Part shown: positions 1-64,000 of the stretch, in pieces
How positions within the stretch are numbered: the first letter of the stretch is position 1
Layout of the letters: each line of letters opens with the position of its first letter
Origin: Bacteroidaceae bacterium
Lineage (GTDB): Bacteria > Bacteroidota > Bacteroidia > Bacteroidales > Bacteroidaceae
Direction: 5' to 3'
DNA length: 64,000 nucleotides
Assembly: GCA_017534535.1 (NCBI GenBank)
Contig: JAFXVZ010000003.1
Span: 62,001 to 126,000 of the forward strand
Notes under the pieces: model-generated
The model's input: only the letters and a program-made list of their open reading frames with translations
The model's database searches: none
What the model was told of the DNA's origin: nothing
Made by a program: the position numbers and the translations under genes

Positions 1-311
1 GTGCATTGGCTGCTCAGATTGAGAAGCAGTGGGGGAGTATCGATGCTTTTAAAGAAGAGTTCGTCGCCAAGGGCGTAGGTGTCTTTGGCAGTGGCTGGGT
101 ATGGTTGTCTGCTCAAGTTGATGGTACATTGGTCATCACACAGGAACCTGGTGCTTCTAACCCTGTGACCAAGGGGCTGAAACCTCTGCTTACATTCGAC
201 GTTTGGGAGCATGCTTATTACCTCGACTACCAAAACCGTCGTGCTGCCCATCTTGCAGAGCTCTGGAAGATTTTGGATTGGAAGCTGATAGAGCAAAGAT
301 GGGAAAGGTAA
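1..311 (+). CDS. sodB: Fe/Mn superoxide dismutase, C-terminal part
   Basis: The window opens inside this gene; only about the last 102 codons are present, in frame from base 3. Superoxide dismutase converts superoxide to oxygen and hydrogen peroxide in the cytoplasm. The fragment carries the family's metal-binding C-terminal signature DVWEHAYYLDYQNRR, in which the Asp and the His of DVWEH are metal ligands, and the preceding GSGWVWL strand. The gene ends at TAA 309-311 and is followed by a strong terminator, so it is not co-transcribed with the next cluster. Fe versus Mn preference cannot be decided from this part. Confidence 0.93.
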   Translation, partial: ALAAQIEKQWGSIDAFKEEFVAKGVGVFGSGWVWLSAQVDGTLVITQEPGASNPVTKGLKPLLTFDVWEHAYYLDYQNRRAAHLAELWKILDWKLIEQRWER

Positions 312-338
312 AAAGGAAGATGTAAAGATGTAAGTTAT

Positions 339-376
339 GGAAGGTCGGTGCTTAGGCATCGGCCTTCCTTCGTTTT
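339..376 (+). terminator. Intrinsic terminator of the superoxide dismutase gene
   Basis: The arms 339-351 and 356-368 form a 13-bp stem with two G-T wobbles and the 4-base loop ttag. A T-rich tail (ttcgtttt) follows. Confidence 0.8.
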
Positions 377-403
377 ATCCCTAAATCTTTTAGGCGATTA
401 TTT

Positions 404-432
404 TTTGTTTTTGGGTAAATGTTGTATTTTTG
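404..432 (+). promoter_or_regulatory. Bacteroidetes-type promoter of the fucose cluster
   Basis: The -7 box TATTTTTG is at 425-432 and fits TAnnTTTG. A TTTG at 404-407 lies 17 bases upstream as the -33 element. The next start codon is at 455, leaving a leader of roughly 15 bases. Confidence 0.7.
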
Positions 433-454
433 CAGGCAATAAAATGGTATTGAA

Positions 455-796
455 ATGAAAAGATATTGCCAGACATTGACGCTTGTGGATGATGAGGAGA
501 TGATCAGAAAGTATGTGCATGTCCATTCACAGGTGTGGCCTGAGATTATACAAGGTCAGCGGGAGGTAGGTATCCTACATATGCAGATTTATCGCCATGG
601 ACGTAGCCTTTTTATGATTATGGATACGGTGGACGATTTTGACTTTGAGCGGGATATGGCACGATTGGCTACGCTGCCCAGGCAGGCTGAGTGGGAGGCA
701 TACGTGAGTCAGTTCCAGGGTTGTGCCGCTGAGTCAAGGAGTGACGAGAAATGGCAATTGATGGAGAAGATTTTTGATTCCTCTACAGGGGAGTAA
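455..796 (+). CDS. L-rhamnose/L-fucose mutarotase-like protein (RhaM/DUF718 family)
   Basis: This 113-aa protein matches the size of RhaM-type sugar mutarotases, which interconvert alpha and beta anomers of 6-deoxy-L-sugars. The family's N-terminal H-x-x-VWPE segment is visible (HSQVWPEII, about residue 25), followed by the MQIYRHG and DTVDDFDFE strands of the ferredoxin-like fold. It is the first gene of a cluster with a FucP-type permease 14 bases downstream, so L-fucose is the more likely substrate here. That substrate is an inference from context; the fold family is common to rhamnose and fucose enzymes. No signal peptide is seen, so it should act in the cytoplasm. Confidence 0.8.
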   Translation: MKRYCQTLTLVDDEEMIRKYVHVHSQVWPEIIQGQREVGILHMQIYRHGRSLFMIMDTVDDFDFERDMARLATLPRQAEWEAYVSQFQGCAAESRSDEKWQLMEKIFDSSTGE

Positions 797-810
797 CGAT
801 TATATTTGCA

Positions 811-2106
811 ATGAAGAGTACGATAACAACGAAAGACGGTATCAATTACCTGGTGCCTTTTATCTTGATAACAAGCTGCTTTGCCCTGTGGGGCTTTGCC
901 AATGATATCACGAACCCCATGGTGAAGGGTTTTTCGAAGATTTTCCGCATGAGCGTGACGGAAGGGTCGCTGGTGCAGGTGGCTTTCTATGGAGGCTATT
1001 TCTGTATGGCACTACCGGCTGCATTGTTCATTAAACGCTTCAGCTATAAGTCTGGTATCTTGATGGGACTGGGACTGTATGCTATCGGAGCGTTGATGTT
1101 CATCCCCGCGGCAAGCATCGGGAATTATTATCCTTTCTTGGTGGCTTATTTCATCCTGACCTGCGGATTGAGTTTCCTGGAAACGAGTGCCAACCCGTTC
1201 ATCCTGTCGATGGGAGAACCCGAGACGGCGACAAGGCGGTTGAACCTGGCACAGTCGTTCAATCCCATGGGGTCTTTGTGTGGTATGTTCGTGGCGATGT
1301 ATTTCATCCAGGCAAGGATGAATCCGCTTTCTACAGCTGAACGTGCATTGCTGGATGATGCTTCATTTGAGGCCTTGAAGGCATCTGACTTGGCGGTGGT
1401 GGTGAAACCCTATGCTGCCATTGGTATTCTGCTGGCGATAGTGTTTGTGCTGATTCTCTTGACCAAGATTCCTATCAAGAAGAAAGAAACAGGGGGGATG
1501 TCTTTGGCGTTTGGTCCAACCCTCAAGCGTCTGTTTGCCAACAAAACTTATCGTAATGGCGTGGTTGCCCAGTTTTTCTATATCGGAGCACAGATTACCT
1601 GCTGGACATTCATCATTCAGTATGGAACACATGTGTTCATGGGGGAAGGCATGGATGAACAGTCGGCAGAGATCTTGAGTCAAAGGTTGAATATCGTGGC
1701 AATGGCGCTGTTCTGTTGCTCTCGCTTCGTATGTACAGCCTTGATGAAGTATTTCCGTCCTGCTGCGATGCTGACCTTGTTTGCAGGAGCAGCGATTGTA
1801 TTCTGCATGGTGGTGGCTTTTGTTGGTGGTCGTGTGGGCATCTACAGCTTGGTGGCTGTGTCCATTTGCATGAGTTTGATGTTCCCAACTATCTACGGTT
1901 TGGCACTCAAGGATGTGGGTCCTGATGCTGAGATTGGTTCTGCGGGATTGATTATGGCGATATTGGGTGGTTCGTTGTTGCCACCGGTACAGGCTTTGAT
2001 TATTGATGTGGGGCATGTGGAGTTGTCTTTTTTGGTGCCGCTCATTTGTTTCGTGGTGGTGATGTTCTATGGACTTAAGTGTAAGAGGTTGACTATTGAC
2101 TATTGA
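811..2106 (+). CDS. fucP: L-fucose:H+ symporter, major facilitator family
   Basis: The 431-aa protein has about 12 hydrophobic segments and is close to the length of Escherichia coli FucP (438 aa). It imports L-fucose with protons across the inner membrane. The conserved segments LWGFANDITNP near the first helix and LETSANPFILSMG (Glu near residue 123), followed by RLNLAQSFNPMGS, are typical of the FHS subfamily; in FucP an Asp in the first helix and the Glu of LETAANP serve proton coupling. The reading frame ends in heptad repeats: the last residues LTIDY are encoded by gttgactattgactat, so the native C-terminus may have been a few residues different. Confidence 0.88.
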   Translation: MKSTITTKDGINYLVPFILITSCFALWGFANDITNPMVKGFSKIFRMSVTEGSLVQVAFYGGYFCMALPAALFIKRFSYKSGILMGLGLYAIGALMFIPAASIGNYYPFLVAYFILTCGLSFLETSANPFILSMGEPETATRRLNLAQSFNPMGSLCGMFVAMYFIQARMNPLSTAERALLDDASFEALKASDLAVVVKPYAAIGILLAIVFVLILLTKIPIKKKETGGMSLAFGPTLKRLFANKTYRNGVVAQFFYIGAQITCWTFIIQYGTHVFMGEGMDEQSAEILSQRLNIVAMALFCCSRFVCTALMKYFRPAAMLTLFAGAAIVFCMVVAFVGGRVGIYSLVAVSICMSLMFPTIYGLALKDVGPDAEIGSAGLIMAILGGSLLPPVQALIIDVGHVELSFLVPLICFVVVMFYGLKCKRLTIDY

Positions 2107-2124
2107 CCATTGACAATTAAGAAT

Positions 2125-3294
2125 ATGGCTAAGAAGGTTTTTGTAAGTGGATGTTATGACTTGCTGCATAGTGGTCATGTGGAGTTCTTCCGTCAGGCTG
2201 CACAATATGGTGATTTGTACGTGGGCATTGGTTCGGATGCGACAATCCTGGAGTATAAGCACCACAAGACGGTGTATTGCGAGCAGGAACGTTTGTTCAT
2301 GGTGAAGAGTATCCGGTATGTGAAGGATGCATTTATCAATGCTGGCCATGGCATCATGGATTTTATCCCTACTGTGGAGGCCCTGAAGCCTGATATCTTG
2401 GTGGTGAACGAGGATGGTGCCAATGAGGAGAAACGTCGCTTCTGTGAGGAACGGGGAATAGAGTATGTGGTGCTGTCTCGTGAACCGCACGAGGGATTGG
2501 AGGCCCGTTCGTCAACTTCATTGAAGCAGAATCTGTGTATGATTCCCACACGACTGGACTTGGCAGGTACGTGGATTGACCAGCCTTCTGTGAATTGCTT
2601 TGCCCCGGGTTGGGCGATTACGATATCGTTGGAACCCACCTTCGAGATCCGTGACCGCTGTGGGCTGAGTACCAGTACCCGAAACATGATTAAGAAGATT
2701 TGGCCATATCAGTTGCCTAAGATGGATCCGGAGATGTTGGCGAAGCTGGTGTTCTGCTTCGAGAATGATCCTGAGCGTTCGGATGGCATCATATCTGGTG
2801 CACAAGACAGTATCGGTATCTGTGTGCCTGGTCTTTGCAGGCATTATTATAATAACCGCTTCTGGCCGGAGAAGATAGAGACCTGCTATGATGAGCCTGT
2901 GTTGAGTTGGTTGGAGGAGCATCTGGTGATGATTCCGATGGAGCCTCGCAAGCCGGATTGCTCTGTGGTGGAAGGGAAGGATATTACGGAGGTCAAGGTG
3001 AAGGCACTGACAAAGGCTGCGGATGACTGTTGGGAGGCTATCTTACATAGGGATTTGTCTGCTTTTGCCCAAGCTTATGCCGATAGCTTCCATGCGCAAA
3101 CGGCTTTGTTCCCTGCCATGATCCAGGGTTGTGTGGCTGATTACATCGAAAGATACAAGAATCTCGTACTGGCTTATAAGATGCCTGGTGCAGGTGGTGG
3201 TGGCTACCTTGCCTGCGTAGTGACTGATGCAGTTCAGTTTGCCGCTGAACACCCTGAAGCCTTCCGACTGGTCATTCGCCGTCCTGAGGAATAA
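2125..3294 (+). CDS. Bifunctional cytidylyltransferase-like / GHMP kinase-like protein
   Basis: The ATG at 2125 (MAKKVFVSGCYD) is preferred over an upstream TTG at 2110 that lies in heptad-repeat DNA. Residues 1 to about 135 form a nucleotidyltransferase domain with the HSGH signature (GCYDLLHSGHVEFF) of glycerol-3-phosphate cytidylyltransferase relatives. Residues about 140 to 390 look like a GHMP sugar kinase: RLDLAGTWIDQP for motif 1, SGAQDSIGI in the place of motif 2, and PGAGGGGYLAC for motif 3. The gene sits directly after fucP, so a role in activating a deoxysugar or its breakdown product is plausible, but the substrate is not known to me. It is not the classical Fkp, which is about 950 aa. 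Its 3' end overlaps the convergent GH127 gene by 23 bases. Confidence 0.72.
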   Translation: MAKKVFVSGCYDLLHSGHVEFFRQAAQYGDLYVGIGSDATILEYKHHKTVYCEQERLFMVKSIRYVKDAFINAGHGIMDFIPTVEALKPDILVVNEDGANEEKRRFCEERGIEYVVLSREPHEGLEARSSTSLKQNLCMIPTRLDLAGTWIDQPSVNCFAPGWAITISLEPTFEIRDRCGLSTSTRNMIKKIWPYQLPKMDPEMLAKLVFCFENDPERSDGIISGAQDSIGICVPGLCRHYYNNRFWPEKIETCYDEPVLSWLEEHLVMIPMEPRKPDCSVVEGKDITEVKVKALTKAADDCWEAILHRDLSAFAQAYADSFHAQTALFPAMIQGCVADYIERYKNLVLAYKMPGAGGGGYLACVVTDAVQFAAEHPEAFRLVIRRPEE

Positions 3295-5692
3295 TCCTGA
3301 AATAATGGGTTGATTCTTGATCGATGTAATAATCGGGATAGAAAGTATGCCCCTGATAAGTGAGGGTGTAAAGGTTGGCATCGGCAGGGGGGCCTTGGCT
3401 CGACTTGCTTACCCTGAACTCACTAAGGTCAGGACTGCAAGTCAGGGTTGCTTCTTCCCAAGACTGGAAGCCTGAGGCAGCCATAACCATGGGACCTAAC
3501 ATCAAGGCACCTGTCCACGCAGGAGTGAACCATTGTTTCACATCTTTGTCAATCACTGCCACATTCATTTTATCGGGTGCATAGTCGATATGCTTGCTAA
3601 ATGGCATCTTGACGGTAACTACATCATCGGTGGTCCATACCCGCTCCGGGATGGTGACGTAGGAGGATGGTTGGTAGTTGTCGGCAATGGATACGCCATT
3701 CAGTTGGATGTCGAAGCCTGAGGTAGCCCAATAAGGAACACGGAGCTTCATGGTGAACTTGCTTGTGCCTTGCGTAAGGCGGATGGTAGATTGCTCCGCT
3801 GGCCAGGCACATTCCTGGCTGATGGTTACTTGCTGGGCATCCCACGTGGCAAGGGTGGGGAGGTAGAGTCCTACCCAGATGGTGTTGTCGTTGACAAAAT
3901 AAGCAGCTTCCTGATACTTTACATGATTCTCGGATCCTGTGCCCCCACAACACGACTCATGGGGCGTTTCATTGCCCCAAGGCTTCGAGGCATTCAAGCC
4001 TAAGGCATAATGGTAGGTGGTTTGGTATTGATGTGGATTAAGTGAACCAACTATTTGATTATAAAGCAGTCTCTCGTAGTAATCCATATATCGTGCATCA
4101 TCGGGATTGTAGCAGTTCAAGTCCTTGGTGAGCTTCGCCAAGTTATAGGCACAACAGGTTTCATTCAGTGTGGGGTCATAGCCCTCTGCATTGGCATTGG
4201 TGGCAAGGTTAAAGAGTTGGGTGTAAGGCTGACGGAACATCTCGGCATTGCCCACGCCTCCTGTGGCATAGCGGTATCGTCCTTGAATCAGGTTCCAGAA
4301 ATTCACGGCGATATGATAATAGTCGGCATTGCCATTGTTCCTAAAACTACGCAAGGCACCCGTGATCATAGGAATGTGCTGGTTGGCGTGACGCGTACGG
4401 ATGGCATCGATATTCCTTGTCAGGGGATGGAAGAATGCCGGACTGTCGAAGTAGTTGGCTGCTTCTGATAGCTTGGACTTTTCAGCTGGGTCGCTCGCCA
4501 TCTCTGCCAATCGTGACAGAGATTCACACATGCCACCTACCTCGCCTGCTATATACATGTTCCACATCTCATAACGATTGCCGGGTTTGGCGCGTCGTTC
4601 CTCTTGTGTGCCGTTGCTCTTGACATAGGTGCGATAATGCAGACGGTTCCATACCCACAAGCCCATGTCCTTGGCAATGAGCAAAGCTTTCGAGGCAATG
4701 GCAGGGTCGTCCATGTAGGTGGCAATGTCAATCAAGCCAGCCAACTGCTTGTGGATGGAGTAGTAGGGTGCCCACACCCAGTTCTCGTTGTGGTATGGAC
4801 GATACATTTCCACTAACACGGCATGTTGGGCTGGGATGGCATTCAGGTAGCCGTAGCCATAGTTGGCATACTCCTTTTTATATTGATCGAAGGCTTCCCA
4901 GGTGCCTTGCAGTTTTCGGAGTTCCTGTTCCGGAGCCAAGTCGCGAGCCTCACGATACCTGCCTAATCGGTTGTCCCATACGAAGGTACGTTCCTGGCAT
5001 TCACGCAGTTCATTCACCATGCGGGTGATGTTATCCTTTAAGATTGCTTTCTGTGAGGCATCCTGACAACTGGCATAGGCAAGTGCCAAAGCCGACATAT
5101 AATGACCGGAACCATGTCCTTTCAGTTTGGTGGTGGGAGAATCCCAGCCGGCTGATTTCGTATAGCCTTCCGTGCTGAGCCCGTAGGTGTCTCGGTAGTT
5201 GTATAACTGCTGACTCACATCCCACTTGAGTATCTCCTGCAAATCCAGGTTGCGATTCCAAGTTAGGCGGTTATCACCCGTAAGTTGAGTTTTGTTCAGT
5301 GGTAACGTCTCGGCGATGGGCTGTGGGGCAGGAGCCATGAAAGGCTTGTCTGTTACCTGGATGTGAGCTGTCAGGGGATAGCCGTTGACAGAGGTGTCGT
5401 CACCGATGATGAAACCCTGTACGCCATAGCATGAGCCTACGGGTCTTAATATAGAGTCTGCCTCCACCTCTTCTATTGCGGGTGAGGCATTTAGCCATAC
5501 CACTTGACGATAGTCGGAAGAGCCATCAGCATAGGTGGTCAGCACCCGTGCAGGTAGGCGAGGGGTAGTACCTACAGGGGTTACTACACGGACTTCCTCC
5601 ACTCTGGAAATCGTTTTTCTTGAAGGCTGAGTACTGCAAGATATGAGACAGGTCAGCACCAACAACAGACAATATGTAGGAAAATGTTTCAT
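3272..5692 (-). CDS. GH127 (DUF1680) lipoprotein, putative beta-L-arabinofuranosidase
   Basis: The 806-aa protein starts with a lipoprotein signal (LVLTCLISCST; lipid-modified Cys near residue 19) and should be exported and membrane anchored. After a short N-terminal beta domain comes the (alpha/alpha)6 barrel of DUF1680. Two cysteine clusters are visible: ETCCAYNL near residue 509 and ESCCGGTG near residue 580. In GH127 enzymes one Cys of the second cluster is the nucleophile and the Cys residues with a Glu hold zinc, so the enzyme looks intact. GH127 removes beta-L-arabinofuranose, but DUF1680 relatives have other activities. A -7 box stands only 5 bases before the ATG. The gene is alone in its orientation here. 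Confidence 0.85.
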   Translation of the reverse strand: MKHFPTYCLLLVLTCLISCSTQPSRKTISRVEEVRVVTPVGTTPRLPARVLTTYADGSSDYRQVVWLNASPAIEEVEADSILRPVGSCYGVQGFIIGDDTSVNGYPLTAHIQVTDKPFMAPAPQPIAETLPLNKTQLTGDNRLTWNRNLDLQEILKWDVSQQLYNYRDTYGLSTEGYTKSAGWDSPTTKLKGHGSGHYMSALALAYASCQDASQKAILKDNITRMVNELRECQERTFVWDNRLGRYREARDLAPEQELRKLQGTWEAFDQYKKEYANYGYGYLNAIPAQHAVLVEMYRPYHNENWVWAPYYSIHKQLAGLIDIATYMDDPAIASKALLIAKDMGLWVWNRLHYRTYVKSNGTQEERRAKPGNRYEMWNMYIAGEVGGMCESLSRLAEMASDPAEKSKLSEAANYFDSPAFFHPLTRNIDAIRTRHANQHIPMITGALRSFRNNGNADYYHIAVNFWNLIQGRYRYATGGVGNAEMFRQPYTQLFNLATNANAEGYDPTLNETCCAYNLAKLTKDLNCYNPDDARYMDYYERLLYNQIVGSLNPHQYQTTYHYALGLNASKPWGNETPHESCCGGTGSENHVKYQEAAYFVNDNTIWVGLYLPTLATWDAQQVTISQECAWPAEQSTIRLTQGTSKFTMKLRVPYWATSGFDIQLNGVSIADNYQPSSYVTIPERVWTTDDVVTVKMPFSKHIDYAPDKMNVAVIDKDVKQWFTPAWTGALMLGPMVMAASGFQSWEEATLTCSPDLSEFRVSKSSQGPPADANLYTLTYQGHTFYPDYYIDQESTHYFRIIPQDGE

Positions 5693-5697
5693 ATTTG

Positions 5698-5705
5698 CAA
5701 AGGTA
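5698..5705 (-). promoter_or_regulatory. -7 box of the GH127 gene, very close to the start codon
   Basis: Read on the minus strand, the sequence is TACCTTTG, a full TAnnTTTG match. Only five bases separate it from the ATG at 5692-5690, so the transcript would have almost no leader. Confidence 0.5.
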
Positions 5706-5750
5706 TGACTATTTTTTATGGCATGAAATCAGTTTTAAGTTTTTTTTTAT

Positions 5751-5758
5751 TATATTTG
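5751..5758 (+). promoter_or_regulatory. -7 box upstream of the alpha-2-macroglobulin gene
   Basis: TATATTTG is a perfect TAnnTTTG, 56 bases before the first ATG at 5815. A T-rich tract precedes it; no clear -33 TTG is seen. Confidence 0.6.
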
Positions 5759-5814
5759 TGCAATAATTTGGCTGAAGGATGCATTATCCTGTCAGAAACA
5801 AATAAATATTCATA

Positions 5815-8800
5815 ATGCCTATGAAAAAGTTAGTTAGTATAAGTGTGATCATAACCATCTTAAGTACCATGATTCATATTCCATTGTTTGCACAATCGTA
5901 TGACAGCCTGTGGAAACAGGTGAAGGAGGCAGAGGACAAGAGTCTGCCCAAAACCGTGATGGAACTGTCTGACAAGATATTCCTCAAGGCACAGAAGGAA
6001 CAGAATGCTCCGCAGATGTTCAAGGCTTACCTCTACAAGGCTCAGAGCCAGGAGGAGGTGACGCCCGACAGCATCTATCCCAATTTCCAATTCGTGGAGA
6101 AATGGTTGAAAGAAGAGAAGAACTCGGTGAACCGCTCCATCCTGCACTCGATGTTGGCAGGGATGTATCAGGACTATCTGAGTCGTCACTCGTATGAGTT
6201 GCGTAACCGCACCGAACTGGCAGAGGGAGAGGTGCCTGAAGATATGCGTGAGTGGACCAGAGGCATCTTCGAGAAGAAGGCTGAGGAGCATGCCAATGCC
6301 GTATTGGCGGATGTGCCTACCTTGCTCAAGACATCGGCAGAGAAATATGTGCCTTTCGCCATCCTGGGCGATGGTAGTGAGTTTTATGCCCACGATATGT
6401 ATCACCTTATGGCTATGCGTACCATAGATAATCTGGGTGATTTGGGCAATCAAAAGGACCGCATCGAGGCTATCTACCAGCAGATGATGCAAACCTATCA
6501 GGGCATGAAGGGCAAGGAGGAGGCTACGCTGATGGTGACCCTCGACTATTGGAAGTGGAAAGGTACAGCAACCCTCGATACTTATGACGAGCTAATCAAC
6601 CGTTACGAAAAGTTCCCTGCCGTGATGGAGGTGTATTTGCTCAAGGTTAATTGGCTGGATCGCTTTGAACGTCCTGCTGAGGCCCTGCAAGTGATTGACA
6701 AGGCTGTGTCGCTTTATCCTAGATACAAAAGGGTAAACGCTTTCTACGAAAAGAAGGAAGACATTCTTAATGCCCATTTATCTGCCGATATGCTGAAGAT
6801 GCTCTATCCTTCAGAGAACATGAACTTGAGCATCGACTTCCAGAATCTGCAGGGTGTGGATGTGGAGCTCAGTAAGACCAATTTGAAGGAGTTGCCCGAT
6901 GATGAGCAGATCAAGGAGGGAACGCTGGAGAAGCTGGGTTTGCAGTTGGTGCAGCAGTGGCATTTCGACCTAGATTGTGGTGAGGGTGACAATAACAAGT
7001 ACCTGCGTCATACCAATGATTTCAAAATCACAGCTCCCGAGAAGCCGGGTGTGTATCTGATGAGTATTACTCCTAAGGGTTATCCCAAACTGATTCTCTA
7101 CAGATATCTGGTGGTGAGCCGTTTCAAGGTACTGACGCTCAACCTGGGCGATGGTAATACTGAGGTGGTGACACTTGACCGTAAGACAGGCCAGCCAATT
7201 GGTGGGGTGGAGGTGACTTTCTACCGTGGCTCTGGCAAGAATTACAAAGAATACAATAAGGTGACAACCGGCAACGATGGCAGGGCTGTATTCAAGAGCT
7301 CCATCAGCAATTATTCTACATACGTTGCCAAGAAGGGTGACGATACCGCGATGCTGGAGCAGAATGTCTATCTGCGCAATTCTGCGAATGAACACGAGGT
7401 GGAACGTGAAGAGAGCCTGAAGTTGCTGACCGACCGTTCTATCTACCGTCCCGGACAGACGGTATTTGTGAAGGGTATATTCTACGAACAGAATGCCGAC
7501 GAGGCTCAAGTGTTGAAGAACCGGTCTTTGCACTTGACGATGCATGATGTTAATGGCAAGGAACTGTCGGCTGTTGATGTGCACACCAATGATTTCGGTT
7601 CGTTCAATACTTCGTTTGTGCTGCCTACGGCTGCCCTGAACGGTATGTTCCGCATCCGTGCCAACGATCGTGAAGGTACCAGCGTACGTTTCAGGGTGGA
7701 GGAGTATAAGCGTCCTACCTTTGAAATCACTTTCGACCCTATCAAGGAGGCTTATCGCTTGGGCGATAAGGTGGAACTGAAGGGGCATGTGCAGACCTTC
7801 AGCGGAGCTACGGTACAGAATGTGCCGCTGCAGTACCGCATTACAGGTAATCTGTGGCGCCTTTGGACTGTTGAAGATAACCCGCAGGCTGCTGACAGCG
7901 TGATGATTGACAACAAGGGCAACTTCACCATTCCTATAGAACTGAAGACCAACGACAGCAGCCGTTCACTGAGCTTCGGGATAGAGGTGACTGTAACCAA
8001 CGAGGCTGGTGAAACACAGACTGCCAGTAGGAATATCTGGGCAAGTCCACGGGCTTATTCACTGAATATTAACATCCCAACCTACTTGCAGAAGCAGGTG
8101 GAAAACAACCTCAAGTTTACTCCTGTTGTTTCCAACCAGGCTGGAGAACAGCAACAGCGCGATGTACGCTACCGTCTGTTCAAGTTGGAGAAGGAAAGCT
8201 TTGACTCCGATGAAGTGAAGAAGCAAGTGCCAGTGGAAGAAGGGGTGTTGAAAGGCAATGAAGAACATCTGTTCAGTAGCTGGAGCAACCTGCCATCAGC
8301 TCTCTATTTGATGGAACTGAAGGTTGTGGGCGAGGAGGAACTGCCAGAGGAACAGCAGGCTTTAATAGAGACTACGTTCAACCTCTACCAGCCTGCCGAC
8401 AAGACTTTCGGTACCTTCGTGGATACCTTCTTGGACAATACAGGCTTCAGGTTTAAATTCGATAAGGATGAGCCTGCCACCTTCGTGTTTGGTACCTCGC
8501 ACCCAGACGCATACGTGCTGATGGATGTATTCTCGAACGACCGTCGCATCGAGACCCGTTCGCTGCATCTCAACAATGAGCTTAACAAGTTCGATTTCCC
8601 TTACCAGGATGCCTATGGCGATGGGGTAACCGTGCTCTTCACCTTCGTAAAAGATGATAAGGTATATTCACGCACTGTTTATATTGAACATAAGCGTCCA
8701 GAGAGGAACCTGTCTATGAAGTGGGAGGTGTTCCGCGACAAGCTGCTGCCTGGTCAGCAGGAGGAGTGGAGACTGGTCATCAAGACTCCAGACGGTGTTC

Positions 8801-11601
8801 CTGCTGCTGCCGAGATGTTAGCATACATGTATGATGCTTCCCTCGACAAGATTTACAGCCATTACCAGGGTCTCTACCTCTATTTTGGCAGAAGGCTCTA
8901 TTCGGCAAGTCGTAACGCAAGTTCCAACACACGCACATACTGGTCGTTCTACTGGAACACGAAACAATATGAGGTGCCTTCATGGAGCTACGACTACCTC
9001 GATATTCCAAGGATGAGATTCTATCGTGATGACTTGGATTATGTGGTGCTGGAGAGCAGGGCTGCTGCTCCTATGGGGGCTACCCGGCTGATGAAGGCAG
9101 GTGGTGCCGTGATGGATGAGGATGTTATGGTGGAAGAAGCTGCAGAGGTGGCTGACAGTGCAACTAATGAAACAGAGGTGTCTCAGCAAAGAGAGGTGCC
9201 TGAGGAAGAGAATGGTGACAATGCCCAGACTGATGGTGGACAATTGGAGGTGAGAACCAACTTCAACGAGACCGCTTTCTTCTATCCTACCTTGCGTACC
9301 AATGAGAAGGGTGAGGTGGTACTTTCGTTTACCATGCCAGAGAGTCTGACGCGCTGGAACTTCCGTGGTATCTCGCATACACAGGATATGATGGTGGGTC
9401 AATTGTCTGGGCAGACTGTTACTCAGAAAGACTTCATGCTCAGACCGAACATGCCTCGCTTCGTTCGCATGGGTGACCAGGTGAACATTGCAGCCGTGAT
9501 TTCTAACCTCACGGAAGAACCTATCAGCGGTACCGCCATCTTCACACTCTTTGATCCTGTGACCGATAAGACCATTGCTACCCAGCGTCAGGAGTTCAAG
9601 GCTGAAGGTCAGGGCAATACTTCCGTATCCTTCGGCTTCGACGTGACTGAAGAATATAGTCTGTTGGGTGTGCGTATGGTGGCCGATGGAGGACAGTTCA
9701 GTGATGGTGAACAGCATGTGTTGCCAGTGCTGAGCAACAAGCAATACATGACCGAGACCTTGGCGATGCCGATTCGTGGCAACCAAACGCGTGAGTTCTC
9801 TACCGAGACGCTGTTCAATCACCAGCATCCGTCGGCTACGCAGAAGAAGCTCACCGTGGAGTTCACAGGTAATCCTGCCTGGTATGCCGTTCAGGCTTTG
9901 CCAGAGATCAGTGAGCCGATTTCCGATAATGCCATCGCTTGGGCATCAGCCTTCTATGGCAATACTTTGGCTTCGTTCATCGCCAACAGTCAGCCTCGCA
10001 TCCAGCAGGTATTCAACCGTTGGAAGTTGGAGGGTGGCGACAAGCAGACCTTGCTGAGTCAGTTGGAGAAGAACCAGGAACTCAAGGAGATTATCCTGAA
10101 CGAGACGCCTTGGGTGATGGATGCACAGAACGAGACGGAGCGTAAGCAACGCATCGGCTTGCTGTTCGACCTCAACCAGATGAATGACCGCATCAATACC
10201 GACCTGATTAAGTTGCAGGGTTTGCAGAATGGCGATGGAGGATGGAGCTGGTTCAGTGGCATGAAGAGCAGTTTCTACACCACTACCTATATTACCGGTC
10301 TGCTTATCCGCTTGGAGATGTTGCTGAAGGAAGGTACGGAGAATGGTGCTCAGAAGTCAATGCTCAACGGTCAGTGGTCAACAGTCAATCAGATGAAGCA
10401 GAACGGCTTCCGCTTCATCCATGCAGAGATGTTGGAATATTATAAAAGACTGCTTAAGGACTATGGCAAGAAGAACCTGCCCAAGTATCTGTCGTATATG
10501 GAGATGCAATACCTCTACCTGATTGCTGTAGGTAACATCTCAGTACCTCAGCAGAACAAGGAAGCTTACGAGTATTTCCTCTCACTGGTAGATACGAACC
10601 TCAAGGATGGTGACGTAATTATCAAGGCACAGAGCGCTATCGTACAGAAAAATGCTGGTAAGGTGAAAAGTTCGAACGATTTCATCAACTCGCTGAAGGA
10701 ACATATGGTGGACGAGGATGAGATGGGTGCACACTTTGCCTTCCTCGACAAGCCTTACACCTGGGCAATGATTCCTGTACCACAACACGTGGCTACGATG
10801 GAAGCCCTGCAGTATGTGGGTGGCAATGACGAACTGATTGAGGAGATGAAGATGTGGCTGCTGAAGCAGAAGCAGACCAGAGGCTGGAACTCATCCGTCT
10901 GCACGGTTGATGCTATCTTCGCCCTGTTGTGCCGTGGTGCTAACCTGCTCGCCAACAAGGGAGATGTACGCATCACCTTCGCTGATAGAATCATGGAAAC
11001 AATTTCACCGACCAAGAGTGATACCCCTGATTTGGGCTACATCAAGGAGGTGTTTGATGATAAGCAGACAGTAGAAGCACCGGTTATCAAGGTGGAGAAA
11101 CGTGACGATGGTATCGCGTGGGGTGCTGCTTACGCACAGTATTTCACTCCGATGACAGATATCCAACAGCATGGCAAGGAACTGAACCTGGAACGCAGGT
11201 TCTATGTGGAGTGCATCGATGCTTCCGGCAAGAAGACCTTGGAGCAGATTGGTGACAAGGCGAAGTTGCAGGTGGGTGATGTGGTGGTGTCTCGCATGAC
11301 CATTGAACTGGATCGTGCCATGGACTTTGTACAGCTGAAGGACCGTCCTGCTGCTTGCTTCGAACCAGTGGCTCAGTTGTCGGGATACAGATGGAATGGA
11401 GTAGGCTATTACATGGAAGTGGAAGATGCTGCAACCAACTATTTCTTCGATATGTTAGGCAAGGGCATGCATGTGCTGGAGGTACGTTACCGCGTACAGC
11501 GTACGGGTACTTACCAGGTAGGTGCTTCGACAGTTCAATCGGCCTACGCACCAGAATTTGCGTCACATTCTTCAGGAATTACTATTGTAGTTGAAAAATA
11601 A
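5815..11601 (+). CDS. Large alpha-2-macroglobulin family protein without a recognisable thioester
   Basis: The 1928-aa protein has a signal peptide (to about FAQ, residue 27) and is exported. The start may be 5815 or the ATG at 5821. An alpha-helical N-terminal region of roughly 300 residues precedes the MG domains; DRSIYRPGQTVFVKG near residue 540 is the MG2 signature, and the segment from FYPTLRTNEKG to LTRWNFRG near residues 1155-1185 is the MG7/A2M core. Where family members with a protease trap carry C-x-E-Q, this protein reads PISDNAIAWASAFYG (about residues 1368-1382) with neither Cys nor Gln. A terpenoid-cyclase-like helical domain with GDGGWSWF (near residue 1472) follows. Bacterial members are thought to trap proteases in the periplasm; this one probably cannot form a covalent link. 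Heptad-type repeats lie inside the frame near 10355-10390 (MLNGQWSTVNQ). Confidence 0.85.
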   Translation: MPMKKLVSISVIITILSTMIHIPLFAQSYDSLWKQVKEAEDKSLPKTVMELSDKIFLKAQKEQNAPQMFKAYLYKAQSQEEVTPDSIYPNFQFVEKWLKEEKNSVNRSILHSMLAGMYQDYLSRHSYELRNRTELAEGEVPEDMREWTRGIFEKKAEEHANAVLADVPTLLKTSAEKYVPFAILGDGSEFYAHDMYHLMAMRTIDNLGDLGNQKDRIEAIYQQMMQTYQGMKGKEEATLMVTLDYWKWKGTATLDTYDELINRYEKFPAVMEVYLLKVNWLDRFERPAEALQVIDKAVSLYPRYKRVNAFYEKKEDILNAHLSADMLKMLYPSENMNLSIDFQNLQGVDVELSKTNLKELPDDEQIKEGTLEKLGLQLVQQWHFDLDCGEGDNNKYLRHTNDFKITAPEKPGVYLMSITPKGYPKLILYRYLVVSRFKVLTLNLGDGNTEVVTLDRKTGQPIGGVEVTFYRGSGKNYKEYNKVTTGNDGRAVFKSSISNYSTYVAKKGDDTAMLEQNVYLRNSANEHEVEREESLKLLTDRSIYRPGQTVFVKGIFYEQNADEAQVLKNRSLHLTMHDVNGKELSAVDVHTNDFGSFNTSFVLPTAALNGMFRIRANDREGTSVRFRVEEYKRPTFEITFDPIKEAYRLGDKVELKGHVQTFSGATVQNVPLQYRITGNLWRLWTVEDNPQAADSVMIDNKGNFTIPIELKTNDSSRSLSFGIEVTVTNEAGETQTASRNIWASPRAYSLNINIPTYLQKQVENNLKFTPVVSNQAGEQQQRDVRYRLFKLEKESFDSDEVKKQVPVEEGVLKGNEEHLFSSWSNLPSALYLMELKVVGEEELPEEQQALIETTFNLYQPADKTFGTFVDTFLDNTGFRFKFDKDEPATFVFGTSHPDAYVLMDVFSNDRRIETRSLHLNNELNKFDFPYQDAYGDGVTVLFTFVKDDKVYSRTVYIEHKRPERNLSMKWEVFRDKLLPGQQEEWRLVIKTPDGVPAAAEMLAYMYDASLDKIYSHYQGLYLYFGRRLYSASRNASSNTRTYWSFYWNTKQYEVPSWSYDYLDIPRMRFYRDDLDYVVLESRAAAPMGATRLMKAGGAVMDEDVMVEEAAEVADSATNETEVSQQREVPEEENGDNAQTDGGQLEVRTNFNETAFFYPTLRTNEKGEVVLSFTMPESLTRWNFRGISHTQDMMVGQLSGQTVTQKDFMLRPNMPRFVRMGDQVNIAAVISNLTEEPISGTAIFTLFDPVTDKTIATQRQEFKAEGQGNTSVSFGFDVTEEYSLLGVRMVADGGQFSDGEQHVLPVLSNKQYMTETLAMPIRGNQTREFSTETLFNHQHPSATQKKLTVEFTGNPAWYAVQALPEISEPISDNAIAWASAFYGNTLASFIANSQPRIQQVFNRWKLEGGDKQTLLSQLEKNQELKEIILNETPWVMDAQNETERKQRIGLLFDLNQMNDRINTDLIKLQGLQNGDGGWSWFSGMKSSFYTTTYITGLLIRLEMLLKEGTENGAQKSMLNGQWSTVNQMKQNGFRFIHAEMLEYYKRLLKDYGKKNLPKYLSYMEMQYLYLIAVGNISVPQQNKEAYEYFLSLVDTNLKDGDVIIKAQSAIVQKNAGKVKSSNDFINSLKEHMVDEDEMGAHFAFLDKPYTWAMIPVPQHVATMEALQYVGGNDELIEEMKMWLLKQKQTRGWNSSVCTVDAIFALLCRGANLLANKGDVRITFADRIMETISPTKSDTPDLGYIKEVFDDKQTVEAPVIKVEKRDDGIAWGAAYAQYFTPMTDIQQHGKELNLERRFYVECIDASGKKTLEQIGDKAKLQVGDVVVSRMTIELDRAMDFVQLKDRPAACFEPVAQLSGYRWNGVGYYMEVEDAATNYFFDMLGKGMHVLEVRYRVQRTGTYQVGASTVQSAYAPEFASHSSGITIVVEK

Positions 11602-11613
11602 TGCCTATATTTG
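11585..11613 (+). promoter_or_regulatory. Promoter of the DUF1573 gene, overlapping the upstream stop
   Basis: The -33 TTG is at 11585-11587 and the -7 box TATATTTG at 11606-11613, 18 bases apart. The promoter spans the TAA of the upstream gene at 11599-11601. The ATG follows 23 bases after the box. Confidence 0.75.
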
Positions 11614-11636
11614 CAAATCATATTTGACTGATTTGC

Positions 11637-12707
11637 ATGAAAAGATTCTTCTTCATATCAAGCGTGCTGATGCTATGGCAGGTGACTGTCATAGCTCAGC
11701 CACGTTTTGTACCCCATACAGAAATCCAGAAAGTGGGACAGGTGCAATGGAAGCAACCTGTTGATATCAAGTTTACTATCACCAATGAGGGCAATCAGCC
11801 TCTGGTGCTAACGGATGTGCAGCCCGACTGCGATTGTACGGTGGCACGATGGACAGAAACCCCGATAGCACCCAGTGAGAAAGGTGAGATCAACGTGACC
11901 TTCGACGCTACGCTCTTGGGTACCTTTGAGAAATCGGTGGCAGTCTATACCAATGCTGAACCTCATGTTTCCCGCCTGCATTTCTCTGGTCAGGTGATGA
12001 CTGAGGTAAGGGATTTCACCCGTACGCATCCATACAAGTATGGCAATATACGCATAGACACTACTGAGGTTTCTTTCCCCGATGTACAGCGAGGTACTTA
12101 TCCAACGATGCGCATTGGTGTAGCGAATGAGAGTGACCGACCGTATGAGCCTGTTCTGATGCACTTGCCGTCGTATATCACCCAGGTGGCTGAGCCTGCT
12201 GTGCTGCAACCTTACGAGCAGGGCGAGCTTGTGCTGACACTGGAGAGTGACCTCTTAGGCGACTATGGCTTGACGCAAGGGTCAGTATATTTGAGCCGTT
12301 ATACAGGTGATGTAGTGGGAGAGGACAACGAGTTACCGCTATCGGTGGTGCTGTTGCCAGACTTCAGTTCGATGTCGGATGAGGTGAAGAGCCGATTGCC
12401 TATCATCGAACTATCTACCCAGGAACTTGACTTTAGAGAGATGTTGGCTAAGAAGCCGAAGGCTAAACAAGACATCGTTGTGACCAACAAGGGTCAGTCG
12501 CCATTGGCCATCTTCAAGGTGCAGGTGTTCAATACCGCTGTAGGGGTGGATTTAAAGAAGAATGTGCTGGAGCCAGGGCAGACCACCAAGCTGAGAATTA
12601 CCATTGATAAGAACACTGTCAGTCGTGAGCGTGGTCATTTGCGTGTGCTCTTGATAACCAACGACTATCATCACCCTAAGGTGGAGATAAACATAAAGGC
12701 TAATTAA
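11637..12707 (+). CDS. DUF1573-containing exported protein
   Basis: The 356-aa protein has a signal peptide (cleavage near VIAQ, residue 21) and a DUF1573 domain. The typical run is seen from about residue 35: DIKFTITNEGNQPLVL, then DVQPDCDCTVA with the paired Cys residues, then an immunoglobulin-like SGQV strand. A second related beta-sandwich lies in the C-terminal third (DIVVTNKGQSPLAI). DUF1573 proteins are frequent in the Bacteroidetes and are exported; their role is not established. It has its own promoter and is followed 20 bases later by meaB, so the two may share a transcript. Confidence 0.82.
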   Translation: MKRFFFISSVLMLWQVTVIAQPRFVPHTEIQKVGQVQWKQPVDIKFTITNEGNQPLVLTDVQPDCDCTVARWTETPIAPSEKGEINVTFDATLLGTFEKSVAVYTNAEPHVSRLHFSGQVMTEVRDFTRTHPYKYGNIRIDTTEVSFPDVQRGTYPTMRIGVANESDRPYEPVLMHLPSYITQVAEPAVLQPYEQGELVLTLESDLLGDYGLTQGSVYLSRYTGDVVGEDNELPLSVVLLPDFSSMSDEVKSRLPIIELSTQELDFREMLAKKPKAKQDIVVTNKGQSPLAIFKVQVFNTAVGVDLKKNVLEPGQTTKLRITIDKNTVSRERGHLRVLLITNDYHHPKVEINIKAN

Positions 12708-12727
12708 TCGTCAATAAACAAATAACT

Positions 12728-13828
12728 ATGATAGATCATCCTGAAAATAGTGAAGAATATAAAGGCTTGCAAGTCAATGCAGGTGTTGAGCCGGTGTCTA
12801 TAGTCAACCCTTATCGCAAGAAGAATGCCCGTAGGCGAGAGCTTACCGTGAATGATTATGTGGAAGGCATCCTGAAGGGTGATGTCACCATCCTGAGTCG
12901 TGCTGTGACCTTGGTGGAGAGCGTTAAGCCCGAGCATCAGGTGATTGCCCAAGAAGTGATAGAGAAGTGTCTGCCATATGCAGGCAATTCCGTACGTATT
13001 GGCATCAGTGGTGTGCCTGGAGCCGGTAAAAGTACCTCTATTGACGTGTTTGGCATCCATGTGCTGGAGAAATACGGGGGCAAGTTGGCTGTGCTCGCCA
13101 TCGACCCCAGTAGTGAGCGTACCAAAGGCAGTATCTTGGGCGATAAGACACGCATGGAGAAGCTTTCGTTGCATCCGAAGGCCTTTATACGTCCCAGTCC
13201 TTCAGCAGGTTCGTTGGGTGGTGTAGCCCGTAAGACGCGTGAGACCATCATCCTGTGCGAAGCTGCAGGCTTCGATAAGGTGTTTGTGGAAACCGTAGGT
13301 GTGGGTCAGAGTGAGACCGCCTGCCACTCGATGGTGGATTTCTTTCTGGTCATTCAGTTGGCTGGCACGGGTGACGAGTTACAGGGCATCAAACGAGGCA
13401 TCATGGAGATGGCTGATGGTATTGTCATCAATAAAGCTGATGGTGATAACATTGAACGTGCTAAATTGGCTGCAAGCCAGTTCCGTACCGCCCTGCACAT
13501 GTTCCCAGAACCAGAGAGTCACTGGACTCCCCAGGTGCTTACCTATTCAGGTTTCTTCGGCTTGGGCATTCAAGAGATTTGGGACATGGTGTATAAGTAC
13601 ATCGACTTTGTGAAGGCCAACGGTTACTTCGAGTATCGTCGCAGTGAGCAGAGCAAGTACTGGATGTATGAGAGCATCAACGAACAGTTGCGTAACAGTT
13701 TCTACAATAATCCCACTATCGAAGGCCTTATCCCAGGTGAGGAGGCAAAGGTGTTGCAGGGACAGGAAACCTCGTTCGTAGCTGCGAAGCACTTGTTGGA
13801 TACCTATTTTAAGTTATTGAAAGATTGA
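12728..13828 (+). CDS. meaB: Methylmalonyl-CoA mutase-associated GTPase MeaB
   Basis: The 366-aa cytoplasmic G3E-type GTPase matches the MeaB/ArgK family in length. The Walker A motif GVPGAGKST lies near residue 96, followed by AIDPSSERTKGSILGDKTRM and GVGQSE (switch regions) and NKADGDN for guanine recognition. MeaB gates and protects the adenosylcobalamin cofactor of methylmalonyl-CoA mutase, used here in the succinate-propionate pathway. The mutase genes are not in the window. Heptad repeats begin at its stop codon. Confidence 0.93.
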   Translation: MIDHPENSEEYKGLQVNAGVEPVSIVNPYRKKNARRRELTVNDYVEGILKGDVTILSRAVTLVESVKPEHQVIAQEVIEKCLPYAGNSVRIGISGVPGAGKSTSIDVFGIHVLEKYGGKLAVLAIDPSSERTKGSILGDKTRMEKLSLHPKAFIRPSPSAGSLGGVARKTRETIILCEAAGFDKVFVETVGVGQSETACHSMVDFFLVIQLAGTGDELQGIKRGIMEMADGIVINKADGDNIERAKLAASQFRTALHMFPEPESHWTPQVLTYSGFFGLGIQEIWDMVYKYIDFVKANGYFEYRRSEQSKYWMYESINEQLRNSFYNNPTIEGLIPGEEAKVLQGQETSFVAAKHLLDTYFKLLKD

Positions 13829-13883
13829 CAATTGACTATTGACTATTGACGATTGTTCATTTTTCATTATTCATTATTCATTG
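13826..13883. repeat. Heptad repeat tract between meaB and the ATPase gene
   Basis: Several units of ATTGACN are followed by several of ATTCATT/ATTGTTC type. The tract fills almost all of the 61-base gap between the two genes. Confidence 0.7.
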
Positions 13884-13889
13884 TAAACC

Positions 13890-14720
13890 ATGGAAGTACA
13901 AGCGAACTACATCAGACGAATAGAGATCCACGGATTGTGGAACCGCTATGACATTGCTTGGGACTTGCGTCCCGATGTGAACATACTGAGTGGTATCAAT
14001 GGTGTGGGTAAGACCACCATCTTGAACCGCTCGGTCACTTATTTGGAGCAGACTTCAGGACGTGTGAAAGATGGATTCCTGAATGATGTACAGGTGTGGT
14101 TCGACAATGAGGAGGCCACTTATATCCCCTTTGACGTGATACGTAGCTATGACCGTCCGTTGGTGCAGGGTGACTTCACAGCCCGCATGGCTGACCCATC
14201 TGTACGCACTGAGATAGATTGGCAGATCTATCTGTTGCAACGTCGCTACCTGGATTATCAGGTAAATATCGGCAACAAGATGATTGCCATGCTCAGTGGA
14301 AGTGACGAGCAACGTGCCCAGGCTGGTGAGTTGGCCAAGCCCAAGGCTCGTTTCCAGGATATGTTGGACAGCTTGTTCAGCTATACAGGCAAGAAAATAG
14401 ACAGACAGTCTAATGAATTGTCGTTTATACAATATGGTGAGAACATCACAGCCTATCAGCTCTCAGCTGGTGAGAAGCACATGTTGGTGATACTCCTCAC
14501 TGCCCTGCTGCGTTGTGGCGAACACAGTGTGCTGTTCATGGATGAGCCAGAAGCTTCACTCCATATCGAATGGCAGGAGCAACTCATCGAGATGATTCGT
14601 GATTTGAACCCCAATATCCAACTCATCCTGACTACCCATTCTCCTGCTGTCATCATGCACGGATGGATGGATGCTGTGACTGAAGTAAGTGAGATAGCGA
14701 AAGAAATTAATGAAGATTAA
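13890..14720 (+). CDS. Compact AAA/ABC-type ATPase (OLD/AriA-like)
   Basis: The 276-aa protein has the full ABC-type set: Walker A GINGVGKTT (residues 35-43), signature LSAGEKH near 191, Walker B VLFMDEPEASLH near 214-225 and the switch His in LTTHSP near 248. This resembles the ATPase of OLD-family and PARIS (AriA) systems but is much shorter, since it lacks a long inserted arm. It overlaps the downstream DUF4435 gene by one base (TAATG), so the two are translationally coupled. An ATPase coupled to a DUF4435 protein is the arrangement of PARIS anti-phage defence; whether this small version is defensive or a housekeeping pair beside uvrA is not decided by the sequence. Confidence 0.85.
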   Translation: MEVQANYIRRIEIHGLWNRYDIAWDLRPDVNILSGINGVGKTTILNRSVTYLEQTSGRVKDGFLNDVQVWFDNEEATYIPFDVIRSYDRPLVQGDFTARMADPSVRTEIDWQIYLLQRRYLDYQVNIGNKMIAMLSGSDEQRAQAGELAKPKARFQDMLDSLFSYTGKKIDRQSNELSFIQYGENITAYQLSAGEKHMLVILLTALLRCGEHSVLFMDEPEASLHIEWQEQLIEMIRDLNPNIQLILTTHSPAVIMHGWMDAVTEVSEIAKEINED

Positions 14721-15715
14721 TGCCCAAGACGCTGAAACATAGTTTAAGCTCCGACTACCTGGATGCTGCCCGCTTGCTTTCCCCCAAGAAAAAACGCAAG
14801 AGGGTGGTGGTGTATGTGGAGAGTTATGACGACATTGCCTTCTGGCGCGATATCCTCAACGATTTTGAGAATAGTGACCGCTACTTTGAGGTGATGCTGC
14901 CGGCCTCTTCACGTACCTTGGTGCATGGCAAGAAAAGCGTACTGCTGCAGTCGTTGCAGAGCGATCAGTTGGGTGATAATCTCATTGCCTGCGTAGATAG
15001 CGACTATGACTATCTCATGCAGGGGGCCTCTGATTCCTCTCGTAAGGTCAATGAGAGTCCGTATGTGCTGCAGACCTACTGCTATGCTATCGAGAACTTC
15101 TGGTGCTATGCAGGGGCTTTGCATGAGGTGTGTGTACAGGCTACGTTGAACGACCATCAGATATTTGACTTCCAACGCTTTCTGAAAGATTATTCAGAAG
15201 CCATCTATCCGCTTTTCCTGTGGAATTTGTTCTTCTATCGTGCCAATGATATGAAAACCTTCCCCATGAAGCGTTTCAATGAGAATACTGTAGTCAACAT
15301 TGTCAACATCAAGAACCCTCAGCAGGCATTGGATAAGGTGCGTCATGTGGTGGAGGCGGAACTGGAATACTGGAAGACCCGTTTCCCCGAATATGTTGAA
15401 CAGGTGGAAAGCCAAAAAGAGGCACTGCAGGACTTGGGCCTGACGCCTGAGAATACCTATTTATTTATTCAGGGGCATCATCTGCTTGACAATGTGGTGA
15501 TGAAACTCCTCATCCCTGTGTGCACCCAACTGCGTAGGGAGCAAGAGGACCGTATTCGTAGGAAATCAGTCCATATGCAGCAGATGGCCAACGAACTTAC
15601 AGGCTATGAGCGCAGTGCCCTGCCAGTGGAGGTGGTACTGCGTAAGAATGTGGAATACAAGCAGCTTTTCCTATTTCGCTGGATTCTCGAAGACCTGTAC
15701 AATATCTTTCCTTAA
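14720..15715 (+). CDS. DUF4435 (TOPRIM-like) protein, AriB-like partner
   Basis: The 331-aa protein begins with a conserved core typical of DUF4435: VVVYVESYDDIAFW with Glu34, and ACVDSDYDYL with Asp residues near 93 and 95. These match the Glu and DxD metal-binding positions of a TOPRIM fold. In PARIS, AriB is such a DUF4435 effector nuclease released by the ATPase AriA. The remainder is mostly alpha-helical with aromatic residues and no known motif. Its TAA at 15713-15715 overlaps the TAA of the convergent uvrA in the palindrome TTAA. Confidence 0.83.
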   Translation: MPKTLKHSLSSDYLDAARLLSPKKKRKRVVVYVESYDDIAFWRDILNDFENSDRYFEVMLPASSRTLVHGKKSVLLQSLQSDQLGDNLIACVDSDYDYLMQGASDSSRKVNESPYVLQTYCYAIENFWCYAGALHEVCVQATLNDHQIFDFQRFLKDYSEAIYPLFLWNLFFYRANDMKTFPMKRFNENTVVNIVNIKNPQQALDKVRHVVEAELEYWKTRFPEYVEQVESQKEALQDLGLTPENTYLFIQGHHLLDNVVMKLLIPVCTQLRREQEDRIRRKSVHMQQMANELTGYERSALPVEVVLRKNVEYKQLFLFRWILEDLYNIFP

Positions 15716-18483
15716 AGCTTCTCCTTTAGGAACTTACCCGTAAAACTATCAGGATTATTAGCAATATCCTCAGGAGTGCCACAAGCCACCAGATAGCCAC
15801 CCTTGTCGCCACTGTCTGGTCCCAAATCAATCACATAATCAGCACACTTGATAACTTCCATATTGTGCTCGATGATGACGATGGTATGTCCCCTGCGTAT
15901 GAGGGCGTCAAATGATTCCAATAACTTTTTGATGTCATGGAAATGCAGACCTGTGGTAGGCTCATCGAAAATGAAGAGGGTAGGGTCGGCACTCTCCTGA
16001 CTCAGGTAATAAGCCAACTTCACGCGTTGGTTCTCACCACCCGACAAAGTGCTGCTCGACTGACCCAGTTTGATGTATCCCAAACCCACATCCTGCAGTG
16101 GTTTCAGGCGTTTCACAATCTTATTCTGCTTATGCAGGGTGAAGAACTCCATCGCTTGGTTGACCGTCATCTCCAGCACGTCAAAGATGTTCACATCATG
16201 ATATTGTACAGCTAAAGTATCTGATTTGAAGCGTTTACCGTGACATGACTCGCACTCGAAAGTAAGATCTGCCATGAACTGCATCTCCACCGTTACTGTA
16301 CCTTCGCCCTTGCACTCCTCGCATCGTCCACCTTCACTGTTAAAGCTGAAATATCCTGGCGTATAACCCATCTGCTTGCTCAGAGGCTGGTCTGCCCATA
16401 ATTTGCGAATCTCGTCATAAGCCTTGAGGTAAGTCACAGGATTACTGCGTGTGCTTCTGCCGATTGGGTTCTGATCTACAAACTCGATGTTCCGCAGGTC
16501 ACGGATGTCACCCTCCAGTGTAGCATACTCTCCAGGTCTGTCGGCACACTCATCCAACTCACGCTTCAAGGCGCGATAGAACACATCCCTCACCAGCGTA
16601 CTCTTACCTGAGCCACTCACGCCCGTCACCACCGTCATTACGTTCAGTGGGAACTTCACGTTGATGCCCTTCAGGTTATTCTCCCTGGCTCCTGTAATCT
16701 CGATGAACTGCTTCCATTTCCTGCGTGATTGAGGCACAGGGATGGTCTCCTCACCCAATAGGTAATTCACCGTATAGCTCTGCGTTCCCGTATGCAGGTC
16801 CTTCATGTCTCCCTGATAGACAATCTCTCCACCCAGTCGTCCGGCTTTAGGACCGATGTCGATGATATAATCCGCTGCACGGATAATCTCCTCGTCATGC
16901 TCCACCACCACCACCGTATTGCCCAGGTCACGCAACTGCTTCAGCACTTTGATGAGCCTGTCTGTATCGCGACTATGGAGGCCGATGCTCGGCTCGTCGA
17001 GGATATACAGACTACCCACCAAACTGCTGCCCAAAGACGTTGCCAGGTTGATGCGCTGACTCTCACCACCTGAGAGCGTATTGCTCTGACGGTTCAGTGT
17101 AAGATAGCCCAAGCCTACATCCAGCATGAATTGCAGGCGACTATTGATTTCTGTTAATATGCGTTTTGCAATCTGCTGTTGATGAGGCTCTAATTGCAAG
17201 TTGTCAAAGAATAGCTTTAATTCCTCAATAGACATGTTCACCAGGGTACTGATGTTCTTGCTGCCCACTTTTACATAGTTCGCCTCCGGCTTCAAGCGGC
17301 TGCCATGACACTTGGGACAAGTGGTCTTGCCTCGATAGCGAGCCAGCATCACACGGTATTGAATCTTATATTGGTTCTCCTTCACCATATCGAAGAAGGC
17401 ATTGATACCAGGGAAATGAGGAGTACCCTCCCACAGCATACGCTTCTGCTCGTCTGTCAGCTGGTAATATGGTGTGAAGATGGGGAAGCCAGCTTCCTCG
17501 GCACCACGAATCACCATATCTCTCCATTCACCCATCTTGTCGCCTCGCCAGCAAACCACAGCCCCGTCATAGACAGACAATGAACGGTTGGGGATAACCA
17601 GACGCTCGTCGATGCCGATTACGTTGCCAAAACCCTCGCACTCAGGACAAGCACCCAGCGGTGAGTTGAACGAGAACAGTTGGTCGCTGGGCTCCTCGAA
17701 CGTCATGCCGTCAGCCTCGAACTTCGTACTAAAGCGATACAGCTGCGTGGAGCCGTCATCATTGAAGAAACGCAGCAGACAAGTCCCGTCGCCCTCATAC
17801 ATAGCAGTTTCGGCAGAGTCGTTCAGACGACTGATGGCATCTGCCTCATGCGACACCACAAACCTATCCACCAGCAGGAAAAGCACATCTCCCTTCTTGG
17901 GGACATAATCTTCCAATTTCACAATTTTGCCATTCACTTCCAGACGGTTAAAGCCCTCCTTGTGTAGGATGTCCAGCTGACGTGTGGTACTGCGTCCCTC
18001 AGGCACAATCACAGGAGCCATCAGCAACATACGGGTGCCATCTGGGAATTGCTGCATGCAACGTGAGATGTCATCCACCGAGTGCTTGCGTACCTCTTGA
18101 CCGCTGATGGGACTGTACGTCTTGCCGATGCGCGAAAACAAGATACGCAGGTAGTCGTAGATTTCCGTGGATGTGCCCACTGTAGAACGTGGATTCCGAC
18201 TGCTCACCTTCTGCTCGATGGCGATGGCAGGGGGTATGCCCTTGATAAAGTCACATTCTGGCTTGTTCAGCCTGCCCAAGAACTGGCGGGCATAGCTACT
18301 GAGGCTCTCCACATAACGGCGCTGTCCCTCGGCATAGAGCGTATCGAACGCCAATGACGACTTGCCCGAACCTGAAAGTCCCGTCACCACCACCAGTTTG
18401 TTGCGTGGAATATCCACACTCACGTTCTTCAGGTTGTTCACCCTGGCACCTTTGATGCTGATATATTTGTTTTCTTCCATCAT
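15712..18483 (-). CDS. uvrA: UvrABC system protein A (excinuclease ATPase)
   Basis: The 923-aa protein (start at 18483 or 18480, MMEENKY) has both UvrA ABC modules. Walker A motifs GLSGSGKSS (near residue 36) and GVSGSGKST, signatures LSGGESQR and LSGGENQR, and zinc-finger Cys pairs [24 protein letters not shown] and CESCHGKR are all seen. UvrA dimers find bulky DNA lesions and load UvrB in nucleotide excision repair. The gene looks complete. A TATCTTTG -7 box lies on the minus strand at 18511-18504, about 20 bases before the start. Confidence 0.96.
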
Positions 18484-18500
18484 CTATTATCACTTTGATA

Positions 18501-18531
18501 TTGCAAAGATACAAAAAAAATTATACCTTTG
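18501..18531 (+). promoter_or_regulatory. Divergent promoter region between uvrA and the GHL10 gene
   Basis: For the plus strand, TTG at 18501-18503 and TACCTTTG at 18524-18531 are 20 bases apart. For uvrA, CAAAGATA at 18504-18511 reads TATCTTTG on the minus strand. The two boxes are interleaved, so polymerase binding in the two directions may compete. Confidence 0.72.
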
Positions 18532-18551
18532 TACCCAAATAATGTAACTTC

Positions 18552-20066
18552 ATGAAAATTGAGATGAAAATTAAACATCTTATCATATCGTTCATTGCCC
18601 TCATATTCTTGAATATGAGTGTGATGTCGCAGAATGTCAATCCTAAGAGAGAATTCCGTGGTGCTTGGATTCAGGCTATTAATGGTCAGTTTCGAGGCAA
18701 ATCCACAGGCGATGTACAGCAGATGCTCACCAACCAACTGAATGCTTTGCAACAGGCAGGCATCAATGCCATCATTTTCCAGGTGCGTCCTGAAGCCGAT
18801 GCGCTCTATGCCTCTAATATAGAGCCTTGGAGCCGTTATCTCTCAGGTACTCAGGGACAGGCTCCCAATCCTTATTGGGACCCGATGGCGTGGATGATTG
18901 ATGAGTGCCACAAGCGCAATATGGAGTTCCATGCTTGGATTAATCCCTATCGTGCCAAGACCTCTGCTTCGGCACAGACTGACCCCAAGCACGTCACCAA
19001 CCAGCATCCTGAGTGGTTTATCCCTTACAATAACCAGTTGTTTTTCAATCCAGCCCTGCCGGAGTGCCGAGCCTATATCCGTCAGGTGCTGACCGATATC
19101 ATCACGCGTTATGATGTGGATGCCCTGCATATGGATGACTATTTCTATCCTTATCCAGCTAACGGACAGGATTTCCCCGATGAAGCCGACTACCAGCGTC
19201 TGGGTGCTTCCACCTTTGCCAACAAGGGCGATTGGCGCCGTCACAACGTCAATGTCCTTATTGAGGAGATACACCAGCTGGTGCGTGAGCTCAAGCCCTG
19301 GGTGCAGTTCGGTATCTCGCCTTTCGGCATCTACCGCAATCAGAAGAGCGATCCGTTGGGTAGCGATACCAATGGCTTGCAGAACTATGATGACCTCTAT
19401 GCCGACATCCTGCTCTGGGCCCGAAACGGATGGATAGACTATAACATTCCGCAAATCTACTGGCATGTGGGACACCCTGCTGCCGACTATGGTAAGTTGG
19501 TGGATTGGTGGGCTAAACATGCTGAGAACCGTCCGCTCTACATCGGCCAAAGCATCCTCAATACAGTACAGAATGCCGACCCGCAGAACCCTAACCAGCA
19601 TCAGCTGCCCCTCAAGATGACGCTTCAGCGCAGGTATCAGACCGTTCAGGGAAGCTGTCAGTGGTACACGCAGAATATCGTTGAAAATGTGGGTAATTAC
19701 GCAGATTTGTTAAAGCAAGTATATCACAAATATCCAGCCATCATCCCTGCCTACACCTTCATGGACAAGAAGGCTCCCAAGAAGGCATCCAAGTTGGCTG
19801 TGATACAAACTGACGATGGACCAGTGCTGATGTGGACGCCTCCTACGGCAAAGACCGAGATGGACAAGGCGGTGCAGTATGTGGTCTATCGTTTCGTGAA
19901 AGGTGAGCCTCTGGATTTGGAAGACCCCTCCCATATCCTTGCCATCACCCGCAATAACTATTTGAATGTTTCCGCAGCCGAACCTGGGCAATATGTCCTT
20001 GTAGTCACCGCCCTCGACCGTCTGCACAATGAGTCGAAACCAGCAAAGAAGAAAGTTAAATTGTGA
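18552..20066 (+). CDS. Glycosyl-hydrolase-like family 10 (GHL10/DUF187) exported protein
   Basis: The 504-aa protein starts at 18552 or the in-frame ATG at 18564 and has a signal peptide (to about VMSQ). The core is a TIM-barrel of the GHL10 type: REFRGAWIQ, NAIIFQVRPEADALY, MEFHAWINPYR, DALHMDDYFYPYP and FGISPFGIYRN are seen in order over residues 35-280. Related proteins (YngK-like) are putative glycosidases probably acting on cell-wall or surface glycans; the real substrate is not established. The C-terminal about 110 residues look like a fibronectin-III-like domain (GPVLMWTPP, AVQYVVYRF). It lies 46 bases before purL. Confidence 0.85.
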   Translation: MKIEMKIKHLIISFIALIFLNMSVMSQNVNPKREFRGAWIQAINGQFRGKSTGDVQQMLTNQLNALQQAGINAIIFQVRPEADALYASNIEPWSRYLSGTQGQAPNPYWDPMAWMIDECHKRNMEFHAWINPYRAKTSASAQTDPKHVTNQHPEWFIPYNNQLFFNPALPECRAYIRQVLTDIITRYDVDALHMDDYFYPYPANGQDFPDEADYQRLGASTFANKGDWRRHNVNVLIEEIHQLVRELKPWVQFGISPFGIYRNQKSDPLGSDTNGLQNYDDLYADILLWARNGWIDYNIPQIYWHVGHPAADYGKLVDWWAKHAENRPLYIGQSILNTVQNADPQNPNQHQLPLKMTLQRRYQTVQGSCQWYTQNIVENVGNYADLLKQVYHKYPAIIPAYTFMDKKAPKKASKLAVIQTDDGPVLMWTPPTAKTEMDKAVQYVVYRFVKGEPLDLEDPSHILAITRNNYLNVSAAEPGQYVLVVTALDRLHNESKPAKKKVKL

Positions 20067-20112
20067 ACAATAGAGGTCATTATTCTTTGTTCATTCATTA
20101 ATCATTAAAAAT

Positions 20113-23100
20113 ATGATTCTATTTTTCAGAACCCCACAACAGAGTGTGATAGCCGTTGAGAGCGACCATTCACTCAACCCCAAAGAAGCCGAGGAACTGT
20201 CTTGGCTGTTTGGCAATGCTAAACCCGAAAGTGAAGAAAACCTACAGGGACATTTCGTTGGTCCTCGTCGAGAGATGATTACCCCTTGGAGTACCAATGC
20301 CGTTGAGATTACCCAGAACATGGGCCTGCAGGGCATCGACCGCATCGAGGAGTACTTTCCTGTAGCTGATGAGAATGCCGACCATGACCCCATGCTGCAG
20401 CGCATGTACAAGGGCTTGAACCAGCAGGTGTTCACTACTAACCGCCAGCCTGAGCCCATCGTCCACATTGACGACCTTGAGGCATATAACGAGCGCGAGG
20501 GACTGGCTCTGTCGAAGGACGAGATGGACTATCTGAAGCAAGTAGAGAAAGACTGCGGTCGCCCACTCACCGACTCCGAGGTGTTTGGCTTCGCCCAGAT
20601 CAACTCTGAGCATTGTCGCCACAAGATCTTCGGTGGCACCTTCGTCATCGATGGCAAGGAGATGGAATCCAGTCTGTTCCAACTCATCAAGAAGACTACG
20701 GCAGAACATCGTGGCAAGATAATCTCTGCCTATAAGGATAATGTGGCATTCGCCGAGGGTCCTGTGATTGAGCAGTTTGCACCTGCCGACCACTCGAAAC
20801 CCGACTATTTCCGCATCAAGGATGTGAAGAGTGTCATCTCCCTCAAGGCTGAGACACATAACTTCCCAACCACCGTTGAGCCATTCAATGGAGCCTCTAC
20901 AGGTACAGGTGGCGAGATTCGCGACCGTATGGGTGGTGGCAAGGGCTCTTGGCCTATTGCTGGTACAGCTGTTTATATCACCTCATATCCTCGCACTGAC
21001 GAAGACCGTGCTTGGGAGAATGTGCTACCCGTACGCAAGTGGCTCTATCAGACCCCAGAACAGATTTTGATAAAGGCTTCTAATGGTGCCAGCGATTTCG
21101 GTAACAAATTCGGTCAGCCGCTGATTTGCGGTTCGCTGTTGACCTTCGAGCACAAGGAAGGCGATGAGGTATATGGCTACGACAAGGTCATCATGCTGGC
21201 TGGTGGCGTGGGCTATGGCACCGAGCGTGACTGCCTGAAGGGAAAACCTCAGCCAGGCAACAAGGTGGTGCTGCTGGGTGGTGACAACTACCGTATCGGC
21301 TTGGGTGGTGGTTCTGTGTCTTCAGTAGATACAGGCCGCTATAGCAACGGTGTGGAACTGAATGCCGTGCAACGTGCCAATGCCGAGATGCAGAAGCGTA
21401 CCTACAACGTGGTTCGTGCCCTCTGCGAGGAAGACAATAATCCAGTAGTATCTATCCACGACCACGGTGCTGCAGGTCATGTGAATTGTCTCAGTGAGTT
21501 GGTGGAAGATTGCGGTGGCTTGATTGACATGAGTCAGTTGCCTATCGGTGACAAGACCCTCTCCTCTAAGGAAATCATCGCCAACGAGAGTCAGGAGCGC
21601 ATGGGTCTCTTGATTCAGGAAGAGGCTTTGGAGCATGTGCGCAAGATAGCCGAGCGTGAACGAGCACCGATGTATGTAGTAGGTGAGACCACGGGTGACC
21701 ACCGCTTTGCTTTCCAACAGGCTGATGGTGTCCGTCCGTTCGACTTGGCAGTAAGCCAGATGTTCGGCTCATCCCCTAAGACCTATATGATTGATGAAAC
21801 TGTAGAGCGTCACTATCAGGATGCCCAGTATGATGTGACCAAGCTGGATGAATATATCAACAATGTGCTGCAGCTGGAAGCTGTGGCTTGCAAAGACTGG
21901 CTCACCAACAAGGTGGACCGTTCCGTGACAGGTCGCATTGCCCGTCAGCAGTGTCAGGGTGAGCTGCAGTTGCCGCTCAGCGACTGTGGTGTGGTGACCC
22001 TCGACTATCGTGGCAAGAAGGGCATCGCCACCGCCATCGGTCATGCGCCTCAGGTAGCTTTGGCTGACCCAGCCAAAGGTTCCATTATGGCTGTCAGCGA
22101 GGCATTGACCAACGTGGTGTGGGCACCGCTGAATGCCGGATTGGCTGGCGTAAGCCTCAGTGCCAACTGGATGTGGCCTTGTCGCTCTCAGAAGGGTGAG
22201 GATGCCCGTCTCTATACCGCTGTCAAGGCATTGAGCGACTATTGCATCGCCTTGGGTATCAACGTGCCTACAGGCAAGGATTCACTCAGTATGACACAGC
22301 AGTATCCTGATGGTACTAAGGTCATCGCTCCGGGAACCGTGATTGTCAGTGCGGGTGCCGAAGTGGATGATGTGCGCCAAGTGGTCTCTCCTGTAATGGT
22401 GAACGATAAGAGCACTACCCTCTATCATGTGGATTTCAGCTTCGACCAGCTCCGTTTGGGTGGCTCTGCCTTTGCCCAGTCCCTCAACAAGATAGGCGAC
22501 GATGTACCTACCGTGGTTGACCCTGATTACTTCCACGATGCCTTCGAGGTTATCCAGCACCTCATCCGCAAGGATATGGTTATGGCTGGTCACGACATCT
22601 CTGCCGGTGGCTTGATAACCACCCTGTTGGAGATGTGCTTCGCCAATACCGAGGGCGGTATGGAAATCAACCTCGACAAGATGGCAGAGGAAGACCTCGT
22701 GAAGATTCTCTTCGCCGAGAATCCAGGCGTGGTCATCCAGGTAAGCAACAAGGACAATTCCCGCTTCAAAGCGTTGATGGAGTCTGAGGGTGTGGGCTAT
22801 GTGAAGATTGGTCATCCTTGCAGTGAGCGTCATATCCTCGTGACAAAGAATGGCGCTACCTACCAGTTTGGCATCGACTACCTGCGTGACGTATGGTATG
22901 CATCCTCTTATCTGCTGGACCGCAAGCAGGTGGCTAATGGCTTGGCAAAGGACCGCTTCAACAACTACAAGCAGCAGCCTTTACAGTATAAGTTCAACAA
23001 GGACTTCACCGGCACCTTCAAGCAGTATGGCATCAGTCCTGACCGCCGTAAGCCTACAGGCCTGCATGCAGCCGTAATCCGTGAGAAGGGTACTAACAGC

Positions 23101-23814
23101 GAGCGTGAGATGGCATACGCCCTCTATCTGGCAGGCTTCGATGTGAAGGATGTGACGATGACCGACTTGGCAAGTGGCCGTGAGACCCTGGACGACATCA
23201 GCATGATTGTGTTCTGTGGTGGCTTCTCCAACAGCGATGTGCTGGGCTCAGCCAAAGGTTGGGCAGGTGCTTTCCGCTACAGCGAGAAGGCAAAGGAAAC
23301 GCTGAACCGCTTCTATGCCCGTCCTGATACCCTTTCATTGGGTGTCTGCAATGGTTGTCAGCTGGTGATGGAGCTCAACCTCCTCTCAGCCGACCGTCAG
23401 GACATCGGCAAGATGGTGCACAACAACAGTCATAAGTTTGAGTCCTGCTATGTAGGTCTCACCATCCCGAAGAACAACAGCGTGATGTTTGGCAGCCTGA
23501 GTGGCAGCAAGATAGGCATCTGGGCAGCTCATGCCGAGGGCAAGTTCAGCCTCAAGGGCAAGGAAGAAGACTATCACATCATCGCCAAATACACCTACGA
23601 CCAGTATCCCGGCAATCCTAACGGAAGTGATTTCAGTGTGGCAGGCTTGGCAAGTGCCGATGGTCGTCATGTAGCCATCATGCCTCACCTTGAGCGTGCC
23701 TTCTTCCCTTGGCAGTGCGGTGATTACCCTGCTGCTCGCAAGAACGATGAAGTCACCCCTTGGATTGAAGCATTTGTAAATGCCCGCAAGTGGGTGGAGA
23801 AACACGTTCAATAG
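20113..23814 (+). CDS. purL: Phosphoribosylformylglycinamidine synthase, single-chain form
   Basis: The 1233-aa enzyme carries out the fourth step of purine synthesis, turning FGAR, glutamine and ATP into FGAM. It is the long fused form: N-terminal linker, two AIR-synthase-like halves (SEHCRHKIF, HNFPTTVEPFNGASTGTGG, MGGGKGSWPI; later SLSANWMWP, PTGKDSLSM, MAGHDISAGGL) and a C-terminal glutaminase. In the glutaminase, GVCNGCQLV near residue 1077 holds the nucleophilic Cys and PHLERAF the His/Glu pair. The protein looks complete. Its stop is followed by dispersed repeats. Confidence 0.97.
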   Translation: MILFFRTPQQSVIAVESDHSLNPKEAEELSWLFGNAKPESEENLQGHFVGPRREMITPWSTNAVEITQNMGLQGIDRIEEYFPVADENADHDPMLQRMYKGLNQQVFTTNRQPEPIVHIDDLEAYNEREGLALSKDEMDYLKQVEKDCGRPLTDSEVFGFAQINSEHCRHKIFGGTFVIDGKEMESSLFQLIKKTTAEHRGKIISAYKDNVAFAEGPVIEQFAPADHSKPDYFRIKDVKSVISLKAETHNFPTTVEPFNGASTGTGGEIRDRMGGGKGSWPIAGTAVYITSYPRTDEDRAWENVLPVRKWLYQTPEQILIKASNGASDFGNKFGQPLICGSLLTFEHKEGDEVYGYDKVIMLAGGVGYGTERDCLKGKPQPGNKVVLLGGDNYRIGLGGGSVSSVDTGRYSNGVELNAVQRANAEMQKRTYNVVRALCEEDNNPVVSIHDHGAAGHVNCLSELVEDCGGLIDMSQLPIGDKTLSSKEIIANESQERMGLLIQEEALEHVRKIAERERAPMYVVGETTGDHRFAFQQADGVRPFDLAVSQMFGSSPKTYMIDETVERHYQDAQYDVTKLDEYINNVLQLEAVACKDWLTNKVDRSVTGRIARQQCQGELQLPLSDCGVVTLDYRGKKGIATAIGHAPQVALADPAKGSIMAVSEALTNVVWAPLNAGLAGVSLSANWMWPCRSQKGEDARLYTAVKALSDYCIALGINVPTGKDSLSMTQQYPDGTKVIAPGTVIVSAGAEVDDVRQVVSPVMVNDKSTTLYHVDFSFDQLRLGGSAFAQSLNKIGDDVPTVVDPDYFHDAFEVIQHLIRKDMVMAGHDISAGGLITTLLEMCFANTEGGMEINLDKMAEEDLVKILFAENPGVVIQVSNKDNSRFKALMESEGVGYVKIGHPCSERHILVTKNGATYQFGIDYLRDVWYASSYLLDRKQVANGLAKDRFNNYKQQPLQYKFNKDFTGTFKQYGISPDRRKPTGLHAAVIREKGTNSEREMAYALYLAGFDVKDVTMTDLASGRETLDDISMIVFCGGFSNSDVLGSAKGWAGAFRYSEKAKETLNRFYARPDTLSLGVCNGCQLVMELNLLSADRQDIGKMVHNNSHKFESCYVGLTIPKNNSVMFGSLSGSKIGIWAAHAEGKFSLKGKEEDYHIIAKYTYDQYPGNPNGSDFSVAGLASADGRHVAIMPHLERAFFPWQCGDYPAARKNDEVTPWIEAFVNARKWVEKHVQ

Positions 23815-23833
23815 TCAATGGTCACTTTTTGGA

Positions 23834-23885
23834 GCAGCGAGAGCAGAGCGATGCTTACATCGGCTATGCCGAGTCGCGACAAAAT
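23834..23885. repeat. Dispersed hairpin element, copy 1 (CGATG stem)
   Basis: The copy has the shared framework GCGAGnGCAGAG, then a short hairpin, then CTATGCCGAG. Here the hairpin is CGATG-CTTA-CATCG at 23849-23862. About 100 bp including flanks is nearly identical to the copy near 43127. Confidence 0.75.
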
Positions 23886-23926
23886 AGGACGAAGTCAATG
23901 GTCAATCGTCAATGGTCAATGGTCAA
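23886..23926. repeat. Heptad repeat tract at the start of the first chromate transporter
   Basis: Units of the form AATGGTC/AATCGTC are repeated. They supply the possible start codons at 23898 and 23919, so the repeat has become part of the translation start region. Confidence 0.65.
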
Positions 23927-24461
23927 TAATTTCTACATAGAAGCCTTTAAGATATTCTTCAAGATAGGAGCGTTCACCATCGGCGGAGGTTACGCTATGG
24001 TGCCCTTGATAGAAGACGAGATAGTGACGAAACGCAAATGGATAGAGCAGGACGATTTCCTCGACCTGCTCGCCATTGCGCAGTCGGCACCGGGCATCCT
24101 TGCCGTCAACATCGCCATCTTCGTAGGCTATAGGCTTCGTGGTGTCAAGGGCAGCTTCGTCACCAGCTTGGGCAGCATCCTGCCTTCGTTCCTGATGATT
24201 CTGGCGATAGCCCTGTTCTTTGCCAGCTACAAAGACAATCCCTATGTAGAGAAGGTATTCAAGGGCATTCGTCCAGCTGTGGTAGCCCTGATTGCCGCCC
24301 CTGTTTTCCGCATGGGCAAGAAAGCCAAACTCACCTGGAAGACCATCTGGATTCCCGTAGTTGCTGCCTTGCTCATCTGGCTCCTGGGCTTCTCACCCAT
24401 TTGGATCATCATTGCTGCTGGCGTAGGAGGTTTTTTGTATGGAAAGTTTTTTGACAATTGA
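23919..24461 (+). CDS. Chromate transporter family protein, first half-size subunit
   Basis: From the ATG at 23919 the protein is 180 aa, matching its 182-aa partner; ATG 23898 is an alternative. It contains one CHR domain: FKIFFKIGAFTIGGGYAMVPLIEDEIV, then SAPGILAVNIAIFVGYRL. About five to six membrane segments follow. Two half-size CHR proteins in tandem usually form a heterodimer. Some relatives export chromate; in gut Bacteroidales the natural substrate is unknown. The upstream reading frame (23790-23918) is repeat DNA and is not counted. Confidence 0.83.
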   Translation: MVNNFYIEAFKIFFKIGAFTIGGGYAMVPLIEDEIVTKRKWIEQDDFLDLLAIAQSAPGILAVNIAIFVGYRLRGVKGSFVTSLGSILPSFLMILAIALFFASYKDNPYVEKVFKGIRPAVVALIAAPVFRMGKKAKLTWKTIWIPVVAALLIWLLGFSPIWIIIAAGVGGFLYGKFFDN

Positions 24462-24516
24462 CCATTGACGATTGACGATTGACAATTGTTCATTGTTCAT
24501 TCTTCATTATTCATTG
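24457..24516. repeat. Heptad repeat tract between the chromate transporter genes
   Basis: ATTGACN units are followed by ATTGTTC/ATTCTTC/ATTCATT units, the same order as in the tract after meaB. Confidence 0.7.
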
Positions 24517-24523
24517 AATTAAA

Positions 24524-25072
24524 GTGTTGTATTTGAGTTTATTTTGGACATTCTTTAAGATCGGCCTCTTTGGCTTTGGAGGTGGTTACGCCATGCTCTC
24601 CCTGATACAGGCAGAGGTGGTCACCATCCACGGTTGGCTCACCACCCAGCAGTTTACCGACATCGTGGCCATCAGTCAGATGACGCCAGGTCCTATCGGC
24701 ATCAACAGCGCCACCTATGTAGGCTACAGTGCCACAGGCAGCGTCTGGGGCAGTTTTGTAGCCACCTTTGCTGTTTGCCTGCCCAGCTTCATCCTGATGC
24801 TCACCATCAGCAAATTCTTCCTCAAATATCAGCACCATCCCTTGGTAGAGAGTGTCTTTCGTGGTCTCCGTCCTGCAGTCATTGGTCTGTTGGCAGCTGC
24901 AGCCCTGTTGTTGATGAACAAGGAAAACTTCAGCAGCTATGGCGAGAACCCTTACCAGTTCATCATCAGCTGCCTCTTGTTCCTGTTAGCCTTCATCGCC
25001 ACCTCCCGCTTCAAGGCCAATCCCATCCTCATGATCATCATCTGTGGCATCATCGGCTTGGTGGTGTATTAA
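24524..25072 (+). CDS. Chromate transporter family protein, second half-size subunit
   Basis: The 182-aa protein begins at a GTG (24524) or one of the TTG codons just after it; no ATG is available before the conserved segment. It shows the same CHR features as its neighbour: FKIGLFGFGGGYAMLSLIQAEVV, then ISQMTPGPIGINSATYVGY, and a hydrophobic C-terminus. The pair is separated only by heptad repeats and should be co-expressed. Confidence 0.83.
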   Translation: MLYLSLFWTFFKIGLFGFGGGYAMLSLIQAEVVTIHGWLTTQQFTDIVAISQMTPGPIGINSATYVGYSATGSVWGSFVATFAVCLPSFILMLTISKFFLKYQHHPLVESVFRGLRPAVIGLLAAAALLLMNKENFSSYGENPYQFIISCLLFLLAFIATSRFKANPILMIIICGIIGLVVY

Positions 25073-25140
25073 GTAACCCTAAAGGACTTCTCTGAGCAGC
25101 GGGGGCAGAGGCAAGCCAATGAACAATGAACAATGAACAA

Positions 25141-25316
25141 AGAACAATGAATAATATTCATCCGGATGGTAAAGCCGACATCATCGGAGCAGCGTTAATA
25201 AAATGAAGGGATTTTGACGTAAAGCAAAAAAATCTGTAGAGCGAAGCGAGTTATTTTTTTGTAGGCAAAACCCTTCATTTTTAGCTGCGCAGGTGCAGTC
25301 GGCAGTCTCTCTCTTG
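25141..25316. repeat. 176-bp direct repeat, copy A
   Basis: By eye it differs from copy B (27367-27542) at about six positions. It contains an 82-nt stem-loop: 25200-25216 pairs with 25266-25281 (16 bp, one bulge), and inside it CAAAAAAAT (25225-25233) pairs with ATTTTTTTG (25253-25261). The 19-base loop starts CTGTAGAGCG. Confidence 0.85.
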
Positions 25317-25360
25317 TTTCTATCTCTCTCTGCGGGCAGAGAGAGAAGAAAGGAGTCATT

Positions 25361-25422
25361 CGTGCGAAGCACGATCTCAATTTTCATAATCGCTTTGCGA
25401 TTTCTCATAACTTGCAAAGCAA
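25361..25422. repeat. Three short triloop hairpins in a row
   Basis: CGTGC-GAA-GCACG (25361-25373), AATCGC-TTT-GCGATT (25388-25402) and TTGC-AAA-GCAA (25412-25422) are separated by TCTCA-containing spacers. The second hairpin recurs at 43054-43068. Confidence 0.65.
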
Positions 25423-25441
25423 CTTCTCAATTGTCAAAATC

Positions 25442-25500
25442 GCGAGTAAGCGAAAAGAGAACCAAGCTTGCTTGAGCTATCCCGAGCGTGAGCGATTTAT
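25442..25500. repeat. Dispersed hairpin element, copy 2 (CAAGC stem)
   Basis: The hairpin is CAAGC-TT-GCTTG at 25463-25474, followed by the shared CTATnCCGAGCGTGAGCG segment and ATTTAT. Confidence 0.75.
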
Positions 25501-25654
25501 CTAATAGTCAATTGTCAATCGTCAATCGTCACTTTTTGCATCACCTCTGGAAGCTGCTCCCCTGCTGCAAAGGGGAGAGCCTTTAGAAGTTTTATCCAAT
25601 ACCCAATGTTTAATGTCTAATTCCGCAGGGAAATTATTCATTATTCATTCTTCA

Positions 25655-27007
25655 TTATTCACTGATAAAGTACGCCTTCTTCGCAGGAATGGTGGTTCCT
25701 GAGAATTTATAAAATCCCAATTCGCCACCATCACTCATGTTCATCACATACACATTCTCACCTTCATTCAGGCCAAGTGATGATACTGCTGTTTGTGAAG
25801 CTTTACCCTCCAGCTTGTTGTTGCCTGGTTTAGTCACGGTGGTGCTGTTGAGCTTTGTGAGCCTGATGTCCTTAGTGTCACTCATGATAATCACCGCACA
25901 ATCTGCAGGAATCACAGAGCCGTCTGTTCCCACCAGATACAGCGACTTGTCCTCCTTCATATAGAAAGCCTGCGCACCTGCGGGCAGCTGATAGGCTGAC
26001 TTCCCATGATAGAATGTGGTCCAGTACCTGCTCACGCCATTCAGCGTGGCTGCATGGGCTTCAAGGTCTATCTTGTCTGGTGACTCCGGCACCACCAGCG
26101 TAAGTGTCATGGAGCCTGACTCACCAAGGTAACCAAAGCCAACTGCTTCCCATTGACTATCGTAAGTAAATGTCCCCGTATAGGTGCCGGGCACAGCCTG
26201 GTTGAAAGCTTCGGGACTGATATAGATTGCCATGATAAAGGTTGCGCCCGCTGAGCTTAAGGAGCTACCTTGGAATTTTCTTCCTGCTGTACCCAAATGA
26301 GACGGATCATCCACTAAAAAAGAAACTTCATGACCCTTCCCGTCAGTCAGCGTTCCGCCGTTCATGTAGAAACAAATATTTTCTGTAGTATATACTCCAA
26401 GCTCAGTTGTTATTTTCCCATTTGCAAACTCGGTCAGGGTACAAGGAATATCCGTGTATCCACTGCCTTCCAGGGTGTATGCTGTAGGCGAAAGCAGATA
26501 ATAGGGAGCGTCTCCATAATATTTCCATTGCGCAGTGAGGGTTATGGAGCTGGAAATCATTTGTATGGATTGGCCAGGCTGGTAAATAGTCTCACCATAC
26601 TCCCACCCAGCAAAGCGATAACCTTGAGGTGCTGTAAATGGATTATTTGCTGCCTTAAACCAGTACTGCGTAGAGTTATCTGCTGTGGAATAGAATTGGC
26701 CGTTACTTACTTGAGATTCCTGAGAGACACTGCCCGCCCACATACCAGGCATTGATGCAGAAAGCATTTGATTTCCTGTTGAAACAGGACTCCCATTCAC
26801 TTCCCCTGGTTTCAAAGTAACAGATAGATTTGGAATCTGACCACCGATTTCCTGTCCCATCACGCAAACAGCAGTGAGCATCATCACCAGCAGGGTGGTG
26901 AAGAATCGTAGGGGTATATATGTTTCCTTACGGGCGTAAGTGGCGTCAAGGTGCCCACCTGCGCAGTTATTGCCTGACTTATCCATCTTATTCATTTCTT
27001 TGCACAT
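25655..27007 (-). CDS. Exported surface protein with an InlB-like repeat
   Basis: The 450-aa protein has a long N-terminus (possible starts 27007, 26995, 26986) before a signal peptide core RFFTTLLVMMLTAVCVMGQ. Near residues 128-160 a listeria-type B-repeat-like segment ends in ITLTAQWK, the usual closing motif (GYRFAGWEYG before it). The C-terminal about 120 residues (RYWTTFYHGKSAYQLPAGA, IPADCAVIIMSD, GNNKLEGKAS, FYKFSGTTIPAKKAYF) form a domain commonly seen at the end of secreted Prevotella and Bacteroides proteins. Its function is unknown; adhesion or glycan binding is a guess. The gene lies between the two copies of the 176-bp repeat. Confidence 0.7.
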   Translation of the reverse strand: MCKEMNKMDKSGNNCAGGHLDATYARKETYIPLRFFTTLLVMMLTAVCVMGQEIGGQIPNLSVTLKPGEVNGSPVSTGNQMLSASMPGMWAGSVSQESQVSNGQFYSTADNSTQYWFKAANNPFTAPQGYRFAGWEYGETIYQPGQSIQMISSSITLTAQWKYYGDAPYYLLSPTAYTLEGSGYTDIPCTLTEFANGKITTELGVYTTENICFYMNGGTLTDGKGHEVSFLVDDPSHLGTAGRKFQGSSLSSAGATFIMAIYISPEAFNQAVPGTYTGTFTYDSQWEAVGFGYLGESGSMTLTLVVPESPDKIDLEAHAATLNGVSRYWTTFYHGKSAYQLPAGAQAFYMKEDKSLYLVGTDGSVIPADCAVIIMSDTKDIRLTKLNSTTVTKPGNNKLEGKASQTAVSSLGLNEGENVYVMNMSDGGELGFYKFSGTTIPAKKAYFISE

Positions 27008-27020
27008 TAGATTTGTCCCA

Positions 27021-27028
27021 CAAAGTTA
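27021..27028 (-). promoter_or_regulatory. -7 box of the InlB-like surface protein gene
   Basis: The minus strand reads TAACTTTG, a TAnnTTTG match, 13 bases before the first possible ATG at 27007. Confidence 0.5.
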
Positions 27029-27085
27029 CATGATAAAATCGTGGTATGCAAGTAATTTCCTGATTAAATCATCAGAAGGTTTTCA

Positions 27086-27120
27086 TTCTTTCTCTTTGGC
27101 TTGCCCCCAAAGAGAAAGAA
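27086..27120. repeat. Perfect 14-bp inverted repeat
   Basis: The arms 27086-27099 and 27107-27120 are exact reverse complements with a 7-base loop. No T-run follows on either strand, so it is not a standard terminator. Confidence 0.75.
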
Positions 27121-27197
27121 GCAAAGAGAAAAAGCATCGGCTGAAGTTCCGAGGCTATAAAACCTTCGCTTATGGCTAAGCGGCAAAAACGCGGTTA

Positions 27198-27273
27198 AGC
27201 GAGTGCAGAGTCAAGCTCGCTTGAACTATGCCGAGCGTGAGCGTTTTATGTAAAAACTCGCTTCGCTCTACAG
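27198..27273. repeat. Dispersed hairpin element, copy 3, with the 176-bp repeat loop inverted
   Basis: The hairpin CAAGC-TC-GCTTG is at 27212-27223, followed by ACTATGCCGAGCGTGAGCG. At 27255-27273 stands the exact reverse complement of the 19-base loop of the 176-bp repeat. The surrounding 27008-27366 holds no gene that I can support. Confidence 0.75.
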
Positions 27274-27366
27274 CTTGCCGCTTTTAACGCCCTATGCTCG
27301 CTTTTATTATACGCCTCTCCACTTAGGCCGAATAACCTTGCGGATGGAATAGTGAATAATGAAGAG

Positions 27367-27542
27367 AGAACAATGAACAATATCCATCTGGATAGTAATG
27401 CCGACATCATCGGAGCAGCGTTAATAAAATGAAGGGATTTTGACGTAAAGCAAAAAAATCTGTAGAGCGAAGCGAGTTATTTTTTTGTAGTCAAAACCCT
27501 TCATTTTTAGCTGCGCAGGTGCAGTCGGCAGTCTCTCTCTTG
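27367..27542. repeat. 176-bp direct repeat, copy B
   Basis: This copy keeps both stems of copy A. It too is followed by a short stem with a different loop (CTCTCTG-GTGA-CAGAGAG at about 27553-27570), so the hairpin is kept while the sequence changes. Confidence 0.85.
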
Positions 27543-27613
27543 CTTCTTCTTCTCTCTGGTGACAGAGAGAGAAGAAAGAACTCAAAGCTCGCTTGCAAGT
27601 TTCTTGTTGATTT

Positions 27614-27645
27614 TTTGCGAATGCCAGAATAATTAATTAAGTTTG
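27614..27645 (+). promoter_or_regulatory. Promoter of the GISGGTI-repeat lipoprotein
   Basis: TTTG at 27614-27617 and TAAGTTTG at 27638-27645 are 20 bases apart. The ATG is at 27672. Confidence 0.7.
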
Positions 27646-27671
27646 CAGATTGAACCAAGCAAAGTTGAATC

Positions 27672-29480
27672 ATGGAAACAAAGAGAAAGCTATATATAGC
27701 TGCTGCCGTCCTGATAGTGCTGGTTGTAGCACTGGGTCTATTGACCGCCTGCACCAGCGAGTCATTGGTTGCATACGAGGCACCTGCTGTCGGCACTGCC
27801 CCCTCGTCCTACACCCTGACCGTGCATGCCTCCAAGGGAGAAGCGGTAACGAGGGCATTATTGTTGAATAACGAAAACACCCCTCAGGAAAGCCTGGATG
27901 CCGTTTGGATGACTACTGAAACCATCGATGTATATAAAGGTGAAACCAAAGTGGGAGAGTTGACGCCTCAAGAGGACAATGTGTCCCACACCTTACTGAA
28001 AGGCGAGGTGTCTAATGTGGCGGTGAACGATGTGCTTACCCTGAAGTTCCTCTCGCCAGATTATGCCACCCAGGACGGAACCCTCGATTACATCGCCGCT
28101 AATTGCGACTACGCCACAGCATCCGTCACCGTACTCAGCATCGATGGCACCGATGTCACCACCACGGGTGCCGACTTTGAGAACCAGCAGTCCATCGTGA
28201 AGTTTACCTTGCAGGACAAGGGCAATTCAAATGCCGCCATCAGTGCCACAGAGATGTATGTCGTGGCTGATGGCCATACATACACCGTTCAGCCCACTGC
28301 TTCCACGAATGAATTTTTCGTTGCCCTTCCAAGCTTTAGTGAAAAGGCCATTCAGGTGACAGCCACTAATGACACAGACATGTTTAATTTTGTTCGAGAA
28401 AACATCACGATAGAATGCGGGAAGTACTATACCATGACCATGCAGATGGATAAGTTTGCGAACAAGGTGGTGGATCTCTCAACGCTTAATGGTAATTATG
28501 TAGCTATGAATGGTGCTGTGCTGACGGGTACAATCGATCATACCCAAAAGATTATCATTGCAGCTGGGGCAAGCATCACGCTGCACAATGCCTCCATCAA
28601 TGCAAGCGGAGTTCATAGCAGTAACACCGATTGGGCAGGCATCACCTGCCTTGGCAATGCCACCATCACCCTGGTTGGCACGAATGTCGTGAATGGGTGC
28701 GAGGATGATTATCCTGGCATCCAGGCTGGTCCTGCGAACACAACACTCACCATCAACGGCACAGGCTCGCTGACAGCCAAGGGTGGCGACTTTGCAGCAG
28801 GCATCGGCAGTGGATATGGGGGTATTTGTGGCAACATCAGCATCAGCGGTGGCACCATCTCCTCTACGGGTGGCGAGGAAGCAGCTGGCATCGGTAGCGG
28901 GGCGTTTGGTAGTTGTGGTAATATCAGCATCAGTGGTGGCACCATCACCGCTACGGGTGGTGAGGATGCAGCAGGCATCGGCAGCGGGAATCATGGTAGG
29001 TGTGGTGACATCACCATCAGTGGCACAGCCTCAGGTTCTGCTACTGGTGGCAATGGTAGCGCGTATGATATCGGTCCTGGCGCGGGCAGCACTTGCGGCA
29101 CTGTCAGTGTGCAGGGAAATACCATCAGCGGCACCTGTCCTGTTGCTGCTTGCACCTTTACCTTGAACTTTTACGAAAACTATAATGAAAATGGTGGGAT
29201 GAATCAATCTGCAAGATATAATGCCAACGCCAGCACCATCAAGGTAACAATTGGTAGTGAAGAATATACCGCCACTGGTACATACCATCATAGCAGCAAT
29301 GTGAGTATCAGTCTGCCAGTGGGAACTGGTATGACGCTGACCATTACTGCGCCAGATACGGAATATTGGTATGAAGGTGACGGCCATCAAACAGGTGATT
29401 TCTCCGCCACACTGACGAATGTGACACTTTATAAAGGCTTAACAAATGACCTCGGCGAGGTGAACTTGGTGAAGCAATAA
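27672..29480 (+). CDS. Surface lipoprotein with glycine-rich beta-helix-like repeats
   Basis: The 602-aa protein has a lipoprotein signal (LGLLTACTS, Cys near residue 27). Residues about 40-270 resemble a fimbrillin-like beta region, in which a Thr/Ala-rich N-terminus (GEAVTRALLLNN) is typical. Residues about 275-480 contain short repeats such as AAGIGSG, CGNISISGGTI and STGGE, which suggest a right-handed beta-helix. The repeats are well conserved at DNA level near 28790-29020. A C-terminal beta domain follows (TFTLNFYENYN, GMTLTITAPD). The protein should be on the outer-membrane surface. Its ligand is unknown. It lies beyond copy B of the 176-bp repeat, next to the restriction-modification operon. 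Confidence 0.72.
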   Translation: METKRKLYIAAAVLIVLVVALGLLTACTSESLVAYEAPAVGTAPSSYTLTVHASKGEAVTRALLLNNENTPQESLDAVWMTTETIDVYKGETKVGELTPQEDNVSHTLLKGEVSNVAVNDVLTLKFLSPDYATQDGTLDYIAANCDYATASVTVLSIDGTDVTTTGADFENQQSIVKFTLQDKGNSNAAISATEMYVVADGHTYTVQPTASTNEFFVALPSFSEKAIQVTATNDTDMFNFVRENITIECGKYYTMTMQMDKFANKVVDLSTLNGNYVAMNGAVLTGTIDHTQKIIIAAGASITLHNASINASGVHSSNTDWAGITCLGNATITLVGTNVVNGCEDDYPGIQAGPANTTLTINGTGSLTAKGGDFAAGIGSGYGGICGNISISGGTISSTGGEEAAGIGSGAFGSCGNISISGGTITATGGEDAAGIGSGNHGRCGDITISGTASGSATGGNGSAYDIGPGAGSTCGTVSVQGNTISGTCPVAACTFTLNFYENYNENGGMNQSARYNANASTIKVTIGSEEYTATGTYHHSSNVSISLPVGTGMTLTITAPDTEYWYEGDGHQTGDFSATLTNVTLYKGLTNDLGEVNLVKQ

Positions 29481-29519
29481 GGTAGGGTAGAGCGTAAGAA
29501 CAGAATTACTTGTTTATTC

Positions 29520-30707
29520 TTACCTGTTTCCCTTTGCTCTGTTATGCGTCTTGCAAAGCATTTGGCAATTCTCAATATCTGTGTTGCCGCCCTTGCTCCA
29601 AGCCGTTACATGGTCGGCATCCATGTCCTTCAATTCCCAAATCTTAGTGTGATTAGCATCGTGGCCAATAGCGCAGAGCGGGCAGTTGCTTTCACCCTTT
29701 TCTTTGGCTGCTGCCGTTTGCTGGGCATACACAGCCTTCTTGGTTGGCTCGTCAAATACACGGACATTCAGTAGTGTGGTATTCTGGCAGCCATCGAGAA
29801 TGTATTCATAGATGCCCTTCTTCTCCTTAACATAGAAACTCTCGTATAGTTCACGAACTATCTCTGCTACTTCTACTGGGTTGTAAGGTGTGTTGTGGAA
29901 ACGCTCGTATAGTTCGCCCCATTTCAAACCACACATCTCTTTTTCTGGTACGAAGTCAAATACCGAGGTTATCCAGTCGATTACAGAGGTGAAATAGGCT
30001 TTCAACTCATTAATGTTGTTGTCGTATCGGTGCGCAGCCATGTAGTCCTCAATACACTTGTTGTCGCCTTTATCCTTTGATATCCATGCAAGAGCAGTAT
30101 GCAAGTAGTCCTGACGCTTGGCAGTACCAGGTATGAATTTACTCCACTTATTGATATTGATATTGTTTGAGTTGGAGAATTCTTCTTTTGCTTTGCTTAC
30201 AAACGGGCCTGAATAAACGGCGTTGAGTGTTTCTTGATTATTCAGTGGAATGCCAACAATATTGATGGTTCGGAACCAGTCTTTGATTTCTTTTTCTGTG
30301 CCTTCACATATGTAGATAAGCAACTTCGTGTTCAGGAACTTTTCTTGCTCATCTTTGTTCAGTGCGGTAAAGTACCACGGTCTGCCGTCAGTATCTATCC
30401 ATGCAAACTTTTCCGTAATGAAGCGTCCCAGCGAAGTAATACGCTGTTGACCGTCCAGCACCTCATATTTGTTTTCGCCTACCTTTGAGAAGTAGATAAG
30501 CCCTAGGGGATATCCGTTGAGAACAGATTGAATTACATCCACCTCTTTCTTTCCACCATTTTCAGCATAGAGGTAATGGCGTTGATATTCAGGCTGAATA
30601 GTCAGCTTTCCCGACAGACCATAGAGGCCCTTGCCTTCGTATTCGTTATACTGGAACCCTTTGCAAATGTCACCAATGGTCCAGTCAGTAATGAGTGTAG
30701 GTTTCAT
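29520..30707 (-). CDS. DUF262-HNH nuclease, partner of the adenine methyltransferase
   Basis: The 395-aa protein joins two parts. The N-terminal DUF262 (ParB/GmrS-like) domain shows QPEYQRHY near residue 38 and the nucleotide-binding motif [13 protein letters not shown] near residue 82. The last 55 residues are an HNH nuclease: a CPLC pair, then [20 protein letters not shown] and [10 protein letters not shown], with all metal and catalytic positions present. DUF262 proteins with nuclease tails include GmrSD, BrxU and SspE, which cut foreign DNA. It starts five bases after the methyltransferase stop, so the two form an operon and probably a restriction-modification pair. Confidence 0.86.
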
Positions 30708-30712
30708 ATCTG

Positions 30713-31795
30713 TTATTGTTTTTTGCGGATTAAGATTCTTGCATATGGCTTTTGCGGGATTCCGTTCTCGTCAATATAATAGAGCTGCCCATCCCTAAGA
30801 CTTTTGTTCAACTTCTTTAGTTCGCGTGGATATGGTTTCAAACCAAGTTCTTTGCCAGAATCACCCTCGGCGCAACCAACAATGGCAAATTGTTCTGGAC
30901 AATATTTGTCAAGAAAAGTAGTAGGTACTCCCATAATTCCATCGAAATCAGAAGGAATTGCATCTGTATAAGGTACATCTATAGCATCAAAATTCTCGTA
31001 ATGATAATAATAACCTCTTTTTTGTATGTCTCGATGTTTACCAAAGCGTATATTATCTTTCATTGACATCAACTTTAATGGCTCGTGTCGTCTTCCATGG
31101 TCAATATTAGTAAACCAACATGTATTTCCCATTTTTTGTAATCCACCTTCTGGTTTCGCATATTGCTTTGCCCCATTAGATACGCCCAACCATACTTTGT
31201 TAACTTGGATAACTGGGAAAACTTCTTTGTAATGTATAGCGTTCATGTGTCCGAGAATCAATAATCCTTTATTTGCTTCAAAAATCCATGCCAGGAATTC
31301 CCTAAACAATGAGAACGGTGGATTCGTTACAATAATATCTGCTTCATCACGAAGCTTGCAAACTTCTTTGCTTCGGAAGTCACCATCACCCTCTAAGTAG
31401 TGCCACTCCAAGTCATCAATGTCAATGCGTCCATTTTGATTGGTATCATGAGTCAGCTCAAAAATCTTACCCTTAATACGAGTTTTGTCAACATCGAACA
31501 ACGGGCTTTCTGTTTCAAAAAGCGTAGGCTGGTAGTCTTTGTACTTCTTGCTTTCTACAGCATAACTTGTGCTGATGAGCCTTTTCAAGCCCAGACGCTC
31601 AAAGTTCTGAGCAAAGAACTTTGTGAAGTTGCTCCACTCAGGGTCATCGCAGGGTAGGAGTACCACCTTGTCACGGAATGTGTCAGGATTATATTCCAGA
31701 TAGGCGTTCACTTCCTTCTGTATGTCGGCATACTGGGTGTAGAACTCATCGTTCTTTGCAGCTTTGGCTGCCCCAAGATTACTGTTGTTAGCCAT
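30713..31795 (-). CDS. Adenine-specific DNA methyltransferase, EcoRI family
   Basis: The start at 31795 ([21 protein letters not shown]) fits the family better than the ATGs at 31831 or 31819. The 360-aa protein has the EcoRI-methylase arrangement: NDEFYT near the N-terminus, [14 protein letters not shown], and the catalytic motif TNPPF near residue 155. It should methylate adenine N6 in a specific site and protect host DNA from the DUF262-HNH nuclease encoded next to it. The target sequence cannot be read from the protein. The gene has a leader of about 310 nt. Confidence 0.88.
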
Positions 31796-32104
31796 AATAC
31801 AATTGATAGTATTAGTCATTACAGGCATCAACTATCAATCACGCCAAAACGCAAGAGGTGTGATGCACCTTTTGCGTTCAGCTTCGAGGTAGCGTAGGAA
31901 GGGAACCTCGGCAGTCTTACAAGTATGCACCACACCAATAAGTGTGTGCATTCCTACTAACAAGACTGCGCAAGATGCCCCATACCGAGCACCTTATCAC
32001 ATATTATTTCTGTGCGTTTTTATTCCCAATAAGTTTCCTACGCTTTTGGCTGAACGCGAAATAATAGCGAATGCTTTATATATAGTTCGGATTTCTCCCC
32101 GAAC
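31796..32104 (-). promoter_or_regulatory. Long structured 5' leader of the restriction-modification operon
   Basis: Transcription from the promoter at 32141-32111 would give about 310 nt before the ATG. Two 9-base segments near its 5' end (32057-32049, 32043-32035) are exact complements of 31882-31874 and 31900-31892. The second arm at 31900-31892 can instead pair with 31957-31951 (7 bp). The arm at 31882-31874 overlaps a 13-bp hairpin, 31878-31848 (loop TGATG), followed by TTTT. An 8-bp stem 31918-31911/31969-31962 encloses a further GTGTGTGCA stem. These pairings exclude one another, as in attenuators. I see no peptide gene here. Confidence 0.55.
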
Positions 32105-32110
32105 CGTTGG

Positions 32111-32141
32111 CAAAGTTACAAATAAACATGGAAAATGCAAA
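32111..32141 (-). promoter_or_regulatory. Promoter of the restriction-modification operon
   Basis: On the minus strand TTTG (32141-32138) is followed after 19 bases by TAACTTTG (32118-32111). Confidence 0.65.
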
Positions 32142-32183
32142 ATAGTTGGCAAAAATGTGATATCTGGGCGATAAATTCGCTCT

Positions 32184-32239
32184 GCTCCGACCTGAGCGGG
32201 TGTCAGCTCCGACCTGAATACCATTCAGCTCCGACCTGA
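32184..32239. repeat. Three direct repeats at exact 22-bp spacing
   Basis: GCTCCGACCTGA occurs at 32184-32195, 32206-32217 and 32228-32239. The array lies 43-98 bases upstream of the -33 element of the restriction-modification operon. It could be a set of operator sites or iterons. Confidence 0.85.
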
Positions 32240-32567
32240 GCATTTATGACCTTGTTTGTGGTTCTGGTGACTTAATGATTGGTGGCCCTCCATGCCAAGG
32301 TTTTGGAGCGTAGTAACCAAGTTAGCAAGTAACTTGTGGACAAGAAGAGAAACGTATGCGACAGAATTGTAAGATTATAATTAAGGATTATTATTCTCTT
32401 AAATGCTATTTTCAATGTTTTTGATGGCTCCATGTCCACCAAAAAACATTCCTGTCCATAAGTTATTTGCTTACTTCGACATTTTCTCGGCTAAAAAAAA
32501 ATGAATATCAGAATGTTTTTTGTAAATTTGCAAAGATAAAAATTAAATTAAACATCACGGAGGGATT

Positions 32568-33746
32568 ATGAGATATAAAACTATAGTTGAACATGACCAG
32601 TCTGGAATAGAGATGGTTCAAAATGCGGTAGATAATCTTTTAGAAGAAAGATTTATTGAGGGTATTCGTACCAAGCATCATACCATAGATGAAATATTTG
32701 AAACTACTGAGATGGTGTGTATGTATCAGCATAGAATGAATGTTGAAGCTCGTAGACTTACAAAGTTTTCAAAAAATTTCATTCGCCAGTATGCTACGGA
32801 CAACAATCAGTGCTTCAGCACAGGAGATGTGTTGTTTCAGAAACTGAGAAGTACGATGAAGAGTCTGAAAGAATTATTTCACAAAACATCAAAAATAGAT
32901 CGTCGTCAGTTGCCTGAGGGCGTATCTGCGCCATCTGTGTTTGAAAAATCACCAATGGCTAAGGGTGATTATTCGCCAGATGTTTTTGGCATAGAGTCTT
33001 TCCCTAAGCCAGTGAAGAACCTCTATTTTGCCATTGACCAATTGTTTAATACTGCTAATTCTATGTTGATTCTTTGTGGTGAAATGATAAAAGCAGAGGA
33101 AGAAACACGCAATGATATTGACCGGGTAAGACAGATTTATAAAGAAAGTTGCGAGGAAATGATGGCAGCTGTAAAAGCTGCTACTGCTTTTATAGCACCT
33201 TCACAGGATTTTCCAGAGAATGCAATGGAAAAACAAAGGGAGAGAATAGGAGTGAAGAATGAGGATGAATTCTTGAAGCGAGCATATCACAACTATAATA
33301 AAGAAGTAATGACTCAATTCTTGATTATCAGAGCGCTTCGAGAAGCTCGAAACGATGGCCTTGTTGGTAGAGAACCAGATTTCTGGTACAATAATCATAG
33401 CAAAGCACTGATGGTAAGAAAGGTAATTGAAAATTTTGATACCATTAGCTGTGCCGAAGGTCAGAAAGGGAAGTTATGCTCAGATACGGTGGTAGAATTT
33501 TTGAAATGGTGCGATGTGCCTGAAGAAAAAGAATCAGAACTGTACAAAAAGCATTTTATTCCTAATTACCAAAAGTACGGAAAGCTCAAGGAATTGGGCT
33601 GGAACACCATCAGTGGCCAACGAAAGTACCTTAAAGATCAGGGTGAAACAAATCAGTCGTTGGCTGCTAAATTTGAGAGATACATAGGGCACATCTTAAC
33701 AGACGAGGTGATGAAGGAAATCAATAAAGCCACTAAACAAAACTAA
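32568..33746 (+). CDS. Unrecognised 392-aa protein
   Basis: I do not recognise this family. The ATG follows a purine-rich ggaggg, which is unusual in this window, and a TAAATTTG box lies at 32523-32530. The protein is mostly helical and charged, without signal peptide or membrane segment. Features seen are Met-, Glu- and Lys-rich helices over residues 1-120, a QLFNTANSMLILCGEMIKAEEETRNDIDRV helix region near 165-190, and a C-terminal CDVPEEKESELYKKHF/LGWNTISGQRKYL segment. Base and codon use is clearly more A+T-rich than the metabolic genes around it, which suggests acquisition. It is transcribed away from the restriction-modification operon and could be its regulator or a separate defence gene; neither is shown. 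Confidence 0.75.
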   Translation: MRYKTIVEHDQSGIEMVQNAVDNLLEERFIEGIRTKHHTIDEIFETTEMVCMYQHRMNVEARRLTKFSKNFIRQYATDNNQCFSTGDVLFQKLRSTMKSLKELFHKTSKIDRRQLPEGVSAPSVFEKSPMAKGDYSPDVFGIESFPKPVKNLYFAIDQLFNTANSMLILCGEMIKAEEETRNDIDRVRQIYKESCEEMMAAVKAATAFIAPSQDFPENAMEKQRERIGVKNEDEFLKRAYHNYNKEVMTQFLIIRALREARNDGLVGREPDFWYNNHSKALMVRKVIENFDTISCAEGQKGKLCSDTVVEFLKWCDVPEEKESELYKKHFIPNYQKYGKLKELGWNTISGQRKYLKDQGETNQSLAAKFERYIGHILTDEVMKEINKATKQN

Positions 33747-33803
33747 ATCTCTCGTTGGTACTAGCTAAATTTTTGGATTGCCCATTTTTTTTTCTTATAT
33801 ATT

Positions 33804-33837
33804 TGGATAGGTTCGTAAAGGGCCTATCCATTTTTTT
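33804..33837 (+). terminator. Intrinsic terminator after the 392-aa gene
   Basis: TGGATAGG (33804-33811) pairs with CCTATCCA (33823-33830), and seven T follow. Confidence 0.85.
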
Positions 33838-33854
33838 GCATCAATAGCATAATG

Positions 33855-33962
33855 CCCAATCTAAAGTTTGCCCATTTTTTAGATTGGGTGTGTCAGTATC
33901 AATCTAAAGTTTGTATCTGCCCAATCTAAAATAGCTTTCAGCCTGTCTAATCTTAATCTAAA
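33855..33962. repeat. AATCTAAA repeat cluster upstream of the primase-like operon
   Basis: AATCTAAA occurs directly at 33858, 33901, 33923 and 33955 and inverted at 33878. CCCAATCTAAA at 33855-33865 and its reverse complement at 33878-33888 form an 11-bp stem. The rest of the 33747-34022 gap holds no gene I can see. Confidence 0.75.
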
Positions 33963-34022
33963 TGAGTTTGTAAACTAATCTATTTCAGTTATTTAACAAT
34001 CCTGTGGATTTATGTTAATTGC

Positions 34023-34053
34023 TTGGAGGTTCCAAAGCAACACTCTATTTTTG
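34023..34053 (+). promoter_or_regulatory. Promoter of the primase/helicase-like operon
   Basis: TTG at 34023-34025 and TATTTTTG at 34046-34053 are 20 bases apart. The roughly 115-nt leader contains GAAGT-ttag-ACTTC and a GGGTGC/GCGCCC stem. Confidence 0.7.
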
Positions 34054-34177
34054 CATCGTGAAGTTTAGACTTCGGGGTGCATTTTGTTGTTGCGCCCGTC
34101 TGGAAGTAAACCTTCCCATGCCACACCGGTTAATGCGTGGTTAACTATATGTTTAACTTCCAAATAATAATAGATAT

Positions 34178-34669
34178 ATGGAAGCTATTAAGAACCTGCC
34201 CAAGCCTCGCAAATTAAGAGGATGGGCAACATATGAGGGCGATGAGTTTTCATTCAAGCCCACGGAGCAGGGAGAGCCTGCCCAGTTGAACGTGAAGACC
34301 TGCAAGGGTGGTAAAACGTTTGAAACGACCAGCGAGAAGAAGCCGCTGAAGGTGGTACATCTGACGTGTCCTGCCAACACGGCAGACCCTTGGCAGGAGT
34401 ATAATGACCAGCTGGCACGTCTTGGCATCAAGCCACAGGATGAGCAACAGCTGCCACAGAAGCAAAGGCTGGTGGCAGAAGCTGGCATGCAGGTGTATCT
34501 CGATACCAAGCAAGGGGTGCTGACCTATCAAGGTCAGATTGACCTTAAACTATCAGCCAACTGGCAGAGCGAGTTGATGCGCCAATTGCAATTAGTGGTG
34601 CGTACGCTGCCAGCTGAAGAGAAGTTTAAGAAAATCATTAACAAATTTAGGAAAGGAGGTAAAATATGA
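34178..34669 (+). CDS. Small protein preceding the BT4734/DUF3987 gene
   Basis: The 163-aa protein has no signal peptide and no motif that I recognise. The N-terminal part is beta-rich and aromatic (LRGWATYEGDEFSF), the middle is charged and Gln-rich, and the C-terminal 30 residues are a basic helix (EKFKKIINKFRKGGK). It overlaps the following gene by four bases (ATGA), so the two are translationally coupled and probably act together. Similar small genes usually precede this primase-like family in Bacteroidales, from memory. Confidence 0.7.
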   Translation: MEAIKNLPKPRKLRGWATYEGDEFSFKPTEQGEPAQLNVKTCKGGKTFETTSEKKPLKVVHLTCPANTADPWQEYNDQLARLGIKPQDEQQLPQKQRLVAEAGMQVYLDTKQGVLTYQGQIDLKLSANWQSELMRQLQLVVRTLPAEEKFKKIINKFRKGGKI

Positions 34670-37227
34670 AAAGGTGTTATCAGGACAATATCAACCAGCC
34701 AACGAAGGAGCTGGTTGAGCAGATGTTGAGGGAGTTGACTCAAAGTCCGCAAACCAATGTGTTAGTGGATAACTATCGCCAGATGAAGCGCCGTATGGCT
34801 GAATTTGCGGAGAAACAACAAATGGATGCTTATGTGAAGGAAGTCGTTGAACTTCAGGATTACCAAAATTGGCTTAAACCTCAACTGAAGAAGGATGAGC
34901 ATAGGCGTAATAAGCACATCCCTGATGATGACAAGAAGCGTGTGGCACTCTACATTTCCTCGATGAAGACCTCACTACCGACGGTAATCCTGACAGCTAC
35001 TTTTGAGGAAAGCACCGACCGATGGGGGCGCAAGGCATTGTGGCGCGTGCAGGAGCATGGTTTCTTGACAGGGCTCTGTGTGCTTGACCTTGACCATGTT
35101 ACCAATCCAGAAGTGCACATCAATACATGGCTGGGGCGTGAGGATTTCAATGACCTTGGGATACTCTGGATATTCATCACTCCTTCGGGTGAGGGCATAA
35201 AGGTGGTTTTTAAGGCTCGCATGGAGTGGGGCAACCTGCAGGATAACTGCTACGAGATGGCACAGCTGCTGGGAGTGCTTGAATATACGGATGGAAGCTG
35301 TAAGAATGCTGACCGTTGCCACTTCATCCCACGCTTTGATGACATCAAATACATTGACTGGCAGGAGCTGTTCAACTATGAGAATCCAGCCTTTGAGCAA
35401 CGATATGGTGAAGCTTACCGTCAGGGAAAGTCGGAACCTACGCAACAGAAGTGGCTGGATTTTGAGCGGCAGCGTAAGGCGAGCAATACTGATGCGACCA
35501 AGCAGCCAGTAACAGGTGCAGCTCCTGCTCCCGAAACAGCAGTAAAGCAAGTGGAATTGCCTACCACTTATCATGGTGTGACCTATGACAGGATTGCTGA
35601 TGAGTTGCTGAAGCTGGTGGGCATACCTGCTCCTGGTGACCGCCATGCCACCATGATTAAGATGGGCCACTTGATGGCCAGCATTTGCGATAATGATGCC
35701 AAGTTACTGGCAGCAATTATCAGTAAGTTGCCATTTGTGAAAGATATCATTCAAGAGCGTGGTGAAGATGTGGAGTACCACATGCGCAGCATCTGTGAGA
35801 AGAAGTCGCATTACTACAAGAACAAGCTGTTGGCTACTGCCTTGCAAAATGCTGGGATGAAAAAAGAAGACAAACAGGACGGACCTATAGACGAACTCCC
35901 ATTTGAGGAATGGATTGAGAGGATTCGTGGCTTGTTTGACATCTATCCATGTGTGCGTGAGGTGTGTGAACCGCATCCAGAGCGTCTGTGGCCCTTCTTG
36001 TTCTTTGCTGCAGCTGCCTTGCTGGGCACTGACATGACACTGACCTGGTATTATTTCTATGACCAGCCGGAGAAGAAGCGCCGCCTGAACTACAATGTGC
36101 TGGGCGTAGGTGATCCTGCCAGTGGCAAGGGTGCATTGGTGCGCATAGCCAACTTGCTGACTGAGCCGCTGGAGGTGTCCGACCAACTGGTGAACGATGC
36201 CATCAACAATTGGAAAGAGGAGCAGCGATCTAAGGGTGCCAACAAGGACAAAAGCCAGAAGCCAAAAGGCATCATTCGTATGCATGGAGCAAGAACATCA
36301 AACGGTGTGTTTATAGCCGACATGATGAACGCTTGGACGGAAGTGGATGGTGAACGCATGCAGATGCACATGCTGACGGTGGATACTGAGGCACTGAACA
36401 GCATCAAGATGCAGAAGGGCGGCTCCTGGATTGACAAGCAAGTGATGGAGATTAAGGCTTGGAGCAATGAGAAAGACTCACAGCAGTATGCCAATCTTGA
36501 CTCTATGACGGGCTTCTTCAATGTGTTTTGGAATATGGTGCGCACCTGTACGCCTCCTGCCCTGAAAACTTTGGCCAACGAGAGTAACTTTGGTACAGGG
36601 TGGCCTACAAGAGTTTCGGCTATTCCCGTGCCTGGCACAAGCTTCAAGATGATTGAACTGAGACGCAAAAGCCAAAAGAACCTGGATGCAGACGAGGTTC
36701 TGAGGCAATGGGCTTATAAACTCGACAAGCGCCGTGGAGAACTGCCACTTTGGCCGTTGGTTGAATACAGTTGGCACTGGACAAATAAACGCATGGAGAT
36801 TGCCGGATTCAATGATGATAAGGCAGATGAGATGCTGTTGAAACGCTGTGCTCCCAACTCCTTGGCAATAGCGGCTCCCTTTGTGGATATGCGTCATTGG
36901 GATGAGCGTGAGAAGAATGGCACCTATGAGGTGGATGACACTGACAAGGAGTTGCTCGACTTGGTGCTTACTATCCAGTATCAGACGCAGCATCATTACT
37001 TCGGTGAACTGGCTCGCAACTACTTTGACGAACAGATGAAGGATGCCACTGTTTTCCGTCGCCGAACCACCCGTTATGAACAGTGTTATCAGCTGTTACC
37101 CGAGACTTTTACAACAGAACAGTTTGCACAGATTTTCGGCTATGTCAATGTTCAGTCAGCCAGCAAGACCTTGAACCGACTACTGGAGGATAAGGTCATT
37201 GTCAGAATTAAACGTGGTGAGTATTAG
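34666..37227 (+). CDS. BT4734-like primase domain plus DUF3987 helicase-like protein
   Basis: The 853-aa protein has two recognisable parts. Residues about 90-270 match the BT4734 (formerly VirE_N) domain, a primase-polymerase-like fold, with LCVLDLDHV (metal-binding Asp pair near residue 143) and TPSGEGIKVVF. Residues about 400-800 are DUF3987, with a P-loop-like GDPASGKGALV near residue 485 and acidic segments beyond it. This suggests a DNA-priming and unwinding protein of mobile-element origin, often found as a cassette in Bacteroidales genomes next to HU-like proteins. No integrase, relaxase or replication origin was identified here. Biochemical function is inferred only. Confidence 0.83.
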   Translation: MKRCYQDNINQPTKELVEQMLRELTQSPQTNVLVDNYRQMKRRMAEFAEKQQMDAYVKEVVELQDYQNWLKPQLKKDEHRRNKHIPDDDKKRVALYISSMKTSLPTVILTATFEESTDRWGRKALWRVQEHGFLTGLCVLDLDHVTNPEVHINTWLGREDFNDLGILWIFITPSGEGIKVVFKARMEWGNLQDNCYEMAQLLGVLEYTDGSCKNADRCHFIPRFDDIKYIDWQELFNYENPAFEQRYGEAYRQGKSEPTQQKWLDFERQRKASNTDATKQPVTGAAPAPETAVKQVELPTTYHGVTYDRIADELLKLVGIPAPGDRHATMIKMGHLMASICDNDAKLLAAIISKLPFVKDIIQERGEDVEYHMRSICEKKSHYYKNKLLATALQNAGMKKEDKQDGPIDELPFEEWIERIRGLFDIYPCVREVCEPHPERLWPFLFFAAAALLGTDMTLTWYYFYDQPEKKRRLNYNVLGVGDPASGKGALVRIANLLTEPLEVSDQLVNDAINNWKEEQRSKGANKDKSQKPKGIIRMHGARTSNGVFIADMMNAWTEVDGERMQMHMLTVDTEALNSIKMQKGGSWIDKQVMEIKAWSNEKDSQQYANLDSMTGFFNVFWNMVRTCTPPALKTLANESNFGTGWPTRVSAIPVPGTSFKMIELRRKSQKNLDADEVLRQWAYKLDKRRGELPLWPLVEYSWHWTNKRMEIAGFNDDKADEMLLKRCAPNSLAIAAPFVDMRHWDEREKNGTYEVDDTDKELLDLVLTIQYQTQHHYFGELARNYFDEQMKDATVFRRRTTRYEQCYQLLPETFTTEQFAQIFGYVNVQSASKTLNRLLEDKVIVRIKRGEY

Positions 37228-37274
37228 AAGCGCGTACAGAACATTAAGTGAAGTGACGAAGTAACCAAGTAACA

Positions 37275-37320
37275 AGTGGACAGGAATGGTTTATATCATG
37301 ACCTGTCCACTGTTTTTTTT
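37275..37320 (+). terminator. Intrinsic terminator of the primase-like operon
   Basis: AGTGGACAGG (37275-37284) pairs with CCTGTCCACT (37302-37311) around a 17-base loop, and TG plus eight T follow. Confidence 0.8.
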
Positions 37321-37363
37321 ATAGATTGTATAAGAAGAATAAAACAAAATAATGCTTGAAAAA

Positions 37364-37395
37364 TTTGGAGAATTAAGAAAATTTCCGTATCTTTG
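37364..37395 (+). promoter_or_regulatory. Promoter and hairpin leader of the HU-like gene
   Basis: TTTG at 37364-37367 and TATCTTTG at 37388-37395 are 20 bases apart. The leader contains CATGCGG/CCGCATG arms (about 37420-37457) with an inner GGCCA/TGGCC, just before the ATG at 37487. Confidence 0.75.
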
Positions 37396-37486
37396 TAAAG
37401 TTAATAAAGAGCTCTTTAACATGCGGGAAGTGGCCACCCGAGGTAGTTGGCCGCATGATTCCAAATCAATAAAACACGACAAAATT

Positions 37487-38122
37487 ATGGCAACTGAAAG
37501 AATTTCATTAGGTATTAATCTTCGTCAGAACAAGATTGATGGCAGCTCAAGCTTCGGAAAGTATTACCCTGAAGTGGATTTGCAGAAGACGTTGAGCTTG
37601 CGTGGCTTCGCCGACCATATGACGGAGCATGGGTCTTATTACCCTCGCTATGTGATTGAGGGTGTACTGAACCAGATCTGCGAATGTCTGCCTGAGCTGG
37701 TGGCACAGGGCGTGCCTGTGAAGCTGGGCTCACTGGGCATCTTTTATCCAACCGCTGAGGTGGAGAAGGATGGAGCTGTGGCAAGCATCGCTGGTATGGA
37801 GGGCTTGAATCCTAACGACATTGTAAAGGCTATCCACATCCGTTTCCTGCCCGACAGTACGAAACTGGATAACCTGAGCGGTCCTACATTCAAGAAAGCT
37901 TGCACACTGGAACTCCGCAACATTGTGGATACCGAGGAGGTGACCATCAACGGCAAGACCCGCAAGGTGCAGACGCTGAAGCCTATCGCTACTGCTGTTG
38001 CAGAGCTTCGTGCAGGTACCGTAACCCCAACACCTGGTGGTAACACAGGTGGCAACACGGGTGGCGGCTCTGGCGACGGAGGAGGTGGTGACGGCGGCGG
38101 CGGTGACGACCTCGACATTTGA
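37487..38122 (+). CDS. HU-family DNA-binding protein with a glycine-rich tail
   Basis: The start at 37487 (MATERISLGINLRQNK) follows a structured leader; a longer frame from 37352 would include the promoter and is rejected. The 211-aa protein has the HU/IHF-like fold of the Bacteroidetes type: LRGFADHMTEHGSYYPRYVIEGVLNQICECLPELVAQGVPVKLGSLG gives the helical part. The tail after residue about 180 is almost only Gly, Asp and Ser (GGNTGGGSGDGGGGDGGGGDDLDI). It should bind and bend DNA. It follows the primase-like gene with its own promoter, the usual cassette order. Confidence 0.85.
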   Translation: MATERISLGINLRQNKIDGSSSFGKYYPEVDLQKTLSLRGFADHMTEHGSYYPRYVIEGVLNQICECLPELVAQGVPVKLGSLGIFYPTAEVEKDGAVASIAGMEGLNPNDIVKAIHIRFLPDSTKLDNLSGPTFKKACTLELRNIVDTEEVTINGKTRKVQTLKPIATAVAELRAGTVTPTPGGNTGGNTGGGSGDGGGGDGGGGDDLDI

Positions 38123-38206
38123 GCCGATTGAACATTGACATATCGATTCAAGACATTGGTCATCGACCATGCGTCATGTAACTATTGTGCAATGTGAGAT
38201 GTGGAT

Positions 38207-38238
38207 AACAAGGGGGGCAGCCCCCCTTGTTTCTTTTT
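38207..38238 (+). terminator. Intrinsic terminator of the HU-like gene
   Basis: AACAAGGGGGG and CCCCCCTTGTT form an 11-bp stem with loop cag, followed by a T-rich run. Confidence 0.85.
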
Positions 38239-38359
38239 ATATACATCCCACGCGTTCCATTTTACATGCTTCAGCAAAAAAATTCTTTTTTTTATGGTTA
38301 TTTCTTGATTATTGTTTACCTTTACACCCAATATAAACAACATTTAAAAAGTAAATGCT

Positions 38360-39001
38360 ATGATTGGATGGATTATTTTGGGCGTTATCGTCCTGTTGGT
38401 TATCGCTTTAGTGAATTGGTTCATCTCCACACAGCGACAGCTGGTGAACCTGGACGAGTTGTGTAACAATGCGTTGAGCCAAATAGAGGTGCAGCTGAAC
38501 AGTCGCTGGGATGCTGTGATGCAATTGGCACAGCAGGCAGCCAACTATGCCGGACATGAGGCAACGGCTCTTATCGAAACGATTCGCGCGCGCCGTGGAT
38601 CTGAAATCAAGACAGCCGACGATGTGAATGACCAGAACTCTGCCTTCGGATCAGTGCTGGGCAGGCTGATGGTGCTGAATGAGCAGTATCCGGAACTGAA
38701 GGCTTCAGGTCTGTATGATAAGGTGATGACGGCGGTGAACTCGTTCGAGAACAACGTGCGCAGCAGTCGTATGGTGTATAACGACACTGCCACGAAGATG
38801 AACCGCTATGTGCGCCAGTGGCCATCGAGCTTCATCGCAAACATGCTGAACTTCACCACACGCAGCTATCTGAAGATTGACAACGAGAGCAAGCGTGACA
38901 TCAACAATATGCCTAACGTAGGCGCTCCAAATTATGGGGCTACCGTTAACAGACAGGCTCCTGCTCCACAGGCTCCAAATGGTATGCCAAGCCAGAACTG
39001 A
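38360..39001 (+). CDS. LemA family protein
   Basis: The 213-aa protein has one N-terminal membrane segment (residues 2-23, WIILGVIVLLVIALVNWF) and then the long helical LemA body. NLDELCNNALSQIEVQL, RWDAVMQLAQQAANYAGHE and YPELKAS are conserved LemA segments. The C-terminus is a Pro/Gln/Ala-rich tail. LemA proteins are inner-membrane proteins of unsettled function, often paired with a DUF2207 or TPM-domain protein, as here: the next gene starts 28 bases on. Confidence 0.9.
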   Translation: MIGWIILGVIVLLVIALVNWFISTQRQLVNLDELCNNALSQIEVQLNSRWDAVMQLAQQAANYAGHEATALIETIRARRGSEIKTADDVNDQNSAFGSVLGRLMVLNEQYPELKASGLYDKVMTAVNSFENNVRSSRMVYNDTATKMNRYVRQWPSSFIANMLNFTTRSYLKIDNESKRDINNMPNVGAPNYGATVNRQAPAPQAPNGMPSQN

Positions 39002-39029
39002 TGAATAGTTGTACTTATTAGCCATCGCT

Positions 39030-41282
39030 ATGAGAAGACTGATTGCTCTGATTGCCGTCACCCTGCTGACGCTCGCCTCTTTTGCACAGCATCAACTGGA
39101 CTATATGATGATGAACGTGGTGCTGGACACCAACGGCGATGCATACGTGCAGGAGATGCGTGTGATGGACATTGGCAGTTATGGCACGGAGAATTACATT
39201 TCTTTCTATAACCTGCCTGACGGCATGGAGCTGAAGGACCTGAGCGTGAGGGAGGACACGGTGAACTATATCTTCGACAAGTATTGGGACGTGGACCGTA
39301 CTCGTGCGCAGAAGGCTTTCCACTGTGGCTTCAATTACGTTAGCGAGGGTACGGAGGTGTGCTGGGGCGTGGGTGAAGCAGGACGGCATACTTACATTGT
39401 GCGCTATGTGATTTCAAACCTGGTGAGGTCATACGAGGAGGCCGACGGCTTTAACCACTCGTTCTACGAGGCTGCGGACCCCGCTGCCGAAGATGCCTTC
39501 GTGGTGATTCATGCCCTGCAGCGCAATGATTCGGTGGCACACACGCCTGAGGATATCTGGGCACTGCCGTATTTCCAGGTGAGTACGCTGGATGACTGGG
39601 TGGAAAAGAACATTGTAAACAATGCGCAGGTGAGATACGAGGCGGAGGATGCCCTGGACCCAACGAGGCAGGATGGCATGTCGCCCTGGGGGAAACCCGT
39701 GGAACCCATTGAATACAATCCGCAGTTGTACAGTCTGCTGCAGCTGAGGCAGATGGCCGACTCGCTGGGCATCACGATGGACTCGCTGGCGGTGGTGCTG
39801 GCTGAGAGACCTCAAGTGCAGGAGAAGAAGCCTGAGGTGAGGGTGCCGACAGTGGCGCTGGACTCCTTGGGTCATCCGAAGGTGAAGGCATGGGCATTCG
39901 GCTACAACGGCTACCTGGAGTTTTATAGGAACGGCTCGATGAGGGCGATGAATGACTCACTGCCGATGTATTCGGGCGAGAGCATCATCGTGCTGGCAGA
40001 GTTCGAGAAAGGTATGTTCCAGCCTGCCATGAAGGGCGAGACGACCAGGTTCGAGACGATTAAGGAACGTGCGTTCTTTGAAAGTGACTATACGCTTGAG
40101 GATGAGGAGGATGGCACCGATAAGCGAGCTTCGCTGATGGGTGGCGACGCTGATACGCCGATGTGGGAGAACTACTTGATTTATCTGCTTGCCTATCTGT
40201 TCGTGGGGGGGCTGGTGCTTCTGCCGATATGGGGCATCATCCATGTTATCCGACGCTCAATCTGGGGCGATAAGATTGACCAGAAGAAGTGGGAGAAGAC
40301 CTTGGCGAAGTTCATCGGGGAGAAGGTGGAGAACCTCCCGTACTTCAGAGATCCGCCTGCCGGTGGCAAGCTGACGGTGTCGCAACGCATCCTGACGGGC
40401 ATGAGGCCGAAGGACGGATTGGGCATCAGTCACTTGATAGAGGCATTCATGATGCGCATGCTGTATAAAGGTTCTATCCAGCTGACTACGGAGACTACTG
40501 AACAGGGGAAGGTGAGGGAAGTGTTCCTGATTACCGAGCCTGAGAGAATAGATAATAGGGAGGCTCATGAAGACCACCAGGCGCTCATGAAACTGTACAA
40601 CTCGTCATTAAGGGACGTGATTGCGCGTAAAGAGAATAGTGCACGCATGAAGATTGATGACGTGAACCTGGAGAATCTGTTGCATAAGTTGCTCTACTTG
40701 GCTGCTGGTACTGACCATTTGTTGCAGCCGGATGAGCTGAAGCAATATATCGAGAAGCATCCGCTGCAGGTGAGGACCTATGCACAGGCTGTGGATTATC
40801 TGGTTAATGCACCCGTTTATGCGGCGCAACTGCCGAAGGAAGAGTCGAAGCAAGTGTATGGCTTCTATAAGTTCCTGAAGGACTTTACGCTGGTGAATGA
40901 GCGTGAGATGACAGAGGTGAGTCTGTGGAAGGAGTATCTGGTGTATGCTTCGCTGTATGGCTTGGCCGATGAGGTGCGGAAGGGCATGAAGCAGGTGGCT
41001 CCTGACATCATGAAGCTGGATAAGATTACGAGTTTGCTGTTGGCATCTGGCACTTCGGCTGTGCTGGTGGGTAGCCTGATTGATACGATGCAGAAGAGTT
41101 GCCGCTATGCACGGATGTATAAGACGGCTGATGAGATCAAGATTGCGAAGGCTGCTGCAGCTGCTGCGGCTCGTTCAGCTGCCAGATCTGCAAGTGAGCG
41201 CCGTTATAGTGGCGGTGGCGGCAGGTCGTCTTACAGCGGTGGCGGTGGTCACTCTGGCGGAGGCGGAAGCGGAGTGAGATAA
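39030..41282 (+). CDS. DUF2207 membrane protein
   Basis: The ATG at 39030 (MRRLIALIAVTLLTLASFAQ) gives a clean signal peptide. The 750-aa protein has an extracytoplasmic DUF2207 beta domain (HQLDYMMMNVVLDTNGDAYVQEMRVMDI onward), a membrane segment near residues 385-408 (YLIYLLAYLFVGGLVLLPIW), a large cytoplasmic helical part, another hydrophobic stretch near 665 and a Ser/Gly-rich end (GGGGRSSYSGGGGHSGGGG). It forms an operon with LemA. Function is unknown; the pair is widespread in bacteria. Confidence 0.87.
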   Translation: MRRLIALIAVTLLTLASFAQHQLDYMMMNVVLDTNGDAYVQEMRVMDIGSYGTENYISFYNLPDGMELKDLSVREDTVNYIFDKYWDVDRTRAQKAFHCGFNYVSEGTEVCWGVGEAGRHTYIVRYVISNLVRSYEEADGFNHSFYEAADPAAEDAFVVIHALQRNDSVAHTPEDIWALPYFQVSTLDDWVEKNIVNNAQVRYEAEDALDPTRQDGMSPWGKPVEPIEYNPQLYSLLQLRQMADSLGITMDSLAVVLAERPQVQEKKPEVRVPTVALDSLGHPKVKAWAFGYNGYLEFYRNGSMRAMNDSLPMYSGESIIVLAEFEKGMFQPAMKGETTRFETIKERAFFESDYTLEDEEDGTDKRASLMGGDADTPMWENYLIYLLAYLFVGGLVLLPIWGIIHVIRRSIWGDKIDQKKWEKTLAKFIGEKVENLPYFRDPPAGGKLTVSQRILTGMRPKDGLGISHLIEAFMMRMLYKGSIQLTTETTEQGKVREVFLITEPERIDNREAHEDHQALMKLYNSSLRDVIARKENSARMKIDDVNLENLLHKLLYLAAGTDHLLQPDELKQYIEKHPLQVRTYAQAVDYLVNAPVYAAQLPKEESKQVYGFYKFLKDFTLVNEREMTEVSLWKEYLVYASLYGLADEVRKGMKQVAPDIMKLDKITSLLLASGTSAVLVGSLIDTMQKSCRYARMYKTADEIKIAKAAAAAAARSAARSASERRYSGGGGRSSYSGGGGHSGGGGSGVR

Positions 41283-41326
41283 TGAAGAATTAATTTTTAA
41301 AATTATCAATTTTAAAATATTTGTTT

Positions 41327-41497
41327 ATGAAGGAATTAAGAGAAGAATTGAATGAAGAGCAACTGAAAGAGGTTGCTGGTGGCAGACCTAAGAAATTGAC
41401 TCAGGCTGCATTGGATGAGGCAGAAAAAAAACGTAAGGAAGCTGAGGTGCGCGCTAAACAGATGATGAACAGTGGCGCTGGCAGCTTTAATCAATAA
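41327..41497 (+). CDS. 56-aa peptide with a double-glycine leader
   Basis: The small gene encodes MKELREELNEEQLKEVAGG as a leader and then a 37-residue, Lys/Ala/Glu-rich mature part starting RPKK. The leader fits double-glycine leaders: GG at -2/-1, Val at -4, Leu at -7 and Leu at -12. Such leaders are cut by C39-peptidase ABC exporters and precede bacteriocins or signal peptides. No exporter, modification enzyme or immunity gene is seen nearby. It starts 44 bases after the DUF2207 gene and is followed by a strong terminator, so it may be the last gene of that transcript. The mature part is probably a helix ending NSGAGSFNQ. Confidence 0.75.
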   Translation: MKELREELNEEQLKEVAGGRPKKLTQAALDEAEKKRKEAEVRAKQMMNSGAGSFNQ

Positions 41498-41523
41498 TGA
41501 CCTTCGTTATTTGTTATGAATCT

Positions 41524-41561
41524 AAAAAGTGGATAAGTTTAAATGCTTATCCACTTTTTTT
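41524..41561. terminator. Bidirectional intrinsic terminator
   Basis: AAAAAGTGGATAAG (41524-41537) and CTTATCCACTTTTT (41546-41559) form a 14-bp perfect stem with an 8-base loop. T-runs on both strands let it serve the GG-leader peptide and the convergent nhaC. Confidence 0.92.
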
Positions 41562-41585
41562 ACTTGTAAAAGATAAGAGCGAAGC

Positions 41586-43028
41586 TCAATCCTCCATCTT
41601 CACTCGCCTATAAATCTTGTATCCGATGGCAGCTACGGTGATGCTCATCAGCGGACTGATGATGTTGAAGAAGCAGTAGGGCAGATAGGTGAGGGTGGGC
41701 ACACCCAGGATGGTGGCCTGCGTCATACCGCAACTGCTCCAAGGAATCAGCGGAGAGGTAACGGTGGCACTATCCTCGATGCTGCGGCTCAGGAGTCGCT
41801 CTTCATAGCCATTGCGTTTGAACACACCCTTGAACATATTGGCGGTGAGGATGATGCTCAGGTATTGGTCTGCCACCATGCAGTCCATAAAGAAGCCTGT
41901 GCTGACCGTACTTGCCACCAGCGAGGTGCGGGTACGGGTAAAAGGCAGTATCAGACTGGTGATGCGTTGCAGCATACCACTGGTGGTCATCAGTCCGCCG
42001 AAACACATGGCGCAAAGGATGAGGTAGATGGTATTCAGCATGCCTGTCATACCTCGGGTAGCCACCAAGTCGCTCACTTGCTGGTGTCCCATATCTATAC
42101 TCGTGATATCATACAACCCACGCATGACACCCGTAAACTGGCTATAGGCACTGATTTCCGTAGTTCCTGCCACCTCCGCCAGGATATGTGGCTGGAAGAG
42201 AAGGGCAAACAACGCTCCCAACAACGAACTGAGGAAGAGCACAATCACGGCTGGCCATCGCTTGGCAATCATCAGCAAGGTGATGACGGGCACTATCATC
42301 AGCCAGGGCGAGAGGTTGAAATGGGATTGCAGAGACTCCTGATAGATCTGTATCATCGTGGCATCAGTGACGCTATATTCCAAACCGATAACGGTAAAAA
42401 TAATCAACGTGATGATCATGGTGGGCACCACGGTGTACATCATGTAGCGGATGTGGCTGAAGAGGGGCACCTCGCTCATGGTGGAAGCCAGCACGGTGGT
42501 GTCGCTAAGTGGTGACATCTTATCGCCGAAATAAGCTCCCGAGATGATGGCACCCGCAATGAGTCCGCTGCTGAATCCCTGTGCCTGTCCGATGCCCAAG
42601 AGGGCGATACCGATGGTGGCGATGGTGCTCCAAGAGCTACCTGTCAGTACGCTCACGATGGCACAGATGATGCAGGTGGTGACGAGGAAGAACTTGGGAT
42701 GAATCAGCATCAGACCGTAATGTATGAGGGTAGGCACCACACCACTGAGAATCCATACGCCTGAGATGGCACCAATCATCAGCAGAATGATGATGGCGGA
42801 GGTGACGCTTCCCACACTTTTCTTCACGCCTTCCTCCAGTTGCTTCCAAGGAATGTGGAAGTAGAGGATGGAAATGGCGGTACACACCCCAGCTGCCACC
42901 AGCAATGCCACCTGGCTGCCTCCGTCCAATGAGGCAGAGCCGAATACCCTGATAACGGTTGCCAACAGGATGATGAGTACCACCACGGGCACCAACGATA
43001 GTAATATTTCTATTTTTTTTGACTTCAT
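41586..43028 (-). CDS. nhaC: Na+/H+ antiporter, NhaC family
   Basis: The start at 43028 (MKSKKIEILLSLVPVVVLIILL) replaces a longer frame that runs into repeat DNA. The 480-aa protein has about 11-12 membrane segments and NhaC-type motifs: GSSWSTIATIGIALLGIG, GAIISGAYFGDKMSPLSDTTVLAS and IPWSSCGMTQATILGVPT. It exchanges sodium for protons across the inner membrane; members of this family can also exchange organic acids, so the substrate is not certain. It lies downstream of rmlD in the same direction, separated by 167 bases of repeats. Confidence 0.9.
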   Translation of the reverse strand: MKSKKIEILLSLVPVVVLIILLATVIRVFGSASLDGGSQVALLVAAGVCTAISILYFHIPWKQLEEGVKKSVGSVTSAIIILLMIGAISGVWILSGVVPTLIHYGLMLIHPKFFLVTTCIICAIVSVLTGSSWSTIATIGIALLGIGQAQGFSSGLIAGAIISGAYFGDKMSPLSDTTVLASTMSEVPLFSHIRYMMYTVVPTMIITLIIFTVIGLEYSVTDATMIQIYQESLQSHFNLSPWLMIVPVITLLMIAKRWPAVIVLFLSSLLGALFALLFQPHILAEVAGTTEISAYSQFTGVMRGLYDITSIDMGHQQVSDLVATRGMTGMLNTIYLILCAMCFGGLMTTSGMLQRITSLILPFTRTRTSLVASTVSTGFFMDCMVADQYLSIILTANMFKGVFKRNGYEERLLSRSIEDSATVTSPLIPWSSCGMTQATILGVPTLTYLPYCFFNIISPLMSITVAAIGYKIYRRVKMED

Positions 43029-43053
43029 AGTCGCCTTTTTTATTCTATTGAGA

Positions 43054-43092
43054 AATCGCTTTGCGATTATAACATTTGAGCAAAAGCTCAAA
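43054..43092. repeat. Two small hairpins before nhaC
   Basis: AATCGC-TTT-GCGATT (43054-43068) repeats the hairpin at 25388. TTTGAGC-AAAA-GCTCAAA (43075-43092) follows. Both would be in the nhaC leader. Confidence 0.65.
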
Positions 43093-43126
43093 TTGAAAAT
43101 TGAAAATCTCAATCGTCACTTTTTGG

Positions 43127-43178
43127 AGCAGCGAGGGCAGAGCGATGCTTGCATCGGCTATGCCGAGTCGCGACAAAA
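43127..43178. repeat. Dispersed hairpin element, copy 4 (CGATGC stem)
   Basis: The hairpin CGATGC-TT-GCATCG is at 43143-43156, followed by a CGGC-TAT-GCCG hairpin and TCGCGA. The copy and its flanking heptads are almost identical to 23834-23926. Confidence 0.8.
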
Positions 43179-43195
43179 TAGGACGGAGTCAATCG

Positions 43196-44059
43196 TCAAT
43201 TGTCAATCGTCAACAATTTATTTATGCAAGCAGCTAAGCTCTCTTCCCAATGCGGGATGCTGATGCCGTATGTCTGCTTGATTTTCGTCTTATCCAGCAC
43301 CGAATAATGCGGACGAGGTGCTTTGGCAGGGTACTCATCCGTATGCAAAGGACGAACGTGGCAGGTGGTGATTCCTGCCAGGCGATGAATCGCCAACGCA
43401 AAGTCGTACCACGAGCAAACACCTTCATTGCTATAATGATAGATGCCTGGAAGGATGCCCTTGTCAATCGCCACATAGATGATACTGGCCAAGTCGGCTG
43501 CCAGGGTAGGGGTGCCAATCTGGTCGAACACCACACCCAATTGCTCTCGTTCTCGTCCCAGGCGAATCATCGTCTTCACGAAGTTGTTGCCGAAGATGGA
43601 GTACAGCCAGGCTGTGCGGATAATCATGGTCTGGGGACAGATTTGCAGGATATCATGTTCGCAAGCAGCTTTGGTGCGTCCATAAACAGAGGTGGGGCAG
43701 GGTATCTGCTCCTCAGTATATGGCAGGTGAGCCGTCCCGTCGAAGACATAGTCAGTGGAGATTTGAATCAATGCAGCTCCATGTGCTTGGGCAGCTTCTG
43801 CTAAGTAGCAGGGAGCGATATGGTTCAGCTGGTCGCATAGCTCAGGGTTATCTTCGGCTTTGTCAACGGCAGTATAAGCGGCGCAGTTGACAATCACCTC
43901 GATGGCGTTATCCCTCACGAAGGCGTTGACCGCTGCCTGGTTGCAGATGTCGAGCTCTGCCACATCGGTAAAGAAATATCGATGTTGCCGATGCAGCTCC
44001 GATTGCCTGCGCATCTCACTGCCCAATTGTCCGTTAGCGCCAGTAATTAGTATGTTCAT
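43196..44059 (-). CDS. rfbD: dTDP-4-dehydrorhamnose reductase
   Basis: The 287-aa protein is a short-chain dehydrogenase of the RmlD type. GANGQLGSEMR (residues 7-17) binds NADPH, NCAAYTAVDKAE and STDYVFDGT are RmlD signatures, and YGRTKAACE holds the catalytic Tyr and Lys near 126 and 130. It makes dTDP-L-rhamnose for surface polysaccharide. It is third in an operon with LysE and DUF4924, three bases after the latter. The last residues LLTIDN are encoded by heptad repeats, which set the stop codon. Confidence 0.92.
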   Translation of the reverse strand: MNILITGANGQLGSEMRRQSELHRQHRYFFTDVAELDICNQAAVNAFVRDNAIEVIVNCAAYTAVDKAEDNPELCDQLNHIAPCYLAEAAQAHGAALIQISTDYVFDGTAHLPYTEEQIPCPTSVYGRTKAACEHDILQICPQTMIIRTAWLYSIFGNNFVKTMIRLGREREQLGVVFDQIGTPTLAADLASIIYVAIDKGILPGIYHYSNEGVCSWYDFALAIHRLAGITTCHVRPLHTDEYPAKAPRPHYSVLDKTKIKQTYGISIPHWEESLAACINKLLTIDN

Positions 44060-44062
44060 ACC

Positions 44063-44608
44063 TCAATCGTCAATCAGTTTAAGCTTCCCCTCCTTCTCAT
44101 CGTGATAAAACTCAGCCAGCATGGCGATGAAGCGCTTGATGGCCAGCATCGCCTCCTGTGTGCCCTCACTCACAGGCTTATGTTGCATCTTCAGCAGCAA
44201 CTCCCCATAGAGCGCATTGAAACACGTCTCAATCTCAGGAGCGGCATGGTTGCCAGCCTTTGCACGCAGCTCCACGATGAAAGGCAGGGCGTTATAATAA
44301 GCAGCATTGTAGAAGGGAAACTTAGGCGAAGCCAATAGCACATTGTGCAGCTCAGTCAGTTCCAACATCACATTCTTGTTGATTTGCAGGTGTCCTTGCT
44401 CCATCACCCCTTCGATGTGCATCATGTCACATAGTTCGCTTAGCCACTGCTCCTCTTGCTGTCGGTCGGCTTCTGCGAAGGCTGGTAGCAGTTGCTTTCT
44501 CACCACCTTCATATCGCATTTGCAAGCCCGCAACATATCCTCTATCTGCCACATATACAACAGATACTCTGCAATACTGTCTTTCCTCAACTGCTGTGCT
44601 GCTTTCAT
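44063..44608 (-). CDS. DUF4924 family protein
   Basis: The 181-aa protein is soluble and helical. It starts with AAQQLRKDSIAEYLLYMWQIEDMLRAC, the usual opening of this Bacteroidetes family, and contains MMHIEGVMEQGHLQINKN and PFYNAAYYNALPFIVELRAKAG. No catalytic motif is known to me. It lies between lysE and rfbD with gaps of 16 and 3 bases, an arrangement that I believe is common in Bacteroidales. Confidence 0.83.
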   Translation of the reverse strand: MKAAQQLRKDSIAEYLLYMWQIEDMLRACKCDMKVVRKQLLPAFAEADRQQEEQWLSELCDMMHIEGVMEQGHLQINKNVMLELTELHNVLLASPKFPFYNAAYYNALPFIVELRAKAGNHAAPEIETCFNALYGELLLKMQHKPVSEGTQEAMLAIKRFIAMLAEFYHDEKEGKLKLIDD

Positions 44609-44624
44609 ATCATTCTTTTAATTG

Positions 44625-45278
44625 TCAATAGAGCGACTCTCCTAACAAAGTAATCACCACGCCCACAATCGCCACAATCATCACTATCATGCCAATCAAC
44701 CTGTTCAGCATCCAGATGCCCCTTAGATTGAACTGCGAACGCACCTTATTCACACCCGTTGTCAGCAAGAACCACCATAACAAAGCTCCTGCCACAATAG
44801 ACAAATAACCTGTCACCGTCTCGCTCACCAACTCGCCCTGCTCCACAAACGAGAAGCGTGCAAACAGACCGATGAAGAGCAAGATAATCAAAGGATTGCT
44901 AAGTGTCACCAAAAAAGCTGTCAGGAAATTATGCAGGTAGCTACCCTTATTGCCACTGGGTGCGCGTAAAGCCTTCACGGGATTGCTCCTGAAGGTATAG
45001 AATCCGAAGGCCAGCAGGAGGGCACTGCCAAACAATTGCAGATAGAAGATGTTGTTTTGGACATAATCGAAGACGAAACTCATGCCGTAGCCTGTGAGCA
45101 GTGCATAGAACAAATCGCTTAACGCAGCTCCACAACCCGTAAAGAACCCATACCATCGCCCCTTGTTGATGGTGCGCTGGAGGCACAATACACCCACAGG
45201 CCCCATTGGAGCGGAGGCAATAATACCTATCAGCATGCCTTTGAAAATGATGCTCAGTATCGTCCCGATTTGAATCAT
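44625..45278 (-). CDS. LysE-type amino-acid exporter family protein
   Basis: The 217-aa inner-membrane protein has about six hydrophobic segments. The N-terminal GMLIGIIASAPMGPVGVLCLQRTINKG is the LysE/RhtB signature, and FLTAFLVTLSNPLIILLFIGLFA is the second conserved part. Family members export amino acids; the substrate is unknown here. The start codon is only five bases after a TACCTTTG box. It is the first gene of the lysE-DUF4924-rfbD operon. Confidence 0.88.
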   Translation of the reverse strand: MIQIGTILSIIFKGMLIGIIASAPMGPVGVLCLQRTINKGRWYGFFTGCGAALSDLFYALLTGYGMSFVFDYVQNNIFYLQLFGSALLLAFGFYTFRSNPVKALRAPSGNKGSYLHNFLTAFLVTLSNPLIILLFIGLFARFSFVEQGELVSETVTGYLSIVAGALLWWFLLTTGVNKVRSQFNLRGIWMLNRLIGMIVMIVAIVGVVITLLGESLY

Positions 45279-45283
45279 AGGTG

Positions 45284-45291
45284 CAAAGGTA
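45284..45291 (-). promoter_or_regulatory. -7 box of the lysE operon, next to the start codon
   Basis: The minus strand reads TACCTTTG and then CACCT before the ATG at 45278. Like the GH127 case, the mRNA would have nearly no leader. Confidence 0.5.
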
Positions 45292-45327
45292 ATGCAAATA
45301 TTTTATTTTTACACCATCTTTATAAGA

Positions 45328-47580
45328 TTAAAACTTCAGCGAAGCACTTAATTCCAAGGTAAACGGACGGATGAAACCACCAGCCATCAGGTGATGATGT
45401 TGATACTGACTTACGTCAGTTGCCAAATCGGCAGCACCAATATTTCCGCTGGCACCCTTCTGATTCAGGATGTTCACCATATTCAGAGAGAAAGAAACAT
45501 GATCGTTCAGCGTATAGTCAACGCCACCGAATGTTTCCCAGCGACCCTTGAAATACAGGGTGTTGGTCTTGTTGATATACTGCTTGCTCTGATAGCGGAA
45601 ACTCAGCCAGAAGCGCCACTTGTCAATCTGATAAGATGGGTCTAACTCAATAATCATTTTAGAGATAGCAGTCACGTTCTTGTCGGTGAAATTATAATGT
45701 TGTCCAGGACCATCCCTAAACACTGGCTGGAATTCAAAATTCTTATACTTTGGATTCTGGAAGGTGAGCAGTCCGTGGAAGTTGAAGCCTTTGAACGGGG
45801 TTATCACTGCATCGGTGGTCCATCCCACAGTAGCCACATCATAGAGTACAGCGATGGTTACCGTCTCACTCTGATCCTTGGGGTTGGTGAACTGCGTACG
45901 ACTCTTGTAGTTCGTCTGTGCGATGTGAAACACTTGTGAGGTCAGCTCCAACCAATCGTTGTTGAAGTAGATACCACCTTTAAGGATATTGCTAATAACA
46001 GGCGATTCATTGGGCAAGTCGCATCCTGCATAGTCCTGCATGTTAGGACGCTGCTGTACGAATACAGCCTCTCCCTGTACTCCCAAGCCTCCTGCAATGC
46101 GATATCTGCCGTTGAAGGTAGCAGTGGGGTTCAGCCAGTTGCCCTTGAAGGGGTATTTCTTGCCTGTGGCAACAGTAAAGCCTGGACGACGGATATTGCT
46201 GGCATCAAATACGTTACCATCAACATCGGTAGAGAAGGCTCCTTTACCATGTAGCTTCTGCCAGTCGAGACGCAAACCAGCAGAAAGCCACAATCTGGAG
46301 TTCACCGTCCAATCGTCTGAGATATAAGCAGCCAGACGGTTCTCATGACCACTGTAGAAGTCGGCACCAGAGTTGAAACCCGTCATCTGCTGGCCTTTCA
46401 CCAAAAGGATGCGGGGATTCTTCTTTACCTCATGGGGTAACAAGCCTGTGGGGTACGACATGCTTTGGTAAGAGAACCATTCGTTCAGTCCCATGCGCCA
46501 GCTGTGTTGACGATTCTTACCACCCTTGCCTGTCAGCTCTGCGCTGGTCATCCAGCTGCGCTCAATGCCATAAGGTCTGCGGGAGTGGCGATTCTGCACA
46601 TAGCCCACGTAAGGCGTACCATCCTCATAGGTATAGCCATCAGCTTCAGTCACGGCAAAGATACCGGCTATGTTATAGGTGGCTGTTCGCTGTTGGGCAT
46701 CCTTCAGCTTAGAACCCACCTTAAGGGTGGTACCGTTGTCCCAGGTGTATTTGAAATTGAAGGTCAACTGGTGTGCGTGGTCACGGTTGGCATCGTTAAT
46801 ATCCACATCATATTCCTTGTTGTCTTCCAGCGAAAGATAATGGAAAGCACGATAGTGGGGCAGATACTGGTCGCGTCCCAGGTTAAAGTCCTCGAAAGGC
46901 TCTACGCTACCGTCTTCGCCGTTGAAGTAGAATGGGCCACTTGCATCTGCGAAAGTGGTGTTGGCGGAATATTGGTATAACAGGCTCACCTCGCCCTTAT
47001 TGTCATTCCAGCGTTTGTTGATGCCTGCTTTATATATTTCCATGCGGTCTTGCAACCTCATCACATCCAGTTTGTTGCTGCCGGGGTCAAAGCTTTGGTA
47101 AGAACCTAAGGTGTAGCCCCATCCTTTGGCGATTGGCCCCGAGATGTTGAAATCAACCTGTTGTTTGCCAAAGTGGTTGAAAGAGTATTTGCCCAACCCA
47201 ATGAATTTGTCGCCACCATGACGGTTCTCACTCGATACGATATTCTCCATCTTGCCAAACAACAGAGCGCTTTCGCCCAGCGACATCAGTTTGTTACTGC
47301 TGAGGCTCAAAGAGTTTCTCCATGTGGTGGAAGGCATGATGGGCCAGTAGAGCTCAGCTACAGGCAGTCCGTCTTCAAAGATGTCGGCAGCAAATTGTGC
47401 CGGCAAACCGATGGAGATCTGGCGGGGCTCACGATCGTTCTTGGCATTGAGCATCACATTACGGTTCTTTTCCTCACGGGTTGAGGGTACGGAGTCGTTT
47501 TGGACAATCTGTTGTGCAAATAGGCTACAGGGCAGTGTCAGCAAAACCACTAAAATGGAGTATAAAGCAGAGTACTTCAT
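45328..47580 (-). CDS. TonB-dependent receptor-like outer-membrane protein
   Basis: The start at 47580 (MKYSALYSILVVLLTLPCSLFAQ) gives a clean signal peptide; ATG 47589 is an alternative. The 750-aa protein has a weakly conserved plug region (DIFEDGLPVAELYWP, ESALLFGKMENI) and then many alternating strands rich in aromatic residues typical of a large beta-barrel, ending in ELSASLKF with a terminal Phe. No N-terminal carboxypeptidase-like domain and no SusD gene are near, so it is not a classical SusCD pair. The ligand is unknown. Confidence 0.8.
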   Translation of the reverse strand: MKYSALYSILVVLLTLPCSLFAQQIVQNDSVPSTREEKNRNVMLNAKNDREPRQISIGLPAQFAADIFEDGLPVAELYWPIMPSTTWRNSLSLSSNKLMSLGESALLFGKMENIVSSENRHGGDKFIGLGKYSFNHFGKQQVDFNISGPIAKGWGYTLGSYQSFDPGSNKLDVMRLQDRMEIYKAGINKRWNDNKGEVSLLYQYSANTTFADASGPFYFNGEDGSVEPFEDFNLGRDQYLPHYRAFHYLSLEDNKEYDVDINDANRDHAHQLTFNFKYTWDNGTTLKVGSKLKDAQQRTATYNIAGIFAVTEADGYTYEDGTPYVGYVQNRHSRRPYGIERSWMTSAELTGKGGKNRQHSWRMGLNEWFSYQSMSYPTGLLPHEVKKNPRILLVKGQQMTGFNSGADFYSGHENRLAAYISDDWTVNSRLWLSAGLRLDWQKLHGKGAFSTDVDGNVFDASNIRRPGFTVATGKKYPFKGNWLNPTATFNGRYRIAGGLGVQGEAVFVQQRPNMQDYAGCDLPNESPVISNILKGGIYFNNDWLELTSQVFHIAQTNYKSRTQFTNPKDQSETVTIAVLYDVATVGWTTDAVITPFKGFNFHGLLTFQNPKYKNFEFQPVFRDGPGQHYNFTDKNVTAISKMIIELDPSYQIDKWRFWLSFRYQSKQYINKTNTLYFKGRWETFGGVDYTLNDHVSFSLNMVNILNQKGASGNIGAADLATDVSQYQHHHLMAGGFIRPFTLELSASLKF

Positions 47581-47604
47581 GGTGTGCAATGGTTATATTT
47601 TCGT

Positions 47605-47612
47605 CAAAGATA
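47605..47612 (-). promoter_or_regulatory. -7 box of the receptor gene
   Basis: The minus strand reads TATCTTTG, 24 bases before the ATG at 47580. Confidence 0.65.
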
Positions 47613-47655
47613 GAAATAATATTTCAATTATGCGCAATCATAGCCAATAAATTAT

Positions 47656-47663
47656 TACCTTTG
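47656..47663 (+). promoter_or_regulatory. -7 box of the DUF1080-PHP lipoprotein gene
   Basis: TACCTTTG lies 30 bases before the ATG at 47694, divergent from the receptor promoter. Confidence 0.6.
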
Positions 47664-47693
47664 CAATCTGAAAAATAATTCTTAAAAACAATA

Positions 47694-49133
47694 ATGGCAA
47701 TGAAAAAGCTTATTTTTATCGCTGCTGGCCTGGTAGCTATGGCTTTGGCAGCTTGTGGCCCTACGTATGACGTGGCTGAGCCGTTGAACAACTGGACTTC
47801 CAACCAGCGTGGAGGCAATGTGGCTGAAAACAACCAGGTGGAGGTAAAGGCTGGTGAGACACTTACCGCCAAGGGTGAGTATCGTAATTTCGACCTGAAG
47901 GGTAAGGCTTACCTGGAGAATGGTGCTGAGGCATCTCTCTTCTTCCATTCCGATGCGCAGGCATCTAAAGGTTATGAGGTACTGCTGCACAATGGACCTA
48001 TCGATGGTTCTCGTAAGACGGGTAGCTTGGCTACTGTTCGCAATCTCTACCGTTCTTTAGGTGAGGATAATAACTGGTTCGACTTCGATATTGCTGTTCG
48101 CGAGAAGAATATTTCCATCAAGATCAATGGCACTGACGTGGTTTGCTATACCGAGCCTGCTCAGCCTTATCGTACTGAGGCTAACAAGGGTAAGGTGCTG
48201 AGTCAGGGTATGTTTGCTTTGGTAGGTAAGAAGGGCGATGTGAAGCTTTCTGACTTGACTGTTACCCGTCTGCATGATGGTGTAACTAATCCTAATGACA
48301 CCATGCCTGTAGTAGATGAGACTACTGACCAGATTATCCGTCTGCAGCAGGAGAACTTTCCGGTGATTGATTATCATGTACACTTGAAGGGTGGTTTGAC
48401 CAAGGAGATGGCTCATGCGATGGAGATGAATTATGGCATCAACTATGGTGTGGCTCCAAACCTGGGTGAAGGTGGTGTAGGCCGTATGTTGTCAAATGAT
48501 GAGGAAGCTTTTGCTTACTACAATGAAGTGAAGCCTATGGCATTCCTGATGGGTGCCCAGGGTGAGGGCCGCCGTTGGATTGTACAGTTCTCTGAGGAGG
48601 CTATCAATAAGTTCGATTATCTGTTTACCGATGCGATGACTGTGGTGGACAAGGGCCGTATCTGCCGTATCTACCGTCCTGAGGAGGTGAAGCTCGATGG
48701 TCGTAGCAAGCAGAAGTATATGGATATGATTGTTGACCAGACAGTGAAGATCCTGACCAATGAGCCTGCTGATATTTTCGCTAACGCTACTTATATTCCT
48801 GATGACATGAATGCAGACTATGCTCAGTACTGGACAGACGAGCGCGTGGATAAGGTGCTGGATGTTCTGCAGAAGTATGACATTGCTTTGGAAATCAGTC
48901 CTCGTTACAAAATTCCAAGCTTCGATGTTATTAAGAAGGCAAAGGCTCGTGGCCTGAAGTTTACCTTCGGTACCAACAATGTGGATGCTGACTTTGGCAA
49001 GTGCGAGTATGCTATCCAGGCAATCAAGGAGTGTGGCATCACTGCAGATGATATCTGGTTCCCAAGCATGAGCAAGCGTGCTGGCCGTAAGGCAGTTGAT
49101 TATAACAACTTTGCTAAGACGGTGAAGAAGTAA
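47694..49133 (+). CDS. Lipoprotein joining a DUF1080-like domain to a PHP-like domain
   Basis: The 479-aa protein has a lipoprotein signal (VAMALAACG, Cys near residue 21). Residues about 28-200 are a concanavalin-like DUF1080 domain (GEYRNFDLKGKAYLENGAEASLFFHS, DNNWFDFDIAVREKNISIKING), the family of 3-keto-disaccharide hydrolases. Residues about 222-479 resemble a PHP/amidohydrolase barrel: FPVIDYHVHLKGG with an H-x-H metal pair, and later FTFGTNN. The two together suggest a surface enzyme acting on modified sugars, but this is inference. Codons are strongly biased to GGT, CGT and AAG compared with neighbours, which suggests high expression. Confidence 0.78.
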   Translation: MAMKKLIFIAAGLVAMALAACGPTYDVAEPLNNWTSNQRGGNVAENNQVEVKAGETLTAKGEYRNFDLKGKAYLENGAEASLFFHSDAQASKGYEVLLHNGPIDGSRKTGSLATVRNLYRSLGEDNNWFDFDIAVREKNISIKINGTDVVCYTEPAQPYRTEANKGKVLSQGMFALVGKKGDVKLSDLTVTRLHDGVTNPNDTMPVVDETTDQIIRLQQENFPVIDYHVHLKGGLTKEMAHAMEMNYGINYGVAPNLGEGGVGRMLSNDEEAFAYYNEVKPMAFLMGAQGEGRRWIVQFSEEAINKFDYLFTDAMTVVDKGRICRIYRPEEVKLDGRSKQKYMDMIVDQTVKILTNEPADIFANATYIPDDMNADYAQYWTDERVDKVLDVLQKYDIALEISPRYKIPSFDVIKKAKARGLKFTFGTNNVDADFGKCEYAIQAIKECGITADDIWFPSMSKRAGRKAVDYNNFAKTVKK

Positions 49134-49156
49134 TACCAGTCGATTGAAAAACAATA

Positions 49157-49198
49157 AAGAAAGAGCACATCTTTTAAATAAGGTGTGCTCTTTCTTTT
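49157..49198. terminator. Bidirectional terminator between converging genes
   Basis: Arms 49157-49173 and 49180-49196 form a 17-bp stem with one wobble and a 6-base loop; a T-rich tail follows on the plus strand. Confidence 0.9.
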
Positions 49199-49206
49199 CA
49201 TATTAC

Positions 49207-49611
49207 TTATTTCTTAATTTCTAAGATACCATCGATTTCGTGGGGCACGAAGGGACCTTCTTTTACCTCGAAGACGACGGTCTCGGGCGCTAAGCACTCA
49301 ACGGTGTGCCAAGTGTTCTTGGGGATGTCAACACCATAGCGGCCCTCCTTAGGATCAATGACTTCATTCTCGGTGATTTCTCCCTCGTCATTGTAAATAA
49401 GTACACGTACTTTGCCGCGCAGCACTACCAGGCTTTCATCTTTGGTGATATGGTGGTGCACAGCTACCTGAGTGCCAGGTTCCATCGCATTGAGGAAACG
49501 ATGGCACTTGTCTTCCAGGCTTTGGTGGAAGTTATAGTTCATGCGTAGGCGAGGCGATTGCTTCGCCTCCGCTGTTACTTTATCCATTAATTTTACATCG
49601 ATGATTTTCAT
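49207..49611 (-). CDS. WbuC-type cupin protein
   Basis: From the ATG at 49611 (MKIIDVKLMDKVTAEA) the protein is 134 aa; an upstream start at 49638 is less likely. Cupin motif 1 is AVHHHITKDESLVVLRGKVRVLIY and motif 2 is GVDIPKNTWHTVECL, so the metal-binding His residues are present. WbuC-like cupins are often linked to polysaccharide loci, with unknown reaction. It is the last gene of the lactonase-DUF4831-GH92 run. Confidence 0.85.
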   Translation of the reverse strand: MKIIDVKLMDKVTAEAKQSPRLRMNYNFHQSLEDKCHRFLNAMEPGTQVAVHHHITKDESLVVLRGKVRVLIYNDEGEITENEVIDPKEGRYGVDIPKNTWHTVECLAPETVVFEVKEGPFVPHEIDGILEIKK

Positions 49612-49656
49612 AATATCATTAGTTATAGCAAAGGGCAATACCCGTAGGGGGTATGT

Positions 49657-51948
49657 TTATTTCTGGTTAGAAAAAGAGTAGGGGGCATCCTCTTCTGCTA
49701 TGCCACGATTCTTGTTCGGTTCTGCTGCCATTTGCATCTCGATCTTTGCGCCTTGCATCAGGTCATCGTGAGTGAGATAGTTATGCTGGTAGTCTTTGCC
49801 ATTGAACTGCATGCTGTCAATAAACTTGTTCGCATCAGAGCAAGCAGGGGCATTGAGTTCTACTATGTTACCATTCTCCAAATGCAATTTAACATTCTTG
49901 AAATAGGGCGTACCCAAAACATATTGCCCACTGCCTGGACATACAGGATAGAAGCCCAAAGCAGAGAATACATACCAAGCTGAGGTCTGTCCGTTGTCCT
50001 CGTCACCGCAATAGCCATCAGGAGCTGCAGAGTAAAGCTTATTCATAACCTCACGAATCCAATACTGTGCCTTCCAAGGTTCACCAGCATAGTCATAGAG
50101 GTAAATCATGTGCTGCACTGGCTGGTTGCCGTGAGCATAGTTACCCATATTCATAATCTGCATTTCACGAATCTCGTGGATAGGGAACCCATAGTAGCTG
50201 TCGTCAAAAATAGGTGGTACAGAAAATACGCTGTCCATCATCTGGGTAAACTCCTGCTTACCGCCCATCAGGTTAATCAAACCCTGTGGATCGTGGAATA
50301 CCGACCAAGTATAGTGCCAACTATTTCCTTCTGTGAAGGCATCACCCCATTTCAAAGGGTTGAACGGACTTTGGAAGGTTCCGTCTTCATTCTTGCCACG
50401 CATCAGCTTACTTTCCTCGTCAAACAGGTTACGATAATTCATAGCCCTTTGGGCATAAACACTAATCTCGTTTTCTGGCTTACCCAATGCTTTACCCAAT
50501 TGATAAATGCACCAGTCATCGTAAGCATATTCCAATGTACGGGCAGCACTTTCGTTGATGCCCACGTTGTAAGGTACATAGCCCAAACTGTTATAATACT
50601 CCACACCCTTTCTTCCTGTAGAACCTATGGTAGGATGCGCGTGATTGGCACCGTGTGTTACTGCCTCCCACAAAGTCTCGATGTCATAGCCGCGCAAACC
50701 TTTCAGGTAGGCATCAGCCACCACAGAAGCTGAGTTATTGCCCACCATGCAGTTGCGATGTCCAGGACTTGCCCATTCGGGTAGGAAACCACTTTCTTTA
50801 TAAGCATTTGCCAATCCCTCCTGCATCTTCACATTCATGCTGGGATACATCAAGTTGAGGAAGGGGAACAGGCAACGGAAGGTGTCCCAGAAGCCTGTGT
50901 CGGTAAACATATAACCAGGCAGCACTTCTCCGTTATACGGGCTGTAGTGTACAGGCTTTCCCTCAGCATCTATCTCATAGAGACTGCGTGGGAATAATAC
51001 CGAGCGATACAGACAACTGTAGAATGTGCGCAGGTGGTCTATATTATTATCGTTCACTTCTATCTTTCCTAATGTCTCGTTCCAGGTGGCTTTAGCATCT
51101 GCACATACAGCCTCAAAACTGCGTTCACCTATTTCCTGCAGGTTCCTTTCTGCCTGTTCGTAGCTGATGAAAGAGGAGGCAACACGGGCTTCCACCACTT
51201 CGCCACGATGGGTAGAGAATCCAACGATGGCTCCTGCGTGGTTGGCTTCTGCCTGGGTAATTCCACCCTTGATGTCTTGGTCGGCTACCACAGATACTTG
51301 TGAGAATGGTTTGCTGAACTCAATCACGAAATAGTTCTTGAAGTTCTCGGGTACCCCTCCGCTATTTCGGGTGGTATAGCCAATGATTTTCTGCTCGTCA
51401 GGAAGTATTTGGATAGATGAACCTCTGTCGAATGCATCGACAACAACAGATGAAAACTCATTCTCAGGGAAGGTGAAGCGGAATACGGCAGCACGCTCAG
51501 TAGGTGTGATTTCAGTCGTGATATCATAGTCAGCCAAATATACCTTATAGTAGTAGGGTGTTGCCGTTTCTGCCTTATGTGAGAACCAACTGGCACGTTC
51601 TTCCTCGTCGAAGACAGTCTTGCCAGCAACTGGCATCAGACTGAACTGACCGTAGTCATTGATCCACGGACTGGGTTGGTGGGTCTGCTTGAAACCACGA
51701 ATCTTGTCGGCATCATAGACATACGCCCATCCGTCACCCATCTTGCCTGTCTGTGGTGTCCAGAAGTTCATACCCCAAGGCAGAGCAATAGCAGGGTAGG
51801 TGTTACCTGTTGAGAGGGTATATTTGGAGTGGGTACCTACAAGGGTACTGACATAATCTACAGGTGACAATGGCTCGTCGATGGTTTCCTGAATCTGCTG
51901 GCAGGCCATCAGACCAAGCAGAGATAGCATTGATAAAAGTCGTTTCAT
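49657..51948 (-). CDS. GH92 alpha-mannosidase lipoprotein
   Basis: The start at 51948 (MKRLLSMLSLLGLMACQQ) gives a lipoprotein signal; the longer frame overlaps the upstream gene. The 763-aa protein begins with the GH92 beta domain (LVGTHSKYTLSTGNTYPAIALPWGMNFWTPQTG) and continues with the alpha/alpha barrel, including PGHRNCMVGNNSASV and CGDEDNGQTSAWYVFSALGFYPVCPG, where the catalytic acidic residues of the family lie. GH92 enzymes remove alpha-mannose from N-glycans or yeast mannan, calcium dependent. Surface or periplasmic exposure is expected. Confidence 0.93.
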   Translation of the reverse strand: MKRLLSMLSLLGLMACQQIQETIDEPLSPVDYVSTLVGTHSKYTLSTGNTYPAIALPWGMNFWTPQTGKMGDGWAYVYDADKIRGFKQTHQPSPWINDYGQFSLMPVAGKTVFDEEERASWFSHKAETATPYYYKVYLADYDITTEITPTERAAVFRFTFPENEFSSVVVDAFDRGSSIQILPDEQKIIGYTTRNSGGVPENFKNYFVIEFSKPFSQVSVVADQDIKGGITQAEANHAGAIVGFSTHRGEVVEARVASSFISYEQAERNLQEIGERSFEAVCADAKATWNETLGKIEVNDNNIDHLRTFYSCLYRSVLFPRSLYEIDAEGKPVHYSPYNGEVLPGYMFTDTGFWDTFRCLFPFLNLMYPSMNVKMQEGLANAYKESGFLPEWASPGHRNCMVGNNSASVVADAYLKGLRGYDIETLWEAVTHGANHAHPTIGSTGRKGVEYYNSLGYVPYNVGINESAARTLEYAYDDWCIYQLGKALGKPENEISVYAQRAMNYRNLFDEESKLMRGKNEDGTFQSPFNPLKWGDAFTEGNSWHYTWSVFHDPQGLINLMGGKQEFTQMMDSVFSVPPIFDDSYYGFPIHEIREMQIMNMGNYAHGNQPVQHMIYLYDYAGEPWKAQYWIREVMNKLYSAAPDGYCGDEDNGQTSAWYVFSALGFYPVCPGSGQYVLGTPYFKNVKLHLENGNIVELNAPACSDANKFIDSMQFNGKDYQHNYLTHDDLMQGAKIEMQMAAEPNKNRGIAEEDAPYSFSNQK

Positions 51949-51988
51949 ATCTTTCGTAATGGTTGTTTTAGGTATGTTCATTATAAGA

Positions 51989-53095
51989 TTATCTGTCAAT
52001 CTTCAACAAAGCGCCAGTATTCACATCAAACTGCACCTTGGTAACAGTATTTCTATTGAACAGCTGTGCTGCCAAATACTCTCTGACACCAAATTGGGTA
52101 AGTGATAACTCGCTATCGAATAACGTCTTATGATTGTAGGTTAGTTTTACGGCAGCCTTGCCTGGCACATTGTAGGCAACACCCTCAATGGCTGTCTTAT
52201 TGCCATTGGTAAGAATATCCACAATAGACCTACTGGCTTTCCCGTCTGTTGGTGCAGCAGGTTGCTCTGGTATCACTTGCTTGTTGACGATGGTCAACTG
52301 AATAGGCTCGCCGGCTAAATCGTCAGCTTGTACAAAGCCCAGTTTCCTGGAGAAACGGAACACCACGTGGTTGTTCATCTCCGCAGGGGTAACTCGGAAT
52401 GTTTGATGCACAGTTTCTAAGGTTACCTTCCCTTCAAACATCTGTGTCAACGCCTTCTCCTGCTTGTTCAAGTTATCCAGCATAATTTGTAACTGTGCCC
52501 CGTCTTTAGGCAAGTTGTCAGATTCTCCCCTGAGTAGGGTGTTCTTGCTCTCGCGAATGTTGTAAATCTCACGAGCCACCAACTCAGCCTGCTTGGCGGT
52601 AGAGTTTGCCATCAAAATCTCCTCAGTCAGGAAAGAACGAGGATCAAGGTCGGCTTCCTGATGTAGTACAGGTGGTAGTCCTATCTTTTCTTCCCCCACG
52701 AATGGCATATTGATAGAGCGTACAATACCATCAGCTGTGAGCTCCATCAGTGGGGCAGTAGTTCTGTCCTTCATCTCCACAAAATAGATGTTTTCGGGGT
52801 CTGGAATACCTATGGTCTTAACTTGTACATCTTCCAACGTCCAAGTCATCTCCTCCTCCTGTTTCACATCATTCAGACGCAGGTAGCGCTCGGCATATAA
52901 GCTGAACTTCCCTGGCTTATAGTGTTGTTTTGTGGCGGTTGCCTCAATCACCAGTTCTGTCTTGGGCAGTATATAGGTCACACCAAACTTCTTGCCAAAT
53001 GTAACGCCTGGTGTTACTTCGGTCTGGCCCTTAACCATTGACCATTGACCATTGACCATTAACAAGGCTAACAATATAAAAAATACCTTCTTCAT
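51989..53095 (-). CDS. DUF4831 exported protein with a repeat-derived signal peptide
   Basis: The 368-aa protein starts MKKVFFILLALLMVNGQWSMVKGQ. The signal peptide's second half, MVNGQWSMVKGQ, is encoded by heptad repeats (atggtcaatggtcaatgg type), which also occur between genes. The mature part is DUF4831, with TEVTPGVTFGKKFGVTYILPKTELVIEATATK and LYAERYLRLNDV conserved. Function is unknown; the family is frequent in Bacteroidales. It lies 10 bases after the lactonase gene and 40 before GH92. Confidence 0.85.
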   Translation of the reverse strand: MKKVFFILLALLMVNGQWSMVKGQTEVTPGVTFGKKFGVTYILPKTELVIEATATKQHYKPGKFSLYAERYLRLNDVKQEEEMTWTLEDVQVKTIGIPDPENIYFVEMKDRTTAPLMELTADGIVRSINMPFVGEEKIGLPPVLHQEADLDPRSFLTEEILMANSTAKQAELVAREIYNIRESKNTLLRGESDNLPKDGAQLQIMLDNLNKQEKALTQMFEGKVTLETVHQTFRVTPAEMNNHVVFRFSRKLGFVQADDLAGEPIQLTIVNKQVIPEQPAAPTDGKASRSIVDILTNGNKTAIEGVAYNVPGKAAVKLTYNHKTLFDSELSLTQFGVREYLAAQLFNRNTVTKVQFDVNTGALLKIDR

Positions 53096-53105
53096 AATTC
53101 AATTC

Positions 53106-54206
53106 TCAATTAGCGAACACAATACACACAGGCTGACTGATACTAATCTCTCGCTGAGTGTTAATCAGTAACCCTGTTTTCACGTTCCTCTCGAATATCT
53201 CAATTTTATTGTCGTTCATATCTGCCACCAGCACATACTTTCCATTCGGAGTGATGTTGAAGTTGCGTGGATGCTTGCCTGTGGGTTGATAGCCCACCTT
53301 TTCCAACAAGCCTGTTACCTGATCTACCTTGAAGATAGCCAGTCCGTCTTCAATATTGCGGACACTGGCATACAGGAACTTGCCATCGGGCGAGAGGTGA
53401 ATGTCTGCTGCATGGCGATCTGCCTGCGGATGGGTTTCAATGGTTTGTATAACTTGCATCTTGCCCTCGTTGTAGCTGCATACCGTCACTGCCTCACTCA
53501 GTTCACCGATAATATAGACAAACCTTCCGTCTTTGCTGAAGATAATATGGCGAGGACCAGAATCGTCATTAATCGGTGTGTTCTCCAACTTCAGATGAGG
53601 CTTGGAGGGGTCGGCTTCTACATCAAAATGCAGGATGCGGTCGGCACTGAAGTCGGTAGCCAACAGCATTCTCCCATCAGGACTGAAGGCTGTGCAATGC
53701 ACATGCGGCGCCTCCTGACGACTCATGTCCGGACCTCCGATGTTGCCACAGTAGATGGTATCGATAGGCTCCAATCCGCCATCATATCGCAGGGGGAATA
53801 TTGACATACTGCCACCGGAATAGTTGGCTGTGGTCACAATCTTGCCGTTGGTAGCCACATAGCAAGGGTCCTCGCCGTATGTGGGTTGCTGGTTGATTAG
53901 TTCGGCAGTACCATTCTCCTTGTCGAACTTGAATGCCGACACAGAAGCCCTTTCGTCATGTTGCTCACTTACCACATACATCACTTGCTGGTTGGCAGAG
54001 AGCGTAAGGTAGGATGGGTTATCCATCTTGATTGTCTCCAATGGCCTTACGGTACCGTTCTCCTGGTCAAACTTATAGGTGTAGATGCCTTCACTGCCAG
54101 TATGCGTGTAAGTGCCCACAATCATGGTCAGCTCATCAGCTTTCGGTGTAGAGCTGCAAGCTGTCAGGCATATGGCTATGCCCATCGCAAATAATAGTTT
54201 CTTCAT
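53106..54206 (-). CDS. Lactonase family lipoprotein (6-phosphogluconolactonase-like beta-propeller)
   Basis: The start at 54206 (MKKLLFAMGIAICLTACSS) gives a lipoprotein signal. The 366-aa protein is a seven-bladed propeller of the Pgl/COG2706 type: MIVGTYTHTGSEGIYTYKFD, NPSYLTLSANQQVMYVVSE, APHVHCTAFSPDGRMLLATDF, SGPRHIIFSKDGRFVYI, RHAADIHLSPDGKFLYAS and HPRNFNITPNGKYVLVAD mark the blades. Since it is exported, a role in sugar lactone hydrolysis outside the cytoplasm is likely but unproven. It is the first gene of a run of four. Confidence 0.88.
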   Translation of the reverse strand: MKKLLFAMGIAICLTACSSTPKADELTMIVGTYTHTGSEGIYTYKFDQENGTVRPLETIKMDNPSYLTLSANQQVMYVVSEQHDERASVSAFKFDKENGTAELINQQPTYGEDPCYVATNGKIVTTANYSGGSMSIFPLRYDGGLEPIDTIYCGNIGGPDMSRQEAPHVHCTAFSPDGRMLLATDFSADRILHFDVEADPSKPHLKLENTPINDDSGPRHIIFSKDGRFVYIIGELSEAVTVCSYNEGKMQVIQTIETHPQADRHAADIHLSPDGKFLYASVRNIEDGLAIFKVDQVTGLLEKVGYQPTGKHPRNFNITPNGKYVLVADMNDNKIEIFERNVKTGLLINTQREISISQPVCIVFAN

Positions 54207-54235
54207 TTGATTCTTTAACTTAGTATTCAATCTTG

Positions 54236-54267
54236 CAAAGATAATGCAAGTTAAAGACATAACCAAA
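54236..54267 (-). promoter_or_regulatory. Promoter of the lactonase-DUF4831-GH92-wbuC run
   Basis: On the minus strand TTTG (54267-54264), then 20 bases, then TATCTTTG (54243-54236). Confidence 0.75.
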
Positions 54268-54382
54268 TAACTTCCCCCTTTTAGCATTTATAAACAAACT
54301 AGAATAGAAGTACTCATAGACTTCTGCCTCTTACCCCATAGCTTTAGCACTCACAAATCATAGAGTTTCGACCTACAGACCT

Positions 54383-54460
54383 ATTACTAATCGCTCAGGC
54401 TATCTATTATTAATCGCTTTGGCGACTTATTACTAATAGCTCGGTACACCTATTGGCAAT
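54383..54460. repeat. 23-bp-period array, copy 1
   Basis: ATTACTAAT-like 9-mers start at 54383, 54406, 54429 and 54452, exactly 23 bp apart, followed by AGCTC/CGCTC. Confidence 0.8.
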
Positions 54461-54756
54461 AGCTCACAGCAAGTAGGTTGAGAGGAAGCAAACGATATGT
54501 CAGGTGGCGCATAATGACATGCTTAGCGGCACCTGTTGACTTGCTTGAAGCAAATGCCTTGATTAGTTGAAACAATTGAGCCTATTGCTTGAAGCGATTG
54601 CTGCAATATTCACGAGAATTTCGTTATGAAGTCTTCACTTTTCACATACGCCTCTTAACTTCAACTGTTACAAGTGTTTAGGTTGATGAAGAGTATCTTT
54701 GCCTCTTCACACCTCTTCACCACACTTCACCATTCTCTGTTCATCGGGATTTAGAT

Positions 54757-54812
54757 AAATTGCTCACGCTCGGAATAGCTCAAGCAAACTTGGCTCTGCG
54801 CTCGCTTAACCG
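54757..54812. repeat. Dispersed hairpin element, copy 5, inverted
   Basis: On the minus strand the framework GCGAGCGCAGAG, a CAAG-TTTG-CTTG hairpin (54792-54781) and CTATTCCGAGCGTGAGC are seen. Confidence 0.7.
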
Positions 54813-55011
54813 CATTTTTTAATCCCTATGTGAGTAGGAAGGGGATTTATAATCTCCTGTCGGATTGCAAATCCGCCTGAACGGGTGAAGAGGCGTGAAG
54901 ACCTGTGAAGAGTTGAGCTATCTATTTACCTCGATAACTAACAGATATATAATGCAATACGGGTCATCTGTGAAGAGTGAAGACTTGCAACCACATTTCA
55001 ATTTTTTGCAC

Positions 55012-55066
55012 ATTATTAATGTCTCTGCCTGCACAATAGTATATTGTTGGGCATCGATATAGTATT
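55012..55066. repeat. 23-bp-period array, copy 2 (weak)
   Basis: ATTATTAAT at 55012, AATAGTATA at 55035 and TATAGTATT at 55058 keep the 23-bp phase. Confidence 0.5.
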
Positions 55067-55136
55067 GTCTCGCCCCTCAATAAACTATATTGAAGAAATA
55101 CCACTGTAATAATTCTTTTCTTTCAATATTTATTTC

Positions 55137-55144
55137 TATCTTTG
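55137..55144 (+). promoter_or_regulatory. -7 box of the first LRR lipoprotein
   Basis: TATCTTTG lies 241 bases before the ATG, so transcripts would carry the nested hairpin leader. Confidence 0.7.
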
Positions 55145-55189
55145 CAGTTGATGGTGCGAAAGAACCGTCAAGACATTGAGGTAAATATA

Positions 55190-55356
55190 AAGAAGCGTTA
55201 TGCTCGTCTTGATACTGGAAATCTGGTAAATTGAAAAGTATACATAAGATGGCATAGTGGTTCTCACGCTTTGCGTGGGCTGTTATCACTATCTATGTAT
55301 ACGGATTTTACCAGAACCTCCAGTTGAAGATATGGTATATCAGTGCCACGCTTCTT
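55190..55356 (+). ncRNA. Nested 167-nt hairpin in the leader of the first LRR lipoprotein
   Basis: Six stems nest inside one another: 55190-98/55348-56, 55214-19/55319-24, 55222-30/55307-15, 55238-46/55294-302, 55254-59/55287-92 and CACGC-ttt-GCGTG (55265-77). All are perfect Watson-Crick matches as listed. A 27-codon frame from 55151 (MVRKNRQDIEV) ends inside the structure and could be a leader peptide. It may be a regulatory leader or a separate small RNA; the sequence does not tell which. Confidence 0.6.
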
Positions 55357-55385
55357 CATTAATTAATAGATAAAACAATAAGATT

Positions 55386-57638
55386 ATGAAAGCTATTAGA
55401 TTTTGGGTAGCGACTTTGATAGCAACCCTGATGGTTTTAGGGTTAACGGCATGTAGTAGTGATGAAAAGGCGTTTGTAGATTATGAGCCTTTGGCTACTG
55501 TTAATGGTGGTAACTTGGTGAAAGGCATCAGTGTTTCGCTTAGCGATTTGGTGTCGGCAAATGCAGATACTCGTACCACCTACGATACTTCTGGTTCTGG
55601 TGTAAAAGTGGCTTGGGCAAAAAATGACACCATCGGCATCTTCCCCAGCAAAGGAGGACAGGTGGAGTTCCCAATCGAGGAAGGCACAGGTAGCAAGCAG
55701 GCTTTGTTCGATGGTGGTGATTGGGCATTGAAAGCAGGTCGAGCCTATGCTGCTTACTATCCCTTTAATCGTTGGAATACTTTTCGTGACAACAAAACCA
55801 TTCAGCTTGATTATACAGGTCAGACGCAGACGGGCAATGATAACTCCGACCATTTAGTCAAATATGACTATCAGGCAACAGGTTCCATCACCACCAATGC
55901 CAATGGTTACCTCAATTTCCAGTTTGAACACATGGGAGCCTTGCTGAAGATTGAGCTTACAGTTCCTAAGGCTGGCACTTACACTTCGCTAACCTTGACT
56001 TCATCCAACCAAGTGTTTGTTACCAAAGCCGAGTTGGATATCTCAGGTAATGAGCCTGTAGTGAAGCCTGTAACCCAAACAAACTCCATCACTTTAAGTC
56101 TAAAAAATGTATTGTTAAGTTCAGACAATGATGTTTTAACAGCTTATCTGATGTTAGCACCCACTGACTTATCATCGGGTACATTGGAGATTGCCCTAAA
56201 TGGCTCTTCCAATTATGTTACGGAGGTGAATGGCACGAAGTTGGAAGCTGGGAAGCTATATAAGATTGCAAAGGAACTTGCTACAAGTGGTAACAATATC
56301 GTTTTTGCAGATGAGAATGTGAAAGCTATCTGTGTGGCTAATTGGGATACGAATGGTGATGGGGAATTGAGTTATGATGAAGCTGCAGCGGTAAATGATA
56401 TTGGCACAATTTTCTATCGTTCTTTAATAAAAAGTTTTAATGAGTTAGAGAATTTTATAGGACTAAACTCAATTGGAGATGAGGCTTTCTATAGTTGTAC
56501 CAGCTTAACGAGCATCACCCTACCAGAGGGGCTAAATACTATAGGAGAAAAAGCTTTCTATCGTTGCAATAGTTTACTCAGCATCACCCTTCCAGAGGGG
56601 TTAAATTATATACAAGAAAGTGCTTTTGAGAATTGTACTAGTTTAACTAGTATTACTTTACCAGAGGAACTTAATGGTTTTGGATGGTATACTTTCCAAA
56701 ATTGTTCTAGCTTAAAAAGTATTATCATTCCAAAAGGGGTGGGTAGAATTAGCTTACGCGCATTTCAGAATTGCCAAAGTTTAAAAGATGTCACTCTGCA
56801 AGAGGGGCTGATTGTAATAGACAATTATGCTTTCCAAGATTGCTCTAGCTTAGTCAGTATTACCCTTCCAGAAGGATTGGATTATATTGGTAATAAAGTT
56901 TTTTATGGTTGCTCCAGCTTAACTAATATCACCCTGCCTGAAACTCTGATGTCTATTGGTTCTGAAGCTTTTTCTGGTAACTCAAAATTAATCAGCATCG
57001 AGATCCCAAGTAAAGTATCTTCTATTTCTGGATCCACTTTCAAGGATTGCACCAGCTTGAAGAGTGTCAAATTGTCTGCGAATACATATCATATTGCTAA
57101 TGATGCCTTTTTTGGTTGCACCAGCCTAACCAGCATAGATATACCTGATTGCGTATCGACCATTGAAGATAATGCTTTTGCTGGTTGCACCAGTTTGACA
57201 AGTGTAAAACTACCAACCAGCATCACTACATTGGGACATAGTGCATTCAAAGGTTGCACACAGCTGGGAAGTGTGGAGATGTCTGAAAGTATGACTTCTA
57301 CAGGCTTCTATGCGTTTGCCAATTGCTCCAACCTGAAGGATGTCACCTTGCCAGAAAGCATGCAAACCATCAGTGGTGGTGCATTCAACAACTGTACCAG
57401 TCTCAAGAGCATTGTTTTGCCACAGGCAGTTAGCTCTATTGGCACAAGTGCTTTTAAGAGTAGCAAGAATCTAGAGGTGATAACTGTGAAAAACGCCACA
57501 CCTCCAACGGTAGAAAGCAATGCATTCAGCGATACAGGTATTAAAACCATCTATATCCCAGCTGTATCAGTAGATGCTTACAAGGCAGCTGATGGGTGGA
57601 GTGCCTATGCTGATTTTATCCAAGCAATTCCAGAATAA
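55386..57638 (+). CDS. BspA-like leucine-rich-repeat surface lipoprotein 1
   Basis: The 750-aa protein has a lipoprotein signal (MVLGLTACSS, Cys near residue 23). Residues about 40-295 look like a fimbrillin-type beta region (TRTTYDTSG, VAWAKNDTIGIFPS, RAYAAYYPFN). At about 312-330 an EF-hand/dockerin-like loop DTNGDGELSYDEA follows. The rest is about 15 repeats of 23 residues of the LRR_5 type (IGDEAFYSCTSLTSITLPEGL). The C-terminus IPAVSVDAYKAADGW is shared with its paralogue at 58612. BspA proteins bind host proteins and other bacteria, so adhesion is the likely role. Confidence 0.87.
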   Translation: MKAIRFWVATLIATLMVLGLTACSSDEKAFVDYEPLATVNGGNLVKGISVSLSDLVSANADTRTTYDTSGSGVKVAWAKNDTIGIFPSKGGQVEFPIEEGTGSKQALFDGGDWALKAGRAYAAYYPFNRWNTFRDNKTIQLDYTGQTQTGNDNSDHLVKYDYQATGSITTNANGYLNFQFEHMGALLKIELTVPKAGTYTSLTLTSSNQVFVTKAELDISGNEPVVKPVTQTNSITLSLKNVLLSSDNDVLTAYLMLAPTDLSSGTLEIALNGSSNYVTEVNGTKLEAGKLYKIAKELATSGNNIVFADENVKAICVANWDTNGDGELSYDEAAAVNDIGTIFYRSLIKSFNELENFIGLNSIGDEAFYSCTSLTSITLPEGLNTIGEKAFYRCNSLLSITLPEGLNYIQESAFENCTSLTSITLPEELNGFGWYTFQNCSSLKSIIIPKGVGRISLRAFQNCQSLKDVTLQEGLIVIDNYAFQDCSSLVSITLPEGLDYIGNKVFYGCSSLTNITLPETLMSIGSEAFSGNSKLISIEIPSKVSSISGSTFKDCTSLKSVKLSANTYHIANDAFFGCTSLTSIDIPDCVSTIEDNAFAGCTSLTSVKLPTSITTLGHSAFKGCTQLGSVEMSESMTSTGFYAFANCSNLKDVTLPESMQTISGGAFNNCTSLKSIVLPQAVSSIGTSAFKSSKNLEVITVKNATPPTVESNAFSDTGIKTIYIPAVSVDAYKAADGWSAYADFIQAIPE

Positions 57639-57660
57639 TAAAATATTGTCATATAGCAAA

Positions 57661-57688
57661 GGAGGGAGGGGGCAACCCCTCCCTTTTT
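57661..57688 (+). terminator. Terminator of LRR lipoprotein 1
   Basis: GGGAGGGG-gcaa-CCCCTCCC followed by five T. Confidence 0.9.
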
Positions 57689-57861
57689 ACTTCTCCCAAT
57701 TTTCCCTGTCAATGGTTCCTATTAATTCATTCACGTATGAAAGTAAGGTTATAAGTCTTCGTGAATGACTTTCCATTCTCTTACACTTATCGCTCTTTTT
57801 CATAAATCAGTCTTTTGTCTTGGTTAGCACTATTTGCGGTAAAAGGGAGCAATGTGCCATC
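57689..57861 (-). pseudogene. Remnant of an MntA-HepT toxin-antitoxin pair
   Basis: Bases 57689-57791 align by eye with 61810-61915, the C-terminal part of the intact HepT-like gene. Bases 57797-57861 align with 62165-62232, the HepT start and MntA C-terminus. About 245 bases of the HepT body are missing between the two parts. The tail cttggttagcactattt is the same in both copies. The remnant lies directly behind LRR lipoprotein 1, while the intact operon lies behind LRR lipoprotein 2. Confidence 0.8.
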
Positions 57862-57978
57862 AATTGCCCAATAGTTTACAATGGATTGCCTGGATGTCAC
57901 CTACCTTTCGTCCGAAGGCCTTCTATCTCTCGCTGCAGTCTCTCACGTGAGGGTATAGGAATAAATCGATGCTCACCA

Positions 57979-58102
57979 ATACACAATAGCTCATCCTACC
58001 TATTACTAATAGTTCTACCTACACATTAGTAATAGCTCTGCCTACACATTAGTAATCTCTCAGCCCACACATTACTAATCTCTCGGCTGAAAGATTAGTA
58101 AT
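57979..58102. repeat. 23-bp-period array, copy 3
   Basis: ATTACTAAT or ATTAGTAAT starts at 58002, 58025, 58048, 58071 and 58094, with a degenerate unit at 57979. The rest of 57862-58307 holds no gene that I can see. Confidence 0.85.
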
Positions 58103-58307
58103 GTTTAGCTTTGTGTTATGCGCATCGCGCATATATTTATATAATCTTTTCTGTTCTCGCCCGCCCGCACGTAATAATAGGTGTATTGGGAGTCGCGTTG
58201 GACACGTCTTGGACACAAGTTTGCATTTTTTAACTTTTAAAACTCCGTCAAGTGATGGCAAGCATTCCTTTGATTGGAAGCAAAAAAGTCATAGGTTTAT
58301 GCCTCCT

Positions 58308-58342
58308 AACCCATAGGTTTGGTATTGCTTAACCTATGGGTT
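58308..58342. repeat. 12-bp perfect inverted repeat before array 4
   Basis: AACCCATAGGTT (58308-58319) and AACCTATGGGTT (58331-58342) pair around an 11-base loop. The sequence aligns with 54325-54370, next to array 1. Confidence 0.75.
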
Positions 58343-58357
58343 ACGACCTGCTAACCT

Positions 58358-58481
58358 ATTACTAATAACACATCCTACCTATTACTAATTGCTCCGCCTA
58401 CCTATTAGTAATCGCTCAGCCAACACATTACTAATCTCTCGTGCTACACATTAGTATGTTGCAAGGCATCAACATAGTAAT
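58358..58481. repeat. 23-bp-period array, copy 4
   Basis: ATTASTAAT-like 9-mers start at 58358, 58381, 58404, 58427, 58450 and 58473. Confidence 0.85.
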
Positions 58482-58527
58482 GTCTCGAGCACCATTATAC
58501 TATGTTGTTGAAAAAAACGCTGCATTA

Positions 58528-58559
58528 TTGCATTTACTCAGAATCTTTTTATATCTTTG
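58528..58559 (+). promoter_or_regulatory. Promoter of LRR lipoprotein 2
   Basis: TTG at 58528-58530 and TATCTTTG at 58552-58559 are 21 bases apart; the ATG is at 58612. Confidence 0.7.
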
Positions 58560-58611
58560 CAGATGAAGTAGAATATATTTTATCAATAGATAATGATTTA
58601 ATTCTAATACC

Positions 58612-60903
58612 ATGGGAAAGTTGTTTATGAAGTCATTGTTCTACTTATGTGTTTCCTGTATGGCAATCCTGATGCCATTCGGCTTGACGTCATGTGCCGC
58701 TGATGATGAGTTAGCTGAGCACAAGGAGTATGATGGTGGAGGCATCAAGTCGTTTACTTCCTTTACCGCTACTCTTGACGAGGTGGCGGGAACACGTGCC
58801 TACTTGGATGCTGAGGCAACCAATGGCATCAGGCGAGTACATTGGAATTTAAGTGATGTAATTTATGTATATAGCGACACTGATCCAGAACTGAAGAAGT
58901 ATGAGATGACAAGTCTTAGCGAAGACGATCAGGCTGTTTTCACTGGCGAGGAGGTTACAGGCAACAAGTTCTATGCGGTGTATGCACGGAATAGAGAAAT
59001 CACGATTGATGATGATAATTACAATATTTTGCATTTCAGTAGGGCTGGCATGACGTCAACCTATGGTTTTCATGGCCCATTAGTTGCGATCACTACTGGT
59101 AATACTCTATCTTTTAAGCAGGTTATAGGCATCATTCATGTTACTGTCGGCAATATTAATACTATAGACAGAGTTAGTTTTAGGGGTAACAATAATGAAA
59201 GAATCGGCGGTAAAGGCTATGTGGATATGTCAGAAAGCCATCCCATACTCCGTCTGGATGAAGATGCAAGTACTATTAGTTACAGTCAGATATTTAACGA
59301 TAGCTTTGATGATAAATATACCGATATTTACATTTGTATCCCGACTACAGTCTTTGAGGATGGTTTCAGTGTGTGTATTACAGGCAAAGATTCTAATGAC
59401 AAAGAGTTTACCATTGATAAGACTTTTAATTCCCGATTAGAGGTCAAGGTTGGCACCATCTCACGTTTCTCATTGGTAGATGTAAGTGCTGAGTTAGAGG
59501 CACAGGGTAGCGATGAAATCATTGTCTTTGCCGACCCGGAAGTCAAGCAGATATGTGTAGAGAATTGGGATACTAATGGGGATGGTGAGTTGAGTTATAA
59601 AGAGGCTGCGGCAGTGACGGAGATTGGCCAGATATTTTTGAGGAATGCCGATATTAAGTCTTTCGATGAATTTCAGTACTTCACAGGCGTGACATCAATT
59701 GGCTATGGTGCTTTTAGGGGTTGCAGCAGCCTGACCAGCATGATAATACCTGAAGGTGTGACATCAATTGGTAATTCTGCTTTTTTGGATTGCAGTAGTT
59801 TGAACAGCATTGTGATACCTGAGGGTGTGGCATCAATTGGCAGCGAGGTTTTTTCAGATTGCAGCAGCCTGACCAGCATTGTGATACCTGAGAGTGTGAC
59901 TTCAATTGATAATAGCGCTTTTTTGTATTGCAGCAGCCTGACCAGCATTGTTGTTGATAAGAATAACAACTATTATGATTCACGAAATGACTGCAATGCA
60001 ATTATAGAGACAAAAAGTAATACATTGGTCATTGGATTTGCTTCAACTGTTATTCCTTCCAGTGTGACATCAATTGGGGATGAGGCTTTTCAGCTTTGCA
60101 GCAGCCTGACAAGTATTGAAATACCTGAGGGTGTGACATCCATTGGCAGTTATGCTTTTGATAATTGCAACAACCTGACAAGCATTGTGATACATAAGAG
60201 AGTAACATCCATTGGCAATTCAGCTTTTAGGAATTGTTGCAGTTTGACCAGCATTGTGATACCTGAAGGTGTGGCATTCATTGATGATAAAGTTTTTTGG
60301 GGTTGCAACAACCTGACCAACATTGTGATACCTGAAAGTGTGACATCAATAGGATATGCTGCTTTTTCAGGTTGCAGCGGACTGACCAGCATTGTGATAC
60401 CTGAGGGTGTGACATCAATTGGCAGTTATGCTTTTGATGATTGCTACAACCTGACCAGCATTGTGATACCTGAGGGTGTGACATCAATAGAGATGGGTGT
60501 TTTCATGGGGTGCAGCAGCTTGGCCAGTATTGTGATACCTGAGGGTGTGACGTCAATTGGTAGTGGCGCTTTTTCACGTTGCAGCAGCTTGGCCAGTATT
60601 GTGATACCTGAGGGTGTGACATCAATTGACAATTCTGTTTTTTCTGGTTGCAGCAGTCTGATAAGCATTGTGATACCTGGGGGTGTGATATCAATTGGTA
60701 GTGGCGCTTTTTATGGTTTCAGCAGCCTGACCAGAATTACTTGCTTGGCTGTCAATCCTCCAACTTATGATAATGTTTTCTTAGAGAATTTTGGAAATTC
60801 TTATTCCGGCACTATCTATGTCCCAGCCGCCTCAGTAGAAGCCTACAAGGCAGCTGATGGATGGAAAGACTATGCATCTCAAATCCAGGCAATACAAGAA
60901 TAA
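58612..60903 (+). CDS. BspA-like leucine-rich-repeat surface lipoprotein 2
   Basis: The 763-aa protein has a lipoprotein signal (MPFGLTSCAAD; start at 58612 or the ATG at 58627). Residues about 40-295 are a fimbrillin-like beta region ending in TISRFSLVDVSAELEAQ. The EF-hand/dockerin-like loop DTNGDGELSYKEA near residue 323 matches its paralogue. About 14 LRR_5 repeats of 23 residues follow, of the form GVTSIGnnAFnnCSSLTSIVIPE. One is broken by an insertion (DKNNNYYDSRNDCN) that BspA proteins often carry. The repeats are so alike at DNA level (69-bp units) that unequal exchange is likely. The C-terminus VEAYKAADGWKDY is shared with LRR lipoprotein 1. Confidence 0.87.
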   Translation: MGKLFMKSLFYLCVSCMAILMPFGLTSCAADDELAEHKEYDGGGIKSFTSFTATLDEVAGTRAYLDAEATNGIRRVHWNLSDVIYVYSDTDPELKKYEMTSLSEDDQAVFTGEEVTGNKFYAVYARNREITIDDDNYNILHFSRAGMTSTYGFHGPLVAITTGNTLSFKQVIGIIHVTVGNINTIDRVSFRGNNNERIGGKGYVDMSESHPILRLDEDASTISYSQIFNDSFDDKYTDIYICIPTTVFEDGFSVCITGKDSNDKEFTIDKTFNSRLEVKVGTISRFSLVDVSAELEAQGSDEIIVFADPEVKQICVENWDTNGDGELSYKEAAAVTEIGQIFLRNADIKSFDEFQYFTGVTSIGYGAFRGCSSLTSMIIPEGVTSIGNSAFLDCSSLNSIVIPEGVASIGSEVFSDCSSLTSIVIPESVTSIDNSAFLYCSSLTSIVVDKNNNYYDSRNDCNAIIETKSNTLVIGFASTVIPSSVTSIGDEAFQLCSSLTSIEIPEGVTSIGSYAFDNCNNLTSIVIHKRVTSIGNSAFRNCCSLTSIVIPEGVAFIDDKVFWGCNNLTNIVIPESVTSIGYAAFSGCSGLTSIVIPEGVTSIGSYAFDDCYNLTSIVIPEGVTSIEMGVFMGCSSLASIVIPEGVTSIGSGAFSRCSSLASIVIPEGVTSIDNSVFSGCSSLISIVIPGGVISIGSGAFYGFSSLTRITCLAVNPPTYDNVFLENFGNSYSGTIYVPAASVEAYKAADGWKDYASQIQAIQE

Positions 60904-60918
60904 ACCCTAATAAAACAC

Positions 60919-60944
60919 AAAAGGGAGGGGAACCCCTCCCTTTT
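60919..60944. terminator. Terminator of LRR lipoprotein 2
   Basis: AAAAGGGAGGGG-aa-CCCCTCCCTTTT is a perfect palindrome related to the terminator at 57661 and works in both directions. Confidence 0.88.
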
Positions 60945-60991
60945 CATTGATAGTTCCTATTGTCGGTCGTTATTGATCAATCAGTTAAATT

Positions 60992-61801
60992 TTATGTTGT
61001 TTTAAGTAAAGATATTAGAAGTTTCTTAAAGATGTTTAGTACAAAGGTATTAATGTCATTCATTATGGTTTTTACTTCCTTTTCTGTAAACACATGAAAC
61101 TCTCCAGTCTTTTCACGAGCATTTCTATGGACAATTCTATGTCTCATCATGAAATAGTTTTTCATTTTACTTACATCACATAATTTGTGCATATTACCAA
61201 TTCCATAAACATGGTAGAAATAGCATTTTATTTTACCCCAGTCTGCAAATGAAGTTTTCATAATATCTTTTATGATTTGCTGCTCAAAATGGCCTTTGTC
61301 AAGTTCTAATAAACGACAGCTTGCTTTTTGGGGAAGTTCATTGATGTACCATTTACAAAACTTGTCAAAGCAATCTTCACTTGATGTTATTTTTGAAATG
61401 AGAGTTTCGCAAATAAAAGCATCTAATATCGTTATCATATGAAGATAAATTAATTTGAACAAAGAGTTTTGAACCGTCTTATTATTCATCAATTTGACTT
61501 CCTCTAAATTATTTTTTATTTCTCTATATTGTTGTTTATAAGTTTGGAATGCTTTAATGAAATGAGAATTAAGATAATATGAACCTAGTGAAAGAGAAGT
61601 AACTCCTTTGGTTGCATGATAAGTGTTGAAAATAGAAACAGGGTGGTTCTCATCAATGACAAACAATCCTCTATCTAAGTCATTTAACTCCCATACTTCA
61701 GCTCCTTCAGGGATAGAACATAAAGCTTCCGTTCCCGTTTGAAATTTAAAATCTGGATGAGTAATTAATAAAGTGCCATCTATATAGATATCTTTAGCCA
61801 T
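60992..61801 (-). CDS. Third protein of the MntA-HepT operon, with a HEPN-like motif
   Basis: The start at 61801 (MAKDIYIDGTLL) lies inside the last codons of the HepT-like gene: the ATG is part of GATGGCTAA. The 269-aa protein has a beta-rich N-terminal part (YIDGTLLITHPDFKF, PEGAEVWELNDLDRGLF), then long helices (LFKLIYLHMITILDAFICETLIS). Near residues 220-225 the segment RHRIVHRN gives RX4H, the pattern of HEPN ribonucleases. No close family is recognised. Overlap with hepT shows that it is part of the operon. The gene is A+T-rich, like the other two. A function as a second toxin or an accessory RNase is inference. Confidence 0.75.
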   Translation of the reverse strand: MAKDIYIDGTLLITHPDFKFQTGTEALCSIPEGAEVWELNDLDRGLFVIDENHPVSIFNTYHATKGVTSLSLGSYYLNSHFIKAFQTYKQQYREIKNNLEEVKLMNNKTVQNSLFKLIYLHMITILDAFICETLISKITSSEDCFDKFCKWYINELPQKASCRLLELDKGHFEQQIIKDIMKTSFADWGKIKCYFYHVYGIGNMHKLCDVSKMKNYFMMRHRIVHRNAREKTGEFHVFTEKEVKTIMNDINTFVLNIFKKLLISLLKTT

Positions 61802-62171
61802 CTGTTTCCTTCTCCCAACTTTTCCAATCAACTGTTTTTATTAATTGACTGACATAATCAAGTAAAGGTTGTAAATCTTCATGAATGACTTTCCAAACTT
61901 CTCTCACGCTTATTTGATAATAGTCATGTACGAGCACATGGCGCATTTTGATGATGTAAAGCCAAGGGACTTGATTATATTCTTGGCGAAAATCGTCTGT
62001 TAATCTACTTGCTGCTTCACCAATGATTTCTATGTTCTTTACAATCGCAAAGAACATCATTTTATCTGTGGATAACTCTTCAATGGTTTTATCCTGGGCA
62101 AACTCAAATATGTAGTTGATGGCAGTTTGAATATGCTCCAATCTGCTGTGGTCTCTAATTTTCTCTTTCAT
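61794..62171 (-). CDS. hepT: HepT-like HEPN ribonuclease toxin (DUF86)
   Basis: The 125-aa helical protein has the HepT signature RHVLVHDY, that is RX4HXY, at residues 77-84. Upstream FFAIVKNIEIIGEAASRL is a typical DUF86 helix. HepT is a ribonuclease toxin kept in check by MntA, which adds AMP to the Tyr of the motif. Both catalytic Arg and His and the target Tyr are present. The gene overlaps mntA by 17 bases and the third gene by 8. Confidence 0.9.
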   Translation of the reverse strand: MKEKIRDHSRLEHIQTAINYIFEFAQDKTIEELSTDKMMFFAIVKNIEIIGEAASRLTDDFRQEYNQVPWLYIIKMRHVLVHDYYQISVREVWKVIHEDLQPLLDYVSQLIKTVDWKSWEKETDG

Positions 62172-62448
62172 AAATCAGCTTTTTGTCTTGGTTAGCACTA
62201 TTTACGGCAAAAGGGAGCAATGTACCATCTTCAACGATGTCAACTGGACGATTGAGAAGATGCTCTAAATCAACAATCATACCTGCATGTTTCAAGAGGC
62301 TGACCCCATCTTTGTCATATACCACGAGGATATCCACATCACTTTGTGGAGTTTCCTCGCCTCTGGCAAAGGAACCAAAGACCCATGCTTTCACGACTGG
62401 TTGAGTCTTGAAATAGTCGGCTATGGCTTTAGTAATAGATGCATTCAT
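62155..62448 (-). CDS. mntA: MntA-like nucleotidyltransferase antitoxin
   Basis: The 97-aa protein is a minimal nucleotidyltransferase. GSFARGE (residues 25-31) with Asp37 and Asp39 in SDVDILVV gives GSX10DXD, and RPVDIVED supplies the third Asp near residue 70. MntA enzymes AMPylate HepT and so neutralise it. It is the first gene of the operon, with its own promoter. Confidence 0.9.
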   Translation of the reverse strand: MNASITKAIADYFKTQPVVKAWVFGSFARGEETPQSDVDILVVYDKDGVSLLKHAGMIVDLEHLLNRPVDIVEDGTLLPFAVNSANQDKKLIYEREN

Positions 62449-62472
62449 TGTTTAAATCGTTGATTCTTTGTG

Positions 62473-62503
62473 CAAATATAGACATTAAAATGTAAAGTGC
62501 AAA
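62473..62503 (-). promoter_or_regulatory. Promoter of the mntA-hepT operon
   Basis: On the minus strand TTTG (62503-62500), then 19 bases, then TATATTTG (62480-62473), the best promoter match in the window. From 62504 to 62714 I see no gene or clear repeat. Confidence 0.8.
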
Positions 62504-62714
62504 ATGCAGTGGGCAACTTTATGAAAAATTTGCAGTAGCATCTTCTATTATTCTCTTCGCAATACTGTCCTATAGGGCAATTGTCGGTATCCTTGCATTG
62601 TTAATTATCATTAATTGATGATGCCCAAGCTTGCATTGCAGAAGAAATATTACCTGTTTTGCATTTCATAAAATACGAAACGTAAAACATGAAATTATGC
62701 CAACGATTAAAATA

Positions 62715-62745
62715 TCAGCACCCACAGAATCTGTGGGTGCTGATG
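62715..62745 (-). terminator. Terminator after glpF
   Basis: The 31 bases are a near-perfect palindrome with two 15-bp arms (ATCAGCACCCACAGA and its complement). A short T-run follows on the minus strand. Confidence 0.8.
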
Positions 62746-62769
62746 TCATAAAGGATAATTTCAGTATTC

Positions 62770-63492
62770 TCAATAAGCCAGCAAATAGATACCAGCAGCG
62801 ATAGCACAACCAATGATAGGACCAACCACAGGTACCCACGCATAGTCCCAGTCGCTGTCACGCTTGTTCTTGATAGGCAAAATAAAGTGAGCGAAGCGAG
62901 GGGCAAGGTCGCGGGCAGGATTGATGGCATAACCAGTGGTACCTCCTAATGACATGCCGATAGCAACAATCAGGAAAGCCACAGGGAAAGCGCCGAGGCT
63001 ACCCATTCCCATTTCAGGTGTATTGCCTGGAACACTCATAGCGAGGATGCAGAAAATCAGTACGAAAGTGCCAATGGTTTCGCTTAACAAGTTGCGAGGC
63101 TTGTTGCGGATGGCAGGGATGGTGCAGAAAGTACCCAACTTGGTATCACCATCTGGAGTAGCATCGTAATGGTCTTTGAAAAACAGATACACCAAAACGG
63201 CACCCACGAAACCGCCCAACATCTGTGCCACGATATAAGGTAATACCAAATTCCAACTGAAAGTGCCTGCCAAAGCCAAGCCAATGGAAACAGCAGGGTT
63301 GAGGTGAGCGCCTGTGTAAGGTCCAGCTACGAACACGCCACACATTACAGCGAGACCCCAGGCGAAGGTAACCACCACCCAGCCGGCTCCTTTAGACTTG
63401 GTTTTTTCCAAACTAACGTTAGCGCAAACGCCATCACCCATCAGAATCAGTATCATGGTTCCTAAGAACTCAAAAATCATTTTTTCTATCAT
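62770..63492 (-). CDS. glpF: Glycerol uptake facilitator (aquaglyceroporin)
   Basis: The 240-aa protein has six membrane segments and the two half-helix motifs HLNPAVS near residue 63 and AINPARD near residue 190. The Asp after NPAR marks glycerol-conducting members. It lets glycerol enter the cell by diffusion. It starts four bases after the glycerol kinase stop, so glpK-glpF is an operon in which imported glycerol is phosphorylated. Confidence 0.93.
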   Translation of the reverse strand: MIEKMIFEFLGTMILILMGDGVCANVSLEKTKSKGAGWVVVTFAWGLAVMCGVFVAGPYTGAHLNPAVSIGLALAGTFSWNLVLPYIVAQMLGGFVGAVLVYLFFKDHYDATPDGDTKLGTFCTIPAIRNKPRNLLSETIGTFVLIFCILAMSVPGNTPEMGMGSLGAFPVAFLIVAIGMSLGGTTGYAINPARDLAPRFAHFILPIKNKRDSDWDYAWVPVVGPIIGCAIAAGIYLLAY

Positions 63493-63496
63493 AGTA

Positions 63497-64000
63497 TTAG
63501 TTTTTAGTTAATGTACGTTGTATAGCTTCACGCCAACCCTTCACAGCCGTTTCTACATACTGACGGTTGTCGGTTGGCATGAACATGGAATCAATCTGCC
63601 ACTGGTCGCGAATTTCCTCAACACTCTTCCAATAGCCCACTGCCAAACCAGCTAAATAGGTAGCACCTAAGGCCGTAGTTTCTGGGTTACGAGGACGAAT
63701 CACCTTGGTGTTCAGTATGTCTGCCTGGAATTGCATCATCAGGTTATTGCGTGAAGCACCGCCATCCACCTTCAGCTCAGCCAATGGAAGTTCTGCATCT
63801 TTTTGCATAGCCTGCACGATGTCGAGTGTCTGGAAAGCAATACCCTCCAATGCAGCACGAGCTATGTGGGCAGCAGTGGTGCCTCGGCTGATGCCTGTGA
63901 TACTGCCACGAGCATACTGGTCCCAATAGGGGGCACCCATACCTGTCAGTGCAGGCACGAAATACACACCTCCTGTGTCAGGTACAGTAGCCGCCAAAGC
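63497..64000 (-). CDS. glpK: Glycerol kinase, C-terminal part
   Basis: The gene continues past the end of the window; about 167 codons are present and the frame is open to base 64000. FGGY-family segments are seen: [62 protein letters not shown] and [15 protein letters not shown]. The enzyme makes glycerol-3-phosphate from glycerol and ATP. Confidence 0.95.

Follow-up and report, generated by a model that had tools for sequence, protein, structure and literature searches.

In the type VII toxin-antitoxin system MntA-HepT, as presented in PMC7641770, an antitoxin gene with a GSX10DXD motif is followed by a toxin gene with an RX4HXY motif, and MntA AMPylates the tyrosine of RX4HXY in HepT. The Geobacillus MNT/HEPN genes that appear in PMC6929052 overlap by 17 bases, and the three-component set in that source consists of MNT-MNT-HEPN. 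Ribonucleases of the HEPN type are characterized in PMC3710099 by an Rx4-6H signature with a polar residue after the arginine and an acidic residue upstream, and the same source proposes a second-line role for HEPN RNases in restriction-modification (R-M) systems.

Here we describe a locus from a Bacteroidaceae bacterium that has the same antitoxin-then-toxin order, both motifs, and a 17-base overlap, and that continues into a third gene whose product is very probably a HEPN protein, an arrangement that differs from MNT-MNT-HEPN. Throughout, the window refers to the whole stretch of DNA that was analysed, which is 64 kb long.

Gene organization of the locus

All three genes lie on the minus strand. 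The first, mntA (62155..62448), encodes a minimal nucleotidyltransferase antitoxin of 97 aa that matched Pfam NTP_transf_2 (PF01909; 5e-17, over the cut-off) and has GSX10DXD at residues 25-39 (62332-62376). The second, hepT (61794..62171), encodes a HEPN RNase toxin of 125 aa that matched Pfam HepT-like (PF01934; 3.2e-22, over the cut-off) and has RX4HXY at residues 77-84 (61920-61943). Gene coordinates and motif positions confirm what an earlier note had read from this DNA, namely an intact MntA and an intact HepT whose genes overlap by 17 bases. The PF01909 gene is directly upstream of the PF01934 gene, the order expected of MntA-HepT. Because scores against NCBIfam NF047752 (MntA, 49.3 bits) and NF047751 (HepT, 30.7 bits) were under the 60-bit cut-offs and the Pfam cut-offs were passed, the pair was assigned to MntA-HepT on Pfam and motif grounds and was not classed as NCBI equivalogs. 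In addition, MntA matched the PADLOC defence candidate PDC-S09 (7.6e-20), and HepT was the sole PF01934 match found in the source genome. Matches of HepT to Cyclin-C by phmmer, with E about 0.001, were set aside. As part of the overall explanation that we prefer below, mntA-hepT is probably a standard type VII pair in which MntA would AMPylate HepT at the RX4HXY tyrosine, as is established for the family.

The third gene (60992..61801) encodes a HEPN-like protein of 269 aa, counted from an ATG that overlaps the end of hepT by 8 bases, and its frame is open over the full length. Codons 1-80 (61562..61801) specify a beta-rich N-terminal domain and codons 81-269 (60995..61561) a predicted all-helical HEPN-like domain, which includes the predicted RNase active-site motif RHRIVH (R220-H225; 61127..61144). 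The same note had placed a 269-aa gene with this motif near its C-terminus at the end of hepT, and the coordinates bear that out. Other Bacteroidales have relatives that share its start and are similar in length, which shows that the third gene is real.

An exact match to TTTG-N19-TAnnTTTG, which we take to be the Bacteroidetes promoter consensus, lies 24 bases before mntA (62473..62503, minus strand). There were 6 exact matches in the window, compared with 0.73 expected from shuffles, and none was located between mntA, hepT, and the third gene. Terminator-like hairpins lie on both sides: one between glpF and mntA (62714..62744, minus strand) separates the operon from upstream genes, and the only one within the operon region is 3' of the third gene, before a convergent leucine-rich-repeat (LRR) gene (60919..60944, minus strand). 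Given the promoter match before mntA, the lack of any between the genes, and the flanking hairpins, the three genes are probably a single unit transcribed from one promoter. From sequence anatomy, hepT and the third gene also appear to be translationally coupled.

Genomic context and origin

The base composition of the block is uneven. GC content is 41.5% in mntA, 35.4% in hepT, and 30.0% in the third gene, where the lowest-GC 800-base window of the 64 kb is found (30.1% versus a median of 48%). Relatives of the third gene were likewise AT-richer than their own loci in all seven cases checked. In genome G065, the closest relative, where glpF is 99% identical, about 0.8 kb of other sequence lies between an LRR gene and glpF, and mntA, hepT, and the third gene are all absent. 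In three further relatives (G026, G028, and G008), the gene after glpF is one that we take to be lactonase-like, which in the window is found about 8.5 kb further on; the order in G006 differs again. The absence in G065 and the differing gene order after glpF suggest that the region is variable and that the mntA-hepT-third gene block is probably a fairly recent gain.

The window also contains two LRR genes at 55386-60903 (plus strand), the second of BspA type by Pfam and the first, which was unscanned, similar in appearance. Three relatives lack this LRR-gene region between glpF and the lactonase-like gene, and G065 carries an LRR gene of its own at that place. Elsewhere in the window, a GmrSD_N/HNH restriction-like gene is directly after an EcoRI-type adenine methyltransferase gene (29520-31831, minus strand; Pfam 1.7e-17 and 9.8e-116, respectively), and by sequence these two are likely an R-M pair. 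In addition, a DUF4435 gene directly adjoins an AAA_21/AAA_15 ATPase gene (13890-15715, plus strand), a possible defence pair of the OLD-like type.

Family and fold of the third protein

Direct searches with the third protein placed it in no HEPN family. No Pfam family was over its cut-off, and PF18735 (HEPN_RiboL-PSP) was absent even at E <= 10; HEPN models of Pfam, NCBIfam, and PADLOC were not listed, and PADLOC defence models gave no match. There was also no match to the HepT family (PF01934), and an asparagine stands where RX4HXY has its tyrosine. GED, PLATZ, Choline_transpo, and INI1 of Pfam were rejected, all being under their cut-offs. The identity of its relatives is more informative. 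In an alignment of 32 proteins, made up of the window's third protein (itself without a PF18735 match) and 31 relatives, PF18735 was matched at E <= 0.01 by 18, with a best value of 2.3e-10. The relative in G028, which is 37% identical to the third protein, matched it at 6.1e-5, under the family cut-off. The RTasHEPN model of PADLOC matched three of the 32 (best 0.00031). Furthermore, phrog_17908, a phage family of unknown function, matched residues 87-269 of the third protein (E 1.3e-5) and 24 of the 32 aligned proteins in all.

The AlphaFold model from 32 sequences (pLDDT 87.3, pTM 0.84) has six strands up to residue 74 and then helices to residue 268, specifically at 81-103, 108-138, four between 142 and 199, 210-226, and 240-268, with RX4H (220-225) at the end of helix 210-226. 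When a library of viral structures was searched with Foldseek, the top match (probability 1.00, E 0.0046) was a phage HEPN protein of the MAE-28990/MAE-18760-like kind, although no match in that library or in the PDB was at E <= 0.001. The PDB search returned the HEPN entries 2hsb, 8xdj, 7ae6, and 8yuf at only E 1.6 to 2.2; among the best 50 PDB rows, 8yuf_B ranked first by both probability (0.33) and target TM-score (0.55). Sequence searches of solved structures with the third protein, its 189-aa C-terminal part, or the 32-protein profile gave nothing meaningful, and comparing profiles with those of PF18735 members yielded weak results (20.5% and 2.9%). Plasmid records yielded ten weak matches of about 22% identity, some of them annotated HEPN. 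No relatives were found in phage records or in single-sequence scans of genome and viral contigs.

Among the proteins compared, the beta-rich N-terminal domain, which has no assigned family, was restricted to a small Bacteroidales subfamily. In the tree, the third protein joins six relatives with this domain (support 100/97) on a long branch of its own, and relative L088 is placed elsewhere. Family matches of the relatives, the all-helical C-terminal model around RX4H, and the viral-library match, even at E 0.0046, agree with the HEPN-like nature that had been suggested for the protein, and on sequence and model we consider it very probably a HEPN. A sensor role for the N-terminal domain is possible.

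The RX4H motif and the missing acceptor tyrosine

By itself, RX4H is weak evidence for HEPN. The motif arose in 5,088 of 20,000 shuffles of the third protein, and the stricter R[NDH]X3H in 848 of 20,000. What counts is conservation. Sequence or profile searches, as opposed to the motif scan, found 15 relatives; R[HN]X3H is near the C-terminus in 13 and Rx5H in one more, which puts a motif in the expected place in 14. The fifteenth, in G235, is a doubtful match (E 1.4e-4) with only RIQNHH at 188, outside the aligned part. Position 127 is acidic in all 32 aligned rows (E in 25, D in 7), which fits the second HEPN motif as given in PMC3710099, just as the histidine after the arginine fits the polar residue of that signature.

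The third protein keeps R220, H221, H225, R226, and N227, but deviates at A228 (G in 31 of 32 rows) and R222 (D in 25 of 32). These departures at conserved sites, along with the long branch, could be taken to mean that it is a decayed or noncatalytic HEPN, one that might, for instance, bind RNA and regulate the operon; MtlR is among the HEPN regulators proposed in PMC3710099 to be noncatalytic. Yet these five residues are retained and the frame is open over its full length, and we consider this reading very unlikely. The preferred interpretation is that the protein is a ribonuclease cutting RNA with R220 and H225.

The residue two positions after the motif histidine, which in HepT is the modified tyrosine, is asparagine in the third protein and in all 32 aligned rows, an invariance that is partly built in because the 31 relatives in the alignment were found with a pattern including that asparagine (RHxxxHRN). 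The 15 relatives found without the motif pattern provide an independent view, and none has a tyrosine at the AMPylation position. RX4HXY occurred anywhere in only one of the 32 rows, taken as residue 82 of the L055/G135 protein, off the motif site. AMPylation of the third protein through RX4HXY was rejected on these grounds, and the suggestion that it is a target of AMPylation thus finds no support from the known route.

Co-occurrence with MntA-HepT

A HepT match was present in 43 of 158 genomes of the genus, the source genome included. From the 54 HepT matches listed, 30 loci were fetched, and MntA was upstream in 27; the third gene was present in one of these 27, the window's own. One of the 27 (L043) extends only 147 bases after hepT, and a 28th locus (L045) was scored as lacking MntA, yet MntA passed in a different search (E 0.00049) and no third gene was there. 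At a further MntA-HepT locus (L024), a different same-strand gene of 149 aa (1877-2326), which we take to be DUF3990-like, starts 31 bases after hepT.

The converse search gave the same answer. Relatives of the third gene were found in 15 genomes (297, 399, and 393 genomes searched in overlapping sets, the source genome included), and hepT was found beside the relative in none of the 15. No PF01934 match was found in six of them, and in the other nine such matches were on other contigs or hundreds of kilobases or more away (G072, G110); in G135 and G588 the relative is at a contig end, where a link to hepT could be cut off. Pattern scans added 86 third-gene-like loci, of which at least eight (L052, L053, L055, L056, L059, L063, L073, and L088) are the same places as sequence-search matches; 85 of the 86 have a frame at the match. 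No HepT-like frame was found in the flanks of the 85, and the one MntA-like frame (L113) was about 2 kb away. For these neighbour scans, single-sequence phmmer was run at E <= 1e-3 over <= 6 kb (about 1.5 kb for the MntA-HepT survey), or less where a contig ended, so that a distant HepT or MntA could have escaped it. We found no title on a HEPN third gene after MntA-HepT in the literature, which was judged mostly by titles and with term spellings that may have missed some. A conserved three-gene variant of MntA-HepT is rejected by these counts.

Genes beside relatives of the third gene

In 22 of the 85 pattern loci, a frame of 150 aa or more lies on the same strand within 50 bases of the match. 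We scanned 20 neighbours with Pfam, picked for closeness and without a background rate for defence-gene nearness. Eight of the first ten matched Pfam: N6 DNA methylase, AbiGi, SIR2_2, AbiEii (L063 and L065), RhuM, Schlafen/AlbA_2, and an AAA/STAND-type ATPase. The distance to the relative is two genes for AbiGi and the ATPase, about 85 bases for RhuM, and about 200 for the Schlafen gene. Eight of the second ten also matched: YhcG nuclease, D12 and N6 methylases, NERD, AAA helicase, RelA/SpoT, PLD-type nuclease, and AAA_21. Relatives with the same N-terminus are next to or near an N6 DNA methylase (L056), RhuM (L059), or an 822-aa protein that matched nothing in Pfam (L054), or two genes from AbiGi (L012) or the AAA/STAND-type ATPase (L146). 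Relatives are directly after DNA methylase genes in L056 and L092 by Pfam, and L095 resembles L092 by its first letters.

Several of these arrangements deserve description. In L063 (4547-6537), L064, and L065 (1-2627), a zinc-ribbon HEPN gene is directly after an AbiEii gene, with a gap of 35 bases in L063 and 1 in L065; AbiEii was identified by Pfam in these two, and L064 looks like L063. The gene before AbiEii is presumably AbiEi, and the loci, from Bacteroides, Phocaeicola, and a Lachnospiraceae genome, are possibly a three-gene variant of AbiE. In L068 (5737-7623), the gene that starts 6 bases downstream of a HEPN relative has a RelA/SpoT domain. A SIR2-like gene is directly upstream of a zinc-ribbon HEPN gene in L060 and L066 (gaps of 7 and -23), with Pfam evidence for L066 only. 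Finally, the relative with the same N-terminus in L146 shares a 3,774-base contig with the AAA/STAND-type ATPase gene and with other genes that we take to be phage-like.

The family of the third gene looks like a defence-associated HEPN with exchangeable N-terminal parts, beta-rich here and zinc-ribbon elsewhere, and the pairing in the window looks like one local combination rather than a conserved three-part machine. A true three-part system, in which MntA or MntA-HepT restrains the third HEPN or is sensed by it and one operon controls two RNases in layers, would account for the predicted shared promoter and terminator, the two gene overlaps, the absence of the whole block together in the nearest relative, and the precedent of another HEPN subfamily directly downstream of the nucleotidyltransferase toxin AbiEii. 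However, it is unlikely in light of the single occurrence among 27 loci, the absence of hepT beside relatives, the replacement of the acceptor tyrosine, and a third-gene GC content unlike that of its neighbours. That GC contrast, together with the single occurrence and the many other contexts of the family, could instead indicate an unrelated gene inserted after hepT by chance, with no functional link and an incidental overlap. We regard this as distinctly unlikely, since the 8-base overlap is tight, a terminator-like hairpin is found only after the third gene, and relatives are often near defence genes, even if those partners were picked for closeness.

Discussion

Our analysis points to a standard MntA-HepT pair that gained a 3' gene for a separate, stand-alone HEPN endoribonuclease effector, horizontally acquired and riding on the toxin-antitoxin operon, an explanation that we hold to be probable on sequence evidence. 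The third protein would be an RNase of the abortive-infection type, triggered by infection as perceived through its N-terminal domain or a partner. Given that it has no acceptor tyrosine and that its relatives are without hepT nearby, it most likely acts outside the control of MntA. The third gene would then belong to a mobile HEPN family, rich in AT, whose members turn up repeatedly near unrelated defence genes. There is a limit to the stand-alone reading: the 8-base overlap and shared promoter, seen in one genome only, could mean functional dependence. Of the proposal that the third protein is a second effector, the possible RNase role stands, resting on a coupled gene with a HEPN-like C-terminal domain, and the special three-gene system does not.

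The locus matters on two counts. One predicted operon contains two HEPN-type genes from different families, and the analysis points to a HEPN subfamily in Bacteroidales whose beta-rich N-terminal domain is unclassified and whose members recur near defence genes of several kinds. A broader idea, to which we give a low probability, is that an unnamed plug-in family of HEPN RNases backs up varied front-line systems, including nucleotidyltransferase toxin-antitoxin pairs, DNA methylases, SIR2, and RelA/SpoT. Here it would act in two steps, with failure or consumption of MntA-HepT releasing a second, independent RNase. A layered arrangement in which AbiEii or MntA forms the front line is possible, although few loci bear on it. 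Should the second HEPN respond to the state of the neighbouring system, the locus would offer a test of HEPN RNases as a second line behind other defences.

Comparison with described systems places the third protein near several without assigning it to any. Compared with MntA-HepT, the window adds a third HEPN-like gene that is, to judge from the overlap, translationally coupled. Among the families treated in PMC3710099, RiboL-PSP-HEPN (PF18735) and MAE_28990/MAE_18760 have a C-terminal HEPN domain with Rx4H, as in the third protein; some MAE_18760 members resemble it further in having a mostly beta N-terminal domain, and MAE_28990 has nuclease or methylase neighbours, as do third-gene relatives. 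Unlike these families, the third protein is in no Pfam HEPN family, its N-terminal domain is without a family, and its neighbour is MntA-HepT. The likeness to phrog_17908 is limited to its C-terminal part. Finally, third-gene relatives directly after DNA methylase genes recall the PrrC-type two-line defence and the HEPN genes inside R-M operons that are described in PMC3710099, whereas the window has a toxin-antitoxin pair in that position.
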